Positions 1 through 64,000 of a stretch of DNA of 64,000 nt are shown one piece after another (positions within the stretch are counted from its first letter, which is position 1; each line of letters begins with the position of its first letter). A model generated the notes under the pieces. The model made no database searches. It saw nothing but the letters and a program-made list of their open reading frames with translations, and was not told where the DNA came from. This DNA is from Mycobacteriales bacterium. GTDB lineage: Bacteria; Actinomycetota; Actinomycetes; Mycobacteriales; SCTD01. The translations under genes and the position numbers were made by a program. The stretch is taken from the NCBI GenBank assembly GCA_040902655.1, contig JBBDWV010000057.1, positions 438 to 64,437 on the forward strand. Reading direction: 5' to 3'.

Positions 1-58
1 CAAGGAGAACGCGGCGGTCGCGCCCCTGCTGATCGGCTGGGCCTGGGTCGTCGGGCTT
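1..58. other. unassigned window edge
   Basis: No gene can be assigned here. On the plus strand, frame 2 could encode a short hydrophobic stretch (KENAAVAPLLIGWAWVVGLR) that might be the tail of a gene starting outside the window. It has no stop codon before the G-rich hairpin that follows, so I do not call a CDS. Confidence 0.3.
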
Positions 59-84
59 CGGCCGCCCCCGGGGGGGGGCGGCCG
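59..84. terminator. GC hairpin downstream of divIVA
   Basis: Two perfect 11-nt inverted arms (59-69 and 74-84) flank a 4-G loop, 43 nt past the divIVA stop codon. There is no U-tract, which is usual for actinobacterial hairpin terminators. A run of 17 G (84-100) abuts the hairpin and may be a real tract or a sequencing or assembly artefact. It probably ends transcription of the division cluster. Confidence 0.55.
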
Positions 85-127
85 GGGGGGGGGGGGGGGG
101 CGGCCGACGCGGCGGGCTGCGTCGCCT

Positions 128-985
128 CTACCGGCCAGCCCAGTCGTCCGGGCTCCCGTCGTCGGCGTCGCCGGCCGAGGGAGCGGCGTTGAAGGGTCCG
201 ACGGGCGCGCTGCCGCTGGACAGCGGCGGGACCGCCCGCGGCTGTCCGGCGGGAGCTCCGGCCTCCCGGGGCGGGCCGTGCGGAGCGTCCTGCTCACGGG
301 CGGCGGGGGAGCTGCCGGCGCCGCCACCCACGGCCGCAGCCCGGGCACCGGCCGGGACACCGGCGCCGCTGTCGTCCGGGCCGCTGCCGGAACCCAGCTC
401 GCGCAGCTGGGTCTCGAGGTAGGCCTTGAGGCGGGTGCGGTACTCCCGCTCGAAGGCGCGCAGCTCCTCGATGCGGACCTCGAGAGCGCGGCGACGGGCC
501 TCGAGATCGCCGGTCGCTTCGTGGATCTTCGCGGCGACATCCTGGTCCAGCCGCGCCGCCTTCTGCCGGGACTCGGCCAGGGTGCGCTCCGCCTCCTGCC
601 GCGAGCGGGACAGCGTCTGCTCGGCCTCGGCCCGGGCGGACTGCAGCGTCTCCTCGGCCTCGGCCCGGGCGGAGCCCACCATCTGCTCGGCCTCGGCGCG
701 CGCCTCGGCGATCGCCTCGTCGGCCGTGCGCTGGGCCAGCAGCAGGGTACGCAGGGCGGCCTCCTGGCCCTCCATCCCGCTGAGCACCGGCGCCGGAGCG
801 GCCTGCTCGACGGGCGCCGCCGGCGCGCTGGTCGCCGGCTTGCTGCGCAGCTCGGAGTTGTCGCGGAGCAGCCGCGCGAGCTCGGTCTCGACCTCGTCGA
901 GGAAGGCGTCCACCTCGTCCAGCGAGTAGCCGCGGAAGGCGATACGGAACTGCTTGTTGGCGACGTCGGTCGGAGTCAGCGGCAC
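128..985 (-). CDS. divIVA: DivIVA/Wag31 polar growth scaffold
   Basis: This 285-aa protein recruits the polar growth machinery to negatively curved membrane. It opens with the conserved DivIVA N-terminus (PLTPTDVANKQFRIAFRGYS then LDEVDAFLDEVE), which binds membrane and forms the first coiled coil. An Ala/Pro linker follows, then a long Glu/Arg/Ala coiled coil (about residues 75-195) containing several near-repeats of ARAEAEQTL, and a low-complexity Gly/Pro/Ala tail. I chose the GTG at 985 because it starts exactly at the family N-terminus. A longer reading from 1054 would overlap yggT. It lies 37 nt after yggT at the end of the dcw cluster, the usual actinobacterial position. Family assignment is secure; the long disordered tail is unremarkable in actinomycetes. 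Confidence 0.93.
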   Translation of the reverse strand: MPLTPTDVANKQFRIAFRGYSLDEVDAFLDEVETELARLLRDNSELRSKPATSAPAAPVEQAAPAPVLSGMEGQEAALRTLLLAQRTADEAIAEARAEAEQMVGSARAEAEETLQSARAEAEQTLSRSRQEAERTLAESRQKAARLDQDVAAKIHEATGDLEARRRALEVRIEELRAFEREYRTRLKAYLETQLRELGSGSGPDDSGAGVPAGARAAAVGGGAGSSPAAREQDAPHGPPREAGAPAGQPRAVPPLSSGSAPVGPFNAAPSAGDADDGSPDDWAGR

Positions 986-1022
986 GGGTCGACTCTTTCT
1001 TCCAGAGCGGGGGCGGGAGGGG

Positions 1023-1319
1023 TCATACCGACCGCGCAGCGTTGCTCGCCACATCCATGAGGATGGTCACGACGAAGAACAGCACGATGAAGCCCAGGTC
1101 CAGACTGATCTGCCCGAGCCGCAGCGGCGGCAACACACGGCGCAGCGCCTTCAACGGCGGGTCGGTGACCGAGTAGACCAACTCCAGGACGATCGCCACG
1201 GCGCCGGCCGGTCGATAGGACCGGGCAAACAGGAAGACGTACTCCATGACCAGTCGGAGGATCAGGAAGATCAGGAAGATCAGCAGCGCGAAATAGACGG
1301 CTTGCGCGACGACCTGCAC
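1023..1319 (-). CDS. yggT: YggT family membrane protein
   Basis: A 98-aa integral membrane protein with two hydrophobic segments (about residues 5-30 and 73-92). They are separated by a loop with the family signature around TDPPLKALRRVLPPLRLG. YggT proteins regularly sit between sepF and divIVA in Gram-positive bacteria, as here; a role in division or envelope assembly is inferred from that context, and no biochemical activity is established. The start is a GTG preceded by AGGAGCC. The gap to sepF is 85 nt and to divIVA 37 nt, consistent with one transcript. Confidence 0.9.
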   Translation of the reverse strand: MQVVAQAVYFALLIFLIFLILRLVMEYVFLFARSYRPAGAVAIVLELVYSVTDPPLKALRRVLPPLRLGQISLDLGFIVLFFVVTILMDVASNAARSV

Positions 1320-1404
1320 GGTGAAACGGCTCCTGGAGGACGGGGACGACGGTACGGACCTGCGACGAGGCTACGTCCCGCGGCGGTAACGGCTGCGGCG
1401 CGGA

Positions 1405-1989
1405 TCAGGACTGGTTGAAAAAGCCGCTCTCGGCGATGCGCGCCTTGTCCTCGGCCGTCACCTCGACGTGCTCGGGAGAGAGCAGGAAGACCTTGTTGGT
1501 GACCCGCTCGATGCTGCCGTGCAGTCCGAAGATCAGACCGGCCGCGAAGTCCACCAGACGCTTGGCGTCCCCGTCGTCCATCTCGGTGAGATTCATGATC
1601 ACCGGCGTGCCGCTGCGGAAGTGCTCGCCGATCTGGCGGGCCTCGTTGTAGGTGCGCGGGTGCAGCGTGGTGATGCGGTAGCCCTCCTCGAAGGCCGGGA
1701 CCGGCGCGGGACGCAGCTGGGTGTCCAGGGCGACGGCGCCACGGGTGCGCACCGTGCCGGACGGCTCCGGCGGGCGGCGCAGGGCGCTGGTGGGGGCGCT
1801 GGTGCTCCCGTCGCCGCTCCACCGGCGGCTCGGCACCGGGCTCGGCTGGGGGGCGACCTCGTGCAGGTCCTCGTCGTCGTAGGCGTCGTAGGCGTCGTCG
1901 GCGTAGCGGCGGTCCCGCCCGTCACGGATGTCCTCGTCGTCCTCCACCAGGCCGAGGTACAGGCCCAACTTGCGCATGGTGCCTGACAT
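1405..1989 (-). CDS. sepF: SepF, FtsZ-ring membrane anchor
   Basis: A 194-aa homologue of SepF, the protein that tethers and bundles FtsZ at the septum. The N-terminus [20 protein letters not shown] contains the amphipathic membrane-binding helix. An acidic, disordered linker (residues about 20-85) follows, then the conserved SepF core (about 95-185) with [19 protein letters not shown], the [20 protein letters not shown] stretch and [11 protein letters not shown]. Actinobacteria lack FtsA and ZipA, so SepF is the expected FtsZ anchor. The start ATG at 1989 has GGGAG upstream; an internal ATG at residue 5 is possible. It lies 50 nt downstream of yggS. Confidence 0.95.
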
Positions 1990-2039
1990 CGCGGGCTCCC
2001 TCGGGTAGGTGATGCGGACGGTCGTGTTCGGCGCGCAGA

Positions 2040-2732
2040 CTACCGGCTGGTCGGCGGTCTGCGGCCTAACAACGCGCTCCCGACACGCACGTGTGTCGCG
2101 CCCGCGGCGACCGCGTGTTCGAGGTCGCCGGTCATCCCGGCGCTGATCGAGGAGGCCTGCGGATGCGCCCGGCGAAGCGCGGCCGAGACGCGGGCCAGGT
2201 CGGCGAAGGCGACGGCCGGGTCAGCCCCGCGCGGTGCCACCGCCATGACTCCGGCGAGCCGGAGCCCGGGGGCCGCAGCGGTCTGCGCGGCGAGCGCCGG
2301 AACCTGTTCCGACGGTGCGCCACCACGGGTGACGTCGCCGTCGAGGCTGACCTGCAGCAACACGTCCAGCTCTCGGCCGGCGCGCTGCGCCCCGGCCGAG
2401 AGCGCCTGCACCAGAGCGGGGCGGTCGAGCGAATGGACGACGTCGGCGTACGAGGCGACGCTGCGGGCCTTGTTGGTCTGCAGACCGCCGACGAAGTGCC
2501 AGCGCACCCCGTCGACGACGCCGGCTTTGCGCCGGGCCTCCTGGTCGCGGTTCTCGCCGAAGTCGCGGATCCCGAGCTCGCGCAGCGCCTCGACGTCGGC
2601 GGCCGGGTAGGTCTTGCTGACGGCCACCAGCACGACGTCCTCGCGCCGGCGACCGGCCGCGCGACAGGCCTGCGCCAGTCGCTGCTCGAGCGCGTGCAGC
2701 GCAGCGGCCAGCACGGCCTGGCGGTCAGGCAC
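2040..2732 (-). CDS. yggS: YggS-type PLP-binding homeostasis protein
   Basis: A 230-aa member of the YggS/PLPBP family, single-domain alanine-racemase-fold proteins that bind pyridoxal 5'-phosphate and keep PLP and amino-acid pools balanced. The PLP lysine lies in [20 protein letters not shown] (the K of SKT). Other family stretches are [20 protein letters not shown] and [20 protein letters not shown] with the terminal [12 protein letters not shown] at 2732 overlaps the pgeF stop by 8 nt and places the initiator just before the usual N-terminal helix. Its place between pgeF and sepF is the common arrangement. Catalysis is not expected. Confidence 0.93.
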
Positions 2733-3474
2733 GGGAGAGCCAGACCAGACCGGCGTGCCGCCCGGTCCGGCCGTCGCGGCGGTAGGAGAAGAAGCGCTGC
2801 GGCTGCTCGATCGTGCAGCCGCCGACGGCCTGCACGGCCACCCCGGCTTCGGCCAGCAGCGCCGTCGCGCCTGCCGTGAGGTCCACCGACGGCGTGCCGG
2901 TACGGGTCGTCGCGCGGCTGCCGGGAACCGCGTCGCCGACCTCGTCGGCCAGCTCCGCCGGCAGCTCATAGCACCTCCCGCAGGCAGCCGGACCCAGCAC
3001 TGCCGTGCTGTGCGACGGCTCGGCACCGAGCGCTTCCATCGCCTGCAGCGTCGCGTGCAGCACGCCGCGGGCCAACCCGGCGCGGCCGGCGTGGGCGGCC
3101 GCCACCACCCCGGCCCGTGGGTCGGCCAGCAGCACCGGGAGGCAGTCGGCGGCCAGCACGACCAGGCCCAGACCGGGGGTCGTGGTGACCAGCGCGTCGA
3201 CGGCCGCGACGCCGCCGTCGCGGCCCCAGGAGGACGAGCGGTCGACGACGGCGACTCCGGCGCCGTGCACCTGCTGCGCGAAGACCAGCCCGCCTGGTGC
3301 CAGCCCGGCGGCCGCGGCCAGCAGGTCGCGGTTGTCCTGCACGCAGCGCCCATCGTCCTCGACGTGCAGACCGAGGTTGAGGCCGTCGTAGGGCGGGGCG
3401 CTCACCCCGCCGGCGCGGGTGGTGAAGGCGCCGGCTGCCGGCGCGGGCAGGCCGACCGGCAGCAGCTCCAGCAC
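2725..3474 (-). CDS. pgeF: YfiH/PgeF laccase-domain protein
   Basis: A 249-aa multicopper-polyphenol-oxidase-like (DUF152/YfiH) protein. Members have purine nucleoside phosphorylase/adenosine deaminase activity, and one has been linked to peptidoglycan stem-peptide editing. Family marks include AFTTRAGGVS near residue 16, FAQQVHGAGVAVVD with the metal-binding His, VVLAADCLPVLLADP with the metal-site Cys, and AAAHAGRAGLARGVL. It begins with GTG only 4 nt after the ftsZ stop, so it is almost certainly cotranscribed with ftsZ, and it overlaps yggS by 8 nt. Substrate specificity cannot be read from the sequence. Confidence 0.9.
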   Translation of the reverse strand: MLELLPVGLPAPAAGAFTTRAGGVSAPPYDGLNLGLHVEDDGRCVQDNRDLLAAAAGLAPGGLVFAQQVHGAGVAVVDRSSSWGRDGGVAAVDALVTTTPGLGLVVLAADCLPVLLADPRAGVVAAAHAGRAGLARGVLHATLQAMEALGAEPSHSTAVLGPAACGRCYELPAELADEVGDAVPGSRATTRTGTPSVDLTAGATALLAEAGVAVQAVGGCTIEQPQRFFSYRRDGRTGRHAGLVWLSRA

Positions 3475-3478
3475 CGGC

Positions 3479-4663
3479 CTACTTCAGGAAGTCCGGGACG
3501 TCGAGGTCGTCCTCGAACACGACGGTGCGGCGCGGCGGGCTGCTCGGCTGCGGCGTCGGGCGCTGGGGCGGCGGCTGCGGCGAGCTGCGGGTGGAGCTGG
3601 GGTTGTAACCGGGGTTGTAACGCTGGTTGAAGGTCGGGGCGGCGGGGGTCGCAGGCGGCGGCGTGGCCTCCGGCTCCCGTGGGCGGCGGCTCTCGACCCG
3701 TCGGATCGGGGTGGGCTCGCCCGAATCGAAGCCGGCGGCGATGACGGTCACCCGCACCTCGTCGCCGAGCGCGTCGTCGATGACGGCACCGAAGATGATG
3801 TTGGCCTCGGGGTGGGCGGCATCGGCGACCAACTGGGCCGCCTCGTTGATCTCGAACAGCCCCAGGTCACTGCCGCCGGAGATGTTGAGCAGCACGCCCC
3901 GGGCGCCGTCCATGCTCGCCTCGAGCAGCGGGCTGGCGATCGCCATCTCCGCGGCGACCGCCGCCCGGTCGTCGCCGCGGGCGTTGCCGATGCCCATGAG
4001 CGCGCTGCCGGCGCCGTTCATGACCGCCTTCACGTCGGCGAAGTCGAGATTGATCAAACCGGGGGTGGTGATCAGGTCGGTGATGCCCTGGACCCCGGAG
4101 AGCAGCACCTGGTCGGCGCTCTTGAAGGCGTCCATGACGCTCACCGACCGGTCGCTGATCGACAGCAGCCGGTCGTTCGGGATGACGATCAGGGTGTCGA
4201 CCTCGGCGCGCAGCGCCTCGATGCCCTCCTCGGCCTGCTGGGCGCGGCGGCGGCCCTCGAAGGAGAACGGCCGGGTGACCACGCCGATGGTGAGCGCGCC
4301 GAGTCCGCGGGCCACCGCGGCGACGACCGGCGCGCCACCGGTGCCGGTGCCGCCACCCTCGCCGGCCGTGACGAAGACCATGTCGGCCCCCTTCAGGACC
4401 TCCTCGATCTCGTCGCGGTGGTCCTCGGCGGCCTGCCGGCCGACGTCGGGCTGAGCGCCGGCGCCCAGTCCGCGGGTGAGCTCGCGGCCGATGTCGAGCT
4501 TGACGTCGGCGTCGCTCATCAGCAGCGCCTGCGCATCGGTGTTGATCGCGATGAACTCGACGCCCTTGAGCCCCACCTCGATCATCCGGTTCACGGCGTT
4601 GACGCCGCCACCTCCGATGCCGACCACCTTGATGACGGCGAGGTAGTTCTGTGGAGCTGCCAC
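3479..4663 (-). CDS. ftsZ: Cell division GTPase FtsZ
   Basis: A 394-aa tubulin-like GTPase that polymerises into the Z ring. The GTP site is intact: [13 protein letters not shown] (residues about 15-27), the T4 signature [12 protein letters not shown] (about 100-112) and the T7 loop [12 protein letters not shown] Pro/Arg-rich linker follows the C-terminal domain and ends in a conserved tail, [11 protein letters not shown], which binds SepF and FtsW in actinobacteria. Start ATG at 4663 gives the typical [15 protein letters not shown]. Unlike most actinobacteria, ftsQ is not the immediate upstream neighbour: a diguanylate cyclase gene lies between them. The 271-nt upstream region probably holds a dedicated promoter. 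Confidence 0.98.
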
Positions 4664-4934
4664 GGGTTGGGGTGCCTCTCGGAGCGGGCGGACGGACGGC
4701 GGGCAAGCACCGGCGGCCGCAGCGACAGCGACCGTCCGGGGCGAGGTCGCGGGAGCCTTGCCGAACCCTCGACCTCAACGACACGCTTAGAGTTATGTCA
4801 ACCTGGACCTGACGAGCCGGACGCTAAGCGAGCCGCCGGAGCGGGTCAACCGCCCGCACCGGCGTGTCGCGGAAAACTCGCTGTCGACGGTCGCACCGCC
4901 CCGGATGAGCCCGCTGTGCCGCCCCGTCCGATGC
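4664..4934 (-). promoter_or_regulatory. ftsZ upstream region with TTGACA box
   Basis: These 271 nt between the diguanylate cyclase gene and ftsZ hold no convincing gene. Reading toward ftsZ, a perfect TTGACA hexamer (4796-4801) is followed by TAACTCTAAGCG, a more AT-rich patch than anything nearby. This is likely an ftsZ promoter, in line with the multiple ftsZ promoters known in actinomycetes. The -10 element is not clear and the transcript leader would exceed 100 nt. Confidence 0.45.
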
Positions 4935-5888
4935 TCAACGCGCGGCGCGCTTGGCCTCGTACATCCGCACGTCAGCCTGGGACAGCAGCGCGTGTGGGTC
5001 GTCCTCACCGCACCGGGAGACCGCCGCACCGATGCTCACCCCGATGGTGAGGTCGAGGTCGTGGAGACGCATCGGCGCGGCGACCGCCCCCTGCAGGCGG
5101 CGCACCAGGGCAGCCGCCGAGGCGTCCGTGGCGCCCTCGATCAGGATCACGAACTCGTCCCCGCCGAGCCGGGCCACGGTGTCCGACGGCCGGACCGCAG
5201 CGGTCAGCCGATCGGCCACCGCGCGCAGCACCGCGTCGCCGACGGCGTGGCCGTGCCGGTCGTTGGCCTCCTTGAAGTTGTCGAGGTCCAGGAACAGCAC
5301 CCCCGTCGACTCCCCCGACCGGGCGTCCCGGGCCAGCGAGCTGCGCAGCCGCTCCTCGAACAGGGCGCGGTTGGCCAGCCCCGTCAGCGGGTCACGCACC
5401 GCCCGCTCGGTGAGCACCGCGGTCAGCTCGCGCAGGTCCTGCTCAGCCCGCCGGCGCTCGGTGATGTCCTGCGCGCTCACCGCGAACCAGGCCACGCTGC
5501 CGTCGGGGCCGGCGACGGAGGCCAGCCCGTGCAGCAGCCAGGTCACCTCGCCGTCGCCATGGACGTACTGCCGTTCGGCCTGCACCGAGCGGGTGCACCC
5601 GGCGAGCAGGTCGTCGAAGGCCTCGGGATCACCGCCGCCGAGGACGTCGGCGATCGGCACGCCGATCAGATCCTCCGCCGCGCGGCCGAGCAGCGCGGCG
5701 TAGGTCTCGTTGACGCGGATGTAGCTACCGGTGAGGTCGGCCAGCGCCAGCCCGATCCGGGCGGCGTCGAAGAAGGTCTCGAAGACGTCCCGGCTGGACG
5801 TCAACGCCTCCATCGTCGCGCGCGCGGCCACGGCGCGCTCCCCACTGGGAGCCGGCGCCGCCTGCGGGCTGTCCATGGAGGTCGTCAT
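4935..5888 (-). CDS. PAS-GGDEF diguanylate cyclase
   Basis: A 317-aa protein predicted to make cyclic di-GMP from two GTP. Residues about 35-143 form a PAS sensor domain ending in the PAC-type DITERRRAEQDL helix, and residues about 160-317 form the GGDEF domain. The active-site motif GGDEF (about 242-246) is intact. An RxxD allosteric product-inhibition site (RPSD, about 233-236) lies exactly five residues before it, so the enzyme should be active and feedback-controlled. No membrane segment is visible. It is encoded in the same direction 70 nt after ftsQ and 271 nt before ftsZ, an unusual insertion into the division cluster. The start is uncertain: ATG 5888, ATG 5876 and an upstream GTG 5939 all lack a good Shine-Dalgarno sequence. 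Confidence 0.92.
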   Translation of the reverse strand: MTTSMDSPQAAPAPSGERAVAARATMEALTSSRDVFETFFDAARIGLALADLTGSYIRVNETYAALLGRAAEDLIGVPIADVLGGGDPEAFDDLLAGCTRSVQAERQYVHGDGEVTWLLHGLASVAGPDGSVAWFAVSAQDITERRRAEQDLRELTAVLTERAVRDPLTGLANRALFEERLRSSLARDARSGESTGVLFLDLDNFKEANDRHGHAVGDAVLRAVADRLTAAVRPSDTVARLGGDEFVILIEGATDASAAALVRRLQGAVAAPMRLHDLDLTIGVSIGAAVSRCGEDDPHALLSQADVRMYEAKRAAR

Positions 5889-5958
5889 CGACAGGACATC
5901 TGCCCGCCAATGGCGCGGAGATGCGCACCTGCAGGCCACAACTGCGTCACGGTGGGTG

Positions 5959-6711
5959 TCACCTCACCACGACGACATCCTCGGCGCTGACGTCGTAGAC
6001 GCTCCCCGGTTTGGTCAGCAGGGCGAGCACGGCCGCAGCCTTGGTGGCGGTGCCGCCGGGGCGTCCCCAGACGACCTGTCGCCCGTCAGCCAGCAACAGC
6101 AGGACGGCGGCGGGCGAGGCCGCGCGCACGATCCGCACCCGGCTACGGAGCGCCTCTGGCAGCGCCGCGTGCACGTCCAGCGCCGCCCTGGTGGCCGGGT
6201 CGTCCGCGGCCGGCGTGTGCACCTGCAGCCGGACGACACCCGGGGGCAGGCGGGGCTCAGTGGCGAACGGCACGCCGCCGACGTCCACGAGGGTGACCGC
6301 GCCGTCCTGGAGGACGCCGGCCGCAGGGGTGCGCTCGGTCACCGCGACGGTCAGCGTGCCGGGCCAGGTGCGGCGGACCGCCACGTCGCCGACCGGCGCC
6401 AGGACGGCCACCCGGTCCTCGACGGCACCGGTGTCCACGCGGGCGAGGGGGGTGCCGCGGGCGACGGCGGCGGCCTCGACGACGGCCGCGGCCTGCAGCC
6501 GCTGCGTGCCGATCACCTCGACCCGGTCGACCGCGAGCCAGCTGGACAGCAGCAACACCCACGCCAGACCGGCCAGCGGCAGCAGGACCAGCAGCACACT
6601 GCCGATGCGGCGCAGGATGCGGCCGCGGCGGGCCGCGCGCTCGGCCCGGTCCCGGGCGGCCAGCCGCGGAGCCACCGGCACGACCCGGCGCGCTCGGGCC
6701 GGCGCGGTCAC
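5959..6711 (-). CDS. ftsQ: Cell division protein FtsQ
   Basis: A 250-aa bitopic protein of the FtsQ-FtsB-FtsL divisome complex. A basic cytoplasmic N-terminus (about 35 residues) is followed by one transmembrane helix (GSVLLVLLPLAGLAWVLLLS). Next comes the extracytoplasmic POTRA domain, beginning VDRVEVIGTQRLQAAAVVEA, and the FtsQ/DivIB beta domain with VRRTWPGTLTVAVTERTPAA. The start is GTG 6711, whose GTGA overlaps the murC stop. A longer upstream reading would overlap murC by about 130 nt and is rejected. It is the last member of the tightly overlapping run that begins with rsmH. Confidence 0.94.
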   Translation of the reverse strand: MTAPARARRVVPVAPRLAARDRAERAARRGRILRRIGSVLLVLLPLAGLAWVLLLSSWLAVDRVEVIGTQRLQAAAVVEAAAVARGTPLARVDTGAVEDRVAVLAPVGDVAVRRTWPGTLTVAVTERTPAAGVLQDGAVTLVDVGGVPFATEPRLPPGVVRLQVHTPAADDPATRAALDVHAALPEALRSRVRIVRAASPAAVLLLLADGRQVVWGRPGGTATKAAAVLALLTKPGSVYDVSAEDVVVVR

Positions 6712-8096
6712 GGGGCCGCTCCGGCCAGCAGCCGCAGGACTTCGGGGCCGATCGCGGTCACGTCGCCGGCGCCGAGGGTCAGGACCAGGTCGCCGGCCTG
6801 CGCGCGGGCGGCCAGCTGCTGGGGCACGCTCGTCCACGAGGGCTCGAAGACCACCCGTGCGGGCGGCAGCGGGACAGCGGCCGCCACGCTCGCACCGGTC
6901 GCGCCGGGCACCGGCTCCTCCCCGGCCGCGTAGACCTCCATGACCACGACCTCGTCCGCCGCCCCCAGAGCCTGGCCGAACTCTCGGGCGAAGGCCAGCG
7001 TGCGGCTGTAACGGTGCGGCTGGAAGGCGACGATGAGCCGTCCGGAGCCGGCCACCTCGCGTGCAGCGGACAGCTGCGCGACCAGCTCGGTGGGGTGGTG
7101 GGCGTAGTCGTCGTAGACGCGGATGCCGGCCACCACCCCCTTGAGTTCCATCCGTCGGCGCACGCCGGTGAAGCCGCCCAGCCCCTCGACGAGCAGCGCC
7201 TCGGGCAGGCCGAGGCCGATCCCGGTGAGCAGCGCGGCGCCGGAGTTCAGCGCGAGGTGCCGCCCCGGCACGCCCAGCGACACAGGCGGCAGCCGCCGGC
7301 CGCGCAGCACCGGCTCGTACCGGCTGGTGGTGCCGCTCACGGTGACGTCGGCCAGCCGCAGGTCGGCGTCGGCGGCGGTCCCGTAGGTGCGGACGTCGAC
7401 GCTGCGATCCCGGGCGTACGACGCGAGCCGCCGCGCGCCGGGGTCGTCCGCGCAGACGACGACGAAGCCGGCGGGGTCGACGGTGCCGACGAACTGCTCG
7501 AAGGCCCGCTCGACGGCGTCCGCGTCGCCGTAGTGGTCCAGGTGGTCGGCCTCGACGTTGGTGACGATGGCGGAGTAGGGGCGGTAGGCCAGGAAGGAGC
7601 CGTCGCTCTCGTCCGCCTCGACGATGAACAGCGTGCCGCTGCCGTGGTGGGCATTGCTGGCCGCCTCGTTGAGGTCGCCGCCGATGGCGAAGGACGGGTC
7701 CACGCCGCAGTGCTGCACCGCCACGGTGAGCATCGAGGTGGTGGTCGTCTTGCCGTGCGTGCCGGCGACGGCCACGCCGCGGCGGCCGGCCATCAGGGCC
7801 GCCAGGGCCTCGGCCCGCAGCAGCACCCTCAGCCCCCGCTCGCGGGCGGCGAGCAGCTCGGGGTTGTCCTGGGGAATGGCGGTCGACACGACGACGGTGT
7901 CGGCGTCGGCGACGTGGGCCGGGTCATGACCGAGCTGGACGGTGGCGCCGAGCACCCGCAGCGCGGCCGTCGCCCGTGAGTCCTTGGCGTCGCTGCCGGA
8001 GACGGTGGCGCCGCGGGCCAGCAGCACCCGGGCGATACCGCTCATGCCGGCGCCGCCGATGCCCACGAAGTGCACCCGGCCCAGCTGCTCGCTCAC
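6708..8096 (-). CDS. murC: UDP-N-acetylmuramate-L-alanine ligase
   Basis: This 462-aa cytoplasmic Mur ligase adds L-Ala to UDP-MurNAc using ATP. The N-terminal Rossmann fold starts [18 protein letters not shown]. The ATP P-loop is [13 protein letters not shown] (near residue 112). The central domain has [11 protein letters not shown] and [14 protein letters not shown], and the C-terminal domain has [11 protein letters not shown] and FQPHRYSRT. These are textbook MurC blocks at the usual length. GTG at 8096 overlaps the murG stop as GTGA, and the gene overlaps ftsQ in the same way, so translation is probably coupled along the chain. Confidence 0.98.
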
Positions 8097-9184
8097 CGGT
8101 GCACCGCCGCCAGCACCAGGTCGACCAGTGCCTCGTCGGCGTCCCGGTGGCCGCGCCGGGCGGCGGCGCTGCCCATCGCCGACAGCCGCGCGGCGTCGAG
8201 CAGCAAGGGCAGCACCGTCGAGCGGACGTAGCCGGCGTCGAAGCCGGCATCCTCCACCAGCAGGCCGCCCCCGCCGTCCACGACCGGCCGGGCGTTGAGC
8301 ACCTGCTCGCCGTTGCCGATCGGCAGCGGCACGTAGACGGCCGGCAGACCGACCGCCGACAGCTCGGCGCAGGTCATCGCGCCGGCCCGGCAGACGGCCA
8401 GATCGGCGGCGGCATAGGCCAGCTCCATCCGATCGACGTAGGGCAGCACGTGGTGGGTGGCCCGCTCCCCCACGGCCGCCTGGACCGTCTCGACCTGCGC
8501 GGGGCCGGCGACGTGCAGCACCTGCACCCCCGCGGCAGCCAGCTCGGCGGCCGCGCCGGTGACGGCGGCGTTGAGGCTGCGGGCGCCCTGCGAGCCGCCG
8601 GTCACCAACAGCACCGGGCCCTCGGACAACCCGAAGGTCGCCCGCGCCCCGGGGCGTGCAGCGGCCCGGTCGAGCCGGGCCACGGCACTGCGCAGCGGGA
8701 TGCCGAGCACCTGCGCGTGGCGCAGTCCACTGCCCTCGACCGCGGCCGCGACATGGGGGGTGAGCCGGGAGCCCACCCGGTTGGCCAGCCCGGCCCGGGC
8801 GTTGGCCTCGTGGACCACCGACGGGGTGCCGCGCCGGCGCGCGGCGAGGTACGCGGGCAGCGCGACGTAACCGCCGAAGCCCACCACCACGTCGGCGTCG
8901 ACCCGGTCCAGGTGGGCGCGGGTACGCCGGACGGCATCGGCGACCCGCCCCGGGACCCGGAGCAGGTCCAGCGTCGGCCGGCGTGGCAGCGGCACGCGCG
9001 GGATCTCCGCGAGGTCGTAGCCGCGGGCGGGCACGAGCCGGGCCTCCAGCCCGGTGCCGGTGCCGAGAGCGGTGACGACGGTGGAGGGCTCGCGGCGGCG
9101 CAGCGCGTCGGCGAGCGCGAGGGCGGGCTCGACATGGCCGGCGGTACCGCCACCGGCCACCACCACCGACAGGGGCCGGCTCAT
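8093..9184 (-). CDS. murG: Lipid II synthase MurG
   Basis: This 363-aa peripheral membrane GT28 glycosyltransferase adds GlcNAc to lipid I to make lipid II. The N-terminal glycine loop is [40 protein letters not shown] and [12 protein letters not shown] mark the acceptor domain. [10 protein letters not shown] and [20 protein letters not shown] with GNGEQVLNA mark the UDP-GlcNAc site. ATG 9184 overlaps the ftsW stop (ATGA). Length and motif order are normal for the family. Confidence 0.97.
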
Positions 9185-10518
9185 CGTCGTCCGGGTGCCG
9201 GGCCGGTCCGGCGGGCACCGGTGCGTGGCACCCCTGCCCGCCCGCCGGTGCGCGGGACGGCGCGCGCCCGCCCCGCCGTACGGGACCGGACGGGGGCCGA
9301 GGTCTCCCCGCGCAGTCGACCGCGCAGGGTGGGTGCCGCGGCGAGCGCCGCGGCGGCACCGGGCTCGAGCCGCGCGAAGGACAGCAGCATCCCGATCGCG
9401 ACGAGGGTGACCAGCAGCGCCGAGCCGCCGAAGGACACCAACGGCAGCGGGATGCCGGTGATCGGCAGCAGGCCGACGACGGCACCCATGTTGATGATCG
9501 CCTGGCAGCCGATCCAGGCGGTGACGCCGGAGGTGGCCAGCCGGACGAACGGGTCGTCGGAGTGCTGCGCGATCCGGATGCAGGAGTAGATCAGCACCGC
9601 GAACAACCCGACGACGGTGAGCGTGCCGAGCAGGCCGAGCTCCTCGCCGATGATCGCGAAGACGTAGTCGGTGTGCGCCTCGGGCAGCCCGCCCGACCAC
9701 TTCTCCCGGCTGGCGCCGAGGCCGAGGCCGAACAGGCCGCCGGAGGACAGCGCGTAGAAACCCTGGACCGCCTGGTAGCCGGTGTTCTCGGGATCGGCGA
9801 ACGGGTCGCGGAACGACATCAGCCGCTCGAGCCGGTGCGGGGTCGTGATCGCCAGGAACATCGCGCCGCTGACGAGGGCACCGACGAGCACGCCGAAGAT
9901 CCGCAGCGGGGTGCCGACGACCCACAGCAGCGCGATCACGACGGTCGCGATCGAGACCGCGGTGCCGAAGTCGGGCTGGAGCATCACCAGCAGCAGCACG
10001 GCCCCGGTGACGGGGACGAGGGGGACGAGCAGGTGCATCCGGATGTCCAGCAGCCGCCGCTTGCGGACCAACAGGTCCGCCCCCCACAGCACGAGCGCCA
10101 GCTTCACCAGCTCGGCCGGCTGCAGGTTGAAGCCGAGCGGCAACGGGATCCAGCTGGTCGCGCCGTTGACCTGCCTGCCGACCCCCGGTAGCAGAACGGC
10201 GACGAGCAGCGCCAGCGACGTCAGCAGCAGCGGGTAGGCCGCGGCCCGGTAGAACCGGACCGGCAGCCGCGAGGCCGCGAACATCAGCGGCAGCCCGAGC
10301 GAGATGAACGTCGCCTGCTTGATGCCGGTGGCGAACAGCGAGCCGGTCGTGGCGTAGGAGCGCAGGCTGGACGCCGAGAACACCATGACCAGCCCGAGGA
10401 CGAGCAGCAGCAGCGTGCTGGCCAGCAGCAGGTGGTAGCTGGCCAGGGGCCGGAGCAGCACCGGCACCCGCGCCGGACCGACGTCCTGCTCGGCGGACGC
10501 GGTCGAGGGAGCCCTCAT
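9181..10518 (-). CDS. ftsW: SEDS glycosyltransferase FtsW
   Basis: A 445-aa polytopic SEDS protein that polymerises septal glycan from lipid II with its partner PBP (FtsI). About ten hydrophobic segments are visible between residues 30 and 375. The SEDS blocks [47 protein letters not shown] and [17 protein letters not shown] are all present. The C-terminal 60 residues are an Arg/Ala/Pro-rich cytoplasmic tail with repeats of RTG. ATG 10518 overlaps the murD stop (ATGA). FtsW rather than RodA is favoured by its location between murD and murG. Confidence 0.96.
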
Positions 10519-11900
10519 GAGGACGTCCCGGTGACGGCGCGGGCGAACAGCTCGCCGCGCTCGTTGTAGTCGCGGAAGCAGTCCATCGAGGCGGCAGCCG
10601 GCGCGAGCAGGACGGTGTCCCCCGGCCGGGCGAGTCCGCGCGCGGCGGAGACGGCATCGAGCATGGCTCCAGTGTCGAGCCGCTCGACCTCCACGACGGG
10701 GATCTCGGGCGCGTGTCGCCGGAGCGCCTCGGCGAACTGCGCACGATCGGTGCCCAGCAGCACGACGGCCCGCAGCCGGTCGGCGGCCTCCCGCACCAGC
10801 TCGTCGACGTCGGCGCCCTTGAGCAGCCCGCCGGCCACCCACACGACCGACGGGTAGGCGGCCAGGCTCGCGGCGGCGGCGTGCGGATTGGTGGCCTTGC
10901 TGTCGTCGACCCATCCGACGCCGGCGGCGGTCGTCACCAGGGTGTTGCGGTGCGGCCCGGGTGCGACCTCCCGCAGCCCGGCGGCGACCGCCTCGGCCGG
11001 CACGCCGTAGGACCGGGCCAACGCGGCGGCGGCCAAGGCGTTGGCGACGTTGTGGGCCCCGGGCAGCGGCAGGTCGTCCAGCGTGGCGAGCGGGGTGGCC
11101 TCGCCCGCGACGTCCCGTCCCGCGGCGTCGAGGAAGGCCCGGTCGACGAGCAGGTTTTCGACGACGCCGAGCTCGCCCGCGCGCGGGCTGCCGAGGGTGA
11201 AGCCGGCCCGCACCGCCCCCTGCGCCGCGGCGGCGGCCGCCAGGCGTACGGACGCAGCATCCTCCCGGTTGTAGACCGCGACGGTGCCCGGGCCGTGGAT
11301 GCGCCCCTTGGCGGCGGTGTAGTCCTGCAGCGAACCGTGCCAGTCGACGTGGTCGGGTGCGACGTTGAGCACGACAGCGGTGTGCGGGCGCAACGAGCTG
11401 GACCAGTGCAGCTGGAAGCTGGACAGCTCCACCGCCAGGACGTCGTACGGCTCGGCGGCCAGGACCGCGTCCAGCAGCGGCAGGCCCACGTTGCCTGCGG
11501 CGACCGTGCGGCGGCCGGCCGCGGCCAGGATCGAGGCGAGCATCCGGACGGTGGTGGTCTTGCCGTTGGTGCCGGTGACGGCCAGCCAGGGGGCCGCCGC
11601 GGCGCCGCGCAGCCGCCAGGCCAGCTCGACCTCGCCGATCACCTCGATCCCCGCTGCCGCGCTCGCGACGAGCAGCGGGGAGTCCGGGCGCCAGCCGGGG
11701 CTGGTCACGACCAGCGCCGTGCCGGGCGGGGGCGCGTCGGTGGCGAGCACCTGCAGGCCCGCGGCGCGCAGCGGCTCGGCCCGATCCTGCCGTGCCTCGA
11801 CGACGGTCACCCGGGCGCCACGCTCCTGCAGCACGCGGGCGGCGGCCACTCCGCTGACCCCGGCGCCGGCGACGACGACGGGCAGCCCTTCGACGATCAA
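10515..11900 (-). CDS. murD: UDP-MurNAc-L-alanine-D-glutamate ligase
   Basis: This 461-aa Mur ligase adds D-Glu to UDP-MurNAc-L-Ala. The N-terminal fold has [21 protein letters not shown], the P-loop is [14 protein letters not shown], and [14 protein letters not shown] and [17 protein letters not shown] are the central and C-terminal signatures. The most likely start is TTG at 11900, whose TTGA overlaps the mraY stop. No ATG or GTG fits the expected N-terminus, and the same 4-nt architecture recurs at every neighbouring junction. The TTG start is an inference from that pattern. Confidence 0.96.
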
Positions 11901-12982
11901 CGCAGTGGGCCCGTGGCGAGGTACTCGGCGTAGAACACGCCCAGGCCGAAGGCCACCGCCAGACCGGCGATGATCCAGAACCGGACGATGACGGTGTTCT
12001 CGACCCAGCCGGCCAACTCGAAGTGGTGGTGGATCGGCGCCATGTTGAACAGCCGCTTTCGGGTCGCCTTGAAGACGCCGATCTGCAGGATCACCGAGAG
12101 CGTCTCGATGACGAACAGCCCGCCGAGCACGATGAGCAGCAGTTCGGTACGGGTCACGATCGCGATGCCGGCCAGGGCGCCGCCGATGGCCAGCGACCCG
12201 GTGTCGCCCATGAAGATCTTCGCGGGCGAGGCGTTCCACCACAGGAAGCCGAAGCAGGCGCCCATGGCGGCGGCGGCCACCAACGCGATGTCGAGCGGGT
12301 CGCGGGCGGTGTAGCACTGGACCAGGCCGGGCCGGAGCACACAGGAGTTGCGGAACTGCCAGAAGCCGATCACGACATAGGCCGCGAAGACCATGATGGA
12401 GGAGCCGGCGGCCAGCCCGTCCAGCCCGTCGGTGAGGTTCACGGCGTTCGAGGTCGCCGTGATGATCAGGTAGGCGAAGATCACGAAACCGACCGAGCCG
12501 AGCCCGATCGCGGTGTAGTCGCGGATGAACGACAGCTGGGTCGAGGCCGGGGTCAGGCCCGAGCTGTTCCTGAACTGCAGGGCCGCGACGGCGAAGCCGA
12601 CGCCGACGATGAGCTGGCCGAGGAACTTGGAGGCGGCGTTGAGGCCCAGCGAACGCTGCTTGCGGATCTTGATGAAGTCGTCGAGGAAGCCGACGAGTCC
12701 GAGGCCGGTCATCAGCCCCAGGACGAGCAGCCCGCTGGCGGTGGGGCCGCGGCCCGGCTGGCTCGCGACGGCCAGGTGGGCCACGGCGTAGCCGACGAGG
12801 GTCGCGCCGATGATCACCGCGCCGCCCATCGTCGGCGTGCCGCGCTTGGTGGCGTGGCTGCTCGGGCCGTCCTCGCGGATCTCCTGGCCGTAGCCGCGGT
12901 GCCGGAACAGCCGGATCACCGCGGGGGTGCACAGCAGCGACACGAGCAGCGCGGTCATCGCGGCGATCAGGACCGATCTCAC
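11897..12982 (-). CDS. mraY: Phospho-MurNAc-pentapeptide transferase MraY
   Basis: A 361-aa integral membrane enzyme that transfers phospho-MurNAc-pentapeptide to undecaprenyl phosphate, giving lipid I. It has about ten transmembrane segments. The catalytic Asp pair sits in [23 protein letters not shown] supplies the nucleophile region, [12 protein letters not shown] is present, and [20 protein letters not shown] is the uridine-site loop. GTG 12982 overlaps the murF stop (GTGA), and the gene overlaps murD by TTGA. Length and motifs are standard. Confidence 0.98.
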
Positions 12983-14421
12983 CGCGAGGCCTCCACGGCG
13001 GACGATCCTGGCAGGTCCGGTTCGAGCAGTGCCGCAGCGACCCGCTCGAGGCCGGCGGAGCGGGAAGCCTTGACCAGCACGACGTCACCCGCTGCGAGCT
13101 GCTGCCGCAGCAGCGCGACGGCCGCGTCGACGTCCGGGACGTGGATCGACTCCGAGCCCCAGGAGCCCTCGAGCACCGCCCCGGCGTGGATCCCGCCGGC
13201 GTCCTCGCCGACCACCACCAGTTGGCCGATGTCCAGCCGCACGACGAACCGTCCCAGGTCCAGGTGTGCCTCCCGCGCGCCCTCCCCCAGCTCGGCCATC
13301 GGTCCCAGCACGGCGACCGTCCGGCGGCGCTTGCCGGCGCTCATCACCGCCAGCGTCTGCAGCGCGGCCCGCATCGACTCGGGGTTGGCGTTGTAGGCGT
13401 CGTTGACGACCGTCACGCCGTCCGGACGCTCGGTCACCTCCATCCGCCAGCGGCTGGCGGGGCGCGCCGCGGAGAGCAGCTGCGCGACCCGCTCGACCGG
13501 AGCGCCGGCGCAGCCGGTGGCCAGCACGTTGGCGGCGACGGCCGCGGCGTTGACCGCGGCATGGGCGCCGCGCAGCTGCAGCCCGACCTCGGCCGCGCCG
13601 GACGGGGTGACCAGCCGGAAGCGGGGCCGGCCCCCCTCGTCGAGCTCGAGGTCCTGCACGCGGTAGTCGGCCTCCGCACCGGCCCCGAAGGTCACCACCT
13701 GCCCCGTCGTGCGGGCGGACAGACCCAGCACCAGCGGGTCGTCCGCGTTGAGCACGGCGACCGCGGGCCCGTCCTCCCCCTCGGCGCCCTCGACCAGCTC
13801 ACCCTTGGCCCGGGCGATGGCCTGCCGGCTGCCGAACTCGCCGAGATGGGCGGAGCCGATGTTGAGCACCGTCGCGGCGTGCGGCGGCACGAGGCCGCGC
13901 AGGAAGGCGATGTGCCCGACCCCCCGGGCGCTGTACTCCAGCACCGCGAAGCGGGTGTCGGCCGCGCGGCGCAGCGCGGTCAGCGGCAGCCCGATCTCGT
14001 TGTTGAACGACCCCGGCGGGGACAGGGTCGGGCCGAAGGCGGCCAGCACCGTCGCCAGCAGGTCCTTGGTCGACGTCTTGCCGCTGCTGCCCGTGATCCC
14101 GAAGGTGAACGGCACCTGGCCGCGGGCCCACAGCTGCCGCGCGAGCGCCTGCATGGCCGCCAGCGGGTCGGGCACGACCAGGCAGGGCACACCGGCGACC
14201 GGACGGGCGGACAGCACCGCGACGGCGCCGGCGGCGACCGCGGCGGCGGCGTGGTCGTGGCCGTCCGACCGCTCGCCCGGCAGGGCGACGAACAGTCCGC
14301 CCGGGCGCACCAGCCGGCTGTCGACCTCCACGTCGGCGGTCACCGCGACGTGGGGGGGGGGGCCCCCCACGCCCCCCGCGCCCGTGATCGCCACGACGTC
14401 CGCCACCGGGACCGGGATCAC
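12979..14421 (-). CDS. murF: UDP-MurNAc-tripeptide D-Ala-D-Ala ligase
   Basis: This 480-aa ligase adds D-Ala-D-Ala to the UDP-MurNAc tripeptide. [20 protein letters not shown] is the N-terminal UDP-binding domain, [15 protein letters not shown] the P-loop, [12 protein letters not shown] the central domain and [15 protein letters not shown] the C-terminal domain. GTG 14421 overlaps the murE stop. Codons 20-24 run through an 11-nt homopolymer (C on the coding strand, 14352-14362), just where a short Gly/Pro stretch replaces the usual compact N-terminus. A one-base slip there would end translation early, so the tract is either an error hotspot or a real contingency site. Confidence 0.96.
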
Positions 14422-15926
14422 TCCGTCGCCTCCAGGATCAGCTCACGCAGCACCTGCCGGTCGTCGAACGGCGTGACGACCCCGCCGGCCTCCTGGCCGG
14501 TCTCGTGTCCCTTGCCCGCGATCACCACGGCATCACCCGGCTCCGCCAGCGCGACGGCCAACGCGATCGCCGCGCGCCGGTCGACCTCGCGCAGCGCATC
14601 GGGCGCGCCGGCGGCCATCTCGGCCAGAATCGTGGCCGGCTCCTCGCTGCGCGGGTTGTCGCTGGTCAGCACGGCGACGTCGGCGCCCGCAGCCGCCACC
14701 CGCCCCATCGCCGGCCGCTTGCCCCGGTCGCGGTCCCCGCCGCAGCCCAGCACGACCACCACCTTGCCCGAAGTCACCGTGCGCACCGTCTCCAGCAGGC
14801 GCGCCACCGCGTCCGGGGTGTGCGCGTAGTCCACGACGGCGAGCCAGGGCTGGCCCACGGCGACCCGCTCCATCCGGCCCGGCACCCCCGGGAGCCCGGC
14901 GACCCCGTGTACCGCGTCCTCGACCGGGATGCCGGCGGTGACCAACGTCGCCAGCGCCGCCACGGCGTTCGCGACGTTGAACGCACCCGGCAGCTGCACC
15001 GAGGCGCGCACGTCGACGCCCGGACCCAGGAGCCGGAAGCGGCTGCCGTCGGGTCGCAGGTCGAGCTCGCGGACCCGCCAGTCGGCGTCCTCGCCGTAGG
15101 TCACGCTCGGCAGCGGGGTGTCCCGCGCGATGCGGCGGCCGGCGGCGTCGTCGACGTTGAGCACCGCGCGGCGGGCCCGCTCCGGCGTGAACAACGAGGC
15201 CTTGGCGGCTTCGTACTCCTGCATCGAGGCGTGGAAGTCCAGGTGGTCCTGGGACAGGTTGGTGAACAGCGCCACGTCGAAGACGACGCCGTCGACCCGG
15301 CCGAGCGAGAGGGCGTGGCTGCTGACCTCCATCGCGACCGCGGTGCTGCCGCGCTCGACCATGACCGCCAGCAGCGCCTGCAGGTCCGGCGCCTCGGGGG
15401 TGGTCCGGACGCTGGGCAGGACCTCGTCGCCGATCCGGGTGAGCACCGTGCCGAGCAGCCCGGTGGCGTGCCCGCCGGCCCGCAGCCCCGCCTCCAGCAG
15501 GAACGCCGTGGTCGTCTTGCCGTTGGTGCCGGTGACGCCGAGGACGAGCAGGTCCCCGCCCGGCTCCCCGAACACCCATCGGGCGACCGCCCCGAGCACC
15601 CCTCGCGGGTCGTCGGCGACCAGGACCGGAACGTCGTACGGCGCACAGCGCGCCGCGCCGGCCGGATCGGTGAGTACGGCGGCGGCACCGGCCCGCACCG
15701 CCTGGCCGGCGAACTCCGCCCCGTGGGCACGGGAGCCGGGCAGCGCAGCGTAGAGGTCGCCGGGCAGCACGGCCCGGGAGTCCAGGGTGCAGCCGGTGAG
15801 CCGCACGCCGTCGACGGGACGGTCGGCGCGCAGGGCGGGCAGCAGCGGCAGCAGGGCGGGCAGCGGCCGCGCGGCGGGGCGGGCGGGACGCAGGGTGCGG
15901 TCCGCGCCGCCGGGGGTCGCGGGCAC
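14418..15926 (-). CDS. murE: UDP-MurNAc-tripeptide synthetase MurE
   Basis: This 502-aa ligase adds the third stem residue, predicted to be meso-diaminopimelate because the specificity loop reads SDNPRSEEP (the DNPR form). The P-loop is [19 protein letters not shown], with SSHALSLGRVDG and FTNLSQDHLDFH in the central domain and VDYAHTPDAV in the C-terminal domain. GTG 15926 begins 9 nt after the ftsI stop, the only non-overlapping junction between rsmH and ftsQ. A TAGCCT hexamer that includes the ftsI stop codon sits 6 nt before this GTG and may be an internal promoter. Confidence 0.97.
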   Translation of the reverse strand: MPATPGGADRTLRPARPAARPLPALLPLLPALRADRPVDGVRLTGCTLDSRAVLPGDLYAALPGSRAHGAEFAGQAVRAGAAAVLTDPAGAARCAPYDVPVLVADDPRGVLGAVARWVFGEPGGDLLVLGVTGTNGKTTTAFLLEAGLRAGGHATGLLGTVLTRIGDEVLPSVRTTPEAPDLQALLAVMVERGSTAVAMEVSSHALSLGRVDGVVFDVALFTNLSQDHLDFHASMQEYEAAKASLFTPERARRAVLNVDDAAGRRIARDTPLPSVTYGEDADWRVRELDLRPDGSRFRLLGPGVDVRASVQLPGAFNVANAVAALATLVTAGIPVEDAVHGVAGLPGVPGRMERVAVGQPWLAVVDYAHTPDAVARLLETVRTVTSGKVVVVLGCGGDRDRGKRPAMGRVAAAGADVAVLTSDNPRSEEPATILAEMAAGAPDALREVDRRAAIALAVALAEPGDAVVIAGKGHETGQEAGGVVTPFDDRQVLRELILEATE

Positions 15927-15932
15927 GAGGTC

Positions 15933-15938
15933 AGGCTA
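15933..15938 (-). promoter_or_regulatory. possible internal leaderless promoter for murE
   Basis: TAGCCT on the minus strand overlaps the ftsI TAG stop and ends 6 nt before the murE GTG. It matches the TAnnnT spacing seen at several operon starts in this window. One hexamer at a stop codon can occur by chance, so this is tentative. Confidence 0.3.
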
Positions 15939-17876
15939 CCGGGGGTCGTCGGCGCGCAGCCGCAGCTTCGGCGAGGGCGCGCCGGTCGGCGGGACGGACA
16001 GGCTGCGCAGCGCGGAGCTCATGATGTCGTGGAAGACCGGCCCCGCGACCGACCCGCCGTAGTAGCCCTTCTTGGGGTCCTGGATGGACACCGACAGGAC
16101 CAGGCGCGGCGCGTCGGCGGGCGCGAAACCGACGAAGCTGGCGGTGTAGCCGTTGTAGCGCCCGTCGACCACCCGCTGCGCGGTGCCGGTCTTGCCGGCC
16201 ACCCGGTAGCCGTCGATCGCGGCACTGACGGCGGTTCCGCGCTGGTTGGTGACGCCCTCGAGCATGCCGCGCAACCGGTCCGCCACGTCCTGGCTGACCA
16301 CCCGGCTGGGCTCCGCCCGCGGCGCCGGGACGACCGTGCCGTCGGCATCGGTCGTCGAGGCGAGGATGGTCGGCTGCACGCGCAGGCCGCCGTTGGCGAT
16401 CGTCGCGTAGGCCGACGCCATCTGCAGGCCGTTGACGGCATAGCCCTGGCCGATCGGGTGGGTGCCGTAGTCGGTGCCGGCCCAACCCTGCTGGTCCCGC
16501 AGGATCCCCCGGCTCTCGCCCGGCAGCTCGATGCCCGTCTTGGCGCCGATCCCGAAGCGCTTCAGCATCTCGTGCAGCTTGGCTCCGCCCACCTTCTGTG
16601 CGGCCATGATCGTGCCGACGTTGCTGGACTCGACCAGCACGCCGGTGAACGTCATCTGCTCGACCGGGTGCTTGTGGGAATCTTTGAAGGTCTTGTTGGA
16701 CAGGCGGTACTGCCATGGCACGGACAGCGCGCTGTCCGGCGTCAGCGCGCCCGCCTCGAGCACGGCGGCAGCCGTGATCGCCTTGCCGGTGCTGCCGGGC
16801 TCGAAAACGTCGGACACCGCGCGGTTCCCGCGGACGGAGACGTCTGCCTTGCCCGGCTCGTTGGCGTCGAAGGTCGGCACGGAAGCCAGTGCGAGCACCT
16901 CACCGGTGGTGACGTCCATCAGCGTCGCGCTGCCGCTCTCGGCATTGTTCTGGGCGATCTGCCGGGCCAGGACCTGCTGGGCGTACCACTGCAGGTCCCG
17001 GTCGAGGGTGAGCCGCACGTCCCGGCCGGGCCGCGGCTCCACCGTGGAGGTGAAGCCGTTGGGAATGATGCGGCCCCCGCCGTCGACCTCGGCCGTCCGC
17101 TTGCCGTCCGTGCCGGCCAGCACGTCGTCGAACTGCATCTCGATACCGGCAGTGCCGCTGCCCTCGACCGTGGTGAAGCCGACGACATTGGCGGCGACCT
17201 GCCCGCCGGGCGCGACGCGGCGCGGTTCGGCGACGGTGCCGATGCCGACCAGACCGAGGTCGCGCACCCGGTTGGCCTGCTCCGCCTCGAGACCACGGGC
17301 CAGGTAGGCAAAGCCCTTGCAGCCCAGCAGTTCGGTCGCCGAGCAGGTCGCGCCGGTGGCCTTGGGAGACAGCTCGAGCCTGCTCTGGATCTCCTTCGCC
17401 GGCAGGCCGAGCACCGGCGCCAGCGCAGCGGCGATGGTGGCCGGCTCGCAGGGAGTCTTCGCGTCCGGCGGGCAGGTCGCCTTGGCGATGGTGCGTGGCT
17501 CGCCGTAGATCGCGCGGGCATCGACCGACAGGGCCAGCAGCTGGCCGTTGCGGTCGAGGATCGACCCACGGGGGGCCGCCAGCTTGACGGTGGACAACCG
17601 CTGCCGGCTCGCCTCGGAGGCGTACGCCTCGGCCTGGAAGCCCTGCAACCAGATCAGCCGGCCACCGATCAGCGACAGCATGATCAGCACCGCCAGCAGG
17701 CCCGTACGCAGGCGCACCGCGGGGCGGCCCATCCGCACCCGCCGGGGCGCGCGCGTGGTCGGGCGCCGGGTGCGCATCGCCGCCGCGGAGCGCGGGCGGC
17801 TGCCGGCCGCCGGGCGCCGCGGAACGGGAGTGCCCTCGCGGCCGGACGGCCGCGGGCCGCGGGGGCCTGCGGTCAT
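15936..17876 (-). CDS. ftsI: Septal transpeptidase FtsI (PBP class B)
   Basis: A 646-aa bitopic class B penicillin-binding protein that crosslinks septal peptidoglycan with FtsW. An Arg/Pro-rich cytoplasmic tail (residues 1-55) leads into one transmembrane helix (about 57-77). The pedestal domain begins with RGSILDRNGQLLA. The transpeptidase domain has the nucleophile in GSTGK (Ser about 362), SSN (about 417-419) and KTGTAQ near residue 560. Four Cys residues (about 135, 143, 178, 186) in the pedestal could form disulfides. ATG 17876 overlaps the ftsL stop as ATGA. Resembles mycobacterial PbpB in layout. Confidence 0.96.
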   Translation of the reverse strand: MTAGPRGPRPSGREGTPVPRRPAAGSRPRSAAAMRTRRPTTRAPRRVRMGRPAVRLRTGLLAVLIMLSLIGGRLIWLQGFQAEAYASEASRQRLSTVKLAAPRGSILDRNGQLLALSVDARAIYGEPRTIAKATCPPDAKTPCEPATIAAALAPVLGLPAKEIQSRLELSPKATGATCSATELLGCKGFAYLARGLEAEQANRVRDLGLVGIGTVAEPRRVAPGGQVAANVVGFTTVEGSGTAGIEMQFDDVLAGTDGKRTAEVDGGGRIIPNGFTSTVEPRPGRDVRLTLDRDLQWYAQQVLARQIAQNNAESGSATLMDVTTGEVLALASVPTFDANEPGKADVSVRGNRAVSDVFEPGSTGKAITAAAVLEAGALTPDSALSVPWQYRLSNKTFKDSHKHPVEQMTFTGVLVESSNVGTIMAAQKVGGAKLHEMLKRFGIGAKTGIELPGESRGILRDQQGWAGTDYGTHPIGQGYAVNGLQMASAYATIANGGLRVQPTILASTTDADGTVVPAPRAEPSRVVSQDVADRLRGMLEGVTNQRGTAVSAAIDGYRVAGKTGTAQRVVDGRYNGYTASFVGFAPADAPRLVLSVSIQDPKKGYYGGSVAGPVFHDIMSSALRSLSVPPTGAPSPKLRLRADDPR

Positions 17877-18295
17877 CGGGCCGTCCGGGCCGGGGCCTCC
17901 GGAGGTGCCTGTGCCGGCGTCGCCGAGCCGAGCACGGTGCCGTCCGGCAGGCGCAGGAAGGTCGGTGGACCGGCCTGCACCATGCCCAGCGCGGCCGCCT
18001 TCTCCGCCAGCGTCTCAGACGCACGCGCCGCTTCGACCTCGAGCGTCAGCGCCTGCTCCGTGTCGGCCAGCGCCCGGGCCTCGACCTTCAGGGCGTGCAG
18101 CCGAAAGGCGTCCTTGGCGAGCGCCGTGTTGAGCACGAGCAGGCCGAGCAGGCCCGCGACCAGCAGGCAGACGACGGCCAGCACGAAGGGCGCCCGCGGG
18201 GAGGCCGCCTCGCGGGCCGGGACGAGAGTGAGGACGGCGCGGCGGCGGACGGCCGGCGCAGCGGAGGTGCGGGCGACCGGTGCGGCGGCGGTCAT
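17873..18295 (-). CDS. ftsL: FtsL-like divisome protein
   Basis: A 140-aa bitopic protein with a cytoplasmic N-terminus of about 38 residues, one transmembrane helix ([20 protein letters not shown]) and a coiled coil (about residues 65-105). It ends in a Pro/Ala-rich tail. Primary sequence of FtsL is poorly conserved; the call rests on topology, coiled coil and position between rsmH and ftsI. In the divisome it would pair with FtsB and FtsQ and activate FtsWI. Both junctions are ATGA overlaps, which fixes the start at 18295. Confidence 0.85.
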
Positions 18296-19251
18296 GCGGC
18301 GGCCCGGACCTTCTCGGCCGCACGCAGGCGCACCGACGCCGCACGCGGGTTGGCAGCGACCTCGCCGGGGGGCGCCTTGCCGGCACCCCGGACGAGCAGC
18401 CGGAGCTCGGGAACGGCACCCTCGGGCACGAACGGCAGGTCCACCGGGACGCTGGAGGCCGAGCGTGCGACGAGCGCAGACTTCACGATCTTGTCCTCGA
18501 GCGACTGGTAGGACAGGACGACCAGGCGGCCGCCCACACAGAGGGTGCCGAGTGCAGCCGGAATTGCCCGGCGCAACACGCCGAGTTCGTCGTTCACTTC
18601 GATGCGCAAGGCCTGAAAGGTCCGCTTGGCCGGGTGGCCGCCGGTCCGGCGCGTCGCGGCGGGGACGGCTGTGCGTACCAGCTCGGCCAGCCGGGCGGTG
18701 CTGGTGAACGGCTCGCGCGCGCGCTCGCGCACGATCGCGTCGGCGATGCGCGAGGCGAAGCGCTCCTCGCCGTAGTCCTTCAGGACCCGGGCCAGTGCCT
18801 TGCCGTCGTAGCCGTTGACGACCTCGGCCGCGGTACGGCCGGTGGTGGGGTCCATCCGCATGTCCAGCGGGGCGTCCCGGGCATAGGCGAAGCCGCGGTC
18901 GACCTCGTCCAGCTGCAGCGAGCTCACGCCGAGGTCGAACAGCACGCCGGAGACGCAGTCCAGCCCGAGATCGGCGAGCACCGCCGGCAGCTGGTCGTAC
19001 ACCGCGTGCACCAGCGTCACCCGGGCGGCGTAGGGCGCCAGGCGGGCGCCGCTGCGCCGCAGCGCCTCGGGGTCGCGGTCCAGGCCGACGAGCCGGCAAT
19101 GCGGCGCGACCTGCAGCAGCGCCTCGGCGTGGCCGCCCATCCCGAGCGTGCAGTCCACGACCACGGCGTCCGGCCCGTTCAGCGCGGGAGCGAGCAGCCC
19201 GACGCAGCGCTCGAGTAGGACCGGGACGTGCGCCGGCTCCTCGGTGCCCAT
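18292..19251 (-). CDS. rsmH: 16S rRNA m4C1402 methyltransferase RsmH
   Basis: This 319-aa SAM-dependent enzyme methylates N4 of C1402 in 16S r[18 protein letters not shown] opens the protein, [15 protein letters not shown] is the SAM-binding glycine motif, [20 protein letters not shown] follows, and [12 protein letters not shown] with [15 protein letters not shown] lie near the C-terminus. The ATG at 19251 is chosen because it begins one residue block before the family N-terminus and lies one base after the stop of the small upstream gene. A longer in-frame extension would overlap that gene. Confidence 0.97.
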
Positions 19252-19252
19252 C

Positions 19253-19414
19253 TCAGGCCAGCGCGGACAGCGCCGCCTGAGCGACGACGGTGAGGCCGAC
19301 GGTGAGGCCGAGCGCGCAGCCGAGCAGCAGCAGGCTCTCGCGGAGCTCGGCGCCGAGCCCGGGGGGCGGGGGCAGGGGCGGTACGGGACCGTCGGTGCGG
19401 GGCTGGCTGTCCAT
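19253..19414 (-). CDS. 53-aa single-span membrane protein, unknown
   Basis: I do not recognise this protein. It is 53 residues: a polar Pro-rich cytoplasmic half ([12 protein letters not shown]) and one hydrophobic helix ([18 protein letters not shown]). The start ATG 19414 has GAGAGG about six nt upstream. Its stop is separated from the rsmH start by a single base, so it is tightly coupled to division-gene translation. A tiny membrane protein at this point in the dcw operon could be a divisome modulator, but that is inference from location. Confidence 0.65.
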
Positions 19415-19480
19415 CTCGACCTCTCGAACATGCGGGGGTGGTGGTGGGGCCCTCCCGCCAGGTCCCCGCCCGCTCACCCG

Positions 19481-19506
19481 CCTGGCGCCGGGGAAGGTGC
19501 GCCAGG
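19481..19506 (-). other. hairpin between mraZ and downstream dcw genes
   Basis: An 8-bp perfect stem (CCTGGCGC with GCGCCAGG) around a 10-nt loop lies in the 132-nt gap between mraZ and the small membrane-protein gene. It could be a partial terminator or processing site that makes mraZ expression differ from that of the rest of the cluster. There is no functional evidence beyond the fold. Confidence 0.35.
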
Positions 19507-19546
19507 TGGGCGGGCGGTCGGAGGCCTCGCACGAGGGAAAGAGCTG

Positions 19547-19966
19547 TCAGGAGGTGAGCGCCACCTCCTCCTGCTCGGCGAACGCCTGCTCCTGGGCGGC
19601 CTCGTAGGCGCGCCAGGTCTCGGCGTCCCAGATCTCCAGGTGGGTGTTGGCGCCGATGACCACGCAGTCGCGCTGCAGGGCGGCGTAGCTGCGCAGGCCG
19701 GCCGGGACGGTGACCCGTCCGGTGCGGTCCGGGACCTCGTCGAACGCGCTGGCGAAGAAGATGCGCCGGTAGTCGCGCGCCGCCTTGGTCATCGGCTCCT
19801 CCTGCGAGGCGGCCTTGGCCGCGAAGGCGGCAGCGGTGAACACAAACAGGCAACGCTCCTGCCCCTTGGTGATCACGACGCCCTCCGCCAGCTGGTCCCG
19901 GAACTTCGCCGGCAGGATCAGCCGGCCCTTGTCGTCGAGCCGGGGGGTGTGGGTGCCGAGGAACAC
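19547..19966 (-). CDS. mraZ: Transcriptional regulator MraZ
   Basis: A 139-aa protein with two tandem SpoVT-AbrB DNA-binding domains. The first contains [21 protein letters not shown] and the second [18 protein letters not shown], both with the DxxGR core. MraZ oligomerises and represses its own operon by binding short TGGNN repeats, and three such repeats are present upstream. First gene of the dcw cluster, ATG 19966 with GGAGG-rich sequence before it. Confidence 0.97.
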
Positions 19967-20016
19967 GGCCCCTCCTCCCGGTCCGCGGTCGTCGTGGAGC
20001 TCGGTGCTCCTCGATC

Positions 20017-20041
20017 CCCCACGCTACTCCACTTTCCCCCA
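20017..20041 (-). promoter_or_regulatory. MraZ operator: three TGGNN boxes
   Basis: Reading toward mraZ the sequence is TGGGG-N5-TGGAG-N5-TGGGG (20037-20041, 20027-20031, 20017-20021), an exact 10-bp period. This matches the known MraZ box arrangement of pentamer repeats on one DNA face. It lies 51-75 nt before the mraZ start, so autorepression of the dcw promoter is expected. Confidence 0.8.
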
Positions 20042-20272
20042 TCGTCAACGAGAAACTCCTTCTTGAGCCTTGTTCTGCGGCGGGAATCCCCAGGTCAGCT
20101 CGGGTGGGGCGCTGTGGGGCGGCTCGCCTCGTCCGGGACCTGATCCGAGGAACGACGGGAACCGGCGCAGCGACCGACACGTCGGAGGGGAGGGGCGACC
20201 GGTCGACCTGCCGGCCGGCGCGTCCGGTGAGAGACTTCCTTCGCTCTCCGCCCACACAGGAGGACCTCTCAG
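20042..20272. promoter_or_regulatory. mraZ / moxR divergent intergenic region
   Basis: About 230 nt without a gene separate the mraZ operator from moxR. The moxR Shine-Dalgarno AGGAGGA lies at about 20258-20264. Promoters for both directions should be here, but no convincing -35/-10 pair stands out. The patch around 20050-20090 is the least GC-rich part. Confidence 0.4.
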
Positions 20273-21265
<993 letters not shown>

Positions 21266-21278
21266 CCGGACGACCGCG

Positions 21279-22568
21279 ATGACCCGGCGGCGGCCGTCCC
21301 TGACCGGACTGACCACGCGCGGCCGGTGCCTGCTGGCCGCGGGTGTCGCGCTGACGGCGTGCGCACTGCTGCTCGGGCAGCGCGACCTGCTCCGGGTGGG
21401 GGTGTTCCTGCTCGCCCTGCCGCTGACGGCCGGCTGGCTGGTGTCGCGCACCCGCTACCGGCTGTCCTGCTCGCGCTCGCTGGAGCCGGCCCGGGTCCAG
21501 GCCGGTCGGGCGGCGACGGTCCGGCTGCGCCTGGACAACGTCTCGCGGCTGCCCAGCGGCGTGCTGCTCATGGAGGACGCGCTGCCGTACCTCCTCGGCG
21601 GCCGTCCACGCTTCGTGCTCGACCGGATCGAGCCGGGTGGCACGCGGGAGGTGTCGTACCAGATCCGCTCCGACGTCCGCGGGCGCTTCCCGAGCGGGCC
21701 GCTGTCGGTACGGCTGACCGATCCGTTCGGCCTGTGCGAGCTGACCCGGGCCTTCACCAGCACCGACGAGCTGGTCGTCACGCCGGTCGTCAGCCGGCTG
21801 CCGGCGGTCCGGCTCGACGGCGACCGGGTGGGCGGCGGCGACACCGCCGCCCGCTCGGTCTCGAGCAGCGGCACCGACGACGCGGCGACCCGGGAGTACC
21901 GGCACGGCGACGACCTGCGCAAGGTGCACTGGCGCTCGACTGCCCGGGTCGGCGAGCTGATGGTGCGCCGCGAGGAGCAGCCCTTCTCGAGTCGCGCGAC
22001 GCTGCTGCTGGACGGTCGCGCCGCCGCGCACCGCGGCGACGGACCGGGCTCGTCGTTCGAGTGGTCGGTGAGCGCCGTCGCGTCGATCGGCGTGGGACTG
22101 GCGCGGGCCGGTTTCGGTCTGTCGCTGATGCGCGAGTCCGGTCAGCCGCTGTCGACGCCCGGGCTGCCGCTGACCGAGGGCCTGCTGCTGGACTGCCTCG
22201 CCGCCGTCTCGACGACCCGCAGCGGCTCGCTGCAGGGAGCGGCCGAACGGCTCCGGCGCGGCGGCCTCGGCGGCGTCCTGGTCGCCGTGCTCGGCGCGGT
22301 GGATCTCGAGGACGCCGACTCACTGGCCCGGCTGCGCACCGGGTCGGCCGGCTGCGTCGCCGTGCTGGTCGACGCCGACGGCTGGGCGCCGCTCGGTCCG
22401 CGGGCCCGGGCGGACGCTGTCCACCAGCACGAGCAGGCCGCAGCTCTGCTGCGGGCCTCCGGCTGGCGGGTCCTGCCGATCACCCACGGCACCACCCTCG
22501 CCTCCGTCTGGCCGCTGGCCGGCGGACGCGCCCTGTCCGGCCCGGTGGGCCTGGGCGGCCGCTCGTGA
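21279..22568 (+). CDS. DUF58 domain protein
   Basis: A 429-aa membrane-attached protein with two N-terminal hydrophobic helices (about 18-34 and 40-55), a beta-rich middle and a C-terminal von Willebrand A-like DUF58 region. The signature is YRHGDDLRKVHWRSTARVGE followed by LMVRREE. It starts 13 nt after moxR and overlaps the next gene by 4 nt. DUF58 proteins occur almost always with MoxR ATPases and are presumed partners; the actual role is unknown. Confidence 0.9.
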   Translation: MTRRRPSLTGLTTRGRCLLAAGVALTACALLLGQRDLLRVGVFLLALPLTAGWLVSRTRYRLSCSRSLEPARVQAGRAATVRLRLDNVSRLPSGVLLMEDALPYLLGGRPRFVLDRIEPGGTREVSYQIRSDVRGRFPSGPLSVRLTDPFGLCELTRAFTSTDELVVTPVVSRLPAVRLDGDRVGGGDTAARSVSSSGTDDAATREYRHGDDLRKVHWRSTARVGELMVRREEQPFSSRATLLLDGRAAAHRGDGPGSSFEWSVSAVASIGVGLARAGFGLSLMRESGQPLSTPGLPLTEGLLLDCLAAVSTTRSGSLQGAAERLRRGGLGGVLVAVLGAVDLEDADSLARLRTGSAGCVAVLVDADGWAPLGPRARADAVHQHEQAAALLRASGWRVLPITHGTTLASVWPLAGGRALSGPVGLGGRS

Positions 22569-24937
22569 GCGCCTCCCCGCGTCTGACGCTGGCCGCCGCG
22601 CTGGCCGTCGTGCTCACGAGCGCCTCGCTCGTCCCGGTCTTCGACGGCCCCGGCTGGGCCCTGCGGGTGCTCGGTGCGGTGGCCGTCGTCGGCGGCTCCG
22701 GCGCGCTCGCCCGCAGGGTGGGACTGCCACGCCTGGTGCAGCCGCTGGCCGCTCTGATCGTCCTGGCCGGCTACGTCTGCGCCGCCTTCGCCCGTCCGAC
22801 GCTGGCCTTCGGCGTGCTCCCGGGCACCGACACGCTGCGGCTGCTGGGCCGGACGATCGGCGCGGGCCTGGTCGACGTCGAGCAGCTCGCGCCGCCGGTG
22901 CCGACCAGCCCCGGGCTGGTGCTGCTCGCCGTGCTGGGCGTCGGCGTGATCGCCGTCGTCGTGGACGCGCTGGCCGTGACGCTGCGCAGGGCGGCGGTCG
23001 CCGGGCTCCCGCTGCTGCTGCTGTTCGCCGTGCCGGCGGCCGTGCTGCCCGGTGGCCTGGGCTGGTGGCCGTTCGCCGTCGGCGCCGCAGGTTGGCTCGG
23101 CCTGCTGCTGGCTGACGGCACCGACACCCTCACCCGCTGGGGGGCGCCGCCGCACTCCGGCTCCGGCGCCGGCCCGGCGCCGGACGATCCGGCCGCGGGG
23201 CGGGTGGGCCGGCGGATCGGCGCGGCCGCGCTGGGTGTCGCCGTGGTCGTCCCGGCCCTGGTTCCCGGGCTCGACAGCCGGTTGCTCGGCGACGGCCTGG
23301 GCGGCGGCGGGCCGGGCGGCTCGCAGACCACCACGACGTACAACCCGATCCTCGAGCTGGGTGGGCAGCTGCGGCTGCCGGAACCGGGCCGGCTGCTGCT
23401 GACCTACCGGACCGACGACCCGGCGCCGGACTACCTGCGGCTCACCACGCTGGACCGGTTCGACGAGGACACCGGCTGGTCGAGCTCGGAGCTGTCGGCG
23501 GACCCGCGGGAGGACGCGGTCCAGCGGGGAATCCCGGCACCCGAGGACACCTCCCTGGCCCCGGCCGGCGCGGTGACGACGACGATCGACATCGCGAAGG
23601 TCGACGGGCCGTGGCTGCCCACGCCGGCGGAGCCGCGGGAAATCGACGTCCGGGGCCCCTGGCGGTGGGACGCGGAGAGCTCCACCGTCTTCTCCGCGCG
23701 CACCACGCTGGGCGAGGTCGAGGGCACCTACACCGTGCAGTCCCGGCGCAGCCGTCCCGATCCCGAGCTGCTGCGCCGCACGTCCGATGCTCCCGAGGAG
23801 ATCACGGAGGTCTACGCCGAGCGCCCGACGCTGTCGTCGTACGTCGGGCAGCTGCTGGCCGAGACGGTGGCCGGCGCCGGCACCGACTACGACCGGGTCG
23901 CCGCGATCCAGGCGCTGTTCCGGGACCGGTCGAACGGGTTCCGCTATGCGCACGACACCTCGGTGGAGGGTTTCGACCAGCCGGACGCGCTCGAGCGGTT
24001 CCTGCGGGGGCAGCGGGGCTTCTGCGAGCAGTACTCCTCCGCGATGGCGGCGATGGTGCGTGGCCTCGGGATTCCCGCCCGCGTCGCCGTCGGGTTCACG
24101 CCCGGCAGCCGCCGCGCCGACGGCAGCTACGCCGTGACGACCAGCGACGCGCACGCCTGGCCGGAGGTGTGGTTCTCCGGTGCCGGCTGGGTGCGCTTCG
24201 AGCCGACCCCGCGCACGTCCTCGCAGGTGACGACGCCCGGCTACACCGTGCCTCCGGTGCAGGCGCCGGAGCCCGACGCGCCGGACCCGGCCACCGGCGC
24301 CGCGCCTGCTCCGGCGGAGTCGGGGGCGCCGGGCAGCCCGGGTGCGCAGGACCGCGGTGACGACCTCGCCGGCGGCGCGACCGACGGCGGGTCGGGCCAG
24401 GGCCGCCGGATCGTCGGCCTGGCGTTCGCTGCGCTCGTCCCGCTCCTGCTGCTGGCGGTGCCGGCACTGCTGCATGCCGCCCGGCGCCGCCGGCAGTGGT
24501 CCTCCCCCACGCCGCTGGTCGCGTGGGAGCAGGTCCGCGAGGACGCGGCGGACGTCGGGCACCGCTGGCGACCGGCCGACTCACCGCGGGCGGCGGCGGA
24601 CCAGCTGGCCGATTCCCGATCCCTCGACGCGCCGGGCCGCGCGGCGCTGGAGCGGCTTGCTCTCGGGGCGGAGCGGGCGCGCTACGCGCGGCCGGGGGCG
24701 GCCGGGAGCGGGGCCGGCGGCAGTCTGCTGGCGGACGCGAGGACCGTGCGCGCCGGGCTGCTGGCGGATGCGTCGCGCGCGCAGCGCTGGATCGCCCGCC
24801 TCGCGCCACCGTCGACGCTGCGCCGGGTGAGCGGCCGGCTCGGTACCGGCACAGCCGACGTGCTGGACGGTCTGGATGCCGCGGTCGGCGCTGTCGCCGG
24901 GCGGCTCCGGCATCCGCGCCGGCGCGGCCCGGCCTGA
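22565..24937 (+). CDS. Membrane transglutaminase-like protein (TgpA type)
   Basis: A 790-aa protein. About six N-terminal transmembrane segments (residues 5-250) are followed by DUF3488 and an extracytoplasmic transglutaminase-like domain, another transmembrane helix (about 620-640) and a cytoplasmic DUF4129-like tail. The catalytic Cys is in RGFCEQYSSAM (Cys about 487) and the His in SDAHAWPEVWF (about 530). The third residue region reads WVRFEPTP, with Glu where many relatives have Asp. GTG 22565 overlaps the DUF58 gene stop. Probably a cell-surface protease or amidase-type enzyme; the substrate is unknown. Confidence 0.9.
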   Translation: MSASPRLTLAAALAVVLTSASLVPVFDGPGWALRVLGAVAVVGGSGALARRVGLPRLVQPLAALIVLAGYVCAAFARPTLAFGVLPGTDTLRLLGRTIGAGLVDVEQLAPPVPTSPGLVLLAVLGVGVIAVVVDALAVTLRRAAVAGLPLLLLFAVPAAVLPGGLGWWPFAVGAAGWLGLLLADGTDTLTRWGAPPHSGSGAGPAPDDPAAGRVGRRIGAAALGVAVVVPALVPGLDSRLLGDGLGGGGPGGSQTTTTYNPILELGGQLRLPEPGRLLLTYRTDDPAPDYLRLTTLDRFDEDTGWSSSELSADPREDAVQRGIPAPEDTSLAPAGAVTTTIDIAKVDGPWLPTPAEPREIDVRGPWRWDAESSTVFSARTTLGEVEGTYTVQSRRSRPDPELLRRTSDAPEEITEVYAERPTLSSYVGQLLAETVAGAGTDYDRVAAIQALFRDRSNGFRYAHDTSVEGFDQPDALERFLRGQRGFCEQYSSAMAAMVRGLGIPARVAVGFTPGSRRADGSYAVTTSDAHAWPEVWFSGAGWVRFEPTPRTSSQVTTPGYTVPPVQAPEPDAPDPATGAAPAPAESGAPGSPGAQDRGDDLAGGATDGGSGQGRRIVGLAFAALVPLLLLAVPALLHAARRRRQWSSPTPLVAWEQVREDAADVGHRWRPADSPRAAADQLADSRSLDAPGRAALERLALGAERARYARPGAAGSGAGGSLLADARTVRAGLLADASRAQRWIARLAPPSTLRRVSGRLGTGTADVLDGLDAAVGAVAGRLRHPRRRGPA

Positions 24938-25019
24938 GGGACGCAGTACCCGGATGATCAGGAGCCGGCAGCGGCTGATCGAACCGACCGGCACGCAGGG
25001 GCGCTGGTAACGCCGGGGC

Positions 25020-25472
25020 TCAGCGGTCGCCGCCGCGGTCTTCCCAGCGGCGCTTCCACCGCTCCTCGAGGCGCTGCTTCATTCCGCCGTCACTGCCCCC
25101 CGGCTTGGGCGGCTTGCCGCGGCCGTTACCGCGGGAGCGGCCGGAGCGCTCGGGGGGGTCCACCACGTGCAGGTCGGCACCGCCGGGCTGCAACCGCTTC
25201 CACGCGGTCATCGCCAGGAGCAGGGCGCCGACCATGACCACGAAGCCGGCCACGCCGATGACGGTGCCGAGCGCCTGGCCGCCGAAGCCGATCAGCCCGG
25301 TCAGCAGCAGTGCGAAGCCGAGGACCAGCACGAAGGCGGCCCGGCGCAGCCGCCGGCGCATGTGGGTACGCAGGTCGGTCGCGCGCACCGTGGAGGCGAA
25401 CTTCGGGTCCTCCTGGTAGAGGGCGCGCTCGATCTGGTCGAGCAGGCGCTGCTCGTGATCAGAGAGCGGCAC
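25020..25472 (-). CDS. DUF3040 membrane protein
   Basis: A 150-aa protein of the actinobacterial DUF3040 family. MPLSDHEQRLLDQIERALYQ and DPKFAS form the conserved N-terminus. Two adjacent transmembrane helices follow (about 45-90), then a basic, Gly-rich cytoplasmic tail. Function unknown in the family. It is a single gene converging on the transglutaminase operon; the 82-nt gap between them has only a weak imperfect hairpin. Confidence 0.9.
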   Translation of the reverse strand: MPLSDHEQRLLDQIERALYQEDPKFASTVRATDLRTHMRRRLRRAAFVLVLGFALLLTGLIGFGGQALGTVIGVAGFVVMVGALLLAMTAWKRLQPGGADLHVVDPPERSGRSRGNGRGKPPKPGGSDGGMKQRLEERWKRRWEDRGGDR

Positions 25473-25595
25473 GGCGCTCCCTCCCGGAGGACGTCGAGGT
25501 CATGAACTGTGGCCCGCCCCTGACAGCCGGGCCACACGTTTGAGGATACGAGGACGAGGCGCTTCGGGAAAGGCGGAACTGGAGGTCATCGTTCA

Positions 25596-26894
25596 TCAGT
25601 TGCTCCGCGAGGAGTCGCAGGGTGTCGCCGCACGTTCATGCTGTGCCCTTTCCGGAGGCCTGCCGACCATCCCCGCGGGGTCGACCAGTGTTGCCGGGCG
25701 CACCGCTCCGGCCCCGAACCGGCGGGCCGCCTGGTCCACCGCGCGTTCGGCGTCGCGCCAGCCGTGCTCCCGCTCGCCCAGGGCCAGTTGGTGCGGCGTA
25801 CCGCCGGCGGCGCCGAGACCCTCCACCCGGACCCCGACCAGCCGGATCCGGGCCCGCTGCAGCCCGAGCGCGTCGTACAACGCCGACGCCGTGTCGTACA
25901 CCACCCGGCCGACGTCCGTCGGCTCGGGCAGTGTCCTGGCCCGGGTGATGGTGGTGAAGTCGGCGAAGCGCACCTTGATCGAGACGGTACGACCGACCGT
26001 GTCCGAGGCACGCAGTCGCGCAGCGGTGTGCTCGGACAGTCGGAGCAGCTCGCGGGTGATCACGGCCGGATCGTCGACGTCGGTGGCGAAGGTGTTCTCG
26101 GCGCCGAGGCTCCTGTCCGGCTCGTGCGGCACGACCGCCCGCTCGTCGCGGCCCCAGGCGAGCGCGGCGAGCTGCCGTCCGGCCGCGGGGCCGAGCGCGC
26201 GGGTCAGGGTGGTGGTGGGGGTGGCGGCCAGATCTCCGACGGTGTGCAGGCCCAGGCGGCGCAGCACCTCCTCGGTCTTGCCGCCGACGCCCCACAGGGC
26301 GCTGACCGGCAGCGGGTGCAGGAAGGCGACGACGTCGTCGGTCGGTACGACCAGCAGCCCGTCGGGCTTGCAGCGGGCGGAGGCCAGCTTGGCGACGAAC
26401 TTGGTGGTCGCGACGCCGACGGAGCAGGTGATGCCCTGCTCGTCCTCGACGGTCGCCCGGATCCCCTCGCCGATCTGGCGGGGGGTACCGAGCCGGCGGG
26501 CGGCGCCGCGCACGTCGAGGAACGCCTCGTCGAGCGAGATCGGCTCGACCAGTGGCGTCACCGCCCGGAAGACCTCCATCACCCCGTGCGAGGCGCGGGC
26601 GTAGGCGTCGTGGTCCGGCGCCAGCACGACGGCCTGCGGGCACATCCGACGGGCCCGCATCATCGGCATCGCGCTGTGCACGCCGTGCCGGCGCGCTTCG
26701 TAGGTCGCCGACAGCACCACACCACGGGTACCGCCGCCGCCGACGATCACCGGCTGCCCGCGCAGGTCGGGGCGGGCCAGCAGCGAGACGCTGGCGTAGA
26801 AGGCGTCCATGTCGACGTGCAGCACGGTGCAGCCGGCATCGTCGCCGGGCGGACCGGTCGGCGGTCCGAGCGGCGGCACGGACCCGCGGCTCAT
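25596..26894 (-). CDS. dinB: DNA polymerase IV (Y family)
   Basis: A 432-aa translesion polymerase. HVDMDAFYASVSLLARPDL carries the first catalytic Asp, YEARRHGVHSAMPMMRARRM the finger region, and SLDEAFLDVRG the catalytic Asp-Glu pair. CSVGVATTKFVAKLASARCK is also intact, and helix-hairpin-helix and little-finger domains follow. The C-terminus (residues after about 390) is Arg-rich and has no clear beta-clamp box. No LexA box is visible before the gene. Two tiny overlapping reading frames with ATGA junctions lead into the start codon. It lies downstream of a methyltransferase gene. Confidence 0.94.
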   Translation of the reverse strand: MSRGSVPPLGPPTGPPGDDAGCTVLHVDMDAFYASVSLLARPDLRGQPVIVGGGGTRGVVLSATYEARRHGVHSAMPMMRARRMCPQAVVLAPDHDAYARASHGVMEVFRAVTPLVEPISLDEAFLDVRGAARRLGTPRQIGEGIRATVEDEQGITCSVGVATTKFVAKLASARCKPDGLLVVPTDDVVAFLHPLPVSALWGVGGKTEEVLRRLGLHTVGDLAATPTTTLTRALGPAAGRQLAALAWGRDERAVVPHEPDRSLGAENTFATDVDDPAVITRELLRLSEHTAARLRASDTVGRTVSIKVRFADFTTITRARTLPEPTDVGRVVYDTASALYDALGLQRARIRLVGVRVEGLGAAGGTPHQLALGEREHGWRDAERAVDQAARRFGAGAVRPATLVDPAGMVGRPPERAQHERAATPCDSSRSN

Positions 26895-26944
26895 GATCCG
26901 GCCCCGCAGCTCATGATCCCGCCCCGGATGTGGTCATCGCGAGG

Positions 26945-27703
26945 TCAGCGCAGGACGGCGAGCAGGTGCAGCGAGGTGGCCAGGTCGCGGAACGGCGCCC
27001 GGTCCGACAGCGCCCGCTCGAGGGCGAGCAGCGCGGCGGCCGCCCCGGGCTCGGTGTCGAGTACGGCGCTCGGGACCAGGTCGCTGACGACCCGCACCCC
27101 GTGCAGCTGCTCGACGACCAGGCCCGCGCCGGTGACCAGCGCGGCCAGCGCCTCCCCGGTGAAGCGGCGGCGGGTGCCGTCGGCCGGGCCCCACCGGCCG
27201 GCCGGATCGGTGAGGGCCCGGGCCGCCTCCTCCGGATGACCGGCCAGGGCGCGGGCGAAGACGGCGGCGGCACGGTTGGCGGCCAGCAGGCTGAGCCGGC
27301 CGCCGGGGCGCAGCAGCCGCACGGCGCCGGCCAGCGCCTCGGCCGGGTCGTCGACCAGCTCGAGCACGCTGTGGCACAGCAGCAGGTCGACGCTGCCGGG
27401 CTCGACCAGGCCGGGCAGCTCGGTGAGGTCGCCCTGGACAGCGGCCACCCGGTCGCCCAGGCCGTGCTCGGCGACCCGCCGCTGGAGCGCGGCGAGCGAG
27501 TCCGGGCTCGGGTCGACGACGGTGACCCGGTGACCGGCTGCGGCCAGCGGGACGGCGAACCCGCCCGTACCGCCGCCGGCGTCGACGACGTGCAGCCCGG
27601 CGCCGGAGGGATCGGCCTCGGCGAGCACGGCGGACAGGACCTCCCACACCACCGCGGTGCGGGCGGAGCCGGCGGGGCCGGTGAGCGGCTCGGATCGCAC
27701 CAC
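26945..27703 (-). CDS. SAM-dependent methyltransferase
   Basis: A 252-aa class I methyltransferase. Motif I is VVDAGGGTGGFAVPLAAAGH (about 39-58). The acidic motif II residue is in VTVVDPSPDSL, followed by VQGDLTELP and CHSVLELVDDPAEAL with LLRPGGRLSLL. It looks like the SmtA/UbiE superfamily. The substrate cannot be inferred. Methyltransferases of this type often sit beside error-prone polymerase genes in actinobacteria, and here dinB follows 50 nt later. The next gene upstream ends 46 nt away. Confidence 0.82.
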   Translation of the reverse strand: MVRSEPLTGPAGSARTAVVWEVLSAVLAEADPSGAGLHVVDAGGGTGGFAVPLAAAGHRVTVVDPSPDSLAALQRRVAEHGLGDRVAAVQGDLTELPGLVEPGSVDLLLCHSVLELVDDPAEALAGAVRLLRPGGRLSLLAANRAAAVFARALAGHPEEAARALTDPAGRWGPADGTRRRFTGEALAALVTGAGLVVEQLHGVRVVSDLVPSAVLDTEPGAAAALLALERALSDRAPFRDLATSLHLLAVLR

Positions 27704-27749
27704 GGCCCCCTTCCCGGCGCCGTCCGGAACGACGCGCTCGCAGCAGAGC

Positions 27750-28532
27750 CTAGTGACGACGCCAGGGGCCGGGGAGGTTTCGTACCAGGGTGCGCCGCCG
27801 CTCGACCTGGACGCGCCGGTCGGCCACCAGTGCCGGCGTGTCGATGGTGACGGTCGCGCTGTCGGAGGTCGTGGTCTCCGGGGGCGGGACCGGTCGGGTC
27901 AGCACCGGTGACACCCGGCCGGTCCAGTAGGACGTCTCCTTCAGGGCACCGGCCCAGGAGAAGCTGAGGTGGACGTGGTCGGTGTGCGGATTGGCGCCGG
28001 TGTAGGACTGCCAGCCCCTGTCGGCCTGGTAGCTCTTCCAGATCCGGGAGTCCCAGATGACGTACATCACGCCCAGCCGGCGGGCCATGGCGGCGGAGTT
28101 GCCGTGCTCGTCGGGAGCCAGCAGCCAGTCCATCAGGTCGGCCACCTGGGCGACCTGGGTCGGATCGGCGGTGTTGGCCCGCCAGTCCCAGGCGCGCCCC
28201 TCCTTGTGCTCGCTGGTGCCGCCGGACGTGCAGGCGCGGGTCATGCCCGAGTCGCCGGTGCCGGGATAGGCCGCCAGCACCAGGTCGCGAAAGGCCACGA
28301 CCCCCGGCCGGACGACCGGCTCGCAGGCGGTCTGGCCCTGGTACGGCGAGAAGCCCTCGATCGCGCTGTCGGGACTGACGGTGGCGGGCGCCGCCGCGGC
28401 CGGGGAGACAGGCAGGAGCACGACCAGCACGCCGAGCAGGGCGCTGGTCAGGACGCGCGCGACGACGGCAGGAGACCGGCGGGTGGCGACGGCAGGAGAC
28501 CGGCGGGACAGGACACGGGAGCAGGAAGGCAC
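27750..28532 (-). CDS. Secreted ARB-07466-like / peptidase-fold protein
   Basis: A 260-aa protein with an N-terminal signal sequence (basic start, then VLTSALLGVLVVLLPVSPAAAA, cleavage near AAA-AP). The mature part has EHKEGRAWDWRANT and NPHTDHVHLSFSW, giving a His/Asp/His arrangement like zinc D-Ala-D-Ala carboxypeptidase or ARB-07466-like domains. It may act on the cell wall or be a catalytically altered relative. An 8-residue tandem duplication (RRSPAV repeated, 24-bp DNA repeat at 28465-28507) extends the signal n-region. Start GTG 28532 is not certain. Confidence 0.75.
   Translation of the reverse strand: MPSCSRVLSRRSPAVATRRSPAVVARVLTSALLGVLVVLLPVSPAAAAPATVSPDSAIEGFSPYQGQTACEPVVRPGVVAFRDLVLAAYPGTGDSGMTRACTSGGTSEHKEGRAWDWRANTADPTQVAQVADLMDWLLAPDEHGNSAAMARRLGVMYVIWDSRIWKSYQADRGWQSYTGANPHTDHVHLSFSWAGALKETSYWTGRVSPVLTRPVPPPETTTSDSATVTIDTPALVADRRVQVERRRTLVRNLPGPWRRH
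28465..28507. repeat. 24-bp tandem duplication in signal-peptide coding region
   Basis: The 19-nt core ACGGCAGGAGACCGGCGGG occurs at 28465 and again at 28489, a 24-bp period, adding eight residues to the n-region of the secreted protein. It keeps frame. Confidence 0.7.
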
Positions 28533-28727
28533 AGCGCAGGGACCTCGCGGCAGGAGTCGGGAACCTCACGCCTGGCGCAAGGTCGTACGGCGGCATGCGG
28601 GCCGCCTGTCCTGCTTCGGCCCGACCCGGCGGGTGCTGGAGTGCTGCGTGCGGATCTGTGTCCGAATGGTGACCTGGGAGGCCGGTGGGGCTGATCGGCA
28701 GCATGGGACGCCTGGGGCGCATGTGCC
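28533..28727. other. intergenic, dnaE2 to secreted protein
   Basis: 195 nt without a gene. It should carry the 3' end signals of dnaE2 and the promoter of the secreted-protein gene, but I see no clear hairpin or hexamer pair. Confidence 0.3.
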
Positions 28728-31700
28728 TCATCGGCCCGAACTCCCAGGGCTGGCGTGCCACAGCCTGCGCGGCGCGGTCGGCTGGCCGCGCGAGGGCCCG
28801 GTGTCGCTCGTGACGGCCGGCGGGCTGATCATCACCGGCCGGGTGGAGCGGCTGGCCGCCGCACCCTGGACGGCCGCCTCGGTGATCAGCGCCGGTGTCG
28901 CCATCAGCTCCCGGACCGCGTCCAGCCCGCCGGCCTGCCACGCGGCGTACAGCGCGGGCAGCTCCCAGCACCCGACCGCCTGCATCGAGACGCCGCGCGG
29001 GCCGGTGCGCCGGACCAGCCCCTGGATCACGAGCAACCAGGAATGGAAGACGATCGAGGCGTAGCCGACCTGCGCGTCCTCGAAGAAGGTCGCGTCGAGC
29101 GGGCCGGTGGAGTCGTCCAGCGTCACGAAGATCACCCGTCGACCGGAGCGGATCGGCGGCGTCTGCGTCGCGACCTTCACTCCGGCGACGAGAACCTCCT
29201 GCCTCGAGCGGCAGCCGAGCAGGTCACGCGCCCGGATCGTGCCGAGCTCGTGGAGGAAGGGCGCGTAGGCGTCCATCACATGGGAGCTGACGTCCAGGCC
29301 GAGCACGTCGAGCTCGGCCCGCACCCGCTCGGCACCCGTCATCTCCGGCAGTCCGTGGGAGACAACCTGTCCGGGGGTGTCGCCGAGATCCAACGCGAGC
29401 TGCACGTCGACCGGCTCCGGCGCTGCCGGCGCCTGTGACTGCCGGACCCGCCGCTCGCGGACGTCGGCAAGCTCGACCACGGACGAGGAGGGTGTACGAG
29501 AAGGACGCCGTGGGTCGGCCTCGCGCCCCGCAGCAGCGTTTGAGCGGCTCCAGCGGTCGAGCTCGGCCACCTGGAGCAGCAGGTCGCGGCGGGTGATCTG
29601 GCCGCGCCGGCGGACCGGGACGGTCGAGCCGAGGCCGTAGACGGAGTCGAACGCTCCGGCCACGACCAGTCGCTCGGCGACCGGGCGGGAGACCTGGGCG
29701 CGGTGCCAGAAGTCCGACAGGCTCGCGTAGGGCCGGCCGGCCACGACCCGCACCACCTCCGCATCCGAGATGCCCTTGACGTCGGCCAGCCCGATCCGGA
29801 TGCCGTAGCCGCGCCCGTCCGGCACCCGCGGGTCGGACGGCGCGCTGCGCGGCCCGCTGACGCCGCCCAGCACACCCGGCCCCTCGACCGCTGCCTCGCC
29901 AGTCCCGCGCAGATCGCAGTGATCCACGGGGACTTTCAGGTGGATCGAGGGTCCCGATCCACCTCGAAGCTCGCGTGGATCATCCAGGGCAACGGGCGGC
30001 GGGGCGGCCGCCGGGGCAACGAGCGGCGGGGCGGCCGCCGGGGCGCCGGCCTGATCGAGCACCGCCGGCGGCGGCTCGTCCAGCAGGCCGACCCGCTCCA
30101 CGCGGTACTCCGCGTCGGAGGTGTTGACGTCGAGCCCGAGGATCGCGATGCCGAACTGCCGGGCGTCGTCGAGGATCAGCCGCTTGGGGTACATGCCAGG
30201 GTCGTGAGTGAGCACGCCGGCCAGGAACGCGGCCGGGTGGTGCGCCTTGAGCCAGGCCGACTGGTAGGTCGGCAGCGCGAACGCCGCGGCGTGCGCCTTG
30301 CAGAAGCCGAACGATCCGAAGGCCCTCAGCACCTCCCACACCCGCTCGACGACACCGAGCCCGTAGCCGGCGGCCAGCGCGGTCGGGAGAAACCAGGCGT
30401 GCACCTCGACCTGGCCCTCCGGGGTACCGAGCGCGCGGCGGACCTCGTCGGCCTCGGCCAGCGGGCAGCCGGTCATCGTGCTGACGATCTGCAGGACCTG
30501 TTCGTGGAAGACGACGACACCGCAGGTCTGGGCGAGCGCCGGCTCGAGGTCAGGGTGCAGGTAGTCCGGCGGCTTCCACCCCTGTCGCGCCTCGAGGAAC
30601 GGCCGGACCATGTCGCTCTTGACCGGCCCCGGCCGGAACAGCGAGATGTCGACGATGAGGTCCTCGAAGGTCTCCGGCGCGAACTTGCCGACCAGCTCAC
30701 GCTGCCCCGGCGACTCGATCTGGAAGCAGCCGAGAGTCCGGGTCGACTGGATGAGCTCGAAGGTCCGCGGGTCGTCGCGCGGCACGGTGTCGAGGTCGAC
30801 CGGAGCGCCGTCCACCCGGGCCACCTCGCCGACCGCGTGCTGCATCGCCGACTGCATCCGGATGCCGAGCACGTCGAGCTTGAGCAGCCCCAACTCCTCG
30901 ACGTCGTCCTTGTCGAACTGGCTCATCGGCAGGCCCAGCCAGCTGGACTCGACAGGGGTACGGTCCAGCAGCGTGCGGTCGGACAGCAGCACCCCGCAGG
31001 GATGCAGCGCGACGTGGCGCGGCAACCCGTCGAGCCGCTCCACCAGACGCAGCAGCAGGTCGAGGCGGCCTGGCCCTCCACCAGGTGATGAGCCGCCCCC
31101 CGCCAGGCCGCTGGCCCGCAGCTCGGGCAGGTCGCGCATCGCCGCCCGCACCTGGTTGGCCCTGATGTGCGGGAACGCCTTGGCCAGCGCGTCGACCTCG
31201 CCGGAGGGCAGCCCGAGCGCGGCGCCGACGTCGCGGATGCCGTGCCGGGCGCGGTAGGTGTCCATCATCGAGACGCAGGTGCAGCGCTCCCCGCCGTACC
31301 GGGCGAGGATCTGGTCGTAGACCTCCATCCGCCGGGCGGACTCGACGTCGATGTCGATGTCGGGCAGCGCCGAGCGCAGCGGCGACAGGAAGCGCTCCAT
31401 CAGCAGGCCGTACCGGATCGGGTCGACGTCGCTGATGCCGAGCAGGTAGGTGACCAGCGAACCGGCGCCGCTCCCCCGCGCCGCCACCCGGACCCCCATG
31501 CTCTTGATCAGGTCGACGACCTCGGCGACGGTGAGGAAGTACGAGGGGTAGCCGAGCCCCTGGATGACCCCGAGCTCGTCCTCGAGCCGGGCCAGGGTGC
31601 CGGAGTCGCGGGCCAGCCCGCGCCGGCCGAAGCCGGCCTCGCACCGTGCGCGCAGCATCGCGCCGGGTTTCCCGTCGCCGGTCTCGAGCTCGGGGAAGTG

Positions 31701-32675
31701 CACCTGGCCGATGCCGAGGTCGCGGCGCGGGTCGACCGCGCACCGGTCGGCCTCGGACCGGGTGCGGGCCAGCAGGGCGCGGCCGTCGTCACCGAGGCCC
31801 GCCGCCCGCGCGACCTGCTCGGCCACGAACGCCATCTCCTTGCCGGACAGCAGCGCAGCCTCGGCGTTGCGGCGGTCGACGTGGCGCAGGTCGAGCGCGA
31901 CCAGCCGGCGGGAAGCGTCGAGTACGTCGGCGGTGGGGGCGTCGCTGCGGTCGGCATAGCGGACGACGTTGGTGAGCACCGCGCTGGCGCGCTGCTCGGT
32001 CGCGAAGCCGAGCAGCCGGGCGGCCCGGCCGACGTCGCCCGGCCCGCGGTGGCAGACCACCTCGACGACGACGCCGTCGCGGCCGAGCACCTCACGCCAG
32101 CGGGCCAGGTGCCCGCGGGCGACGTCGTCGCGCCGGGCGGCCACCGCACGGCCCAGCTCGGAGGCCGGCCCGAGCAGGACGGCCAGTGAGCCGGCCTGGG
32201 CGGCCCCGCCGGCGTGCGCGGCGACCAGGTCGAGCGTGCTGACCGGCGCGCCGCGCTCGCCGGCCAGATGGGTGGCCGAGATCAGCCGGCACAGCGCCGC
32301 CCAGCCGCGGCCGTCGCGGGCGAGCAGCACCACCCGCGGCAGCGCCGCCCCGGGCTGCTCCAGGAAGGCACCGCCACGGGCCGGTGCGGCCCGTCCCGGT
32401 CGCGGCGTCCCGGACCGTGGCGGACCGGACCGCGGCGTCCCGGGAGCCGGCGCCACCGGAGCCATGGCCAGGTCCACCCCGAACACCGGCCGGATGCCCG
32501 CCGCTGCGCACGCCTTGGCGAACTTCACCGCGCCGTACGCCCCGTCGCGGTCGGTCAGGGCGAGGGTGTCCATGCCGTGCTCGGCGGCCCGGTCGACGAG
32601 CACCCGCGGGTGCGAGGCGCCGTGCCGCAGCGAGTAGCCGGAGGCGACGTGCAGATGGACGAACGGGTCGGGCAC
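28728..32675 (-). CDS. dnaE2: Error-prone DNA polymerase III alpha, DnaE2/ImuC
   Basis: A 1315-aa family C polymerase used in SOS mutagenesis. The PHP domain starts HLHVASGYSLRHGASHPRVL with LALTDRDGAYGAVKFAKAC. The polymerase active site includes PDIDIDVESARRMEVYDQIL and FCKAHAAAFALPTYQSAWLK; the C-terminal OB-like region ends with LWHASPGSSGR. Relative to the family it has a Gly-rich insertion near residue 520. It also has an unusual insertion of about 90 residues before GYGIRIGLADVKGISDAEVV, partly encoded by a palindromic DNA element and two 9-residue repeats. GTG 32675 begins 2 nt after the HEPN gene. The operon has an upstream LexA box. imuA and imuB are not adjacent. Confidence 0.94.
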   Translation of the reverse strand: MPDPFVHLHVASGYSLRHGASHPRVLVDRAAEHGMDTLALTDRDGAYGAVKFAKACAAAGIRPVFGVDLAMAPVAPAPGTPRSGPPRSGTPRPGRAAPARGGAFLEQPGAALPRVVLLARDGRGWAALCRLISATHLAGERGAPVSTLDLVAAHAGGAAQAGSLAVLLGPASELGRAVAARRDDVARGHLARWREVLGRDGVVVEVVCHRGPGDVGRAARLLGFATEQRASAVLTNVVRYADRSDAPTADVLDASRRLVALDLRHVDRRNAEAALLSGKEMAFVAEQVARAAGLGDDGRALLARTRSEADRCAVDPRRDLGIGQVHFPELETGDGKPGAMLRARCEAGFGRRGLARDSGTLARLEDELGVIQGLGYPSYFLTVAEVVDLIKSMGVRVAARGSGAGSLVTYLLGISDVDPIRYGLLMERFLSPLRSALPDIDIDVESARRMEVYDQILARYGGERCTCVSMMDTYRARHGIRDVGAALGLPSGEVDALAKAFPHIRANQVRAAMRDLPELRASGLAGGGSSPGGGPGRLDLLLRLVERLDGLPRHVALHPCGVLLSDRTLLDRTPVESSWLGLPMSQFDKDDVEELGLLKLDVLGIRMQSAMQHAVGEVARVDGAPVDLDTVPRDDPRTFELIQSTRTLGCFQIESPGQRELVGKFAPETFEDLIVDISLFRPGPVKSDMVRPFLEARQGWKPPDYLHPDLEPALAQTCGVVVFHEQVLQIVSTMTGCPLAEADEVRRALGTPEGQVEVHAWFLPTALAAGYGLGVVERVWEVLRAFGSFGFCKAHAAAFALPTYQSAWLKAHHPAAFLAGVLTHDPGMYPKRLILDDARQFGIAILGLDVNTSDAEYRVERVGLLDEPPPAVLDQAGAPAAAPPLVAPAAAPPPVALDDPRELRGGSGPSIHLKVPVDHCDLRGTGEAAVEGPGVLGGVSGPRSAPSDPRVPDGRGYGIRIGLADVKGISDAEVVRVVAGRPYASLSDFWHRAQVSRPVAERLVVAGAFDSVYGLGSTVPVRRRGQITRRDLLLQVAELDRWSRSNAAAGREADPRRPSRTPSSSVVELADVRERRVRQSQAPAAPEPVDVQLALDLGDTPGQVVSHGLPEMTGAERVRAELDVLGLDVSSHVMDAYAPFLHELGTIRARDLLGCRSRQEVLVAGVKVATQTPPIRSGRRVIFVTLDDSTGPLDATFFEDAQVGYASIVFHSWLLVIQGLVRRTGPRGVSMQAVGCWELPALYAAWQAGGLDAVRELMATPALITEAAVQGAAASRSTRPVMISPPAVTSDTGPSRGQPTAPRRLWHASPGSSGR
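29920..29982. repeat. 63-bp nested palindrome inserted in dnaE2
   Basis: Outer 9-nt arms TGATCCACG (29920) and CGTGGATCA (ending 29982) enclose an inner hairpin with 10-nt arms AGGTGGATCG (29938-29947) and CGATCCACCT (29955-29964) around a 7-nt loop. The element is 63 bp, exactly 21 codons, so the reading frame is kept. It looks like a mobile palindromic repeat. Confidence 0.7.
29987..30040. repeat. 27-bp tandem repeat in dnaE2
   Basis: Two copies of a 27-bp GC-rich unit differing by a few bases (the AAC triplets lie at 29991 and 30018). They encode two 9-residue units, APAAAPPLV and APAAAPPPV, next to the palindromic insertion. Confidence 0.75.
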
Positions 32676-32677
32676 GG

Positions 32678-33088
32678 TCAGCCGGACCGGAGCAGCAGCT
32701 GGCCGGACAACCCGAGGGACGCCTCGACCACGCCGAGGAAGAACTCGGCATCGCGCACCAGGTCGTCCGCCTCCCGACCGGTGGCCGCCGAGGGCAGCCC
32801 GGCTTCGGCGGCCGCCCGCTTGGCTGCGCCCGCGGCGAAGAAGGCAGCCCACTCGGCCAGCTCGGGGGCGACGTCGGCGAGCAGCACCCAGGCGCTGGTC
32901 GGCCGGGCGCGCCGGCCGGCTGCCGGGCGGGCACGGCAGGCCAGCACCGCGGCGGCGGCGCGCAGCGCGGCCAGGTGCGCGGCGGCATAGCGCTCGCCGG
33001 GGGTGGCGGCGGTGCAGGCCTCGAGCAGGCCTCGGCGGGACAGCGCGAGCAGGGTGCCGGCGGGCAGACCCGCAGCAGGAGCAGTCAT
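32678..33088 (-). CDS. SAV_6107-type HEPN domain protein
   Basis: A 136-aa helical protein resembling the SAV_6107 HEPN-domain family. Helices carry GERYAAAHLAALRAAAAVLA, SAWVLLADVAPELAEWAAFF and ADDLVRDAEFFLGVVEASL. The RxxxxH nuclease motif of toxin HEPN proteins is not evident, so an RNase role is doubtful. ATG 33088 has GAGGA upstream. It lies between the DUF6504 gene (12 nt) and dnaE2 (2 nt) in a LexA-controlled operon. This linkage suggests a part in translesion synthesis. Confidence 0.82.
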   Translation of the reverse strand: MTAPAAGLPAGTLLALSRRGLLEACTAATPGERYAAAHLAALRAAAAVLACRARPAAGRRARPTSAWVLLADVAPELAEWAAFFAAGAAKRAAAEAGLPSAATGREADDLVRDAEFFLGVVEASLGLSGQLLLRSG

Positions 33089-33100
33089 CGAAGCGTCCTC

Positions 33101-33415
33101 TCAGTCCAGGACCCGGGCGAGCGACCAGCTGCCCGTGGACCAGTCGAAGCACAGGTCGTAGACACCGGTGCCGGCTGCGCGACCCGCGCCGGCCTCGACC
33201 CGGAACCAGTCCTGCTCGCCGTCCTCGATCGAGACGGACGCCGGGATGTGCCCGTCGGACAGCCCCCGGACGGCGGCGCTGCGCCACCAGCCGCCGGACT
33301 CGGTCCAGCGGGCCAGCACCTCGCGCACGACGTAGAGCCGGCCGCGCCACAGGAACTGCACCGGCTCCTCGTCCCGGCGCGAGACCTCGACGACGTCGGC
33401 GTGCAGGCGGGACAC
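33101..33415 (-). CDS. DUF6504 small protein
   Basis: A 104-aa protein starting VSRLHADVVEVSRRDEEPVQ followed by FLWRGRLYVVREVLARW and ending CFDWSTGSWSLARVLD. This pattern of a WRGR beta hairpin and a Trp-rich middle is typical of the actinobacterial DUF6504 family found beside error-prone polymerase genes. GTG 33415 has GGGAGGAGGA just upstream. It is the first gene after the LexA box. The function is unknown; a small accessory subunit of a mutasome is a reasonable guess. Confidence 0.85.
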   Translation of the reverse strand: MSRLHADVVEVSRRDEEPVQFLWRGRLYVVREVLARWTESGGWWRSAAVRGLSDGHIPASVSIEDGEQDWFRVEAGAGRAAGTGVYDLCFDWSTGSWSLARVLD

Positions 33416-33621
33416 GGCTCCTCCTCCCAGGACGTGCGGGCAGCGGGCGCTGTCCGCGGGCGCCGGGGGAAGTCGGCACCGGGCGAGCCGGCCCGGACCA
33501 AGCGCTTCCCCACGCTCGGCCCGGGCCGACGGTCCCGCCCGACGGTGCGGAGGGTCGAGTCTCTGCGCCGCCGAGCGGGAGTCCGCCCGCGGCGGGTCCG
33601 CAGACCCGCCGTCATGATCGC

Positions 33622-33637
33622 TCGAACGGACGTTCGA
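33622..33637. promoter_or_regulatory. LexA SOS box
   Basis: TCGAACGGACGTTCGA matches the actinobacterial/Bacillus-type LexA consensus CGAAC-N4-GTTCG with both half-sites perfect. It lies about 207 nt before the DUF6504 start, so the transcript would have a leader near 200 nt. It controls DUF6504-HEPN-dnaE2. Confidence 0.9.
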
Positions 33638-33711
33638 ACAACATGGACAGTAGACACCGCCTCCGACAGGACCGTCAACTCGACCCGGGGTCGAGGAACC
33701 GGCCCGCACCC

Positions 33712-34542
33712 TCAGGCGAGGTCGTCCGGGTGGCTGTGCGGCTGCTGGACCGCACCGACCGCTGCCTCGCGCCCCGGCAGCGGGACGCGGTAGAGGCAGA
33801 CGTCGCAGTTCATCCGCAGATCGCCGGTGAGTACCTCGTCGTAGCGGCCGACCAGCAGCGACGTCAGCCCGTCGCTGACCCCGAGTGGGGCGGACACCAC
33901 GACCTCGATCCCCTCCACCGACTGCGCCGACCGCTCGACCAGCCGCGGCAGGTAACCCGGTCCGAGGAAGTAACGGGCCACCGAGGCACGGGAGAAACCC
34001 TGCGTCCGAAGGCGTTCGAGCGCCTCCGGCACGGTCGGGCGGGCGGTCGAGGCGAAGGCGATGTCCACCGACGGCCAGCTGCGCCCCTCGAAGAGCAGCC
34101 GGGCGGTCGCGGCGACCTGCGCGTTGGCATCGGGGTCCAGCGCCCCGCCGGCCACGAGCAGCACCGGGTCGGTGTCCCGCGCGCCGGCCTCGGCCAGCCG
34201 GCGGACCAGCACGTCGACGAGGACGGGATGCGGGCCCAGCGGCCGGCCGTAGCGCAGCCGCACCGCGGGATGCGCCAGCCGCCCTGCCTGCACCGAAGCC
34301 GCCACGTCGGTCTTGCTGTGCGAGGCGGGGGTGAGCAGCAGCGGCACGACCGCGATGTCGCGCACCCCCTCCGCGACCAGGTCCGACAGCGCCGTCCGGA
34401 TCGAGGGCGAGGCGTTGTCGATGTAGGCGGCGGCGGTCCGCAGCCCCGGTCGCAGGACGGCCGCGCGGACGAGCAGCTCCTCGACGACCGCCTGGGACGC
34501 CGGATCCCGCGAGCCGTGGGCGACGCCGAGCAGCACGGTCAT
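33712..34542 (-). CDS. Sirohydrochlorin chelatase (CbiX/SirB type)
   Basis: A 276-aa two-domain chelatase that inserts Fe(II) (or Co(II)) into sirohydrochlorin. MTVLLGVAHGSRDPASQAVV contains the first catalytic His; YIDNASPSIRTALSDL and VVPLLLTPASHSKTDV the second. The second half domain begins VLLVAGGALDPDANAQV and has lost the HGS motif. A Cys-containing tail (MNCDVCLYRVPLPG) could bind a cofactor or metal. ATG 34542 overlaps the upstream gene stop. Iron insertion for the siroheme of the nearby sulfite reductase is the likely job. Confidence 0.9.
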   Translation of the reverse strand: MTVLLGVAHGSRDPASQAVVEELLVRAAVLRPGLRTAAAYIDNASPSIRTALSDLVAEGVRDIAVVPLLLTPASHSKTDVAASVQAGRLAHPAVRLRYGRPLGPHPVLVDVLVRRLAEAGARDTDPVLLVAGGALDPDANAQVAATARLLFEGRSWPSVDIAFASTARPTVPEALERLRTQGFSRASVARYFLGPGYLPRLVERSAQSVEGIEVVVSAPLGVSDGLTSLLVGRYDEVLTGDLRMNCDVCLYRVPLPGREAAVGAVQQPHSHPDDLA

Positions 34543-35396
34543 GCGGCCCCCCCGGCGGCCCCGGGCCCCCCGGCGGCCCCGGGTCCGCCGGCACCCGGCA
34601 CGGCCCCGGCACCCGGCACCCCGACACCGGGCACGACCTCGACCGCGACGCCCGCTTCGGCGCAGGCGGCGACCTCGTCCAGACCACCGGCCGGTCCGTG
34701 CCCGTCCCCGACCCTGAGCCGCACGACCCGCCTGCCGTCCTGCGCGCGCGAGACGAGCAGGGCACCCAGATCGCGCTGCGCGTCCGGCGGCCCGCCGACC
34801 TCGACGACCTCGACCTCCTCGGGCAGCGGGACGTGTGGCGCCCGCCGGTCCCGGACCACGACGTCGGCGCCGGCCAGCAGCCGCCGCGCCCGCACGGTGA
34901 GCAGGTCGGGGTCGCCCGGGCCGGCGCCGACGAACGCGACAGAGCCGGCGCCCGGACGGGACCGGCGCAGCGGCAACGAGCCGGTGTCCAGCGCCAAGGC
35001 GAGCGCGTCCCGGAGCGCGGCCGCCCGGCGCGGGTCGCCGCCGGCGCTCACGGACACGACCACGTCGTCCACGCGCGCGACGGCCGGCACCCAGGCCGGC
35101 GAGGTGGCGGCGTCGTCCGCGCGTACGCACCACACCCGACGCTGTTCGCAGGCGGCGGCGACCAGGTCGTCGACGCGGCCGGTGCAGGCCAGCACCAGCC
35201 AGGCCCCGTCGACGTCGGCGGGCTCGAAGGCGCGACGGCGGACCGGAACGTCGGGAAAACCCTCCGCCAGCTCGGGCGCGACGACCCGCACGTCCGCCCC
35301 GGCCAGGGCACGCACCCGACGCGCAGCCACCGCTCCCCCGCCGACGACGAGCACCCGCCGGCCGGCCAGGTCGAGGTGCAGGGGGAAGCGGCTCAC
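34539..35396 (-). CDS. Precorrin-2 dehydrogenase with truncated SUMT domain
   Basis: A 285-aa CysG-like protein. Residues 1-150 are the NAD-dependent precorrin-2 dehydrogenase (FPLHLDLAGRRVLVVGGGAV then the DPRRAAALRDALALAL region). A methyltransferase (SUMT) domain starts at SVAFVGAGPGDPDLLTVRAR but is cut short. After RLRVGDGHGPAGG and VEVVPGVGVPG it dissolves into Gly/Ala/Pro repeats and stops, missing more than half of SUMT. Uroporphyrinogen-III methylation must be done by another enzyme. GTG 35396 starts 19 nt after the permease gene, and the end overlaps the chelatase. Confidence 0.88.
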   Translation of the reverse strand: MSRFPLHLDLAGRRVLVVGGGAVAARRVRALAGADVRVVAPELAEGFPDVPVRRRAFEPADVDGAWLVLACTGRVDDLVAAACEQRRVWCVRADDAATSPAWVPAVARVDDVVVSVSAGGDPRRAAALRDALALALDTGSLPLRRSRPGAGSVAFVGAGPGDPDLLTVRARRLLAGADVVVRDRRAPHVPLPEEVEVVEVGGPPDAQRDLGALLVSRAQDGRRVVRLRVGDGHGPAGGLDEVAACAEAGVAVEVVPGVGVPGAGAVPGAGGPGAAGGPGAAGGAA

Positions 35397-35415
35397 GGGG
35401 GCAGCGTCCTCGCCG

Positions 35416-36261
35416 TCACGCCCCGAGGCCGCGCTGCTCCCGCAGGCGCCGCTGGAGCCGGGCGAAGCCGAGGCGGTCCACGACCACGCCCAACAGCATG
35501 ATGACCAGCACCGCGGCGAGCAGGTGGTCCACCCGCCCCTCGTCGCGCGAGGTCGCGACGAAGAAGCCGAGCCCGGCACCCGACGCGCCGATGATGAGCT
35601 CGCCGGCCACCAGCGACCGGAAGGCGAAGGCCCAGCCGTGCTCGAGACCGCTGACGATGCCGGGCAGCGCGGCCGGCACCACCACGCGCAGCAGCAGGAT
35701 CCGGCCGTCGGCGCCCAGCGTCCGGGCTGCCCGGAGCAGGATCGGCGGGATGCTGTGCACGGCGTCCCGCGTGCCGATCGCGATGGACGGCAGCGCCCCG
35801 AGGATGGTCACCGCCAGGACCGCGTCGGAGGACGCGCCGAGGAAGATCACTGCCACCGGGATCCACACCGCCGACGGCAACGACTGCAGCCCGATGAGGT
35901 ACGGCGACACCGCGCGGTCGGCGAGCCGTCGCCGCGCGAGACCCAGCCCCAGGGCGACCCCCACGAGCGCACTCACGCCGAAGCCGACCGCCATCGTGCT
36001 CGCCGTCCGGCCGATGATCGACGCGAAGCCGCCGTCCAGCAGCAGCCGCCAGGTCTCGACGAGCACGGTCCACGGCGAGGGCAGCACACTGTCCGGCCGA
36101 GAGGCCGCAGCCAGGCTCCACAGCCCGGCCACCAGGGCGGCGAACCCGACCGGTGGCAGGACCCGGGCGGTCAGGCCCGATCCGCCGGCCGGCGCGCTGA
36201 GGTCGACCGGCTCGTCGTGGCTGAGGACGGCGCCCGGTCCCGGCCGCGAGGGTGCGACCAT
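35416..36261 (-). CDS. ABC transporter permease, NitT/TauT/SsuC type
   Basis: A 281-aa inner-membrane permease with six predicted helices and the permease EAA loop around RAARTLGADGRILLLRVVVP. VLPSPWTVLVETWRLLLDGG resembles SsuC/TauC proteins for sulfonates, taurine or nitrate. Context within the cysteine regulon favours a sulfur source. I prefer ATG 36261 (GAAGGGG seven nt upstream) to a TTG at 36267. No periplasmic binding-protein gene is nearby. Confidence 0.87.
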   Translation of the reverse strand: MVAPSRPGPGAVLSHDEPVDLSAPAGGSGLTARVLPPVGFAALVAGLWSLAAASRPDSVLPSPWTVLVETWRLLLDGGFASIIGRTASTMAVGFGVSALVGVALGLGLARRRLADRAVSPYLIGLQSLPSAVWIPVAVIFLGASSDAVLAVTILGALPSIAIGTRDAVHSIPPILLRAARTLGADGRILLLRVVVPAALPGIVSGLEHGWAFAFRSLVAGELIIGASGAGLGFFVATSRDEGRVDHLLAAVLVIMLLGVVVDRLGFARLQRRLREQRGLGA

Positions 36262-36263
36262 GC

Positions 36264-37097
36264 TCAAGCCCCTTCGGCGGCGCGTCGGGTCGGCACCTCG
36301 TCGCGCAGGTCGCTCATCAGCTCACGGGCGATGTCGATCAGCCCCGGATCCTCCATGTGACGCGGTCGTGGGAGGTCGACCTCGACGATCCGCCGGATCC
36401 GGCCGGGGTGGGCGGACATGGACACCACCCGGTCCCCGAGCAGCACCGCCTCGCGCACGTTGTGCGTGATGAACACGATGGTCGTGCCGGTCGCGGTCCA
36501 GAGCTGCTGCAGCTCGCCGTGCAGCAGGTCGCGGGTCTGCGCGTCCAGCGCCGAGAACGGCTCGTCCATGAGCAGCACCTCGGGCTCGAGCGCGAAGCCG
36601 CGGGCGATCGCGACGCGCTGCCGCATGCCGCCCGACAGCTCGTGCACGAGGCTGTCCGCGAACTGCTCCAGGTGCACGCGGTGCAGCCACAGCTCGGCGC
36701 GCTCCCGCCGCTCGGCCTTGCCCACCCCGGCCAGCTGCAGGCCGAACTCGACGTTGCCGCGCGCGGTCATCCAGGGGAACAGCGCGTGCTCCTGGAAGAT
36801 CACCATCCGGCGGCTGCTCGGACCGGTGACCTCCGCGCCGTGCGCGTAGACGTGCCCGGCGTCGGGCAGCTGGTGCCCGGCGAGCAGGTCCAGCAGCGTC
36901 GACTTGCCGCAGCCGGAAGGCCCGACGACGCTGACCAGCTCGCCGTCGGCGACGTCGAGGCTGAAGCGGTCGAGCGCCAGCGTCGAGCCGCGCCTGCCCG
37001 CGTACGACCGTGAGACGTCATCGACGTGCAGCGCCGCTCCCGAAGGGTGCATGTGGACGACCTTCCCGCGCCGGCCGGCGCGCTGCCGCACGGCCAT
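36264..37097 (-). CDS. ABC transporter ATPase, SsuB/TauB type
   Basis: A 277-aa ATPase with Walker A VVGPSGCGKSTLLDLLAG, the Q-loop FQEHALFPWMTARGNVEFGL, signature HELSGGMRQRVAIARGFAL, Walker B VLLMDEPFSALDA and switch VFITHNVREA. It energises the adjoining permease. The ATG at 37097 overlaps the cysN stop (TGATG); an ATG at 37052 with GGAAGG upstream would remove 15 residues and is equally plausible. The pair resembles sulfonate/taurine importers; transport of an organosulfur compound or sulfate is inferred from context. Confidence 0.88.
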   Translation of the reverse strand: MAVRQRAGRRGKVVHMHPSGAALHVDDVSRSYAGRRGSTLALDRFSLDVADGELVSVVGPSGCGKSTLLDLLAGHQLPDAGHVYAHGAEVTGPSSRRMVIFQEHALFPWMTARGNVEFGLQLAGVGKAERRERAELWLHRVHLEQFADSLVHELSGGMRQRVAIARGFALEPEVLLMDEPFSALDAQTRDLLHGELQQLWTATGTTIVFITHNVREAVLLGDRVVSMSAHPGRIRRIVEVDLPRPRHMEDPGLIDIARELMSDLRDEVPTRRAAEGA

Positions 37098-38341
37098 CAG
37101 TCGATCATTCCGGCGCCGAGGGTGGTGCCCGTCACGGCGTCGACGATGAGGAACGCCCCGGTGGTGCGGTCCTCGGCGTACGGGTCGACGGCCAGCGGCG
37201 AGGCGGTCCGCAGCGACACCCGGCCGATGTCGTTCAGGCCGAGCTCGTCGACCGGGCCGCGCGCGAGGGTGGTGACGTCGAGCCGGTCGTGTAGCGCGCT
37301 GACGCTGGCCTTGACGGTGCGCGTCGTGTGCTTGACCAGGACCGGGGCGCCCGGACGCAGCGGGGTGTCGGCCATCCAGCAGACCGTCGCCTCGAGCACC
37401 GAGAGGGTCTGCGGCGGTGCGTCGGCCGCCGCCAGCAGGTCGCCGCGGCTGACGTCCAGCTCGTGCGCCAGCCGCACCGTCACGGCCTGCCTCGCGACCG
37501 CCTGCTGCAACTCGCCGTCGGCCGTGTCGATCCCGGCGACGGTGGTGCGGCGGCCGGACGGCAGGACCAGGACGTGGTCGCCGACCCGCAGCGTGCCGCT
37601 GGCGACGGTGCCGGCGTAGCCGCGGTAGTCGGGCCGTTCGGTCGACATCGGGCGGATCACGTACTGCACCGGGAAACGGGCCGGGCGGGTCTCGCCGTGG
37701 TCCCGCTCGACATGCACCTGCTCGAGGTGCTCCAGCAGCGCCGGGCCGTCGTACCAGGGCATCGCCGCGCTGCGGTGCACGACGTTGTCGCCGGGCAGCG
37801 CGGCCATCGGGATGGCGGTGACGTCGGTGAGCCCGACCTCGTCGGCCAGGTCGGCGAAGTCCTTGACGATGGCGTCGAAGACCGACTGGTCGAAACCGAC
37901 GAGGTCCATCTTGTTGACCGCGAGGACGACGTGCGGCACCCGCAGCAGGCCGGACAGCGCGGCGTGCCGCCGGGTCTGCTCGATCACGCCCTTGCGTGCG
38001 TCGACGAGCACCAACGCGAGGTCGGCGGTGGAGGCGCCGGTGACCATGTTCCGGGTGTACTGCACGTGGCCGGGGGTGTCGGCCACGATGAAGGACCGCA
38101 CCGGCGTGGAGAAGTAGCGGTAGGCGACGTCGATCGTGATGCCCTGCTCACGCTCGGCACGCAGGCCGTCGGTGAGCAGCGCGAGGTTGGTGTAGTCGTC
38201 GCCGCGGTCGGCGCTGGTGCGCTCGACCGACTCCAGCTGGTCCTGGAAGACCGACTTGCTGTCGTAGAGCAGCCGGCCGATCAGCGTCGACTTGCCGTCG
38301 TCCACCGAGCCGGCGGTGGCGAAGCGCAGGAGATCCACCAC
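37097..38341 (-). CDS. cysN: Sulfate adenylyltransferase GTPase subunit
   Basis: This 414-aa EF-Tu-like GTPase drives APS synthesis with CysD. G1 is ATAGSVDDGKSTLIGRLLYD, G3 VADTPGHVQYTRNMVTGAST, and G4 AVNKMDLVGFDQ. Domains II and III follow; there is no fused APS kinase domain, which is encoded separately as cysC. GTG 38341 overlaps the cysD stop by one base; a second GTG follows immediately. Confidence 0.96.
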   Translation of the reverse strand: MVDLLRFATAGSVDDGKSTLIGRLLYDSKSVFQDQLESVERTSADRGDDYTNLALLTDGLRAEREQGITIDVAYRYFSTPVRSFIVADTPGHVQYTRNMVTGASTADLALVLVDARKGVIEQTRRHAALSGLLRVPHVVLAVNKMDLVGFDQSVFDAIVKDFADLADEVGLTDVTAIPMAALPGDNVVHRSAAMPWYDGPALLEHLEQVHVERDHGETRPARFPVQYVIRPMSTERPDYRGYAGTVASGTLRVGDHVLVLPSGRRTTVAGIDTADGELQQAVARQAVTVRLAHELDVSRGDLLAAADAPPQTLSVLEATVCWMADTPLRPGAPVLVKHTTRTVKASVSALHDRLDVTTLARGPVDELGLNDIGRVSLRTASPLAVDPYAEDRTTGAFLIVDAVTGTTLGAGMID

Positions 38342-39249
38342 TAGAAGTAGCCCTCCTTCTTGCGGTCCTCCATGGCGGCCTCCGACGCGCGGTCGTCCGC
38401 CCGGGTGGCGCCGCGCTCGGTGAGCCGGGTGACGGCCACCTCCTCGACGACCTCCGCCGGCGTGCGGGCCGGGGAGGACACCGCACCGGTGCAGGAGGCG
38501 TCGCCCACGGTGCGGTAGCGCACCACCCGGGTGCTCACGGTCTCGCCCTCGCGCGGCAGCGAGTGCGGCGTGACGCCCAGCAGCATCCCGTCGCGCTCGA
38601 ACACCTCGCGCTCGTGCGCGAAGTAGATCGCCGGCACCTCGATGCCCTCGCGGGCGATGTAGCGCCAGACGTCGAGCTCGGTCCAGTTCGACAACGGGAA
38701 GACCCGGATGTGCTCCCCGCGCGCGTGCCGGCCGTTGTAGAGGTTCCACAGCTCGGGGCGCTGGTTCTTGGGGTCCCACTGGCCGAAGGCGTCGCGGAAG
38801 GAGAAGAAACGCTCCTTGGCCCGGGCCTTCTCCTCGTCGCGGCGCGCGCCCCCGAAGACGGCGTCGTACCGACCCTCCTCGATGGCGCGCAGCAGGGTCG
38901 TCGTCTGCAGCGGGTTGCGCAGCCCGCCCGGCACCTCGCGGACCCGGCCGGCGTCGATGTCGTCCTGCACCCGGGCGACGACCAGCCGGGCGCCGAGCTC
39001 GGCGACCCGCCGGTCGCGGAAGGCGAGCACCTCGTCGAAGTTGTGGCCGGTGTCCACGTGCACCAGCGGGAACGGGATGCGGGCCGGCCAGAACGCCTTG
39101 CTGGCCAGGTGCAGCATCACGATCGAGTCCTTGCCCCCACTGAACAGCAGCGCCGGCCGCTCGAACTCCGCCGCGACCTCGCGCATCACGTGGATGCTCT
39201 CCGCCTCGAGCAGGTCGAGCTGCGACAATCCGGTCGCCACCGTCGTCAT
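38341..39249 (-). CDS. cysD: Sulfate adenylyltransferase catalytic subunit
   Basis: A 302-aa PP-loop ATP pyrophosphatase-type subunit that makes adenosine 5'-phosphosulfate from ATP and sulfate. The PP-loop is LLFSGGKDSIVMLHLASKAF. VHVDTGHNFDEVLAFRD, FGGARRDEEKARAKERFFS and FPLSNWTELDVWRYI are characteristic. It overlaps cysC by ATGA and cysN by one base, so CysC, CysD and CysN are translated together. Confidence 0.97.
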   Translation of the reverse strand: MTTVATGLSQLDLLEAESIHVMREVAAEFERPALLFSGGKDSIVMLHLASKAFWPARIPFPLVHVDTGHNFDEVLAFRDRRVAELGARLVVARVQDDIDAGRVREVPGGLRNPLQTTTLLRAIEEGRYDAVFGGARRDEEKARAKERFFSFRDAFGQWDPKNQRPELWNLYNGRHARGEHIRVFPLSNWTELDVWRYIAREGIEVPAIYFAHEREVFERDGMLLGVTPHSLPREGETVSTRVVRYRTVGDASCTGAVSSPARTPAEVVEEVAVTRLTERGATRADDRASEAAMEDRKKEGYF

Positions 39250-39812
39250 GCCAACCCCTTCGCCTTCAACAGCGCCACGAGCTGGTCCACCGACTGCTCG
39301 AGCGTCTGCTCGTGCGTGGGGATGCGGGCAGCGGGTGCGGTCGGAACTTCGTACGGCGCGTCGACCCCGGTCAGGCCGGACAGCTCGCCCGCGCGCTGCC
39401 TGGCGTACAGGCCCTTGACGTCGCGTTCGCTGCAGACCTCGACGGGCGTGGCAACGTGCACCTCGAGGAAGCCCGCGCCCTTGCCGTCGTGCAGACCGCG
39501 GACGGCGTCCCGGGTCTGGGCGAACGGACTGATGACGCTGGCCAGCACCAGCACCCCGTGCTTGGCGAGCGTGGCGGCCACCCAGCCGATGCGCAGCACG
39601 TTGGTGTCGCGGTCCTCCCGGCTGAAACCCAGTCCCTTGGAGAGGAACTCGCGCACCTCGTCACCGTCGAGCAGCTCGACGCGGTCGACGCCGGCGTCCC
39701 GCAGCCGGGCAGCCAGTGCGCTGGCCAGCGTGGTCTTGCCGGCGCTCGGCAGGCCGGTCAACCACACGGTGGCGCCGGTCGCCGTACGGGCCCGCTCGTC
39801 GAGGGCGGTCAT
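39246..39812 (-). CDS. cysC: Adenylyl-sulfate kinase
   Basis: A 188-aa APS kinase that makes PAPS. P-loop WLTGLPSAGKTTLASALAAR, DGDEVREFLSKGLGFSREDR, ISPFAQTRDAVRGLHD and GLYARQRAGELSGLTGVDAP are the family blocks. ATG 39812 has AGGAGGAA eight nt upstream. It is the first gene of the minus-strand sulfur operon, 100 nt after a short leader reading frame and a strong hairpin. The cysH here looks like an APS reductase, so the PAPS may serve sulfotransferases. Confidence 0.95.
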   Translation of the reverse strand: MTALDERARTATGATVWLTGLPSAGKTTLASALAARLRDAGVDRVELLDGDEVREFLSKGLGFSREDRDTNVLRIGWVAATLAKHGVLVLASVISPFAQTRDAVRGLHDGKGAGFLEVHVATPVEVCSERDVKGLYARQRAGELSGLTGVDAPYEVPTAPAARIPTHEQTLEQSVDQLVALLKAKGLA

Positions 39813-39858
39813 CTGGCGGTTCCTCCTGGCAGGGACGGTGCACATCCGGACAGCAGGA

Positions 39859-39887
39859 CGCCCGACGCGGGACGTCCCGGTCGGGCG
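39859..39887 (-). other. attenuator-like hairpin before cysC
   Basis: Perfect 8-nt arms (CGCCCGAC and GTCGGGCG) enclose a second palindrome, CGGGACGTCCCG. The structure lies between the leader peptide stop (39913) and the cysC ribosome site, where a terminator or sequestering hairpin would work. Confidence 0.55.
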
Positions 39888-39912
39888 GAAGAGGCGCGCG
39901 GTGGCGCGGGGT

Positions 39913-40002
39913 CTACTCGCCCGAGTGGGGCGGGGAACACACCGCGCTCGAGACGCGCTGCAGATCGACATGCAGCCGCGCGACGAGGAACGAGCCGGTC
40001 AT
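39913..40002 (-). CDS. 29-aa leader peptide of the cysCDN operon
   Basis: The small frame encodes 29 residues with the core LVARLHVDLQRVSSAVCS, closely matching the leader on the opposite strand (LTSRLHVDLQRTSSAICS). Short actinobacterial peptides with this HVDL-R-SA-C pattern are annotated as putative leader peptides upstream of sulfur genes. ATG 40002 follows TGGAGCC. The cysC start is 100 nt downstream, after a hairpin. Ribosome behaviour at the Cys codon near the end is the likely sensor; this is inference. Confidence 0.75.
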   Translation of the reverse strand: MTGSFLVARLHVDLQRVSSAVCSPPHSGE

Positions 40003-40053
40003 GGCTCCAGGGTCGCACACGCCGCCGCGGGCGGCTGTGTCACCCTGGAAGAC
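40003..40053. promoter_or_regulatory. symmetrical divergent control region
   Basis: The 51 nt between the two leader starts form an imperfect palindrome: CCAGGGT-CG-CACA-C-GCCGCC mirrors CCAGGGT-GA-CACA-GCCGCC. Both Shine-Dalgarno sequences lie in the arms. Promoters for both operons must overlap here or extend into the opposite leader. A dimeric regulator could bind the symmetry centre. Confidence 0.55.
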
Positions 40054-40128
40054 ATGGGTGCCCTCCTGACGTCGCGGCTGCATGTGGATCTGCAGCGCAC
40101 CAGCAGCGCCATCTGTTCCCGGGCCTAG
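40054..40128 (+). CDS. 24-aa leader peptide of the sulfite reductase operon
   Basis: ATG 40054, preceded by GGAAGAC, opens a 24-codon frame ending SSAICSRA. The coding segment at 40075-40097 is a 22/23-nt inverted copy of 39956-39978 in the minus-strand leader. The stop lies 56 nt before the sulfite reductase start. Same family and probable attenuation role as the divergent leader. Confidence 0.75.
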   Translation: MGALLTSRLHVDLQRTSSAICSRA

Positions 40129-40184
40129 TCCCGCCTCCCCAGCGCGCCGGCGCATCCCCGTACGAAGACCCCCAGGAGTTCCTC

Positions 40185-41819
40185 ATGCCTGCCAAGCGCG
40201 GTCAGGGCCAGTGGGCGCTCGGCTACCGCGAGCCGCTCAACGCCAACGAGCAGTCCAAGAAGGACAGCAACCCGCTGACGGTCAAACAGCGGGTGCTGGA
40301 CAGCTACGCCAAGGGCGGTTTCGACTCGATCGACGGCGCCGACCTGCGCGGCCGGCTGCGCTGGTACGGCCTCTACACCCAGCGGGCCGACGGCATCCCG
40401 GGCGGCAAGACGGCCGTGCTGGAGCCGGAGGAGCTGGAGGCTCCCTTCTTCATGCTGCGGGTGCGCATCGACGGGGGGCAGCTCACCAGCGAGCAGCTGC
40501 GCGAGATCGGGCGGATCTCGACGGAGTACGGCCGGGACGTCGCCGACATCACCGACCGGCAGAACGTGCAGCTGCACTGGATCCGGATCGAGGACGTGCC
40601 GGTCATCTGGGAGCGCCTGGAGGCCGTCGGCCTCGGCACCACGGAGGCCTGCGGCGACACGCCCCGCGTCATCCTCGGCTGCCCGCTCGCGGGGGTGGCC
40701 GCCGACGAGGTGATCGATGCCAGCGGTGTGCTGCAGGCGGTCGCGGCGCGGTTCGTGGGCGATCCGGCGTTCAGCAACCTGCCGCGCAAGTTCAAGACCT
40801 CGATCAGCGGCTGCGCGACACACTGCACCAACCACGAGATCAACGACGTCGCCTTCGTCGGCGTGCAGCACCCCGAGCTCGGTCCCGGCTACGACCTGTG
40901 GGTCGGCGGCGGGCTGTCGACCAACCCCAAGCTCGGGCTCCGGTTGGGCACCTTCGTCGAGCCGGACCGGGTCGAGGAGGTGTGGGCCGGCGTCACCTCC
41001 GTCTTCCGCGACTACGGCTACCGCCGCTCGCGCATGCACGCCCGGCTGAAGTTCCTGATGGCCGACTGGGGTCCGGAGCGTTTCCGCGAGGTGCTGGAGA
41101 AGGAGTACCTGACCGCCCCCCTGCCGGACGGACCGGCGCCGGCCGCACCGCCCACCCCGGACCGCGACCACGTCGGGGTGCACGCGCAGACCAACGGGCT
41201 GCCCTACGTCGGGACCGTGCCGCGCGCGGGCCGCACCAGCGGTCTCCAGCTGCAGCGCGTCGCGGAGCTCGCCGAGCAGCACGGCGGCGCCCGGATCAGC
41301 ACCACCGCGCAGCAGGGGCTGGTCGTCCTCGACGTCCGCCCGGAGGCCGTCGAGACGCTGGTCGACGCGCTGGAGGCCGAGGACCTGCGGGTGCGCCCCT
41401 CCGTGTTCCGCCGCGGCACGATGGCCTGCACCGGCCTCGAGTTCTGCAAGCTGGCCATCGTCGAGACCAAGGTGCGGGCGGTCGACATCTACACCGAGCT
41501 GGAGCAGCGGCTGCCCGACTTCGACGAGCCGCTGACCATCAACGTCAACGGCTGCCCGAATTCCTGCGCGCGGTTCCAGACCGGCGACATCGGCCTGAAG
41601 GGCTCGATCGTCGACGGCGAGGAGGGCTTCCAGGTCCACCTCGGCGGGCGGCTCGGCGAGGACGCCGGCTTCGGCCGCAAGTCCCGCGGTCTCAAGGTCA
41701 CCGGTGACGGCGCGGTCGACTACGTCGAGCGACTGCTGCGCAGCTACCTCGACCACCGGCTCGACGGCGAGCGCTTCGCCACCTGGGCCCGCCGGGCCGA
41801 CGAGGCGCTGCTGAAATGA
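40185..41819 (+). CDS. sir: Ferredoxin-type sulfite/nitrite reductase
   Basis: A 544-aa siroheme and [4Fe-4S] reductase. The cluster/siroheme ligands are the pairs ACTGLEFCKLA (C-x5-C) and NVNGCPNSCARFQ (C-x3-C). Two ferredoxin-like half repeats are visible, the first with DITDRQNVQLHWIRIEDVP and TEACGDTPRVILGCPLAG. Reduction of sulfite to sulfide with ferredoxin is favoured over nitrite because of the sulfate-assimilation neighbours and its similarity to actinobacterial NirA/SirA. ATG 40185 has CCAGGAG upstream. Confidence 0.93.
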   Translation: MPAKRGQGQWALGYREPLNANEQSKKDSNPLTVKQRVLDSYAKGGFDSIDGADLRGRLRWYGLYTQRADGIPGGKTAVLEPEELEAPFFMLRVRIDGGQLTSEQLREIGRISTEYGRDVADITDRQNVQLHWIRIEDVPVIWERLEAVGLGTTEACGDTPRVILGCPLAGVAADEVIDASGVLQAVAARFVGDPAFSNLPRKFKTSISGCATHCTNHEINDVAFVGVQHPELGPGYDLWVGGGLSTNPKLGLRLGTFVEPDRVEEVWAGVTSVFRDYGYRRSRMHARLKFLMADWGPERFREVLEKEYLTAPLPDGPAPAAPPTPDRDHVGVHAQTNGLPYVGTVPRAGRTSGLQLQRVAELAEQHGGARISTTAQQGLVVLDVRPEAVETLVDALEAEDLRVRPSVFRRGTMACTGLEFCKLAIVETKVRAVDIYTELEQRLPDFDEPLTINVNGCPNSCARFQTGDIGLKGSIVDGEEGFQVHLGGRLGEDAGFGRKSRGLKVTGDGAVDYVERLLRSYLDHRLDGERFATWARRADEALLK

Positions 41820-41846
41820 CGGTGCGGACATGACGACGCGGCTGAC

Positions 41847-42017
41847 ATGACCTCGCCCGGAGGCGAGCGGGCCGCGCCGATGTACTGCCCGTACTGCGGC
41901 GAGGAGGACATCCGGCCGTTCGGCGACGACCCCGACTCCGGCCGTACGGACTGGCGCTGCGCGTCCTGCCTGCGGGTGTTCGCGGTCCGCTACAAGGGCC
42001 TGACCGGCCCGGGTTAG
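41847..42017 (+). CDS. 56-aa zinc-ribbon protein
   Basis: The small frame encodes 56 residues with two CxxC knuckles: MYCPYCGEEDIRPFG and WRCASCLRVFAVRYKG, spaced 20 residues apart, a treble-clef or zinc-ribbon fold. It starts 27 nt after sulfite reductase (ATG 41847, alternative ATG 41880). Function unknown. The constant association with sulfite reductase suggests a role in its assembly or regulation. Confidence 0.75.
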   Translation: MTSPGGERAAPMYCPYCGEEDIRPFGDDPDSGRTDWRCASCLRVFAVRYKGLTGPG

Positions 42018-42051
42018 CTCTCCTGCGTCCTGCTCAGCCCGAGCCTGAACC

Positions 42052-42102
42052 CTTGCGTCATGCTCAGCGGAGCAGGGCGCCGCGCAGGCAGCAGGACGCA
42101 AG
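42052..42102. terminator. bidirectional hairpin between sir operon and cysH
   Basis: CTTGCGTCATGC (42052-42063) pairs with GCAGGACGCAAG (42091-42102) at 11 of 12 positions. Further GTCCTGCTCAG copies lie just before it. It sits between convergent genes and should terminate both transcripts. Confidence 0.65.
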
Positions 42103-42119
42103 GCGGAGCAGGCGTGGGA

Positions 42120-42815
42120 TCAGACGTGCAGGCCGCACTCGGTCTTGGCGGTGCCGGCCCAGCGGCCGCTGCGGGGGTCCTCCCCCGGCGCGACGCGGCG
42201 GGTGCACGGCGCGCAGCCGATGGACGGGTAACCGTCGTAGGCAAGCGGGTTGACCAGCACGCCGTTGGCCTCGACGTAGGCGTCGACGTCAGCCTGCGTC
42301 CACGCCGCGATCGGGTTGACCTTCACCATCTCCCGTTTGGCGTCCCACTCGACCACGCCGATCTCGCGGCGGGTGGTGGCCTCGTCGCGGCGGACGCCGG
42401 AAGCCCAGGCGGTGTACGGCTCCAGGCCACGGGCCAGCGGCTCCACCTTGCGCAGCGCACAGCAGGCGTCGGGGTCGCGCTCGTACAGCTTGCTGCCGTG
42501 CTGCGCGTCCTGCTGCGCGACGCTCAGCAGCGGCAGGACGGTGCGGACGTTGACGTCGTAGACCTGCGCGACCGCGTCGCGGGTGCCGATCGTCTCGGCG
42601 AAGTGGTAGCCGGTGTCGAGGAAGAGCACGTCGACGCCGGAGGCCACCGACGAGGCCAGGTGCGCGAGCAGCCCGTCGCCCATGGAGGAGGCGATGACGA
42701 AGCGGTCACCGAAGGTGTCGACGGCCCAGCGGAGGACCTCCTGCGCGGGCGCCCCCTCGAGGTCACGGCCCGCCTGCTCGGCAACCGACTGCAGCTCCAC
42801 GACAACATTGTCCAC
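42120..42815 (-). CDS. cysH: Adenylyl-sulfate (APS) reductase, CysH
   Basis: A 231-aa thiol-dependent reductase giving sulfite and AMP. It has the four iron-sulfur cysteines of APS-type enzymes (DACCALRKVEPL and SIGCAPCTRRV) and the catalytic C-terminus KTECGLHV. LDTGYHFAETIGTRDAV is the substrate loop. The iron-sulfur motif indicates APS rather than PAPS as substrate. No Shine-Dalgarno precedes either GTG 42815 or GTG 42800; the former matches relatives' N-termini, and GACAAT six nt before the latter could mark a leaderless start. Confidence 0.92.
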   Translation of the reverse strand: MDNVVVELQSVAEQAGRDLEGAPAQEVLRWAVDTFGDRFVIASSMGDGLLAHLASSVASGVDVLFLDTGYHFAETIGTRDAVAQVYDVNVRTVLPLLSVAQQDAQHGSKLYERDPDACCALRKVEPLARGLEPYTAWASGVRRDEATTRREIGVVEWDAKREMVKVNPIAAWTQADVDAYVEANGVLVNPLAYDGYPSIGCAPCTRRVAPGEDPRSGRWAGTAKTECGLHV

Positions 42816-42869
42816 ACCGGTGCCAACACAGGGGTGCAGCCCGCTCTTCCGGCGGGAACAGCCTGAGGC

Positions 42870-43025
42870 ATGACGCGTACCCTCTCCGCCCTCCTGCTCG
42901 CGCTCGGCCTGCTGTTCACCGGTGCGTGCAGCAGCGACCAGACCGGCGACAGCAACACCGACAACCAGATCGACGAGGTGCCGGGCGACGACGCCGACAA
43001 GGCGGAGCAGAGCCCGACACCCTGA
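42870..43025 (+). CDS. 51-aa small lipoprotein
   Basis: A 51-residue protein with a signal peptide (MTRTLSALLLALGLLFTGAC) ending in a lipobox-like TGAC, then SSDQTGDSNTDNQIDEVPG and an acidic tail. The lipobox lacks the usual Leu at -3, so lipidation is not certain. It diverges from cysH and precedes the carotenoid operon. Function unknown. Its stop codon lies at the start of a 16-bp tandem repeat. Confidence 0.6.
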   Translation: MTRTLSALLLALGLLFTGACSSDQTGDSNTDNQIDEVPGDDADKAEQSPTP

Positions 43026-43071
43026 GGCCCCGACACCCCGAGGCCCCGACACCCCGAGGCCCCGACACCCC
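43024..43071. repeat. 16-bp tandem repeat, three copies
   Basis: GAGGCCCCGACACCCC is repeated perfectly at 43024, 43040 and 43056, with a degenerate copy before and a partial copy after. It fills most of the 106-nt gap between the lipoprotein and crtA-like genes. Confidence 0.85.
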
Positions 43072-43131
43072 GAGGCATGGCACGCTTCCCGGCGTGCACC
43101 CGCTGCCGAGGTCCTCGCCGCGGGTGGCCGG

Positions 43132-43833
43132 GTGAGCGAGCCGGTCCCCGCGCTCGTCACGCTGCACCTGTGGCGGGTGCCGCCGCGCGGCGTGCCTCGC
43201 GCGCTGCTGCGGATGGGGCGCGACCGCGGCCGGGTGCGGCGTACTCCCGGCGTGCTCTTCGCCAAGCTGCTCGGCACCGGCGACGGCCGCACCTTCACCC
43301 TTCGCGATGCCGACCCGCTGCGCTGGGGGCTGCTCGTGACGTGGGCCGACGAGTGCGCCGCCGCCGGCTTCGAGCAGTCCCCGGTCGTGCGGTCGTGGGA
43401 GCACGACGCGGTCGAGTCCTTGCGCGTCGACCTGCGGCCGGTCGCCGCCCGCGGCCGCTGGAGCGGACGCGCGCCGTTCGGCGACCCGGTGCCGGTACGG
43501 GTCACCGGGCCGGTCGCGGCGTTGACCCGCGCCCGGCTGCGCCCAGCCGCCGCGGCCGGCTTCTGGCGGGCCGTGCCGCCGGTGTCCGCCGACCTGCGCC
43601 ACCGGCCCGGGCTGCGCGCGGCGGTCGGCATCGGCGAGGCGCCGGTCGGCCTGCAGGGGACCTTCAGCCTGTGGGAGTCGGCGCAGGCACTGCGCGACTT
43701 CGCCCAGGGGGCGGCGCACGCCGCCGTCGTCGCCCGCACCGACCCTGAGCGGTGGTACGCCGAGGAGCTGTTCGCCCGCTTCGCCGTGGTCGGCGGCCGC
43801 GGCACGCTCGACGGCCGCGACCCGCTGACATGA
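43132..43833 (+). CDS. crtA: CrtA-like carotenoid (spheroidene) monooxygenase
   Basis: A 233-aa relative of spheroidene monooxygenase, which adds a 2-keto group to acyclic carotenoid ends. Similar blocks are RTPGVLFAKLLGTGDGRTFT, LLVTWADECAA, RGRWSGRAPFGD, TRARLRPAAAAGFWRAVPPV and GIGEAPVGLQGTFSLWES with WYAEELFARFAVV. GTG 43132 opens the protein at the typical place. First gene of a four-gene run with 4-8-nt overlaps ending at 46409. The exact oxidation position on the local carotenoid is not predictable. Confidence 0.82.
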   Translation: MSEPVPALVTLHLWRVPPRGVPRALLRMGRDRGRVRRTPGVLFAKLLGTGDGRTFTLRDADPLRWGLLVTWADECAAAGFEQSPVVRSWEHDAVESLRVDLRPVAARGRWSGRAPFGDPVPVRVTGPVAALTRARLRPAAAAGFWRAVPPVSADLRHRPGLRAAVGIGEAPVGLQGTFSLWESAQALRDFAQGAAHAAVVARTDPERWYAEELFARFAVVGGRGTLDGRDPLT

Positions 43834-44381
43834 GGACCGCTGACAGGAGCGTGCGCCTGCTGGCGCTGCCGGTGGCGCAGTTCCGCGCGCGTACGGACGA
43901 GGTGCTCGACGTCTACGCCGAGGCCATGCAGGTCACCCCGGAGGAGGCCCGTTCCCGGCGGTCGATCGTGGCGAGCCACCTGGACCGCGACGGTCTGCGG
44001 GTGGTCGTGGCGGTCGAGGGCGACCGGATGGTCGGGGTGGCCTACGGCTACCGCGGCGCCGCCGGGCAGTGGTGGCACGACCAGGTGCACGCCGCGCTCA
44101 CCGCGGCGCAGTCGCGCGAGTGGCTCGAGGGGGCCTTCGAGGTCTGCGAGTTGCACGTACGCCCCGGTCTGCAGGGCACCGGGCTGGGCCGCGGCCTGCT
44201 CGACACCCTGCTGCAGGAGGTCCCGGCCCGCACCGCCGTCCTGACCACGCCGGACGGCGAGACCCGGGCGCGCCGGTTCTACCGGGCCGGCGGCTGGGTC
44301 GACCTGACGACGGGGCTGCGCTTCCCGGGCGACCCGCGCCTGTTCGCGGTCCTGGGGCTGCCCCTACTGTCGCAGCGGTGA
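43830..44381 (+). CDS. GNAT family acetyltransferase
   Basis: A 183-aa GNAT-fold protein. The acetyl-CoA loop is LHVRPGLQGTGLGRGLLDTL (motif A with Q-G-T-G-L-G), followed by VLTTPDGETRARRFYRAGGW (motif B). Substrate unknown. It is locked between crtA-like and crtO-like genes by ATGA and GTGA overlaps. Acylation of the carotenoid or its sugar is conceivable but would be atypical for GNAT enzymes; the linkage may only be co-expression. Confidence 0.85.
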   Translation: MRTADRSVRLLALPVAQFRARTDEVLDVYAEAMQVTPEEARSRRSIVASHLDRDGLRVVVAVEGDRMVGVAYGYRGAAGQWWHDQVHAALTAAQSREWLEGAFEVCELHVRPGLQGTGLGRGLLDTLLQEVPARTAVLTTPDGETRARRFYRAGGWVDLTTGLRFPGDPRLFAVLGLPLLSQR

Positions 44382-45970
44382 GCAGGCGGGCGGTCGTCGT
44401 CGGCGCCGGGCACAACGGCCTGGTCGCCGCCTGCTACCTGGCCCGGGCCGGTCTGGACGTCGAGGTGGTCGAGCGGGACACCGTCGTCGGCGGCGCCGTG
44501 AGCACCGTCGAGCGCTTCCCCGGCTACCGGATGGACCGCGGCTCGAGCGCGCACATCATGATCCGGCACACCGGGATCGTGGAGGACCTGGACCTGGTGG
44601 GTGCCGGCCTCGAGTACCAGGACCTCGACCCGTGGGGGTTCGCGCCGTTCGTGTCGGACGGGACGGCCGAGGGCCTCCACTTCTTCGTCGACCTGGACCG
44701 CACCTGTGCGTCGATCGAGAGCGTCTGCGGCCCGCGCGACGCCGACGCCTACCGCGCCTTCGTGCTGGACTGGTCGGCCCGCAACCTCCGGGTCTTCCAG
44801 GCCTTCCAGGGCGCGCCGACGACGGCCCACCTCGGCCGCACCCTGTGGGGCGTCGGCAGGTCCACCGCTCTGGGCGGCAGCGAGCTGTCCCGGCAGTTCC
44901 TCACCAGCGCGGACTCGCTGCTCGACGAGCACTTCAGCGACGAGCGGCTCAAGACCGCGCTGGCCTGGATGGGGGCGCAGTCGGGTCCGCCGACGCACGA
45001 GGTGGCCACCGCGGACCTGGTCGGCTGGAACACCGTGATGCACCTGCTGCCGCCGGGGCACCCCAGGGGCGGCAGCGGGATGCTGTCGGAGGCGCTGCAG
45101 ACCCGGCTGGAGTCCTACGGCGGACGGGTCCGGCTGGGCGACGGTGCGGCGGCGATCACCTCCGGCGGGGGGCAGGTGACCGGCGTGCTGACCGAGTCGG
45201 GCGAACACCTGGCCGCGACCCTCGTCGTGGCGGGCTGCCACATCCTCGCCACGGTCGACCTGCTCGGCGACGGCCTTCCGGCGGCGCTCGCCGCCCGGGC
45301 GCGCAGGAGCATCCGCACCGGCAACGGGATCGGGATGGTGGTGCGGCTGGCGACCTCCGCCCTGCCGCAGTACGCCGCCGGCACCGACCAGACGCACCGT
45401 GCGATGCAGCTGATCGCGCCGAGCCGGCAGTTCCTGCGCAAGGCGCACGGCGAGTACAACGCCGGCCTGCCGCCGGAGCACCCGGCCGCGCTGGCCATGA
45501 CGTTCAGCGCGTTCGACGACACGATCGCCCCGGCCGGCAAGCACAACGTGACCGTGTGGGGCCAGTGGCACCCGTACGCCCTCTCCAACGGCGAGACCTG
45601 GGACGCGATCCGCGAACGCGAGGGCAGCAAGCTGGTCGAGGCCGTGGACCGGGTGGCGCCCGGCTTCGCCGGCAGCGTCGAGCACATGCACGTACAGACT
45701 CCGCTGGACCTCGAGCGCGAGCTCGGTCTGCGCAACGGCCAGGTCATGCACGTCGAGATGGGCCTGGACCAGATGTTCATGTGGCGGCCGATGCCCGAGC
45801 TGGCCGGCTACCGGATGCCCGGCGTGGACGGGCTCTACCTGTGCGGCGCGTCGACCCATCCCGGTGGCGGCGTGTTCGGTGCCAGCGGGCGGTCGGCCGC
45901 CGGCGTCGCGCTGGCCGACCGCCGACCGTCCCCACTGTCCCGAGTCGGAAAGAGGCTGCGCCGTGCCTGA
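44378..45970 (+). CDS. crtO: CrtO-type carotenoid ketolase
   Basis: A 530-aa FAD-dependent oxidoreductase of the phytoene-desaturase superfamily. The N-terminal FAD motif is VVVGAGHNGLVAACYLARAG. The length, GHNGLV start, LDEHFSDERLKTALAW, GGSGMLSEALQ and MGLDQMFMWRPMPEL then GLYLCGASTHPGGGVFGASG match CrtO 4-ketolases better than CrtI desaturases. It would introduce a C4 keto group on a beta ring. GTG 44378 overlaps the GNAT gene and the end overlaps the next gene by 8 nt. Related dehydrogenases cannot be excluded. Confidence 0.8.
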   Translation: MSRRAVVVGAGHNGLVAACYLARAGLDVEVVERDTVVGGAVSTVERFPGYRMDRGSSAHIMIRHTGIVEDLDLVGAGLEYQDLDPWGFAPFVSDGTAEGLHFFVDLDRTCASIESVCGPRDADAYRAFVLDWSARNLRVFQAFQGAPTTAHLGRTLWGVGRSTALGGSELSRQFLTSADSLLDEHFSDERLKTALAWMGAQSGPPTHEVATADLVGWNTVMHLLPPGHPRGGSGMLSEALQTRLESYGGRVRLGDGAAAITSGGGQVTGVLTESGEHLAATLVVAGCHILATVDLLGDGLPAALAARARRSIRTGNGIGMVVRLATSALPQYAAGTDQTHRAMQLIAPSRQFLRKAHGEYNAGLPPEHPAALAMTFSAFDDTIAPAGKHNVTVWGQWHPYALSNGETWDAIREREGSKLVEAVDRVAPGFAGSVEHMHVQTPLDLERELGLRNGQVMHVEMGLDQMFMWRPMPELAGYRMPGVDGLYLCGASTHPGGGVFGASGRSAAGVALADRRPSPLSRVGKRLRRA

Positions 45971-46409
45971 TCTGTACGAGGTGCTGCTCGTCGACGGCCA
46001 GACCCGCTGGCACGTCGGCTGGGTGGTCGACGACGAGGCCGAGACCGACGTGCTGCTGCGCGACGGCCGGCACGTGCCGGTCTTCGCCAGCCGCGCGGCG
46101 CTCGAGCAGCACGCCGAGCAGCACCGATTGTCCTTGCAGGACGACCTGCCCGACGAGATCGACCTCGACCTCGGCGGCTGGCTGACCTCCGGCACCCGGC
46201 AGCCGTCGACGGCCGAGGTGTGCGAGCTGTGGCAGCTGCTCTACGACGACCCGCTGGTCGGAACTGCGCTCGGCAGCGAGGATCTCGGGGAGGCCTACGA
46301 CGACCTGGTCGAGGACGCGCCGGACTGGTTCGCCACCCACGGTGCGGCGGCGCGCCCGGCGCTGGCCGACGCCGTCCGGCGGCTCCGCTCGATCCTGCGG
46401 CCAGCCTGA
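45963..46409 (+). CDS. unknown acidic protein in carotenoid operon
   Basis: I do not recognise this 148-aa protein. It begins VPDLYEVLLVDGQTRWHVGW, contains a beta-rich first half and an acidic helical second half (AEVCELWQLLYDDPLVG; AYDDLVEDAPDWFA), and has no signal or membrane segment. GTG 45963 overlaps the ketolase gene by 8 nt, so it is cotranslated. A regulatory or unrelated housekeeping role are both possible. Confidence 0.7.
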   Translation: MPDLYEVLLVDGQTRWHVGWVVDDEAETDVLLRDGRHVPVFASRAALEQHAEQHRLSLQDDLPDEIDLDLGGWLTSGTRQPSTAEVCELWQLLYDDPLVGTALGSEDLGEAYDDLVEDAPDWFATHGAAARPALADAVRRLRSILRPA

Positions 46410-46418
46410 CCGCAGGCC

Positions 46419-46424
46419 TAGGCT
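46419..46424 (+). promoter_or_regulatory. -10 hexamer of leaderless cruF
   Basis: TAGGCT ends exactly 7 nt before the GTG at 46432, with no ribosome site between; transcription would start at or near the initiation codon. Confidence 0.55.
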
Positions 46425-46431
46425 CGCCCGC

Positions 46432-47199
46432 GTGACTGCCCCCGCGGACGCATCGGTGGCGACCTGGCCGCGCCGGCTCCCGGTCCTCCTGGCAGCGGCC
46501 ACCGTGCTGCTGCAGATCGGCTACCCGCTCCTGGCCGGGCGGCCGCGCGACGTCCTGACCGTGGTCACGGTGGTGGTCTTCTTCCTGGCCTCGCTGTCCC
46601 ATGCGCTGGTCCACCGCGGTGCCCGCTGGACCGGCGGCTACGTCGCGGTCACCGTCGGCACCGGGCTGCTCGCCGAGTCGGTCGGCACCTCGACCGGCTT
46701 CCCCTTCGGGCAGTACGACTACGCCGGATCGCTGGGCTGGAAGCTGTTCTCGGTGCCGCTGGTCATCCCGCTGGCCTGGGCCATGATGGCCTACCCGTGC
46801 CTGCTCGTCGGCCGGCGGCTGGCCTCCACCCGGCTGGGCGCTGCGGTCGTCGGGGCCTGGGCGCTGGCGTCCTGGGACCTGTTCCTCGACCCGCAGATGG
46901 TCCAGGCCGGGCACTGGTCGTGGTCGAACGTGCAGGTGGCCCTACCGGGGTCGCCCGACATCCCCGTCAGCAACTACCTCGGCTGGCTGCTCGTGGCTCT
47001 GCTGATGCTCGCGGTACTGCAGCTGCTGCCCCGGCGCGACGCCGACGACCGGGTGCCGGCCGCGCTGTTCCTGTGGACCTACGGCTCGTCGGTGCTGGCG
47101 AACGCCGTCTTCTTCGGCCGTCCCGCCGTGGCCCTGCTCGGCGGCGTCGGCATGGGCATCGTCGCGGTGCCGTACGCGCTGTCGCTGCGGCGCGGATGA
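46432..47199 (+). CDS. cruF: Carotenoid 1,2-hydratase, CruF (DUF422)
   Basis: A 255-aa polytopic membrane protein with about seven hydrophobic segments. TSTGFPFGQYDYAGSLGWKL, PLAWAMMAYPCLLVGRRL, ALASWDLFLDPQMVQAGHWS and PVSNYLGWLLVALLML are signatures of the CruF/bisanhydrobacterioruberin hydratase family, which hydrates the psi end of carotenoids to a 1-hydroxyl group. GTG 46432 follows a TAGGCT hexamer. It overlaps the glycosyltransferase gene by ATGA, the usual CruF-CruG pairing. Confidence 0.9.
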   Translation: MTAPADASVATWPRRLPVLLAAATVLLQIGYPLLAGRPRDVLTVVTVVVFFLASLSHALVHRGARWTGGYVAVTVGTGLLAESVGTSTGFPFGQYDYAGSLGWKLFSVPLVIPLAWAMMAYPCLLVGRRLASTRLGAAVVGAWALASWDLFLDPQMVQAGHWSWSNVQVALPGSPDIPVSNYLGWLLVALLMLAVLQLLPRRDADDRVPAALFLWTYGSSVLANAVFFGRPAVALLGGVGMGIVAVPYALSLRRG

Positions 47200-48275
47200 T
47201 GCTCGTCCGGCTGGCCTCGTGCGGCGCCGCGCTGCTCGCGGTGCACGCCGCGGTGAACGCGGCGCTGCTGCGGGTGCCGGCGGCGACCGCCACGGCGACG
47301 CGGGTCTCGGTGCTGCTGCCGGTACGCGACGAAGCCGGCCGGCTCGAGCCGTGCCTGCGGGCGCTGCTCGCGCAGCGGGGTGTGGACCTCGAGGTGGTGG
47401 TCCTCGACGACGGCTCCACCGACGGCACCGCCTGCGTGGTCCGGCGAGTGGCCGAGGGCGACCCGCGGGTGCGGCTGCTGACCGGACGGCCGATGCCCCA
47501 CGGCTGGCTCGGCAAGCCGCATGCCTGCCAGCAGCTGGCCGACGCGGCGGCGGCGAGCAGCAGCGTGTTGGTGTTCGTGGACGCCGACGTGGTGCTCGCA
47601 CCGCACGCCGTCGCCGCGACCGTCGCGCTGCTCGAGGAGACGGGCCTGGACCTGCTCAGCCCCTACCCGCGGCAGGAGGCGCCCGGCGCCACCGGCCTGG
47701 TGCAGCCGCTGCTGCAGTGGTCCTGGCTGACGTTCCTGCCGCTGCGGCTGGCCGAGCGCTCGCCCCGCCCGTCGCTGTCGGCGGCCAACGGCCAGCTGCT
47801 CGCCGTACGGCGCTCGACCTACGACCGCGCCGGCGGGCACGGCGCCGTGCGGTCGGCGGTGGTCGAGGACGTCGAGCTGCTCCGCGCCCTCAAGCGGGCC
47901 GGCGGGCGCGGCGGCGTCTGCGACGGGACCGCTCTGGCGACCACCCGGATGTACGACACCTGGGGCCAGCTCATGGACGGCTACGCCAAGTCGCTGTGGA
48001 CGCTGCCGCCCGCGTCCCTGCTGCTGATGTCGCTGCTCTACGTGCTGCCGCCGGTGGCGGCGCTGCGCGGCTCGCGAGCGGGCGCCGTGGGCTACGCCGC
48101 CGGGGTGGCCGGGCGGGTCGTCACCGCCCGCCGGACCGGCGGGCCGGCGCTGCCGCACGCCCTCGCGCACCCCCTGTCGGTGACCGCCTTCTGCCTGCTG
48201 GCGCTGCGGTCCCGGGTGCAGCGCCGGCGTGGCGCGCTGATCTGGAAGGGCCGCCCGGTGGGTGCCGGACCGTGA
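47196..48275 (+). CDS. cruG: Family 2 glycosyltransferase, CruG-like
   Basis: A 359-aa membrane glycosyltransferase. The GT-A domain has SVLLPVRDEAGRLEPCLRAL, VVVLDDGSTDGTACVVRR, and the metal site FVDADVV. SAANGQLLAVRRSTYDRAGG and VVEDVELLRALKRAGGRG form the acceptor region. C-terminal hydrophobic helices anchor it. Next to cruF, it probably glycosylates the new hydroxyl group at the carotenoid end. Sugar donor unknown. ATG 47196 overlaps cruF, with a second in-frame ATG at 47199. Confidence 0.85.
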   Translation: MMLVRLASCGAALLAVHAAVNAALLRVPAATATATRVSVLLPVRDEAGRLEPCLRALLAQRGVDLEVVVLDDGSTDGTACVVRRVAEGDPRVRLLTGRPMPHGWLGKPHACQQLADAAAASSSVLVFVDADVVLAPHAVAATVALLEETGLDLLSPYPRQEAPGATGLVQPLLQWSWLTFLPLRLAERSPRPSLSAANGQLLAVRRSTYDRAGGHGAVRSAVVEDVELLRALKRAGGRGGVCDGTALATTRMYDTWGQLMDGYAKSLWTLPPASLLLMSLLYVLPPVAALRGSRAGAVGYAAGVAGRVVTARRTGGPALPHALAHPLSVTAFCLLALRSRVQRRRGALIWKGRPVGAGP

Positions 48276-49762
48276 GCCGGGTCCTGGTCATCGGAGCCGG
48301 TGTCGGCGGGCTGGCCGCCGCCGCCCGGCTGGCCGCGCTCGGCCACGACGTCACGGTGTGCGAGACGGCGCAGAGCGTCGGCGGCAAGCTCGGCCTGGTC
48401 GAGCATGCGGTGCCCGGGCTCGGCGACTTCCGCTTCGACACCGGGCCGTCGCTGGTGACCTTGCCGCAGGTCTTCCGCGACCTGTTCGAGCAGACCGGCG
48501 GGTGGCCGGACGGCCTGTCGCTCGAGCCGCTCGACCCGGTGGCGCGCTACCGCTTCGCCGACGGCACGCTGCTGGACGCCACCTCCGACCTCGAGGAGTT
48601 CTGCGACCGGCTCGACACCGCGCTCCTGCCGGGCAGCGGCGAGGACTGGCGCGGCTTCACCGCACGCGCGCAGCGGGTGTGGGAGGCCAGCCGCACACCG
48701 TTCCTGGAGTCCGCGCTCGACGGCCGGCGCAGCCTCGCCGGGCTGGCCGTCCGGCAGCCACGCGACCTCGCCGCGATCCTGCCGGGGCGGTCGCTGCGCT
48801 CGCTGGGGCGGCGCCACCTCAGGGACCCGCGGCTGCGGACATTCCTGGACCGCTACGCCACCTACACCGGGTCCGATCCACGACGCGCTCCGGCCGCCCT
48901 GGCCGCGGTCCCGTACGTCGAGCAGGCGTACGGCGGCTGGTACGTGCCCGGCGGGCTGTACCGGCTCGGGCAGGCGATGGCCGAGCGCGCGGTGGAGCGC
49001 GGCGCACGGCTGCGGTTGGGGAGCCAGGTGGTTCGGGTCGAGGTGGAGGGCGGCCGCGCGTGCGGTGTGCGGCTGGCAGACGGTGAGCGGCTGGCTGGCG
49101 ACGTCGTCGTCGCGAACGCCGACGCCGCCCACGTCTACGGCACGCTGGTCGAGGCCCCCGCGGCAGCCCGGCGGCTGGCCCGCGCGACGCCGTCGTTGTC
49201 CGGCTTCGTGCTCCTGCTGGCGGTCGAGGGGCGCACTCCGGGCCTGGCGCACCACAACGTGCTGTTCCCGGCCGACTACGACGCGGAGTTCGACGCCGTC
49301 TTCGGCGGCCCGGCGCAGCCGGTCCCGGACCCGACGTTGTACATCAGCGCACCGGACGACCCGGCGCTGCGACCCGAGGGCTGCGAGGCGTGGTTCGTGC
49401 TCGTCAACGCCCCGCGGCACGGAACCGGCCGCGGCGCCGTGGACTGGCGGGAACCCGGCCTGGCCGCCACCTACCGCGAGCGGCTGCTCGACCTGCTCGG
49501 CGAGCGCGGGCTGCCGGTGCGCGACCGGGTCCGCTGGTCACACCTGCTCTCCCCCGCCGACCTCGAGGACCGCACCGGCTCGGTCGGCGGGGCGATCTAC
49601 GGCACCTCCAGCAACGGCGCGACCGCGGCCTTCCTCCGGCCGGCGAACCGGTCACCCGTCCCCGGGCTGTTCCTTGTCGGCGGCTCCTCCCACCCCGGCG
49701 GCGGGCTCCCGCTGGTGGCGCTGTCGGCGCAGATCGTGGCGGGGCTGATCGGCCCGGCGTGA
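48272..49762 (+). CDS. crtD: Carotenoid desaturase, CrtD-like
   Basis: A 496-aa FAD oxidoreductase of the CrtI/CrtD family: VLVIGAGVGGLAAAARLAAL, FDTGPSLVTLPQVFRDLFEQ, RYATYTGSDPRRAPAALAAV, YVEQAYGGWYVPGGLYRLGQ and GLFLVGGSSHPGGGLPLVAL. A separate phytoene desaturase exists (54644), and its neighbours are cruF and a CruG-like gene. It is therefore likely the 3,4-desaturase acting on the hydroxylated psi end. GTG 48272 overlaps the glycosyltransferase stop. Assignment as CrtD rather than another CrtI paralogue is inferred from context. Confidence 0.8.
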   Translation: MSRVLVIGAGVGGLAAAARLAALGHDVTVCETAQSVGGKLGLVEHAVPGLGDFRFDTGPSLVTLPQVFRDLFEQTGGWPDGLSLEPLDPVARYRFADGTLLDATSDLEEFCDRLDTALLPGSGEDWRGFTARAQRVWEASRTPFLESALDGRRSLAGLAVRQPRDLAAILPGRSLRSLGRRHLRDPRLRTFLDRYATYTGSDPRRAPAALAAVPYVEQAYGGWYVPGGLYRLGQAMAERAVERGARLRLGSQVVRVEVEGGRACGVRLADGERLAGDVVVANADAAHVYGTLVEAPAAARRLARATPSLSGFVLLLAVEGRTPGLAHHNVLFPADYDAEFDAVFGGPAQPVPDPTLYISAPDDPALRPEGCEAWFVLVNAPRHGTGRGAVDWREPGLAATYRERLLDLLGERGLPVRDRVRWSHLLSPADLEDRTGSVGGAIYGTSSNGATAAFLRPANRSPVPGLFLVGGSSHPGGGLPLVALSAQIVAGLIGPA

Positions 49763-49779
49763 GCGCGCTGCCAGCCCGG

Positions 49780-50559
49780 TCACGCCTCCGGCACCTGGAC
49801 GGCCGGCTCGTCCGGCAGGTCGAGCAGCTGACGGCGCACCGCGATCAACAACTGCCCGACACCCACCAGCGTCAACAGCGCGATCAGCGCCATGCCGATC
49901 GTCGCGACCAGCTCGCGGTATCCGAGGAAGACGCCGCCGAAGTGCAGGGAGGCGGCCAGGACGATGACCCGGCTCGGCCGCTCCGCGACGGTGATCCGCC
50001 CGACGTCGCCGCCGCCGGCGTTGCCGGCCCGCGCGCGGACGTACTCCAGGAAGAAGAACAGGAAGCCGCAGGCGACGGCGAGGCCGGGAGGCGCGCCGAC
50101 CGAGACCACCGCCACGAGGTAGACGACGTCGTTGACCCGGTCGACAGCGGAGTCCAGGACGTAGCCCCACCGGCTGGTGCGGTTCTCGAGAGCGGCCACA
50201 CAGCCGTCGAGCGTGTCGAACAGGCCACTGACGACCAGCACCCAGCCCGCGAGGATCGCCCAGCGGCCGCCCAGCTCCAGCGGGAGGAACACAGCGCCGG
50301 CCAGCCAGATGGAGCTGATCGTCAGCACGTCGGGCGAGATGCCGCGCCGGGCCAGCGGCCGGGCGACCGTGTAGACCATCGTCAGCCAGCCGCGCAACCA
50401 CGGGTTTCCGGTACGCGGGTCGTAGCCGCCGTGCAGGACCGCCCAGCGATCGAAATAGCCTTCTTTGTCGGAGATCTCGTGCAAGGGACGGCGAGCCGTC
50501 GCCCACGCGAGCACGACGAGCAGCAGGCCGGTGACGGCCAGAACGACGGCGGCGGTCAA
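49780..50559 (-). CDS. CDP-alcohol phosphatidyltransferase
   Basis: A 259-aa membrane enzyme that swaps CMP for an alcohol on a CDP-linked lipid. The motif reads DGCVAALENRTSRWGYVLDS then AVDR, which fits D-G-x2-A-x9-G-x3-D-x3-D, but Ala replaces the Arg of the usual DGxxAR. Several transmembrane helices surround it. The alcohol substrate cannot be read. No ATG/GTG fits; TTG 50559 gives a plausible first helix. It follows metF by 28 nt on the same strand. Confidence 0.82.
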   Translation of the reverse strand: MTAAVVLAVTGLLLVVLAWATARRPLHEISDKEGYFDRWAVLHGGYDPRTGNPWLRGWLTMVYTVARPLARRGISPDVLTISSIWLAGAVFLPLELGGRWAILAGWVLVVSGLFDTLDGCVAALENRTSRWGYVLDSAVDRVNDVVYLVAVVSVGAPPGLAVACGFLFFFLEYVRARAGNAGGGDVGRITVAERPSRVIVLAASLHFGGVFLGYRELVATIGMALIALLTLVGVGQLLIAVRRQLLDLPDEPAVQVPEA

Positions 50560-50587
50560 GCCGCCCGCCCGCCCGCGAGCTGCAGCC

Positions 50588-51472
50588 TCACGACGTCTGC
50601 AGGCCCAGCCGCGCCCAGATCTCGCGGGTGGCGGTGGACCGGTTGAGGGTGATGAAGTGCAGGCCGGGCACGCCCTCGGCCAGCAGCCGGTCGCACATCG
50701 CCGTCGCGGCCTCCACACCGACCCGCCGGACCGCCTCGGGATCGTCCTGGACCGCGTGCAGCTGGGCGGCGAACTCCGCCGGGAAGGCCGCACCGGACAG
50801 CGCCGCCATCCGCTCGATCTGCGCGACGTTGGTGACCGGCATGATGCCCGGGATGATCGGGACCTCGCAGCCCGTGGCGGCGACCCGGTCCCGGAGCCTC
50901 AGGTAGTCCTCGGTCCGGAAGAACATCTGGGTGATGGCGAAGTCGGCCCCCGCACCGCACTTCGCGACGAAGCGCGCGGTGTCGACGTCCAGGTCGGGCG
51001 AGCGCGGGTGCTTCTCCGGGAAGGCGGCGACGCCGACGCAGAAGTCGCCGGACGCCTTCACCAGGCGGACCAGCTCGTCGGCATACTCCAGTCCCTCGTG
51101 GTGCCGGACCCACTCGGCCTGTGGATCGCCGGGAGGGTCGCCGCGCAGCGCGAGCATGTTGCGTACCCCGGCAGCGGCGAACTGGCCGATGATCCGGCGC
51201 AGCTCCGCCACCGAGTGGTTGACGGCGGTGAGGTGCGCCAGCGGGGTGAGCGTCGTGTCCGTCGCGATCCGTTCGGTCATCGCCACCGTACGCTCGCGGG
51301 TCGATCCTCCGGCGCCGTAGGTCACGGAGACGAAGTCCGGCCGGAGCGGTTCGAGCTGTCGGATGGCCTGCCACAGCTGGCGCTCGCCCTCGTCGGTCTT
51401 CGCGGGAAAGAACTCGAAGGAGAACAGCCGGCGCCCGGCGTCGAGCATGCTCTTGATCGTCCGGTCGGCCAT
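50588..51472 (-). CDS. metF: Methylenetetrahydrofolate reductase
   Basis: A 294-aa FAD enzyme reducing 5,10-methylene-THF to 5-methyl-THF for methionine synthesis. [72 protein letters not shown] and [11 protein letters not shown] are the family blocks, with the catalytic Glu in FEFFP. ATG 51472 lies 6 nt after a TAGCCT hexamer and lacks a ribosome site, suggesting a leaderless mRNA and therefore no upstream riboswitch. Confidence 0.97.
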
Positions 51473-51478
51473 CCGGTC

Positions 51479-51484
51479 AGGCTA
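51479..51484 (-). promoter_or_regulatory. -10 hexamer of leaderless metF
   Basis: TAGCCT on the minus strand ends 6 nt before the metF ATG. It faces the crtE hexamer 33 nt away, so metF and crtE share a compact 57-nt divergent promoter region. Confidence 0.5.
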
Positions 51485-51516
51485 GCGGCGGGCGCGCGGG
51501 ATCCCCGGCCAGCCCG

Positions 51517-51522
51517 TAGCCT
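51517..51522 (+). promoter_or_regulatory. -10 hexamer of leaderless crtE
   Basis: TAGCCT ends exactly 7 nt before the crtE ATG (51530); no Shine-Dalgarno sequence is present. Confidence 0.55.
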
Positions 51523-51529
51523 GCGCGCC

Positions 51530-52597
51530 ATGAGCACTGACCCGCTCGACCGGGCCGATGTGCGCCAGCGGGTACAGAAGGCGCTGAACGGCTTCGTCGC
51601 CCGCCGACTCACCCTGCTGGGCGACATCTCCGCGGAGCTCCTCCCGCTGGCCGACGCGCTCACCGAGCTGCTGGCCGGCGGCAAGCGGCTGCGCCCGGCG
51701 TTCTGCTACTGGGGTTACCGCGGCGCGGGCGGCCCCGACGCCGACGCGATCGTCGAGGCCGCGGCCGCGTTGGAGCTCTTCCAGGCCTGCGCGCTGATCC
51801 ACGACGACGTGATGGACGGCAGCGACACCCGCCGCGGCAAGCCCGCGGTCCACCGGCGCTTCGCGAGCATGCACCGCAGCGAGGGGTGGGCCGGTGACCC
51901 GGAGATGTTCGGCACGGGTGCGGCCATCCTGCTGGGTGACCTGTGCCTGTCCTGGTCCGACCAGATGCTCGGCAGCAGCGGCCTGCCGGTGGAGCGCCTG
52001 GTCGCCGGCCGCGAAGTCTACGACGAGATGCGGACCGAGCTGATGGGCGGGCAGTACCTCGACCTGCTGGAGCAGGCCCGCGGCGGCGGATCGGTCGAGC
52101 GTGCGCTAAGGGTGGCCCGCTACAAGAGCGCCAAGTACACGATCGAGAAGCCCCTGCACCTGGGGGCGGCACTGGCCAACGCGGACCGGGAGCTGCTCGA
52201 GGGGTACTCCGGCTACGGGCTGCCGCTGGGCGAGGCCTTCCAGCTGCGCGACGACGTGCTCGGCGTCTTCGGTGACCCGACAGTGACAGGGAAACCGGCC
52301 GGGGACGACCTGCGCGAGGGCAAGCGCACCGCGCTGGTCGCGATGGCTCTCGAAGCCGCCGGCCCGGCGCAGACCGCAGCCGTCCGCCGGCATCTCGGCG
52401 ACCCGCACCTGTCCGACGAGGGCCTGGCGCAGCTGCGCTCCGTGATCGAGGACACCGGCGCGCTGAGCCGGGTCGAGGCCCTCATCGACCAGCGGACCGA
52501 CCAGGCCCTCACCGCCCTGCAGGCGGCTCCGATGGACGAGCAGGCCCGCGGGGTGCTCCGGTGCCTGGCAGCCGCCGCCACCTGCCGCTCGCTCTGA
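51530..52597 (+). CDS. crtE: Polyprenyl (GGPP) synthase
   Basis: A 355-aa trans-prenyltransferase. GGKRLRPAFCYWGYRG contains the substrate-binding Lys/Arg. The first Asp-rich motif is ALIHDDVMDGSDTRRGKPAV and the second is AFQLRDDVLGVFGDP. YKSAKYTIEKPLHLGAALAN is typical of actinobacterial GGPP synthases. It should supply C20 precursor for carotenoids, though other polyprenyl products are possible. Leaderless ATG 51530, divergent from metF. Confidence 0.9.
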   Translation: MSTDPLDRADVRQRVQKALNGFVARRLTLLGDISAELLPLADALTELLAGGKRLRPAFCYWGYRGAGGPDADAIVEAAAALELFQACALIHDDVMDGSDTRRGKPAVHRRFASMHRSEGWAGDPEMFGTGAAILLGDLCLSWSDQMLGSSGLPVERLVAGREVYDEMRTELMGGQYLDLLEQARGGGSVERALRVARYKSAKYTIEKPLHLGAALANADRELLEGYSGYGLPLGEAFQLRDDVLGVFGDPTVTGKPAGDDLREGKRTALVAMALEAAGPAQTAAVRRHLGDPHLSDEGLAQLRSVIEDTGALSRVEALIDQRTDQALTALQAAPMDEQARGVLRCLAAAATCRSL

Positions 52598-52639
52598 CCG
52601 GTTGCTCGGACGCAAGCGTCTTGAGCCTCAGCCGATCGC

Positions 52640-53482
52640 TCAGTGCAGCACCAGCACCGCGGGATGCAGGTCCCCGCGGCCCAGGACCGGCAGCACGACG
52701 GCGGGCTCGGCCGGCCGGGCGAGGAACCAGCCCTGCGCGTGCGCCACACCGAGCCGCAGCAGCTCGGCCAGGTCACCGGCCTCCTCGACACCCTCAGCGA
52801 CCAGCACCGTGTCGGTCCCGAGGCAGTACGCCACCATCGCCGCGACCAGCGACTGCCGCTGCCGGGACAGCTCGACCCCCTGGACGAGCGACAGATCGAG
52901 CTTGAGGACGTCCGGCGCGAGGTGCAGGACGTGCCGCCAGCTGGAGTGGCCGGCACCGAAGTCGTCGATGCCCAGTCCGATCCCCCGCTCACGCAAGGTT
53001 CCCAGCACGTCGAGCAGGGCCGGATAGTCCGCGACGGACTCGTGCTCGGTGAGCTCGATCAGCAGGCGCGGGTCCGCTGCGGCGTGCAGCTGCCGCTGGA
53101 CGCCGCGGGTGAGCAGCGCCTGCGCGGACAGGTTGACCGTGAGCCGCAGCCCGGCCGGCAGGAGCGGCAGCACCTCCAGTGCTCCCTGCAGGGCGAGCGC
53201 CTCCAGCTCCGGGCCGCGCCCGTCGCGCAGCGCCGCGTCGAACCACTCCGCGGGCCCCGGCTGCGGATGGCCGGGGAAGCGGGCCAGCGCCTCGACCCCC
53301 CAGATCGCGCCGGTGGACAGCTCCACCACCGGCTGCAGGTGCACCCGCAGCGGCTGTGCGCCGGAGAGCACCTCCCGCAGCGCGCGCTGTCCCGACCCAA
53401 CCGGCACAGCCGGGACCGGCGGCGCAGCCGGCTCAGCCGGGACCGGCGGCGCAGCCGAGCCGGCGTCGACGGTCGACGTCAC
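52640..53482 (-). CDS. EAL domain c-di-GMP phosphodiesterase
   Basis: A 280-aa protein: a Pro/Ala-rich N-terminus of about 35 residues, then a full EAL domain. WGVEALARFPG (EAL about residues 64-66), LTVNLSAQAL, LLIELTEHES, IGIDDFGAGHSSW, VLKLDLSLVQG, LVAEGVEEAGD and GVAHAQGWFLARP supply the metal and catalytic residues, so it should be active. No GGDEF partner domain is fused; the window's diguanylate cyclase is a separate gene. GTG 53482 is chosen because AAGGAGG precedes it at the right distance. Confidence 0.92.
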   Translation of the reverse strand: MTSTVDAGSAAPPVPAEPAAPPVPAVPVGSGQRALREVLSGAQPLRVHLQPVVELSTGAIWGVEALARFPGHPQPGPAEWFDAALRDGRGPELEALALQGALEVLPLLPAGLRLTVNLSAQALLTRGVQRQLHAAADPRLLIELTEHESVADYPALLDVLGTLRERGIGLGIDDFGAGHSSWRHVLHLAPDVLKLDLSLVQGVELSRQRQSLVAAMVAYCLGTDTVLVAEGVEEAGDLAELLRLGVAHAQGWFLARPAEPAVVLPVLGRGDLHPAVLVLH

Positions 53483-53604
53483 CGCCCCCTCCTTCGTGAC
53501 CTGGACAATCCGGGCAGCTGCCACAGGAACAACTCCCGCACCAGCCAATGGTGACGAGTTGTAGCAGATTGATCACCGGATGTCGTGGGTGCCGGTGCGC
53601 CCTC

Positions 53605-53610
53605 TAGGCT
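53605..53610 (+). promoter_or_regulatory. -10 hexamer of leaderless map
   Basis: TAGGCT ends exactly 7 nt before the GTG of map (53618), with no ribosome site. Confidence 0.55.
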
Positions 53611-53617
53611 TGCCGGG

Positions 53618-54616
53618 GTGAACACACCTGCCCTTGCCGCGAACGAACCCTGCTGGTGCGGCAGCGGCCGGCGCTACAAGCGCTGCCACCGGATCGCCGA
53701 TCTCGACCCGGCCCGGGCGGCCGCCGAGCAGGCCCGCAGGCTGGAGGCCGAGCGCCGCGCCGCCTCCTTCGTCCGCCCCGGCACGCTCTCGCCGCGCCGC
53801 GAGGTACCCGCCCACATCCCACGGCCGGACTACGCCCTCGACAAGCACGGCCGGCCCAGGCACCACGACAGCGGCCGGCCGAAGGACGCGGAGACGATCG
53901 AGCTGATGCGGGCCGCCGGACGGGCCGCGGCCGAGGTGCTGCAGATCGTGGGGGCCGCCATCGCACCGGGCGTGACGACCGACGAGCTGGATGCGATCGC
54001 TCACGAGGAGTGCGTCCGGCGCGGCGGCTACCCGTCCCCACTCGGCTACAACGGCTTCCCGAAGTCGCTGTGCACCAGCGTCAACGAGGTCATCTGCCAC
54101 GGGATCCCCGACTCGACCGTCCTGAACGACGGCGACATCGTCAACTGCGACGTGACCATCTACCTCGACGGCGTGCACGGCGACACCAACGCCACCTTCC
54201 TGGTCGGTGAGGTGGACGAGGCCTCCCGCAGGCTGGTGGACGTCACCCGCGAGTGCCTCGACCTGGGCATCGCGGCCGTGCGGCCGGGGGCCCGGATCCG
54301 CGACATCGGCCGGGCGATCCAGACGCACGCGGAGAGCCACGGCTACGGCGTGGTGCGGGCCTTCGTCGGACACGGCGTCGGCCGCAGCTTCCACAGTGAC
54401 CCGCAGGTCTTCCACTACGACAACCCGGCGGCACGCACCGAGATCCTGCCCGGGATGACGTTCACCATCGAGCCGATGATCGCCATCGGCGACTGGCACC
54501 ACGAGATGTGGGACGACGGGTGGACCGCCGTCACCGCCGACCGCTCCCGGACCGCGCAGTTCGAGCACACTCTGGTCGTCACCGGGGACGGGGCGGACAT
54601 CCTGACCCTCGTCTGA
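53618..54616 (+). CDS. map: Methionine aminopeptidase with SEC-C motif
   Basis: A 332-aa type I methionine aminopeptidase that trims initiator Met. The N-terminus carries a SEC-C zinc motif ([16 protein letters not shown]). The catalytic domain has [11 protein letters not shown] (His), [20 protein letters not shown] (two metal Asp), [14 protein letters not shown] (His), TIEPMI (Glu) and the final Glu in FEHTLVV. GTG 53618 appears leaderless. It directly precedes crtI, 27 nt apart, but crtI has its own hexamer. Confidence 0.95.
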
Positions 54617-54630
54617 CGCCGGCGCCCGCC

Positions 54631-54636
54631 TACGCT
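54631..54636 (+). promoter_or_regulatory. -10 hexamer of leaderless crtI
   Basis: TACGCT ends exactly 7 nt before the GTG of crtI (54644), directly after the map stop codon. Confidence 0.55.
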
Positions 54637-54643
54637 TCCGTGC

Positions 54644-56170
54644 GTGAAGACCGTCCCCGGCAGGACCGACCGCGTCGTCGTCGTCGGAGCCGGGCTCGCC
54701 GGGCTGTCGGCGGCACTGCGACTGGCCGGCGCCGACCGCGAGGTCACCGTGCTCGAGCGCGCGGCGGTGCCCGGCGGCCGCAACGGGCTGCTCGAGGTCC
54801 CGTCGCCGGGCGGCGACGGGACCTACCGGTTCGACACCGGCCCCACCGTCCTGACCATGCCGGACCTGATCGCCGATGCCCTCGACTGCGTCGGGGAGCG
54901 GCTCGCGGACTGGCTCGAGCTCACGCCGGTCGACCCCCTCTACCGCGCGTACTACCCCGACGGGTCGACGCTCGACGTCAGGGCCGACGCCGGCGCGATG
55001 GCAGCGGAGGTCGAGCGGGTCTGCGGTCCGGCCGAGGCGAAGGGCTATCTGGCGTACGTCGACTTCGTCTCGACGCTCTATCGGTACGAGATGAAGGACT
55101 TCATCGACCGCAACATCGACTCGCCGCTGGACCTGCTGACGGCGAACCTGGCCCGGCTCGCCGCGATCGGCGGCTTCGGCCGGCTCGCGCCGAAGGTCGG
55201 GCAGTACCTGAAGGATCCTCGCACCCAGCGGGTGCTGTCCTTCCAGTCGATGTACGCCGGGCTGTCGCCGTACGACGCCCTCGCCCTCTACGCCGTCATC
55301 GCCTACATGGACTCCGTCGCCGGCGTCTTCTTCCCGAAGGGGGGCATGCACGCGGTGCCGCGGGCGCTGGCCGGGGCGGCAGAAAAGCACGGCGTCGTGT
55401 TCCGCTACGACACGACGGTCTCGCGGGTCCTGGTGGAGCACGGCCGCGCGGTCGGCGTCGAGACGGCTGACGGCGAGCGCCTCCCGGCCGACGTCGTGGT
55501 GCTGAACCCGGACCTGCCGGTGGCCTACCGCGAGCTGCTGCCGCCCGCGGCCACGCCCGCCCGGGTGAAGACGCTGTCGTACTCCCCCTCGTGTTTCCTG
55601 CTGCTCGCCGGGTCGACGCAGCCGTACTCCCGGATCGCCCACCACAACATCCACTTCGGTCGCTCCTGGAAGCGCGTCTTCCGGGAGCTGATCGACGAGA
55701 AGTCGCTGATGAGCGACCCGTCGATCCTGGTCACCAACCCGACGCACAGCGACCCGACGCTCGCGCCGGACGGCCGGCACATGTACTACGTGCTCCTGCC
55801 CACACCGAACACCAGCGCCGGCATCGACTGGCAGGTCGTCGGCCCGCGCTACCGCGAGGAGGCGGTCGCGCGGCTCGAGGCGCTCGGCTACGTCGGCTTC
55901 GGCGACGCGATCGAGGTCGAGCACGTGACGACACCCGCCGATTGGCAGCGCCGCGGGATGGAGCAGGGCGCGCCGTTCGCCGCGGCGCACTCGTTCTTCC
56001 AGACCGGGCCGTTCCGCCCGGCGAACCTGGCACCCCGGGTGGCGGGCGTGGTCTTCGCCGGCTCCGGGACGCAGCCGGGCGTCGGGGTGCCGATGGTACT
56101 GATCTCCGGCCGGCTGGCCGCCGAACGGATCCTGGGCAAGGACCGGACCTACCGCTCCCGCGCGCTGTGA
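54644..56170 (+). CDS. crtI: Phytoene desaturase
   Basis: A 508-aa FAD enzyme converting phytoene to lycopene or a related desaturated product. The FAD motif is VVVVGAGLAGLSAALRLAGA. FDTGPTVLTMPDLIADAL, FQSMYAGLSPYDALALYAVI, GVFFPKGGMHAVPRALA, YYVLLPTPNTSAGIDW and FAGSGTQPGVGVPMVLISG are typical CrtI stretches. GTG 54644; stop overlaps crtB (GTGA). Desaturation step number cannot be read from sequence. Confidence 0.94.
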   Translation: MKTVPGRTDRVVVVGAGLAGLSAALRLAGADREVTVLERAAVPGGRNGLLEVPSPGGDGTYRFDTGPTVLTMPDLIADALDCVGERLADWLELTPVDPLYRAYYPDGSTLDVRADAGAMAAEVERVCGPAEAKGYLAYVDFVSTLYRYEMKDFIDRNIDSPLDLLTANLARLAAIGGFGRLAPKVGQYLKDPRTQRVLSFQSMYAGLSPYDALALYAVIAYMDSVAGVFFPKGGMHAVPRALAGAAEKHGVVFRYDTTVSRVLVEHGRAVGVETADGERLPADVVVLNPDLPVAYRELLPPAATPARVKTLSYSPSCFLLLAGSTQPYSRIAHHNIHFGRSWKRVFRELIDEKSLMSDPSILVTNPTHSDPTLAPDGRHMYYVLLPTPNTSAGIDWQVVGPRYREEAVARLEALGYVGFGDAIEVEHVTTPADWQRRGMEQGAPFAAAHSFFQTGPFRPANLAPRVAGVVFAGSGTQPGVGVPMVLISGRLAAERILGKDRTYRSRAL

Positions 56171-57093
56171 GTGCGCGCGAGCTGGACGCGGCCGGCATCC
56201 GGGATCCGCAGCTGCGGGCGTCCTACGAGGCCTGCCGCCGGCTGAACGCCGGCCACGGCAAGACCTACTACCTGGCCACGCTGCTGCTGCCCGCCTGGAA
56301 GCGGCCGTACGTCCACGCGCTGTACGGCTTCGCGCGCTACGCCGACGAGATCGTGGACGACCTCGGCAGCACGCTCAGCGACGCCGAGAAGGCCGACTGG
56401 CTGATCGGCTGGGGCGAGCAGTTCGCGCGCGATGTCGCCAGCGGCGGCAGCGAGCATCCGGTCTGCCGGGCCGTGGTCGACACCGTGCGCCGGTGGGAGC
56501 TGCCGATGGAGTACTTCGAGGCGTTCCTGGCCAGCATGCGGATGGACCTGACGGTCACGTCGTACGCCCGCTACGAGGACCTGATGACCTACGTCCACGG
56601 CTCGGCAGCCGTGATCGGGCTGCAGATGGTGCCGATCCTCGAGCCGCTCGTGCCGCGCGAGGTCGCCGACCCCTACGCCCGCGACCTCGGGATCGCCTTC
56701 CAGCTGAGCAACTTCCTGCGCGACGTCGGCGAGGACCTGCGCCGCGGCCGGATCTATCTGCCGGCGGAGGATCTGGAGGTGTTCGGGGTGACCCGCGAGC
56801 ACCTGGAGCACGGCGTGGTGGACGGGCCGGTACGCCGGCTGCTCGCCTTCGAGGTGGCCCGCACCCGGGAGATCTACCGCTCCGCCGCACACGGCACCCG
56901 GCTGCTGCACCCCACCAGCCGGCCCTGCATCCAGACCGCCCTGCGCCTGTACGGCGGGATCCTGGACGAGGTGGAGGCGGCCGATTACGCCGTGCTCGGC
57001 CAGCGGGTCGGCGTGGGAGCCGCTCAGCGCGCCAGGGTGGCCGCCCCGGGCCTGACGCGGGCATGGGCGGCCCGCCGCCGCACCACCGGTTGA
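56167..57093 (+). CDS. crtB: Phytoene synthase
   Basis: A 308-aa squalene/phytoene synthase that joins two GGPP. Motifs: HGKTYYLATLLLPAWKRPYV, ALYGFARYADEIVDDLG (first Asp-rich motif), SMRMDLTVTSYARYEDLMTY, and QLSNFLRDVGEDLRRGRIYL (second Asp-rich motif) with LPAEDLEVFGV. GTG 56167 overlaps the crtI stop, so the two first steps of C40 synthesis are cotranslated. Confidence 0.96.
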   Translation: MSARELDAAGIRDPQLRASYEACRRLNAGHGKTYYLATLLLPAWKRPYVHALYGFARYADEIVDDLGSTLSDAEKADWLIGWGEQFARDVASGGSEHPVCRAVVDTVRRWELPMEYFEAFLASMRMDLTVTSYARYEDLMTYVHGSAAVIGLQMVPILEPLVPREVADPYARDLGIAFQLSNFLRDVGEDLRRGRIYLPAEDLEVFGVTREHLEHGVVDGPVRRLLAFEVARTREIYRSAAHGTRLLHPTSRPCIQTALRLYGGILDEVEAADYAVLGQRVGVGAAQRARVAAPGLTRAWAARRRTTG

Positions 57094-57130
57094 GGGGATT
57101 GGACTCTCCCACTGCGGGGACCATCCGGAC

Positions 57131-57397
57131 GTGACCGAAGACAGCGCCAGCAGCCGTCAGGGACGCGACCCGTCCGAGACCGCCACCAGCCGCGAGGCCA
57201 GCGGCGATGTCAGGCCGGGGGCGATCCCGCCCGACGACGGCCAGACCTCCGGCGCCTCGGGCGACGCGCACAAGGCGCCGAACATGGGGCCGGTGAACGG
57301 CAACCGCACCCCGATGATCGTCGCGCTCGTGTTCCTGGCGTTCTTCGTGATCGCGATCGCCGTCATCACCGGGGCGAGCTTCTTCCCGAGCGACTGA
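57131..57397 (+). CDS. 88-aa small membrane protein, unknown
   Basis: The 88-residue product has a long polar, Ser/Asp/Gly-rich N-terminus (PGAIPPDDGQTSGASGDAHK) and one C-terminal helix (MIVALVFLAFFVIAIAVIT). It resembles small tail-anchored actinobacterial proteins, but I cannot name a family. GTG 57131 lacks a clear ribosome site. Its last 32 nt overlap the end of crtYd on the opposite strand. Confidence 0.65.
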   Translation: MTEDSASSRQGRDPSETATSREASGDVRPGAIPPDDGQTSGASGDAHKAPNMGPVNGNRTPMIVALVFLAFFVIAIAVITGASFFPSD

Positions 57398-57728
57398 TCC
57401 GCCGGCCCCACCAGACCCACCACGCCAGCGTCTGCACGATCAGCGCGAAGCCGAAGAGCAGGTCCTCCAGCGGTGCGAAGACGATCCGCCCGTCACCCAG
57501 CAGGGTGGGCGTCTGGCCCGGGTACGACGAGCTGCCGACGATGACGTCGCCGTTGTAGGCCACGATGCCCCGGCCGGTCAGGATCCCGTTGGTGACCAGC
57601 TGGAAGAACACCACGATGGCGTACGCCGTCCAGAACGCCTTGCGGGCCAGCAGCCGGGTGCGCAGCACCAGCAGGTCGAGCAGCACCGTGGCGCCCACGG
57701 CCAGCAGCGCGGCCTGGGTGTAGGTCAC
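57366..57728 (-). CDS. crtYd: Lycopene cyclase subunit CrtYd
   Basis: A 120-aa membrane subunit of the heterodimeric lycopene cyclase. It has three hydrophobic segments and the domain signature RIVFAPLEDLLFGFALIVQT. With CrtYc it forms beta or epsilon rings on lycopene. Which ring type, and whether one or both ends are cyclised, cannot be read. GTG 57728 overlaps the crtYc stop (GTGA). Confidence 0.9.
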   Translation of the reverse strand: MTYTQAALLAVGATVLLDLLVLRTRLLARKAFWTAYAIVVFFQLVTNGILTGRGIVAYNGDVIVGSSSYPGQTPTLLGDGRIVFAPLEDLLFGFALIVQTLAWWVWWGRRISRSGRSSPR

Positions 57729-58051
57729 GGCTCGTCGCCGACCGTCCACCCCTTGACGGCACGCACCGCCTCGAGGGTGAGCACGGCGCAGATCGGGATG
57801 ACCACGAAGAACAGCAGCTCCTCGATCGGCAGTCCGCCCACCTGGAGACCGGTGACCTGGCGCGGGTCGAAGACCCAGTGGCCGGCGCGGACGGCGAGCA
57901 GGTCCCAGCCGACGAAGACGACGGCGACGGGGAGCAGCGTCAGCAGCAGCCGACGCCACCGCGCGTAGACCCGGGTGCCGAGCAGCACCTCGAGCGGCGC
58001 CGTACCGACCAGGCAGCCGGCCAGCACGAGCAGGTAGGCCAGCGACCTCAT
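57725..58051 (-). CDS. crtYc: Lycopene cyclase subunit CrtYc
   Basis: A 108-aa membrane protein with three helices and the cyclase motif [20 protein letters not shown], the PxEE block thought to be catalytic. ATG 58051 overlaps the thiE stop, so the carotenoid cyclase is translationally coupled to thiamin biosynthesis genes. Confidence 0.9.
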
Positions 58052-58701
58052 TCCGCGACCAGCCGCGCCTTGAGATCGGCAGCCGCGGCCTGCGGATCGG
58101 CCGCCTCGGTCAGCGCCCGGACGACGACGACCCTTCGGGCGCCCGCCGCGAGCACCTGGTCGAGGTTGCCGGCGTCGATACCGCCGATCGCGAACCACGG
58201 CCGGGCACTGCCCAGCCCGACGGCGTAGCGCGTGAGCGGCAACCCCGGCGCCGGCCGCCCCGGCTTGGTCGGGGTGGGCCACGTCGGCCCGACGCAGAAG
58301 TAGTCGACGCCGGGCTCGAGCGCCGCGGCGGCCACCTGCGCCTCGTCGTGGCAGGACCGGCCGACCAGCACGTCGGGGCCGAGGATGCGGCGGGCCGCGG
58401 CCACCGGCAGGTCGTCCTGACCCAGGTGCAGCACGTCGGGGCGCGCGACCAGGGCGAGGTCGGCCCGGTCGTTCACCGACCAGAGCGCGCCGTGCCGCCC
58501 GGCCGCCTGCGCCACGACCTCGCACAGCCGGAGCTCCTCGCGCGCCTCCAGCCCCTTCTCGCGCAGCTGCACGATGTCGACACCGCCGGCCAGCACCGCG
58601 TCCAGGAACTCCGCAAGGTCCGGCCGCGACGGCGTGCACAGGTAGAGCCGGGCCTCGGCCAGCCGGGCGTGCCGGGCCAGGCCGGCTGCATGGTCAGCCA
58701 C
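58048..58701 (-). CDS. thiE: Thiamine-phosphate synthase
   Basis: A 217-aa TIM-barrel enzyme joining HMP-pyrophosphate and thiazole phosphate. [71 protein letters not shown] and [19 protein letters not shown] are the expected blocks. GTG 58701 overlaps thiS by 8 nt. Confidence 0.95.
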
Positions 58702-58894
58702 CCGCCACAGCCCGCACGAGCTCCAGCCGGTCCCCGTCGCGCAGCTCGACCGCCGCCAACTCCGAGCGCAGCAACGCCGCGCCGTTGTGCTCCACGACGA
58801 CCGAGCCGACCCGCAGCCCGAGCGACTCGATCAACGCCGGCAGGGCGGTCCCGTCGGGCACCTGTGAGGCACGTCCGTTGACCATCAGCTGCAC
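58694..58894 (-). CDS. thiS: Sulfur carrier protein ThiS
   Basis: A 66-aa ubiquitin-like sulfur carrier for thiazole synthesis. [20 protein letters not shown] starts the fold; [15 protein letters not shown] follows, and the chain ends ELVRAVAGG with the diglycine that is thiocarboxylated. GTG 58894 gives the best N-terminus and lies 7 nt after TAGGGT; ATG 58885 is an alternative. thiG is not in the window. Confidence 0.9.
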
Positions 58895-58901
58895 TCGACC
58901 C

Positions 58902-58907
58902 ACCCTA
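58902..58907 (-). promoter_or_regulatory. -10 hexamer of leaderless thiS operon
   Basis: TAGGGT on the minus strand ends 7 nt before the thiS GTG. A leaderless start leaves no space for a TPP riboswitch ahead of thiS-thiE-crtYc-crtYd. Confidence 0.5.
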
Positions 58908-58934
58908 CGGCAGCAGGGCAGGCATGATCGGTCC

Positions 58935-59441
58935 ATGACGCCGCCCGACAAGCAGCCGCCCGCCCATGTCCGGCTCGGCAACAAGGCGCTGACCGTGGTC
59001 GAGGACGTCGTCTACGTCGCCATCGCGGTGCTGCTGTCGGTGGGTGCGGGGGTGCTGATCGTGCAGGCGTCGATCGCGCTGGTGAAGGGCGCCGGGGCGG
59101 GCACGTCGGACGCGCTGCTGGACACGCTGGATGCCATCCTGCTGGTCTTCATCTTCGTCGAGCTGCTCTACGCGGTGCGGATCACCCTGAAGGAGCGGCA
59201 GATCGTCGCCGAGCCGTTCCTCATCGCCGGCATCCTGGTCTGCATCAAGGAGATCATCGTGCTGGCGGTGAAGGCGCCCAGCGACTACCTCGACGACGGG
59301 CCGCAGTTCGCCCGGGCCCTGACGGAGGTGGGCCTGCTGGGCGGGCTGATCCTGGTCCTGACGGCAGCCGCCGTCCTGCTGCGGCGCAAGGAGAAGGAGC
59401 CCGAGGAGGGCTCCAACACCGACTCCGCCGCCGAGCTGTGA
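58935..59441 (+). CDS. PsiE-like membrane protein
   Basis: A 168-aa protein with four hydrophobic helices (about 22-50, 65-82, 95-113, 128-150) resembling the phosphate-starvation-inducible PsiE family: LTVVEDVVYVAIAVLLSVGA, DAILLVFIFVELLYAVRITL and EPFLIAGILVCIKEIIVLAV. Function unknown. ATG 58935, divergent from thiS. It converges on the next gene with a 3-nt gap. Confidence 0.8.
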   Translation: MTPPDKQPPAHVRLGNKALTVVEDVVYVAIAVLLSVGAGVLIVQASIALVKGAGAGTSDALLDTLDAILLVFIFVELLYAVRITLKERQIVAEPFLIAGILVCIKEIIVLAVKAPSDYLDDGPQFARALTEVGLLGGLILVLTAAAVLLRRKEKEPEEGSNTDSAAEL

Positions 59442-59444
59442 GCC

Positions 59445-59768
59445 CTACCAGCCAAGCGCCTGGGCCCGACGCTTGATCTCGGTGGCGCGGTTCTCGTGCA
59501 GCGCCTGCAGCGGTGTCCCGGGCAGCGTGTCGTCCGGCGTCGTCAGCCAGCGCAGCGCCTCCTCGTCGGAGTAGCCCGCGTCGTGCAGCAGCGTCAGCAC
59601 CGGCACCAGGTGCTTGACGATCCGGTCGCCGTCGAGCTGGTCGGCGGGCACCTGCACGCCCTGGTCGGTCCGCACCGTCAGCAGCTGGCCGGCCTTGACC
59701 AGGTCGCGCACCCCCGTCGGCCCGACCCCCAGCCGTCCCGCCACCTCCGTCAGCGTCAGCATCTCCAC
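59445..59768 (-). CDS. Rv2175c-like DNA-binding protein
   Basis: A 107-aa protein similar to mycobacterial Rv2175c, a winged-helix DNA-binding substrate of the kinase PknL. MLTLTEVAGRLGVGPTGVRD is an excisionase-type helix-turn-helix; VLTLLHDAGYSDEEALRWLT and GTPLQALHENRATEIKRRAQ form the C-terminal domain. GTG 59768 is 7 nt after TATCCT, so probably leaderless. Target genes unknown. Confidence 0.88.
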   Translation of the reverse strand: MEMLTLTEVAGRLGVGPTGVRDLVKAGQLLTVRTDQGVQVPADQLDGDRIVKHLVPVLTLLHDAGYSDEEALRWLTTPDDTLPGTPLQALHENRATEIKRRAQALGW

Positions 59769-59775
59769 AGCCGTC

Positions 59776-59781
59776 AGGATA
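59776..59781 (-). promoter_or_regulatory. -10 hexamer of leaderless Rv2175c-like gene
   Basis: TATCCT on the minus strand ends 7 nt before GTG 59768. Confidence 0.5.
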
Positions 59782-59812
59782 GGGAGTCCGACCAGGCCCG
59801 GTGCCGGGCGTC

Positions 59813-59877
59813 CTCGGTGCCGGGCGTTCTCGGTGCCCGCAGTGCCTGCTCCGGGCACAGGCGAGGCACCGAGATGG
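59813..59877. repeat. palindromic element A
   Basis: Begins with CTCGGTGCC and ends GGCACCGAGATGG, with internal GTGCC/GGCAC repeats that allow several alternative foldbacks. Element B (60197-60244) has the same two ends. It lies in a 524-nt stretch (59782-60305) that holds no gene I can support. Confidence 0.6.
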
Positions 59878-60007
59878 ATCGAGCAGCCCAGCGAGCAGCC
59901 CGGCACCGCACCGCCAGGGCCGCTGATGCCGGCTCTCGGACGCGGCGGCACGTCGGGCGACCGGGCAACCGCTAATCGCACCTCTCGTGCGGCGGCTCGT
60001 CGGCAGT

Positions 60008-60079
60008 TGATCTTCTGGATGCTGGATTCGCAGCAGACGCGCCGGCGTGTCCGCTGCCGATCCAGCAACCAAAAGATCA
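60008..60079. repeat. 72-bp near-perfect palindrome
   Basis: Two 36-nt arms meet with no loop and match at about 30 positions: TGATCTTCTGGATGCTGGAT on the left mirrors TGATCTTTTGGTTGCTGGAT on the right. It is less GC-rich than its surroundings. It could be a small non-autonomous mobile element, a protein-binding cruciform or a processed RNA. Confidence 0.7.
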
Positions 60080-60196
60080 CCAGGCGTGAAGATCTTGGCG
60101 GGGCGCACGGTACTAGCGGCTCTGTGACGACGCCGCAGCCACCTCACGCGCTGGGTGCAGTAGGAGCATCACCTATGAGGCCCGGCCACGACAGTT

Positions 60197-60244
60197 CTCG
60201 GTGCCAGCAGCGCCCGCTTGTGCGGGCCGCTGGCACCGAGATGG
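60197..60244 (-). terminator. palindromic element B / terminator of LVIVD gene
   Basis: Arms of 19-21 nt (CTCGGTGCCAGC...CCCGC and GCGGG...GCTGGCACCGAG) enclose the loop TTGT with one small bulge. It lies about 65 nt past the stop of the LVIVD-protein gene and could terminate its transcript. It ends with GGCACCGAGATGG, as element A does. Confidence 0.6.
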
Positions 60245-60305
60245 TCCGGCCCGGCCGGCGCCGCTCGCCGGATCCGCATCCGACACGCCGAGGGGTCCGC
60301 TGCCG

Positions 60306-62807
60306 CTAGTACACGAGCAACGACCGCACGTTGCTGCTGCCGGGCGCGTTCTGCAGGTCCTGCCCGGTGCGTACGACGAAGCCGAAGCGCCCGGTCCCGG
60401 TGAAGCGCCGGTCGATGCGCCACTGTCCGTTCGCCGCGTCGGCCCGGGTCTGCGCCGTCAGCACCTGCCGCCCGTCGGTGGTCACGCGGTAGAGGCTGAC
60501 GATCAGGCCACCGCGCCGAGCGGGCAGCGAGTCACCGGTGAAGGTGTAATCCCGCGTGCCGTTGCGCTGCACGAACAGACTGAGCGCGGTACGCACGTTG
60601 AGCACGACGCTCTGGCCGGCCACGTCGATGTCACAGCCCGGCTGGACCCCGTAGAGCCGAGTGTTGGCCGGTGGCCGGACCGTGAAGCGGGCGAGGCCGT
60701 CCGCGTCGGCGGTCCCGGTGCGGACCCGCTGGAAGGTCGAGGACGGTCGGGTGTAGGCCCAGAGCTCGACGGCGCTGCCGGCGGCGGTGCGGACGGTGAC
60801 CTCCGCCGAGCCGGTGGCGACGATCGTGCTCGTCTGCAGCGTGGTGGTCGTCGTCGCACACGGCAGCGGGCTCGGTGCCGGATCGCCGTGCGGAGTGCTG
60901 GTCGGGGTCGGCGTGGCGGACGCCGACGGGGCCGGACCGGCCTCCGGGGCGTACTGGAAGACCTGCAGCGCGCCGTCGCGCTCGCTGGCCAGGACGTAGT
61001 CCTGCCCCGTCGTCGGGCTGGTCCAGTACTCGACACCCCAGAGGTTGCTGCCGTCCGGGCCGATGTAGGCGCCGATCTCCCGGATGCCGTCACGGTCGTA
61101 CTCGATGACCCGCAGCCCGCCGGAGTAGTAGGCCAGGTAGGCCCGGCCCGGCACCTTCGGGTCGACCGCCACCTCGTGCACCGACAGGTCACCGAAGCCG
61201 GTGGCGAAGGCCGGGTCGAGCGCCTCGTCGATGGCGTACTGACCGAGATCGGCCATCGTGTCCGTGTCGTAGAGGTGCACGTAGCCCCACCCGTCGAACA
61301 CCCCGCGGATCGCGACGTCGGCCGTGTCGCCCCCGAGGGGGGGCGCCTCCTGGGCGCACGGGTCCGCGGCGGGGGTCTGGTTCAGGATCTGCAGGCCGGT
61401 CGAGCGGGTCACGAAGACGAACGGCACCGTCGGGCCGCTCACCGCCGGGGTGAGCAGCGCGTCACAGCCGGCCGTGCTGTTGAAGACGATGACGCCGGTG
61501 TAGCCGGCCGCGACGGCCCGGTCGTACTTGTCCTGGAAGCTGCAGGCGCCGCGCTCGATCACCGCGATGTCGCCGGCCTTCGTCGGGTACGGGTCGCTCT
61601 GGTCACCCTCGGTGGCCGGGTCGGTGTCGGTACAGCCGCGTCCGACGAAGTCGGTCGTGCCGCTGAGCGTGCGGGAGTCCGTGACGGCCGGTGTGTCGCT
61701 GCCGTTGGTGGCGGTGGCCTCGGTCCCGGCCCCCGGCCCGGAGGTGATCGTCGCGATCACCCGGAACGGGTTGAAGTCCTCGTCGGTGCCCAGGAACAGC
61801 GAGCCGTCGGGGCTGAACTCCGCCTGATGGGCATTGCCCTCGGGCTCCAGGTCCTGCGCCAGGCCGAGTCGGGCGGCGAAGGGCTCGGTCGCCGCGTAGT
61901 CGGTGTCGCGCAGCAGCTGCGGGGCGGTCGGGTCCTCGACGTCGAGGAGAAGGAAGCCGTTGTCCCAGTACGAGGCCAGCATCGTCTGGCGGCCGTCGAT
62001 CTCCGTGACCACCGCGTCGTGGAGGAACCGGCTGTTGCCGTTCGGCGGATCGGCCTGCACCACCCGCGCGTCGTCGACGAAGCTGGTCTCCGAGAGCATC
62101 ACCGGCGCCGTCGGGTCGGTGATCTCCATGATGTCGACGTCCCTGTCCTCCTCGTTGTCGACGAGGACAGCGAAGGCGCGGCCGGCGTCCACCCAGCCGT
62201 ACACGCTGTGGATCGTGTGCACGGGTGTCACCGCGGCATCGTCGGTGCCGTCGCCGGTGGTGTCCCCGGCGTGCGCGGCCAGGACGACCGGGCTCCGGGG
62301 ATTCGTGACGTCGACCAGGGTCATGCCGCCCTTGCCGGTCTGGTCGTCGCACACCTCGTTGTTGAACAGCAGGACGTCGCGCGCGCCGATCCGCAGGACC
62401 TGCAGGCCCTCACCGACGTAGGAACCCGCCGTCGTCGCGATGAAGGCCTCCGGGACCTCCACGGGCGCGGCCGGATCGGTGAGATCGACGACGAAGACCC
62501 CGCCGTCCGTGCAGTCCGGCTCACGGAAGGCGGCGAGATAGCCGTAGTTGCCCGAGACCGCCACGTCCGCGACGCGGCTCTCCAGCGGCGTCGAGCCCTC
62601 GGGCGGCGCGGTGGTGGGGCTGCGGTCGGCCACCCGCGCGGTACCGACGAGGCGGACGTTGTGCGCCGTGGCGGGCAGGTGCCCGGCGGTGCCGCCGTGC
62701 TGCTCGTCGGGGCCGGCGGAGGCGGAGGAGGCCAGCGCGGGCAGCAGACCCACGGCCAGGGCGAGGGCCAGGCCCACGGCCGCCTTCGGCGTTGTCGACG
62801 CGATCAT
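60306..62807 (-). CDS. Secreted LVIVD-repeat protein with PA domain
   Basis: An 833-aa exported protein. Signal peptide AAVGLALALAVGLLPALASSA, then beta-propeller-like LVIVD repeats (VFVVDLTDPAAPVEV, MTLVDVTNPRSPVVL, VDIMEITDPTAPVML, FLLLDVEDPTAPQLL). A protease-associated domain follows (DIAVIERGACSFQDKYDRAV to VPFVFVTRSTG). More propeller sequence (GYVHLYDTDTMADLGQYAID), a Ser/Thr/Pro linker and a C-terminal beta-sandwich region come next. No protease catalytic domain or cell-wall sorting signal is seen. ATG 62807 is the likely start (GTG 62813 possible). Extracellular binding role inferred only. Confidence 0.85.
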   Translation of the reverse strand: MIASTTPKAAVGLALALAVGLLPALASSASAGPDEQHGGTAGHLPATAHNVRLVGTARVADRSPTTAPPEGSTPLESRVADVAVSGNYGYLAAFREPDCTDGGVFVVDLTDPAAPVEVPEAFIATTAGSYVGEGLQVLRIGARDVLLFNNEVCDDQTGKGGMTLVDVTNPRSPVVLAAHAGDTTGDGTDDAAVTPVHTIHSVYGWVDAGRAFAVLVDNEEDRDVDIMEITDPTAPVMLSETSFVDDARVVQADPPNGNSRFLHDAVVTEIDGRQTMLASYWDNGFLLLDVEDPTAPQLLRDTDYAATEPFAARLGLAQDLEPEGNAHQAEFSPDGSLFLGTDEDFNPFRVIATITSGPGAGTEATATNGSDTPAVTDSRTLSGTTDFVGRGCTDTDPATEGDQSDPYPTKAGDIAVIERGACSFQDKYDRAVAAGYTGVIVFNSTAGCDALLTPAVSGPTVPFVFVTRSTGLQILNQTPAADPCAQEAPPLGGDTADVAIRGVFDGWGYVHLYDTDTMADLGQYAIDEALDPAFATGFGDLSVHEVAVDPKVPGRAYLAYYSGGLRVIEYDRDGIREIGAYIGPDGSNLWGVEYWTSPTTGQDYVLASERDGALQVFQYAPEAGPAPSASATPTPTSTPHGDPAPSPLPCATTTTTLQTSTIVATGSAEVTVRTAAGSAVELWAYTRPSSTFQRVRTGTADADGLARFTVRPPANTRLYGVQPGCDIDVAGQSVVLNVRTALSLFVQRNGTRDYTFTGDSLPARRGGLIVSLYRVTTDGRQVLTAQTRADAANGQWRIDRRFTGTGRFGFVVRTGQDLQNAPGSSNVRSLLVY

Positions 62808-62965
62808 CTGCACCACGATTCTGGACAGCCGCCGCCGGCCGGGGAAGGCGGCGCCGGGAGGTCGTGTCCACAGGCTGCTGCCCGGGAGGGCCGAAACATA
62901 CGTTCGCCGCAGAGGCACCCGCAAGACGGCCGCGGGCGCGACGCGTCACGAACGGGTCACGGGGC
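62808..62965. other. intergenic, thiH to LVIVD gene
   Basis: 158 nt between two minus-strand genes. It should contain the LVIVD gene promoter; I see no strong hairpin or hexamer pair. Confidence 0.3.
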
Positions 62966-64000
62966 TCAGGCGTGCAGCGGGAAGGCGTCCTTCCAGACCG
63001 GCTCGTAGCCGGCCGCCTCGAGCATCGCGGCCACCTCGGCAGGCGACCGCTCGTCCGAGACGGAGAACTGTTCCTGCGCCTGGCCGGGCGTGCGGTAGCC
63101 GCCCGGCTCGGTCGAGGACCCGGCGCTCATCGAGGTGACGGCGATGCGGACCAGCCCGTCGCGAAGGGCCGCCGGCTCGCGGGTGGAGAGCACGAGGCCC
63201 GCCTCGGGTGCGGCCAGCCGCAGCGCGCACAGCGCCTGGACGTACTCCGCGTCCGAGACGGCCACCAGCGGCTGGAAACCGCTGGCACTGGGCTTGATCC
63301 GGGGTAGCGAGACGGTGACCTCGGTGCGCCAGTACTCCCGCTGCAGCCAGACGGCGTGCCGCGCGACCGCCAGCACGTCGCTGCGCCAGTCGGCGGACAG
63401 CCCGAGCAGCGCGCCGATGCCGAGCCGGCGCACCCCCGCCTCGGCGGCCCGCTCCGTGCTCGACAGGCGCCGGTCGTAGTCACGCTTCCAGCCCGCGAGG
63501 TGGGTCTGCGCGTAGCGCTCGCGGTCATAGGTCTCCTGGTAGTGCACGACCCCCTCGAGCCCGGCCGCGACCAGCCGGGCGTAGGTGTCGTCGCTCCAGG
63601 TCTGCGTCTCGACGCTGATCGACGGCACGAGCGGGCGCAGCGCCTCGACGCAGGCCACCAGGTAGTCGGCGGAGACCTCCACCCGGTGCTCGCCCGAGAC
63701 GAGCAGCAGGTGCCGGAAGCCGCGGCCGACCAGGGTGCGGGCCTCGGCCACCACCTCGTCCACGCTCAGCGTCCTGCGCGCGACGTCCAGCCCCTTGCTG
63801 AAGCCGCAGTAGGTGCACGAGGACAGACAGGCGTTGGACACGTACAGCGGCGCGAACAGCCGGACGGCGCGCCCGAAGCGCTGCAGGGTCACCTCACGGG
63901 CCCGCTGCGCGAGCTCCTCCAGCCGCGGCAGCGCCGACGCCGACAGCAGGGTCGGCAGCACCTCCGGCGAGGGCCGGGCCAGCGCTGCGTCCAGATCGTC
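62966..64000 (-). CDS. thiH: 2-iminoacetate synthase ThiH (5' end outside window)
   Basis: The visible 344 residues belong to a radical SAM enzyme that cleaves tyrosine to dehydroglycine for the thiamin thiazole. The cluster motif is SNACLSSCTYCGFSKGL (CxxxCxxC). VSGEHRVEVSADYLVACVEA, VETQTWSDDTYARLVAAGLE, YQETYDRERYAQTHLAGWKR, GIGALLGLSADWRSDVLAVA and SLPRIKPSASGFQ support ThiH over other tyrosine lyases. The reading frame continues past 64000, so start and regulation are not visible. It would supply the ThiG/ThiS reaction. Confidence 0.92.
   Translation of the reverse strand, partial: DDLDAALARPSPEVLPTLLSASALPRLEELAQRAREVTLQRFGRAVRLFAPLYVSNACLSSCTYCGFSKGLDVARRTLSVDEVVAEARTLVGRGFRHLLLVSGEHRVEVSADYLVACVEALRPLVPSISVETQTWSDDTYARLVAAGLEGVVHYQETYDRERYAQTHLAGWKRDYDRRLSSTERAAEAGVRRLGIGALLGLSADWRSDVLAVARHAVWLQREYWRTEVTVSLPRIKPSASGFQPLVAVSDAEYVQALCALRLAAPEAGLVLSTREPAALRDGLVRIAVTSMSAGSSTEPGGYRTPGQAQEQFSVSDERSPAEVAAMLEAAGYEPVWKDAFPLHA

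Follow-up and report, generated by a model that had tools for sequence, protein, structure and literature searches.

Leader peptide genes of the sulfate assimilation locus

Two tiny back-to-back genes in a sulfate assimilation locus most likely act as cysteine sensors. The locus lies in the window (the whole 64,000-nucleotide stretch of DNA that was analysed), where sir on the plus strand diverges from cysC-cysD-cysN on the minus strand (from 39812), with both leader genes in between. Each operon probably opens with its own cysteine-sensing leader of the NF042934/Ms4527A type, whose mRNA would be leaderless and whose translation would pause at a UGU codon, raising the expression of the genes downstream. 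The new, unexpected part of the finding is a codon rule, namely that nearly every member of this family relies on UGU as the codon of its conserved cysteine (C12), in genomes where this codon is otherwise rare. The following features were distinguished:

39246-39812, minus strand: cysC (APS kinase), followed by cysD and cysN; name assigned by sequence motifs and gene order rather than by a family search
39813-39912, minus strand: untranslated stretch from the leader to cysC, with a 12-bp hairpin (not conserved) and a Shine-Dalgarno (SD) sequence
39913-40002, minus strand: cysC-side leader frame, MTGSFLVARLHVDLQRVSSAVCSPPHSGE followed by a stop; NF042934, 38.4 bits; orthologs precede CysC
39937-39939, minus strand: TGT, invariant cysteine codon C12 of the minus-strand leader
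40009-40019, minus strand: extended -10 promoter TGTGCGACCCT, perfect motif, 6 nt before the leader ATG; predicted leaderless start
40036-40046, plus strand: extended -10 promoter TGTGTCACCCT, perfect motif, 7 nt before the leader ATG; predicted leaderless start
40054-40128, plus strand: sir-side leader frame, MGALLTSRLHVDLQRTSSAICSRA followed by a stop; NF042934, 38.7 bits; kept upstream of Sir in most relatives
40114-40116, plus strand: TGT, invariant cysteine codon C12 of the plus-strand leader
40129-40184, plus strand: C-rich untranslated stretch from the leader to sir, containing the SD sequence AGGAG and no terminator
40185-41819, plus strand: sir, ferredoxin-type sulfite/nitrite reductase (Pfam NIR_SIR and NIR_SIR_ferr)

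A cysH-like gene (231 aa from its VDNVVV start) is also located on the minus strand of the window, ending at 42120; it is convergent to sir and is not preceded by an NF042934-type leader.

Family assignment and related systems

Both frames match the NCBIfam profile NF042934 ("putative leader peptide") above its curated cut-off of 27 bits (E 5e-10 for the plus-strand and 6e-10 for the minus-strand leader), and they are the only members above this cut-off in their own genome. The claim of the preliminary description that both sulfur operons begin with a tiny frame of one family is thereby borne out, as is the distance of 51 nt between the two start codons. Its further proposal, that the leaders are translated, one per sulfur operon, and probably sense cysteine or Cys-tRNA, gains support from the family membership. 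Each leader contains one cysteine and no run of Cys codons, and each stands directly upstream of sulfur/cysteine genes, sir beginning 56 nt and cysC 100 nt downstream. The scores against NF042936 (Ms4527A), 14.1 bits for the plus-strand and 28.3 bits for the minus-strand leader, are below the cut-off of 45 bits for that profile, and an Rfam search gave no credible match.

Judged by these profile matches, the window leaders are members of a peptide family already known in actinobacteria. They share the register and the position before sulfur genes with the NF042934 cis_reg_atten leaders, from which no sequence-level difference was found, and the tight divergent pair is an arrangement rather than a new family. 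The H-[VI]-D-[LFY]-x-R...C12 register recurs in the Ms4527A-type leaders (L193-L198), which lie upstream of Sir and carry UGU at C12 in 6/6 cases; this ties the window leaders to an experimentally studied kind, and by this resemblance the window leaders are homologous to the Ms4527A-type leaders preceding sulfite reductase in mycobacteria. In 2020, Canestrari reportedly described cysteine-responsive attenuation by leaderless polycysteine short ORFs in mycobacteria. The Ms4527A-type/mycobacterial polycysteine leaders have 3-4 Cys codons, compared with one in each window leader. That mycobacterial cysteine leader ORFs are leaderless is stated in the title of the Canestrari 2020 paper, as cited in PMC9094748 and PMC13236596. 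Terminator-free cys leader peptides were predicted by Seliverstov et al. (2005; PMC1262725), who suggested a role of Rho; there too, small frames placed before cys operons carry Cys codons close to their stop and lack a terminator, but they contain runs of Cys codons and come from Mycobacterium, Propionibacterium and Bifidobacterium.

Promoters

In a set of 80 leaders thinned to <85% identity, the extended -10 motif TGTGNNANNNT was perfect in 55, compared with 0.5% of shuffled controls. The distance from the end of the motif to the first in-frame start codon is nearly constant: 6 nt in 38 leaders, 7 nt in 16 and 8 nt in one. Since the motif ends this close to the start codon, a leaderless mRNA is predicted, and both leader mRNAs of the window are probably of this type. 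The DNA between the two leaders had been described as palindromic; the palindrome is present, but it consists of two divergent extended -10 promoters placed back to back, and a separate function for it is not supported.

Coding character and the UGU rule

The family shares a 12-residue register, H-V/I-D-L-x-R-x-x-S-A-x-C, in which positions 5, 7, 8 and 11 vary freely, while variation at core codons 1, 3, 4, 6 and 10 is almost purely synonymous. The pN/pS ratio of the 12-codon core is 0.41 in frame, versus 1.2 and 1.6 in the two shifted frames. The conservation of H, V/I, D, L, R and C partly reflects selection by the search expression, since H/R, V/I, D/E, an L-like residue, R and C were demanded in the motif searches; the contrast between UGU and UGC is unaffected by it.

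All 80 leaders of the first set have UGU at C12, as do 115/117 leaders of a larger set, from which three loci retrieved by a UGC pattern were excluded. Other Cys codons within the same leaders comprise 12 UGU and 32 UGC (Fisher p 2e-21 versus C12; p-values for this rule ignore relatedness, and the rule is kept across many families), and in the sir genes of 79 related loci UGC accounts for 96% (35 UGU, 763 UGC). Codon use in the leaders is generally looser than in sir genes (CAT 26% and GAT 31%, versus about 4%), yet this falls far short of the 98% observed at C12. When a degenerate pattern was applied across the class, the version ending in TGT matched 109/247 genomes and that ending in TGC matched 3. 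The exceptions to UGU at C12 are L160-L162, L214, L216 and L217; those with UGC in L214, L216, L217 and L160 are concentrated in one family (f13) of the order. At Ser9 an AGY codon was found in 68/72 leaders of the first set, with AGY making up about one third of the Ser codons in sir genes; this preference is weaker than the UGU rule and absent from some other lineages. No mention of the UGU rule was found in the literature searched, which did not include the main experimental paper (Canestrari 2020).

Proposed mechanism of cysteine sensing

According to the proposed mechanism, the two back-to-back extended -10 promoters would initiate transcription at, or within 1-2 nt of, the leader start codons, and ribosomes would load on the 5' AUG of the resulting leaderless mRNAs. 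Having synthesized H-V-D-L-x-R-x-x-S-A-x, the ribosome would reach the single UGU codon. If charged tRNA-Cys were scarce, it would pause at this codon, with a few codons of the leader left to translate and the conserved peptide in the exit tunnel, and expression of the downstream operon would increase; with ample cysteine it would finish the leader and depart, and downstream expression would decrease. The output step might be termination by Rho within the C-rich stretch or, alternatively, a change in the accessibility of the ribosome-binding site. The leaderless start, the sensing of Cys-tRNA and the pausing at UGU are proposed by analogy with published mycobacterial homologs.

In bacteria, UGU and UGC are expected to be read by the same tRNA-Cys(GCA), and a single tRNA-Cys is assumed for the genome of the window. 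Selection for UGU would therefore not be explained by isoacceptor charging and would point to codon-anticodon kinetics combined with the peptide. It is quite possible, although we propose it tentatively, that the family is a single-codon cysteine sensor, in which one wobble-decoded UGU and a conserved nascent peptide that prolongs the pause replace a run of regulatory codons. How cysteine can be sensed by a leader that has just one Cys codon is a question to which the strictness of UGU in high-GC genomes offers a testable clue. The attenuation model of PMC1183508 counts against the mechanism proposed above, as with one Cys codon pure tRNA-charging attenuation should be less sensitive than with several.

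A different explanation of the same codon, which we consider unlikely, is that a nascent-chain arrest peptide senses a sulfur metabolite directly, in the manner of TnaC and tryptophan, with UGU acting via the peptide and not via the charging of tRNA-Cys. The fixed 12-residue register with its free positions and the single Cys of most leaders would fit such a peptide, and the stretch that follows the leader, rich in C and lacking conserved structure, might be suitable for a Rho-dependent system; however, a pure peptide sensor leaves the avoidance of the synonymous UGC unexplained, and the extra Cys codons of the mycobacterial homologs are what codon reading predicts.

Distribution of the leaders and recurrence of the divergent pair

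The leader is present in 112/121 genomes of the same order (44/48 genera), and the nearest named relatives of the locus belong to uncultured "Frankiales bacterium" genomes. When 13 sir loci missed by the first search expression were re-inspected, 9 of them contained HIDLALVSSAxC with UGU behind the same promoter motif. Elsewhere, genes downstream of the family leaders encode Sir, CysC, CysD, CysH, CbiX, cysteine dioxygenase, SAM synthetase, a Cys/Met PLP enzyme and TauE.

The preliminary description had suggested looking for paired leaders in other genomes, and such pairs were found. Orthologous divergent pairs, counted as adjacent leader matches, occur in 9/24 genomes of the same family (G000, G005, G007, G014, G015, G017, G019, G020 and G023), and further ones, mostly with looser spacing, in other lineages (L054, L065, L066, L067, L106, L139 and L204). 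In other genomes of the family the leaders are on different contigs, and where the sir and cysC operons are apart, each retains its own leader. A locus of another family (L148; G185:C172:14727-14898) has sir and cysH leaders that diverge from start codons separated by 25 nt; there, one palindromic 13-mer (AGTGTGGCACACT) appears to be the extended -10 in both directions. A class-wide pattern for tight pairs matched 19 genomes, among which leaders on both sides were recognized by reading only in G000 and G185. The partner gene varies between cysC, cysH and cbiX, so a pair apparently forms wherever two sulfur operons, each with its own leader, come to lie divergently next to each other.

We read the pair as two separate members of the cysteine regulon and not as a balancing device. 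Both leaders would answer the same signal independently, so that both operons rise and fall together, and the pair extends the known cysteine regulon to a sulfate assimilation locus with a leader on both arms. The earlier idea of a duplicated device that balances APS synthesis and sulfite reduction is not supported, given the non-adjacent leaders of relatives at separate loci and the 23-nt identity across ten tight pairs, whose mean is 19.5/23 within the same genome and 18.6/23 between genomes. As leaders of the same genome are barely more alike than those of different genomes, neither recent duplication nor ongoing gene conversion is indicated; the excess of 0.9 of 23 nt (permutation p 0.02, from 10 partly related pairs) is too small to claim gene conversion between paired leaders.

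It is improbable, more so than the arrest peptide, that overlapping divergent promoters compete for RNA polymerase and, together with the leaders as one coupled device, determine the proportion between APS synthesis and sulfite reduction. In tight pairs of the same family the -10 boxes are 14-41 bp apart, well within one polymerase footprint, and in E. coli a bidirectional promoter that is strongly activated in one direction can thereby be repressed in the other (PMC12825309). Such promoters likewise fire divergently from symmetric DNA, but here, except in L148, there are two separate -10 elements. The start-to-start spacing of the pairs, from 25 to 213 nt, is not conserved, several relatives have their leaders at separate loci, and both leaders should react alike to the same signal, all of which argue against such a coupled device.

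The inverted repeat of 23 nt between 39956-39978 and 40075-40097 is present as previously described, with 22/23 identity, but its status as a special element is not supported, as it follows from the shared peptide. When independent encodings of RLHVDLQR were simulated, at least 22/23 was reached in 10% of cases with leader codon use and in 18% with gene codon use; a repeat of this quality is thus roughly the chance expectation for two copies of the peptide, and it was rejected as a functional element.

Regulatory output behind the leaders

C12 is usually placed 1-4 codons upstream of the leader stop. A classical transcription attenuator has an intrinsic terminator and antiterminator behind the leader, whereas the window leaders lack a U-tract terminator; no intrinsic terminator was found behind the family leaders, T-runs occurring in 2/112 stretches. 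The strong hairpin noted earlier between the minus-strand leader and cysC has a real 12-bp stem (UTR z = -2.6), but is not conserved among cysC arms, and no conserved structure was detected behind the leaders (mean UTR z -0.35 for 16 cysC stretches and -0.07 for 71 sir stretches). Release of the SD sequence upon stalling of a ribosome at the Cys codon was unchanged in the sir arm (0.30 to 0.32) and weak in the cysC arm (0.19 to 0.28). Across the stretches, neither a conserved RNA structure nor a consistent SD switch was found. In 54/56 sir arms and 16/17 cysC arms the stretch had a higher C-skew than the gene, a weak pointer to Rho, as the gene was the sole reference.

A reading in which translation is irrelevant and the frames are conserved at the DNA or RNA level, as promoter, operator or structure, is highly improbable: the invariance of UGU12 and the AGY preference at Ser9 do indicate some nucleotide-level constraint, but the coding substitution pattern occurs in this frame only, the nucleotides adjoining UGU12 are less conserved and no conserved structure was found.

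Leaders were also observed before varied, mostly sulfur-related genes in L009, L029, L065, L163, L181, L183, L184, L208 and L217, which include genes for an NMT1-like binding protein, an FMN reductase, a luciferase-like monooxygenase and an amino-acid binding protein. In L162, L174, L173 and L186 they precede genes that, by sequence reading, encode probable regulators of the winged-helix OmpR and ROK types, and the leader family may also control transcription factors.
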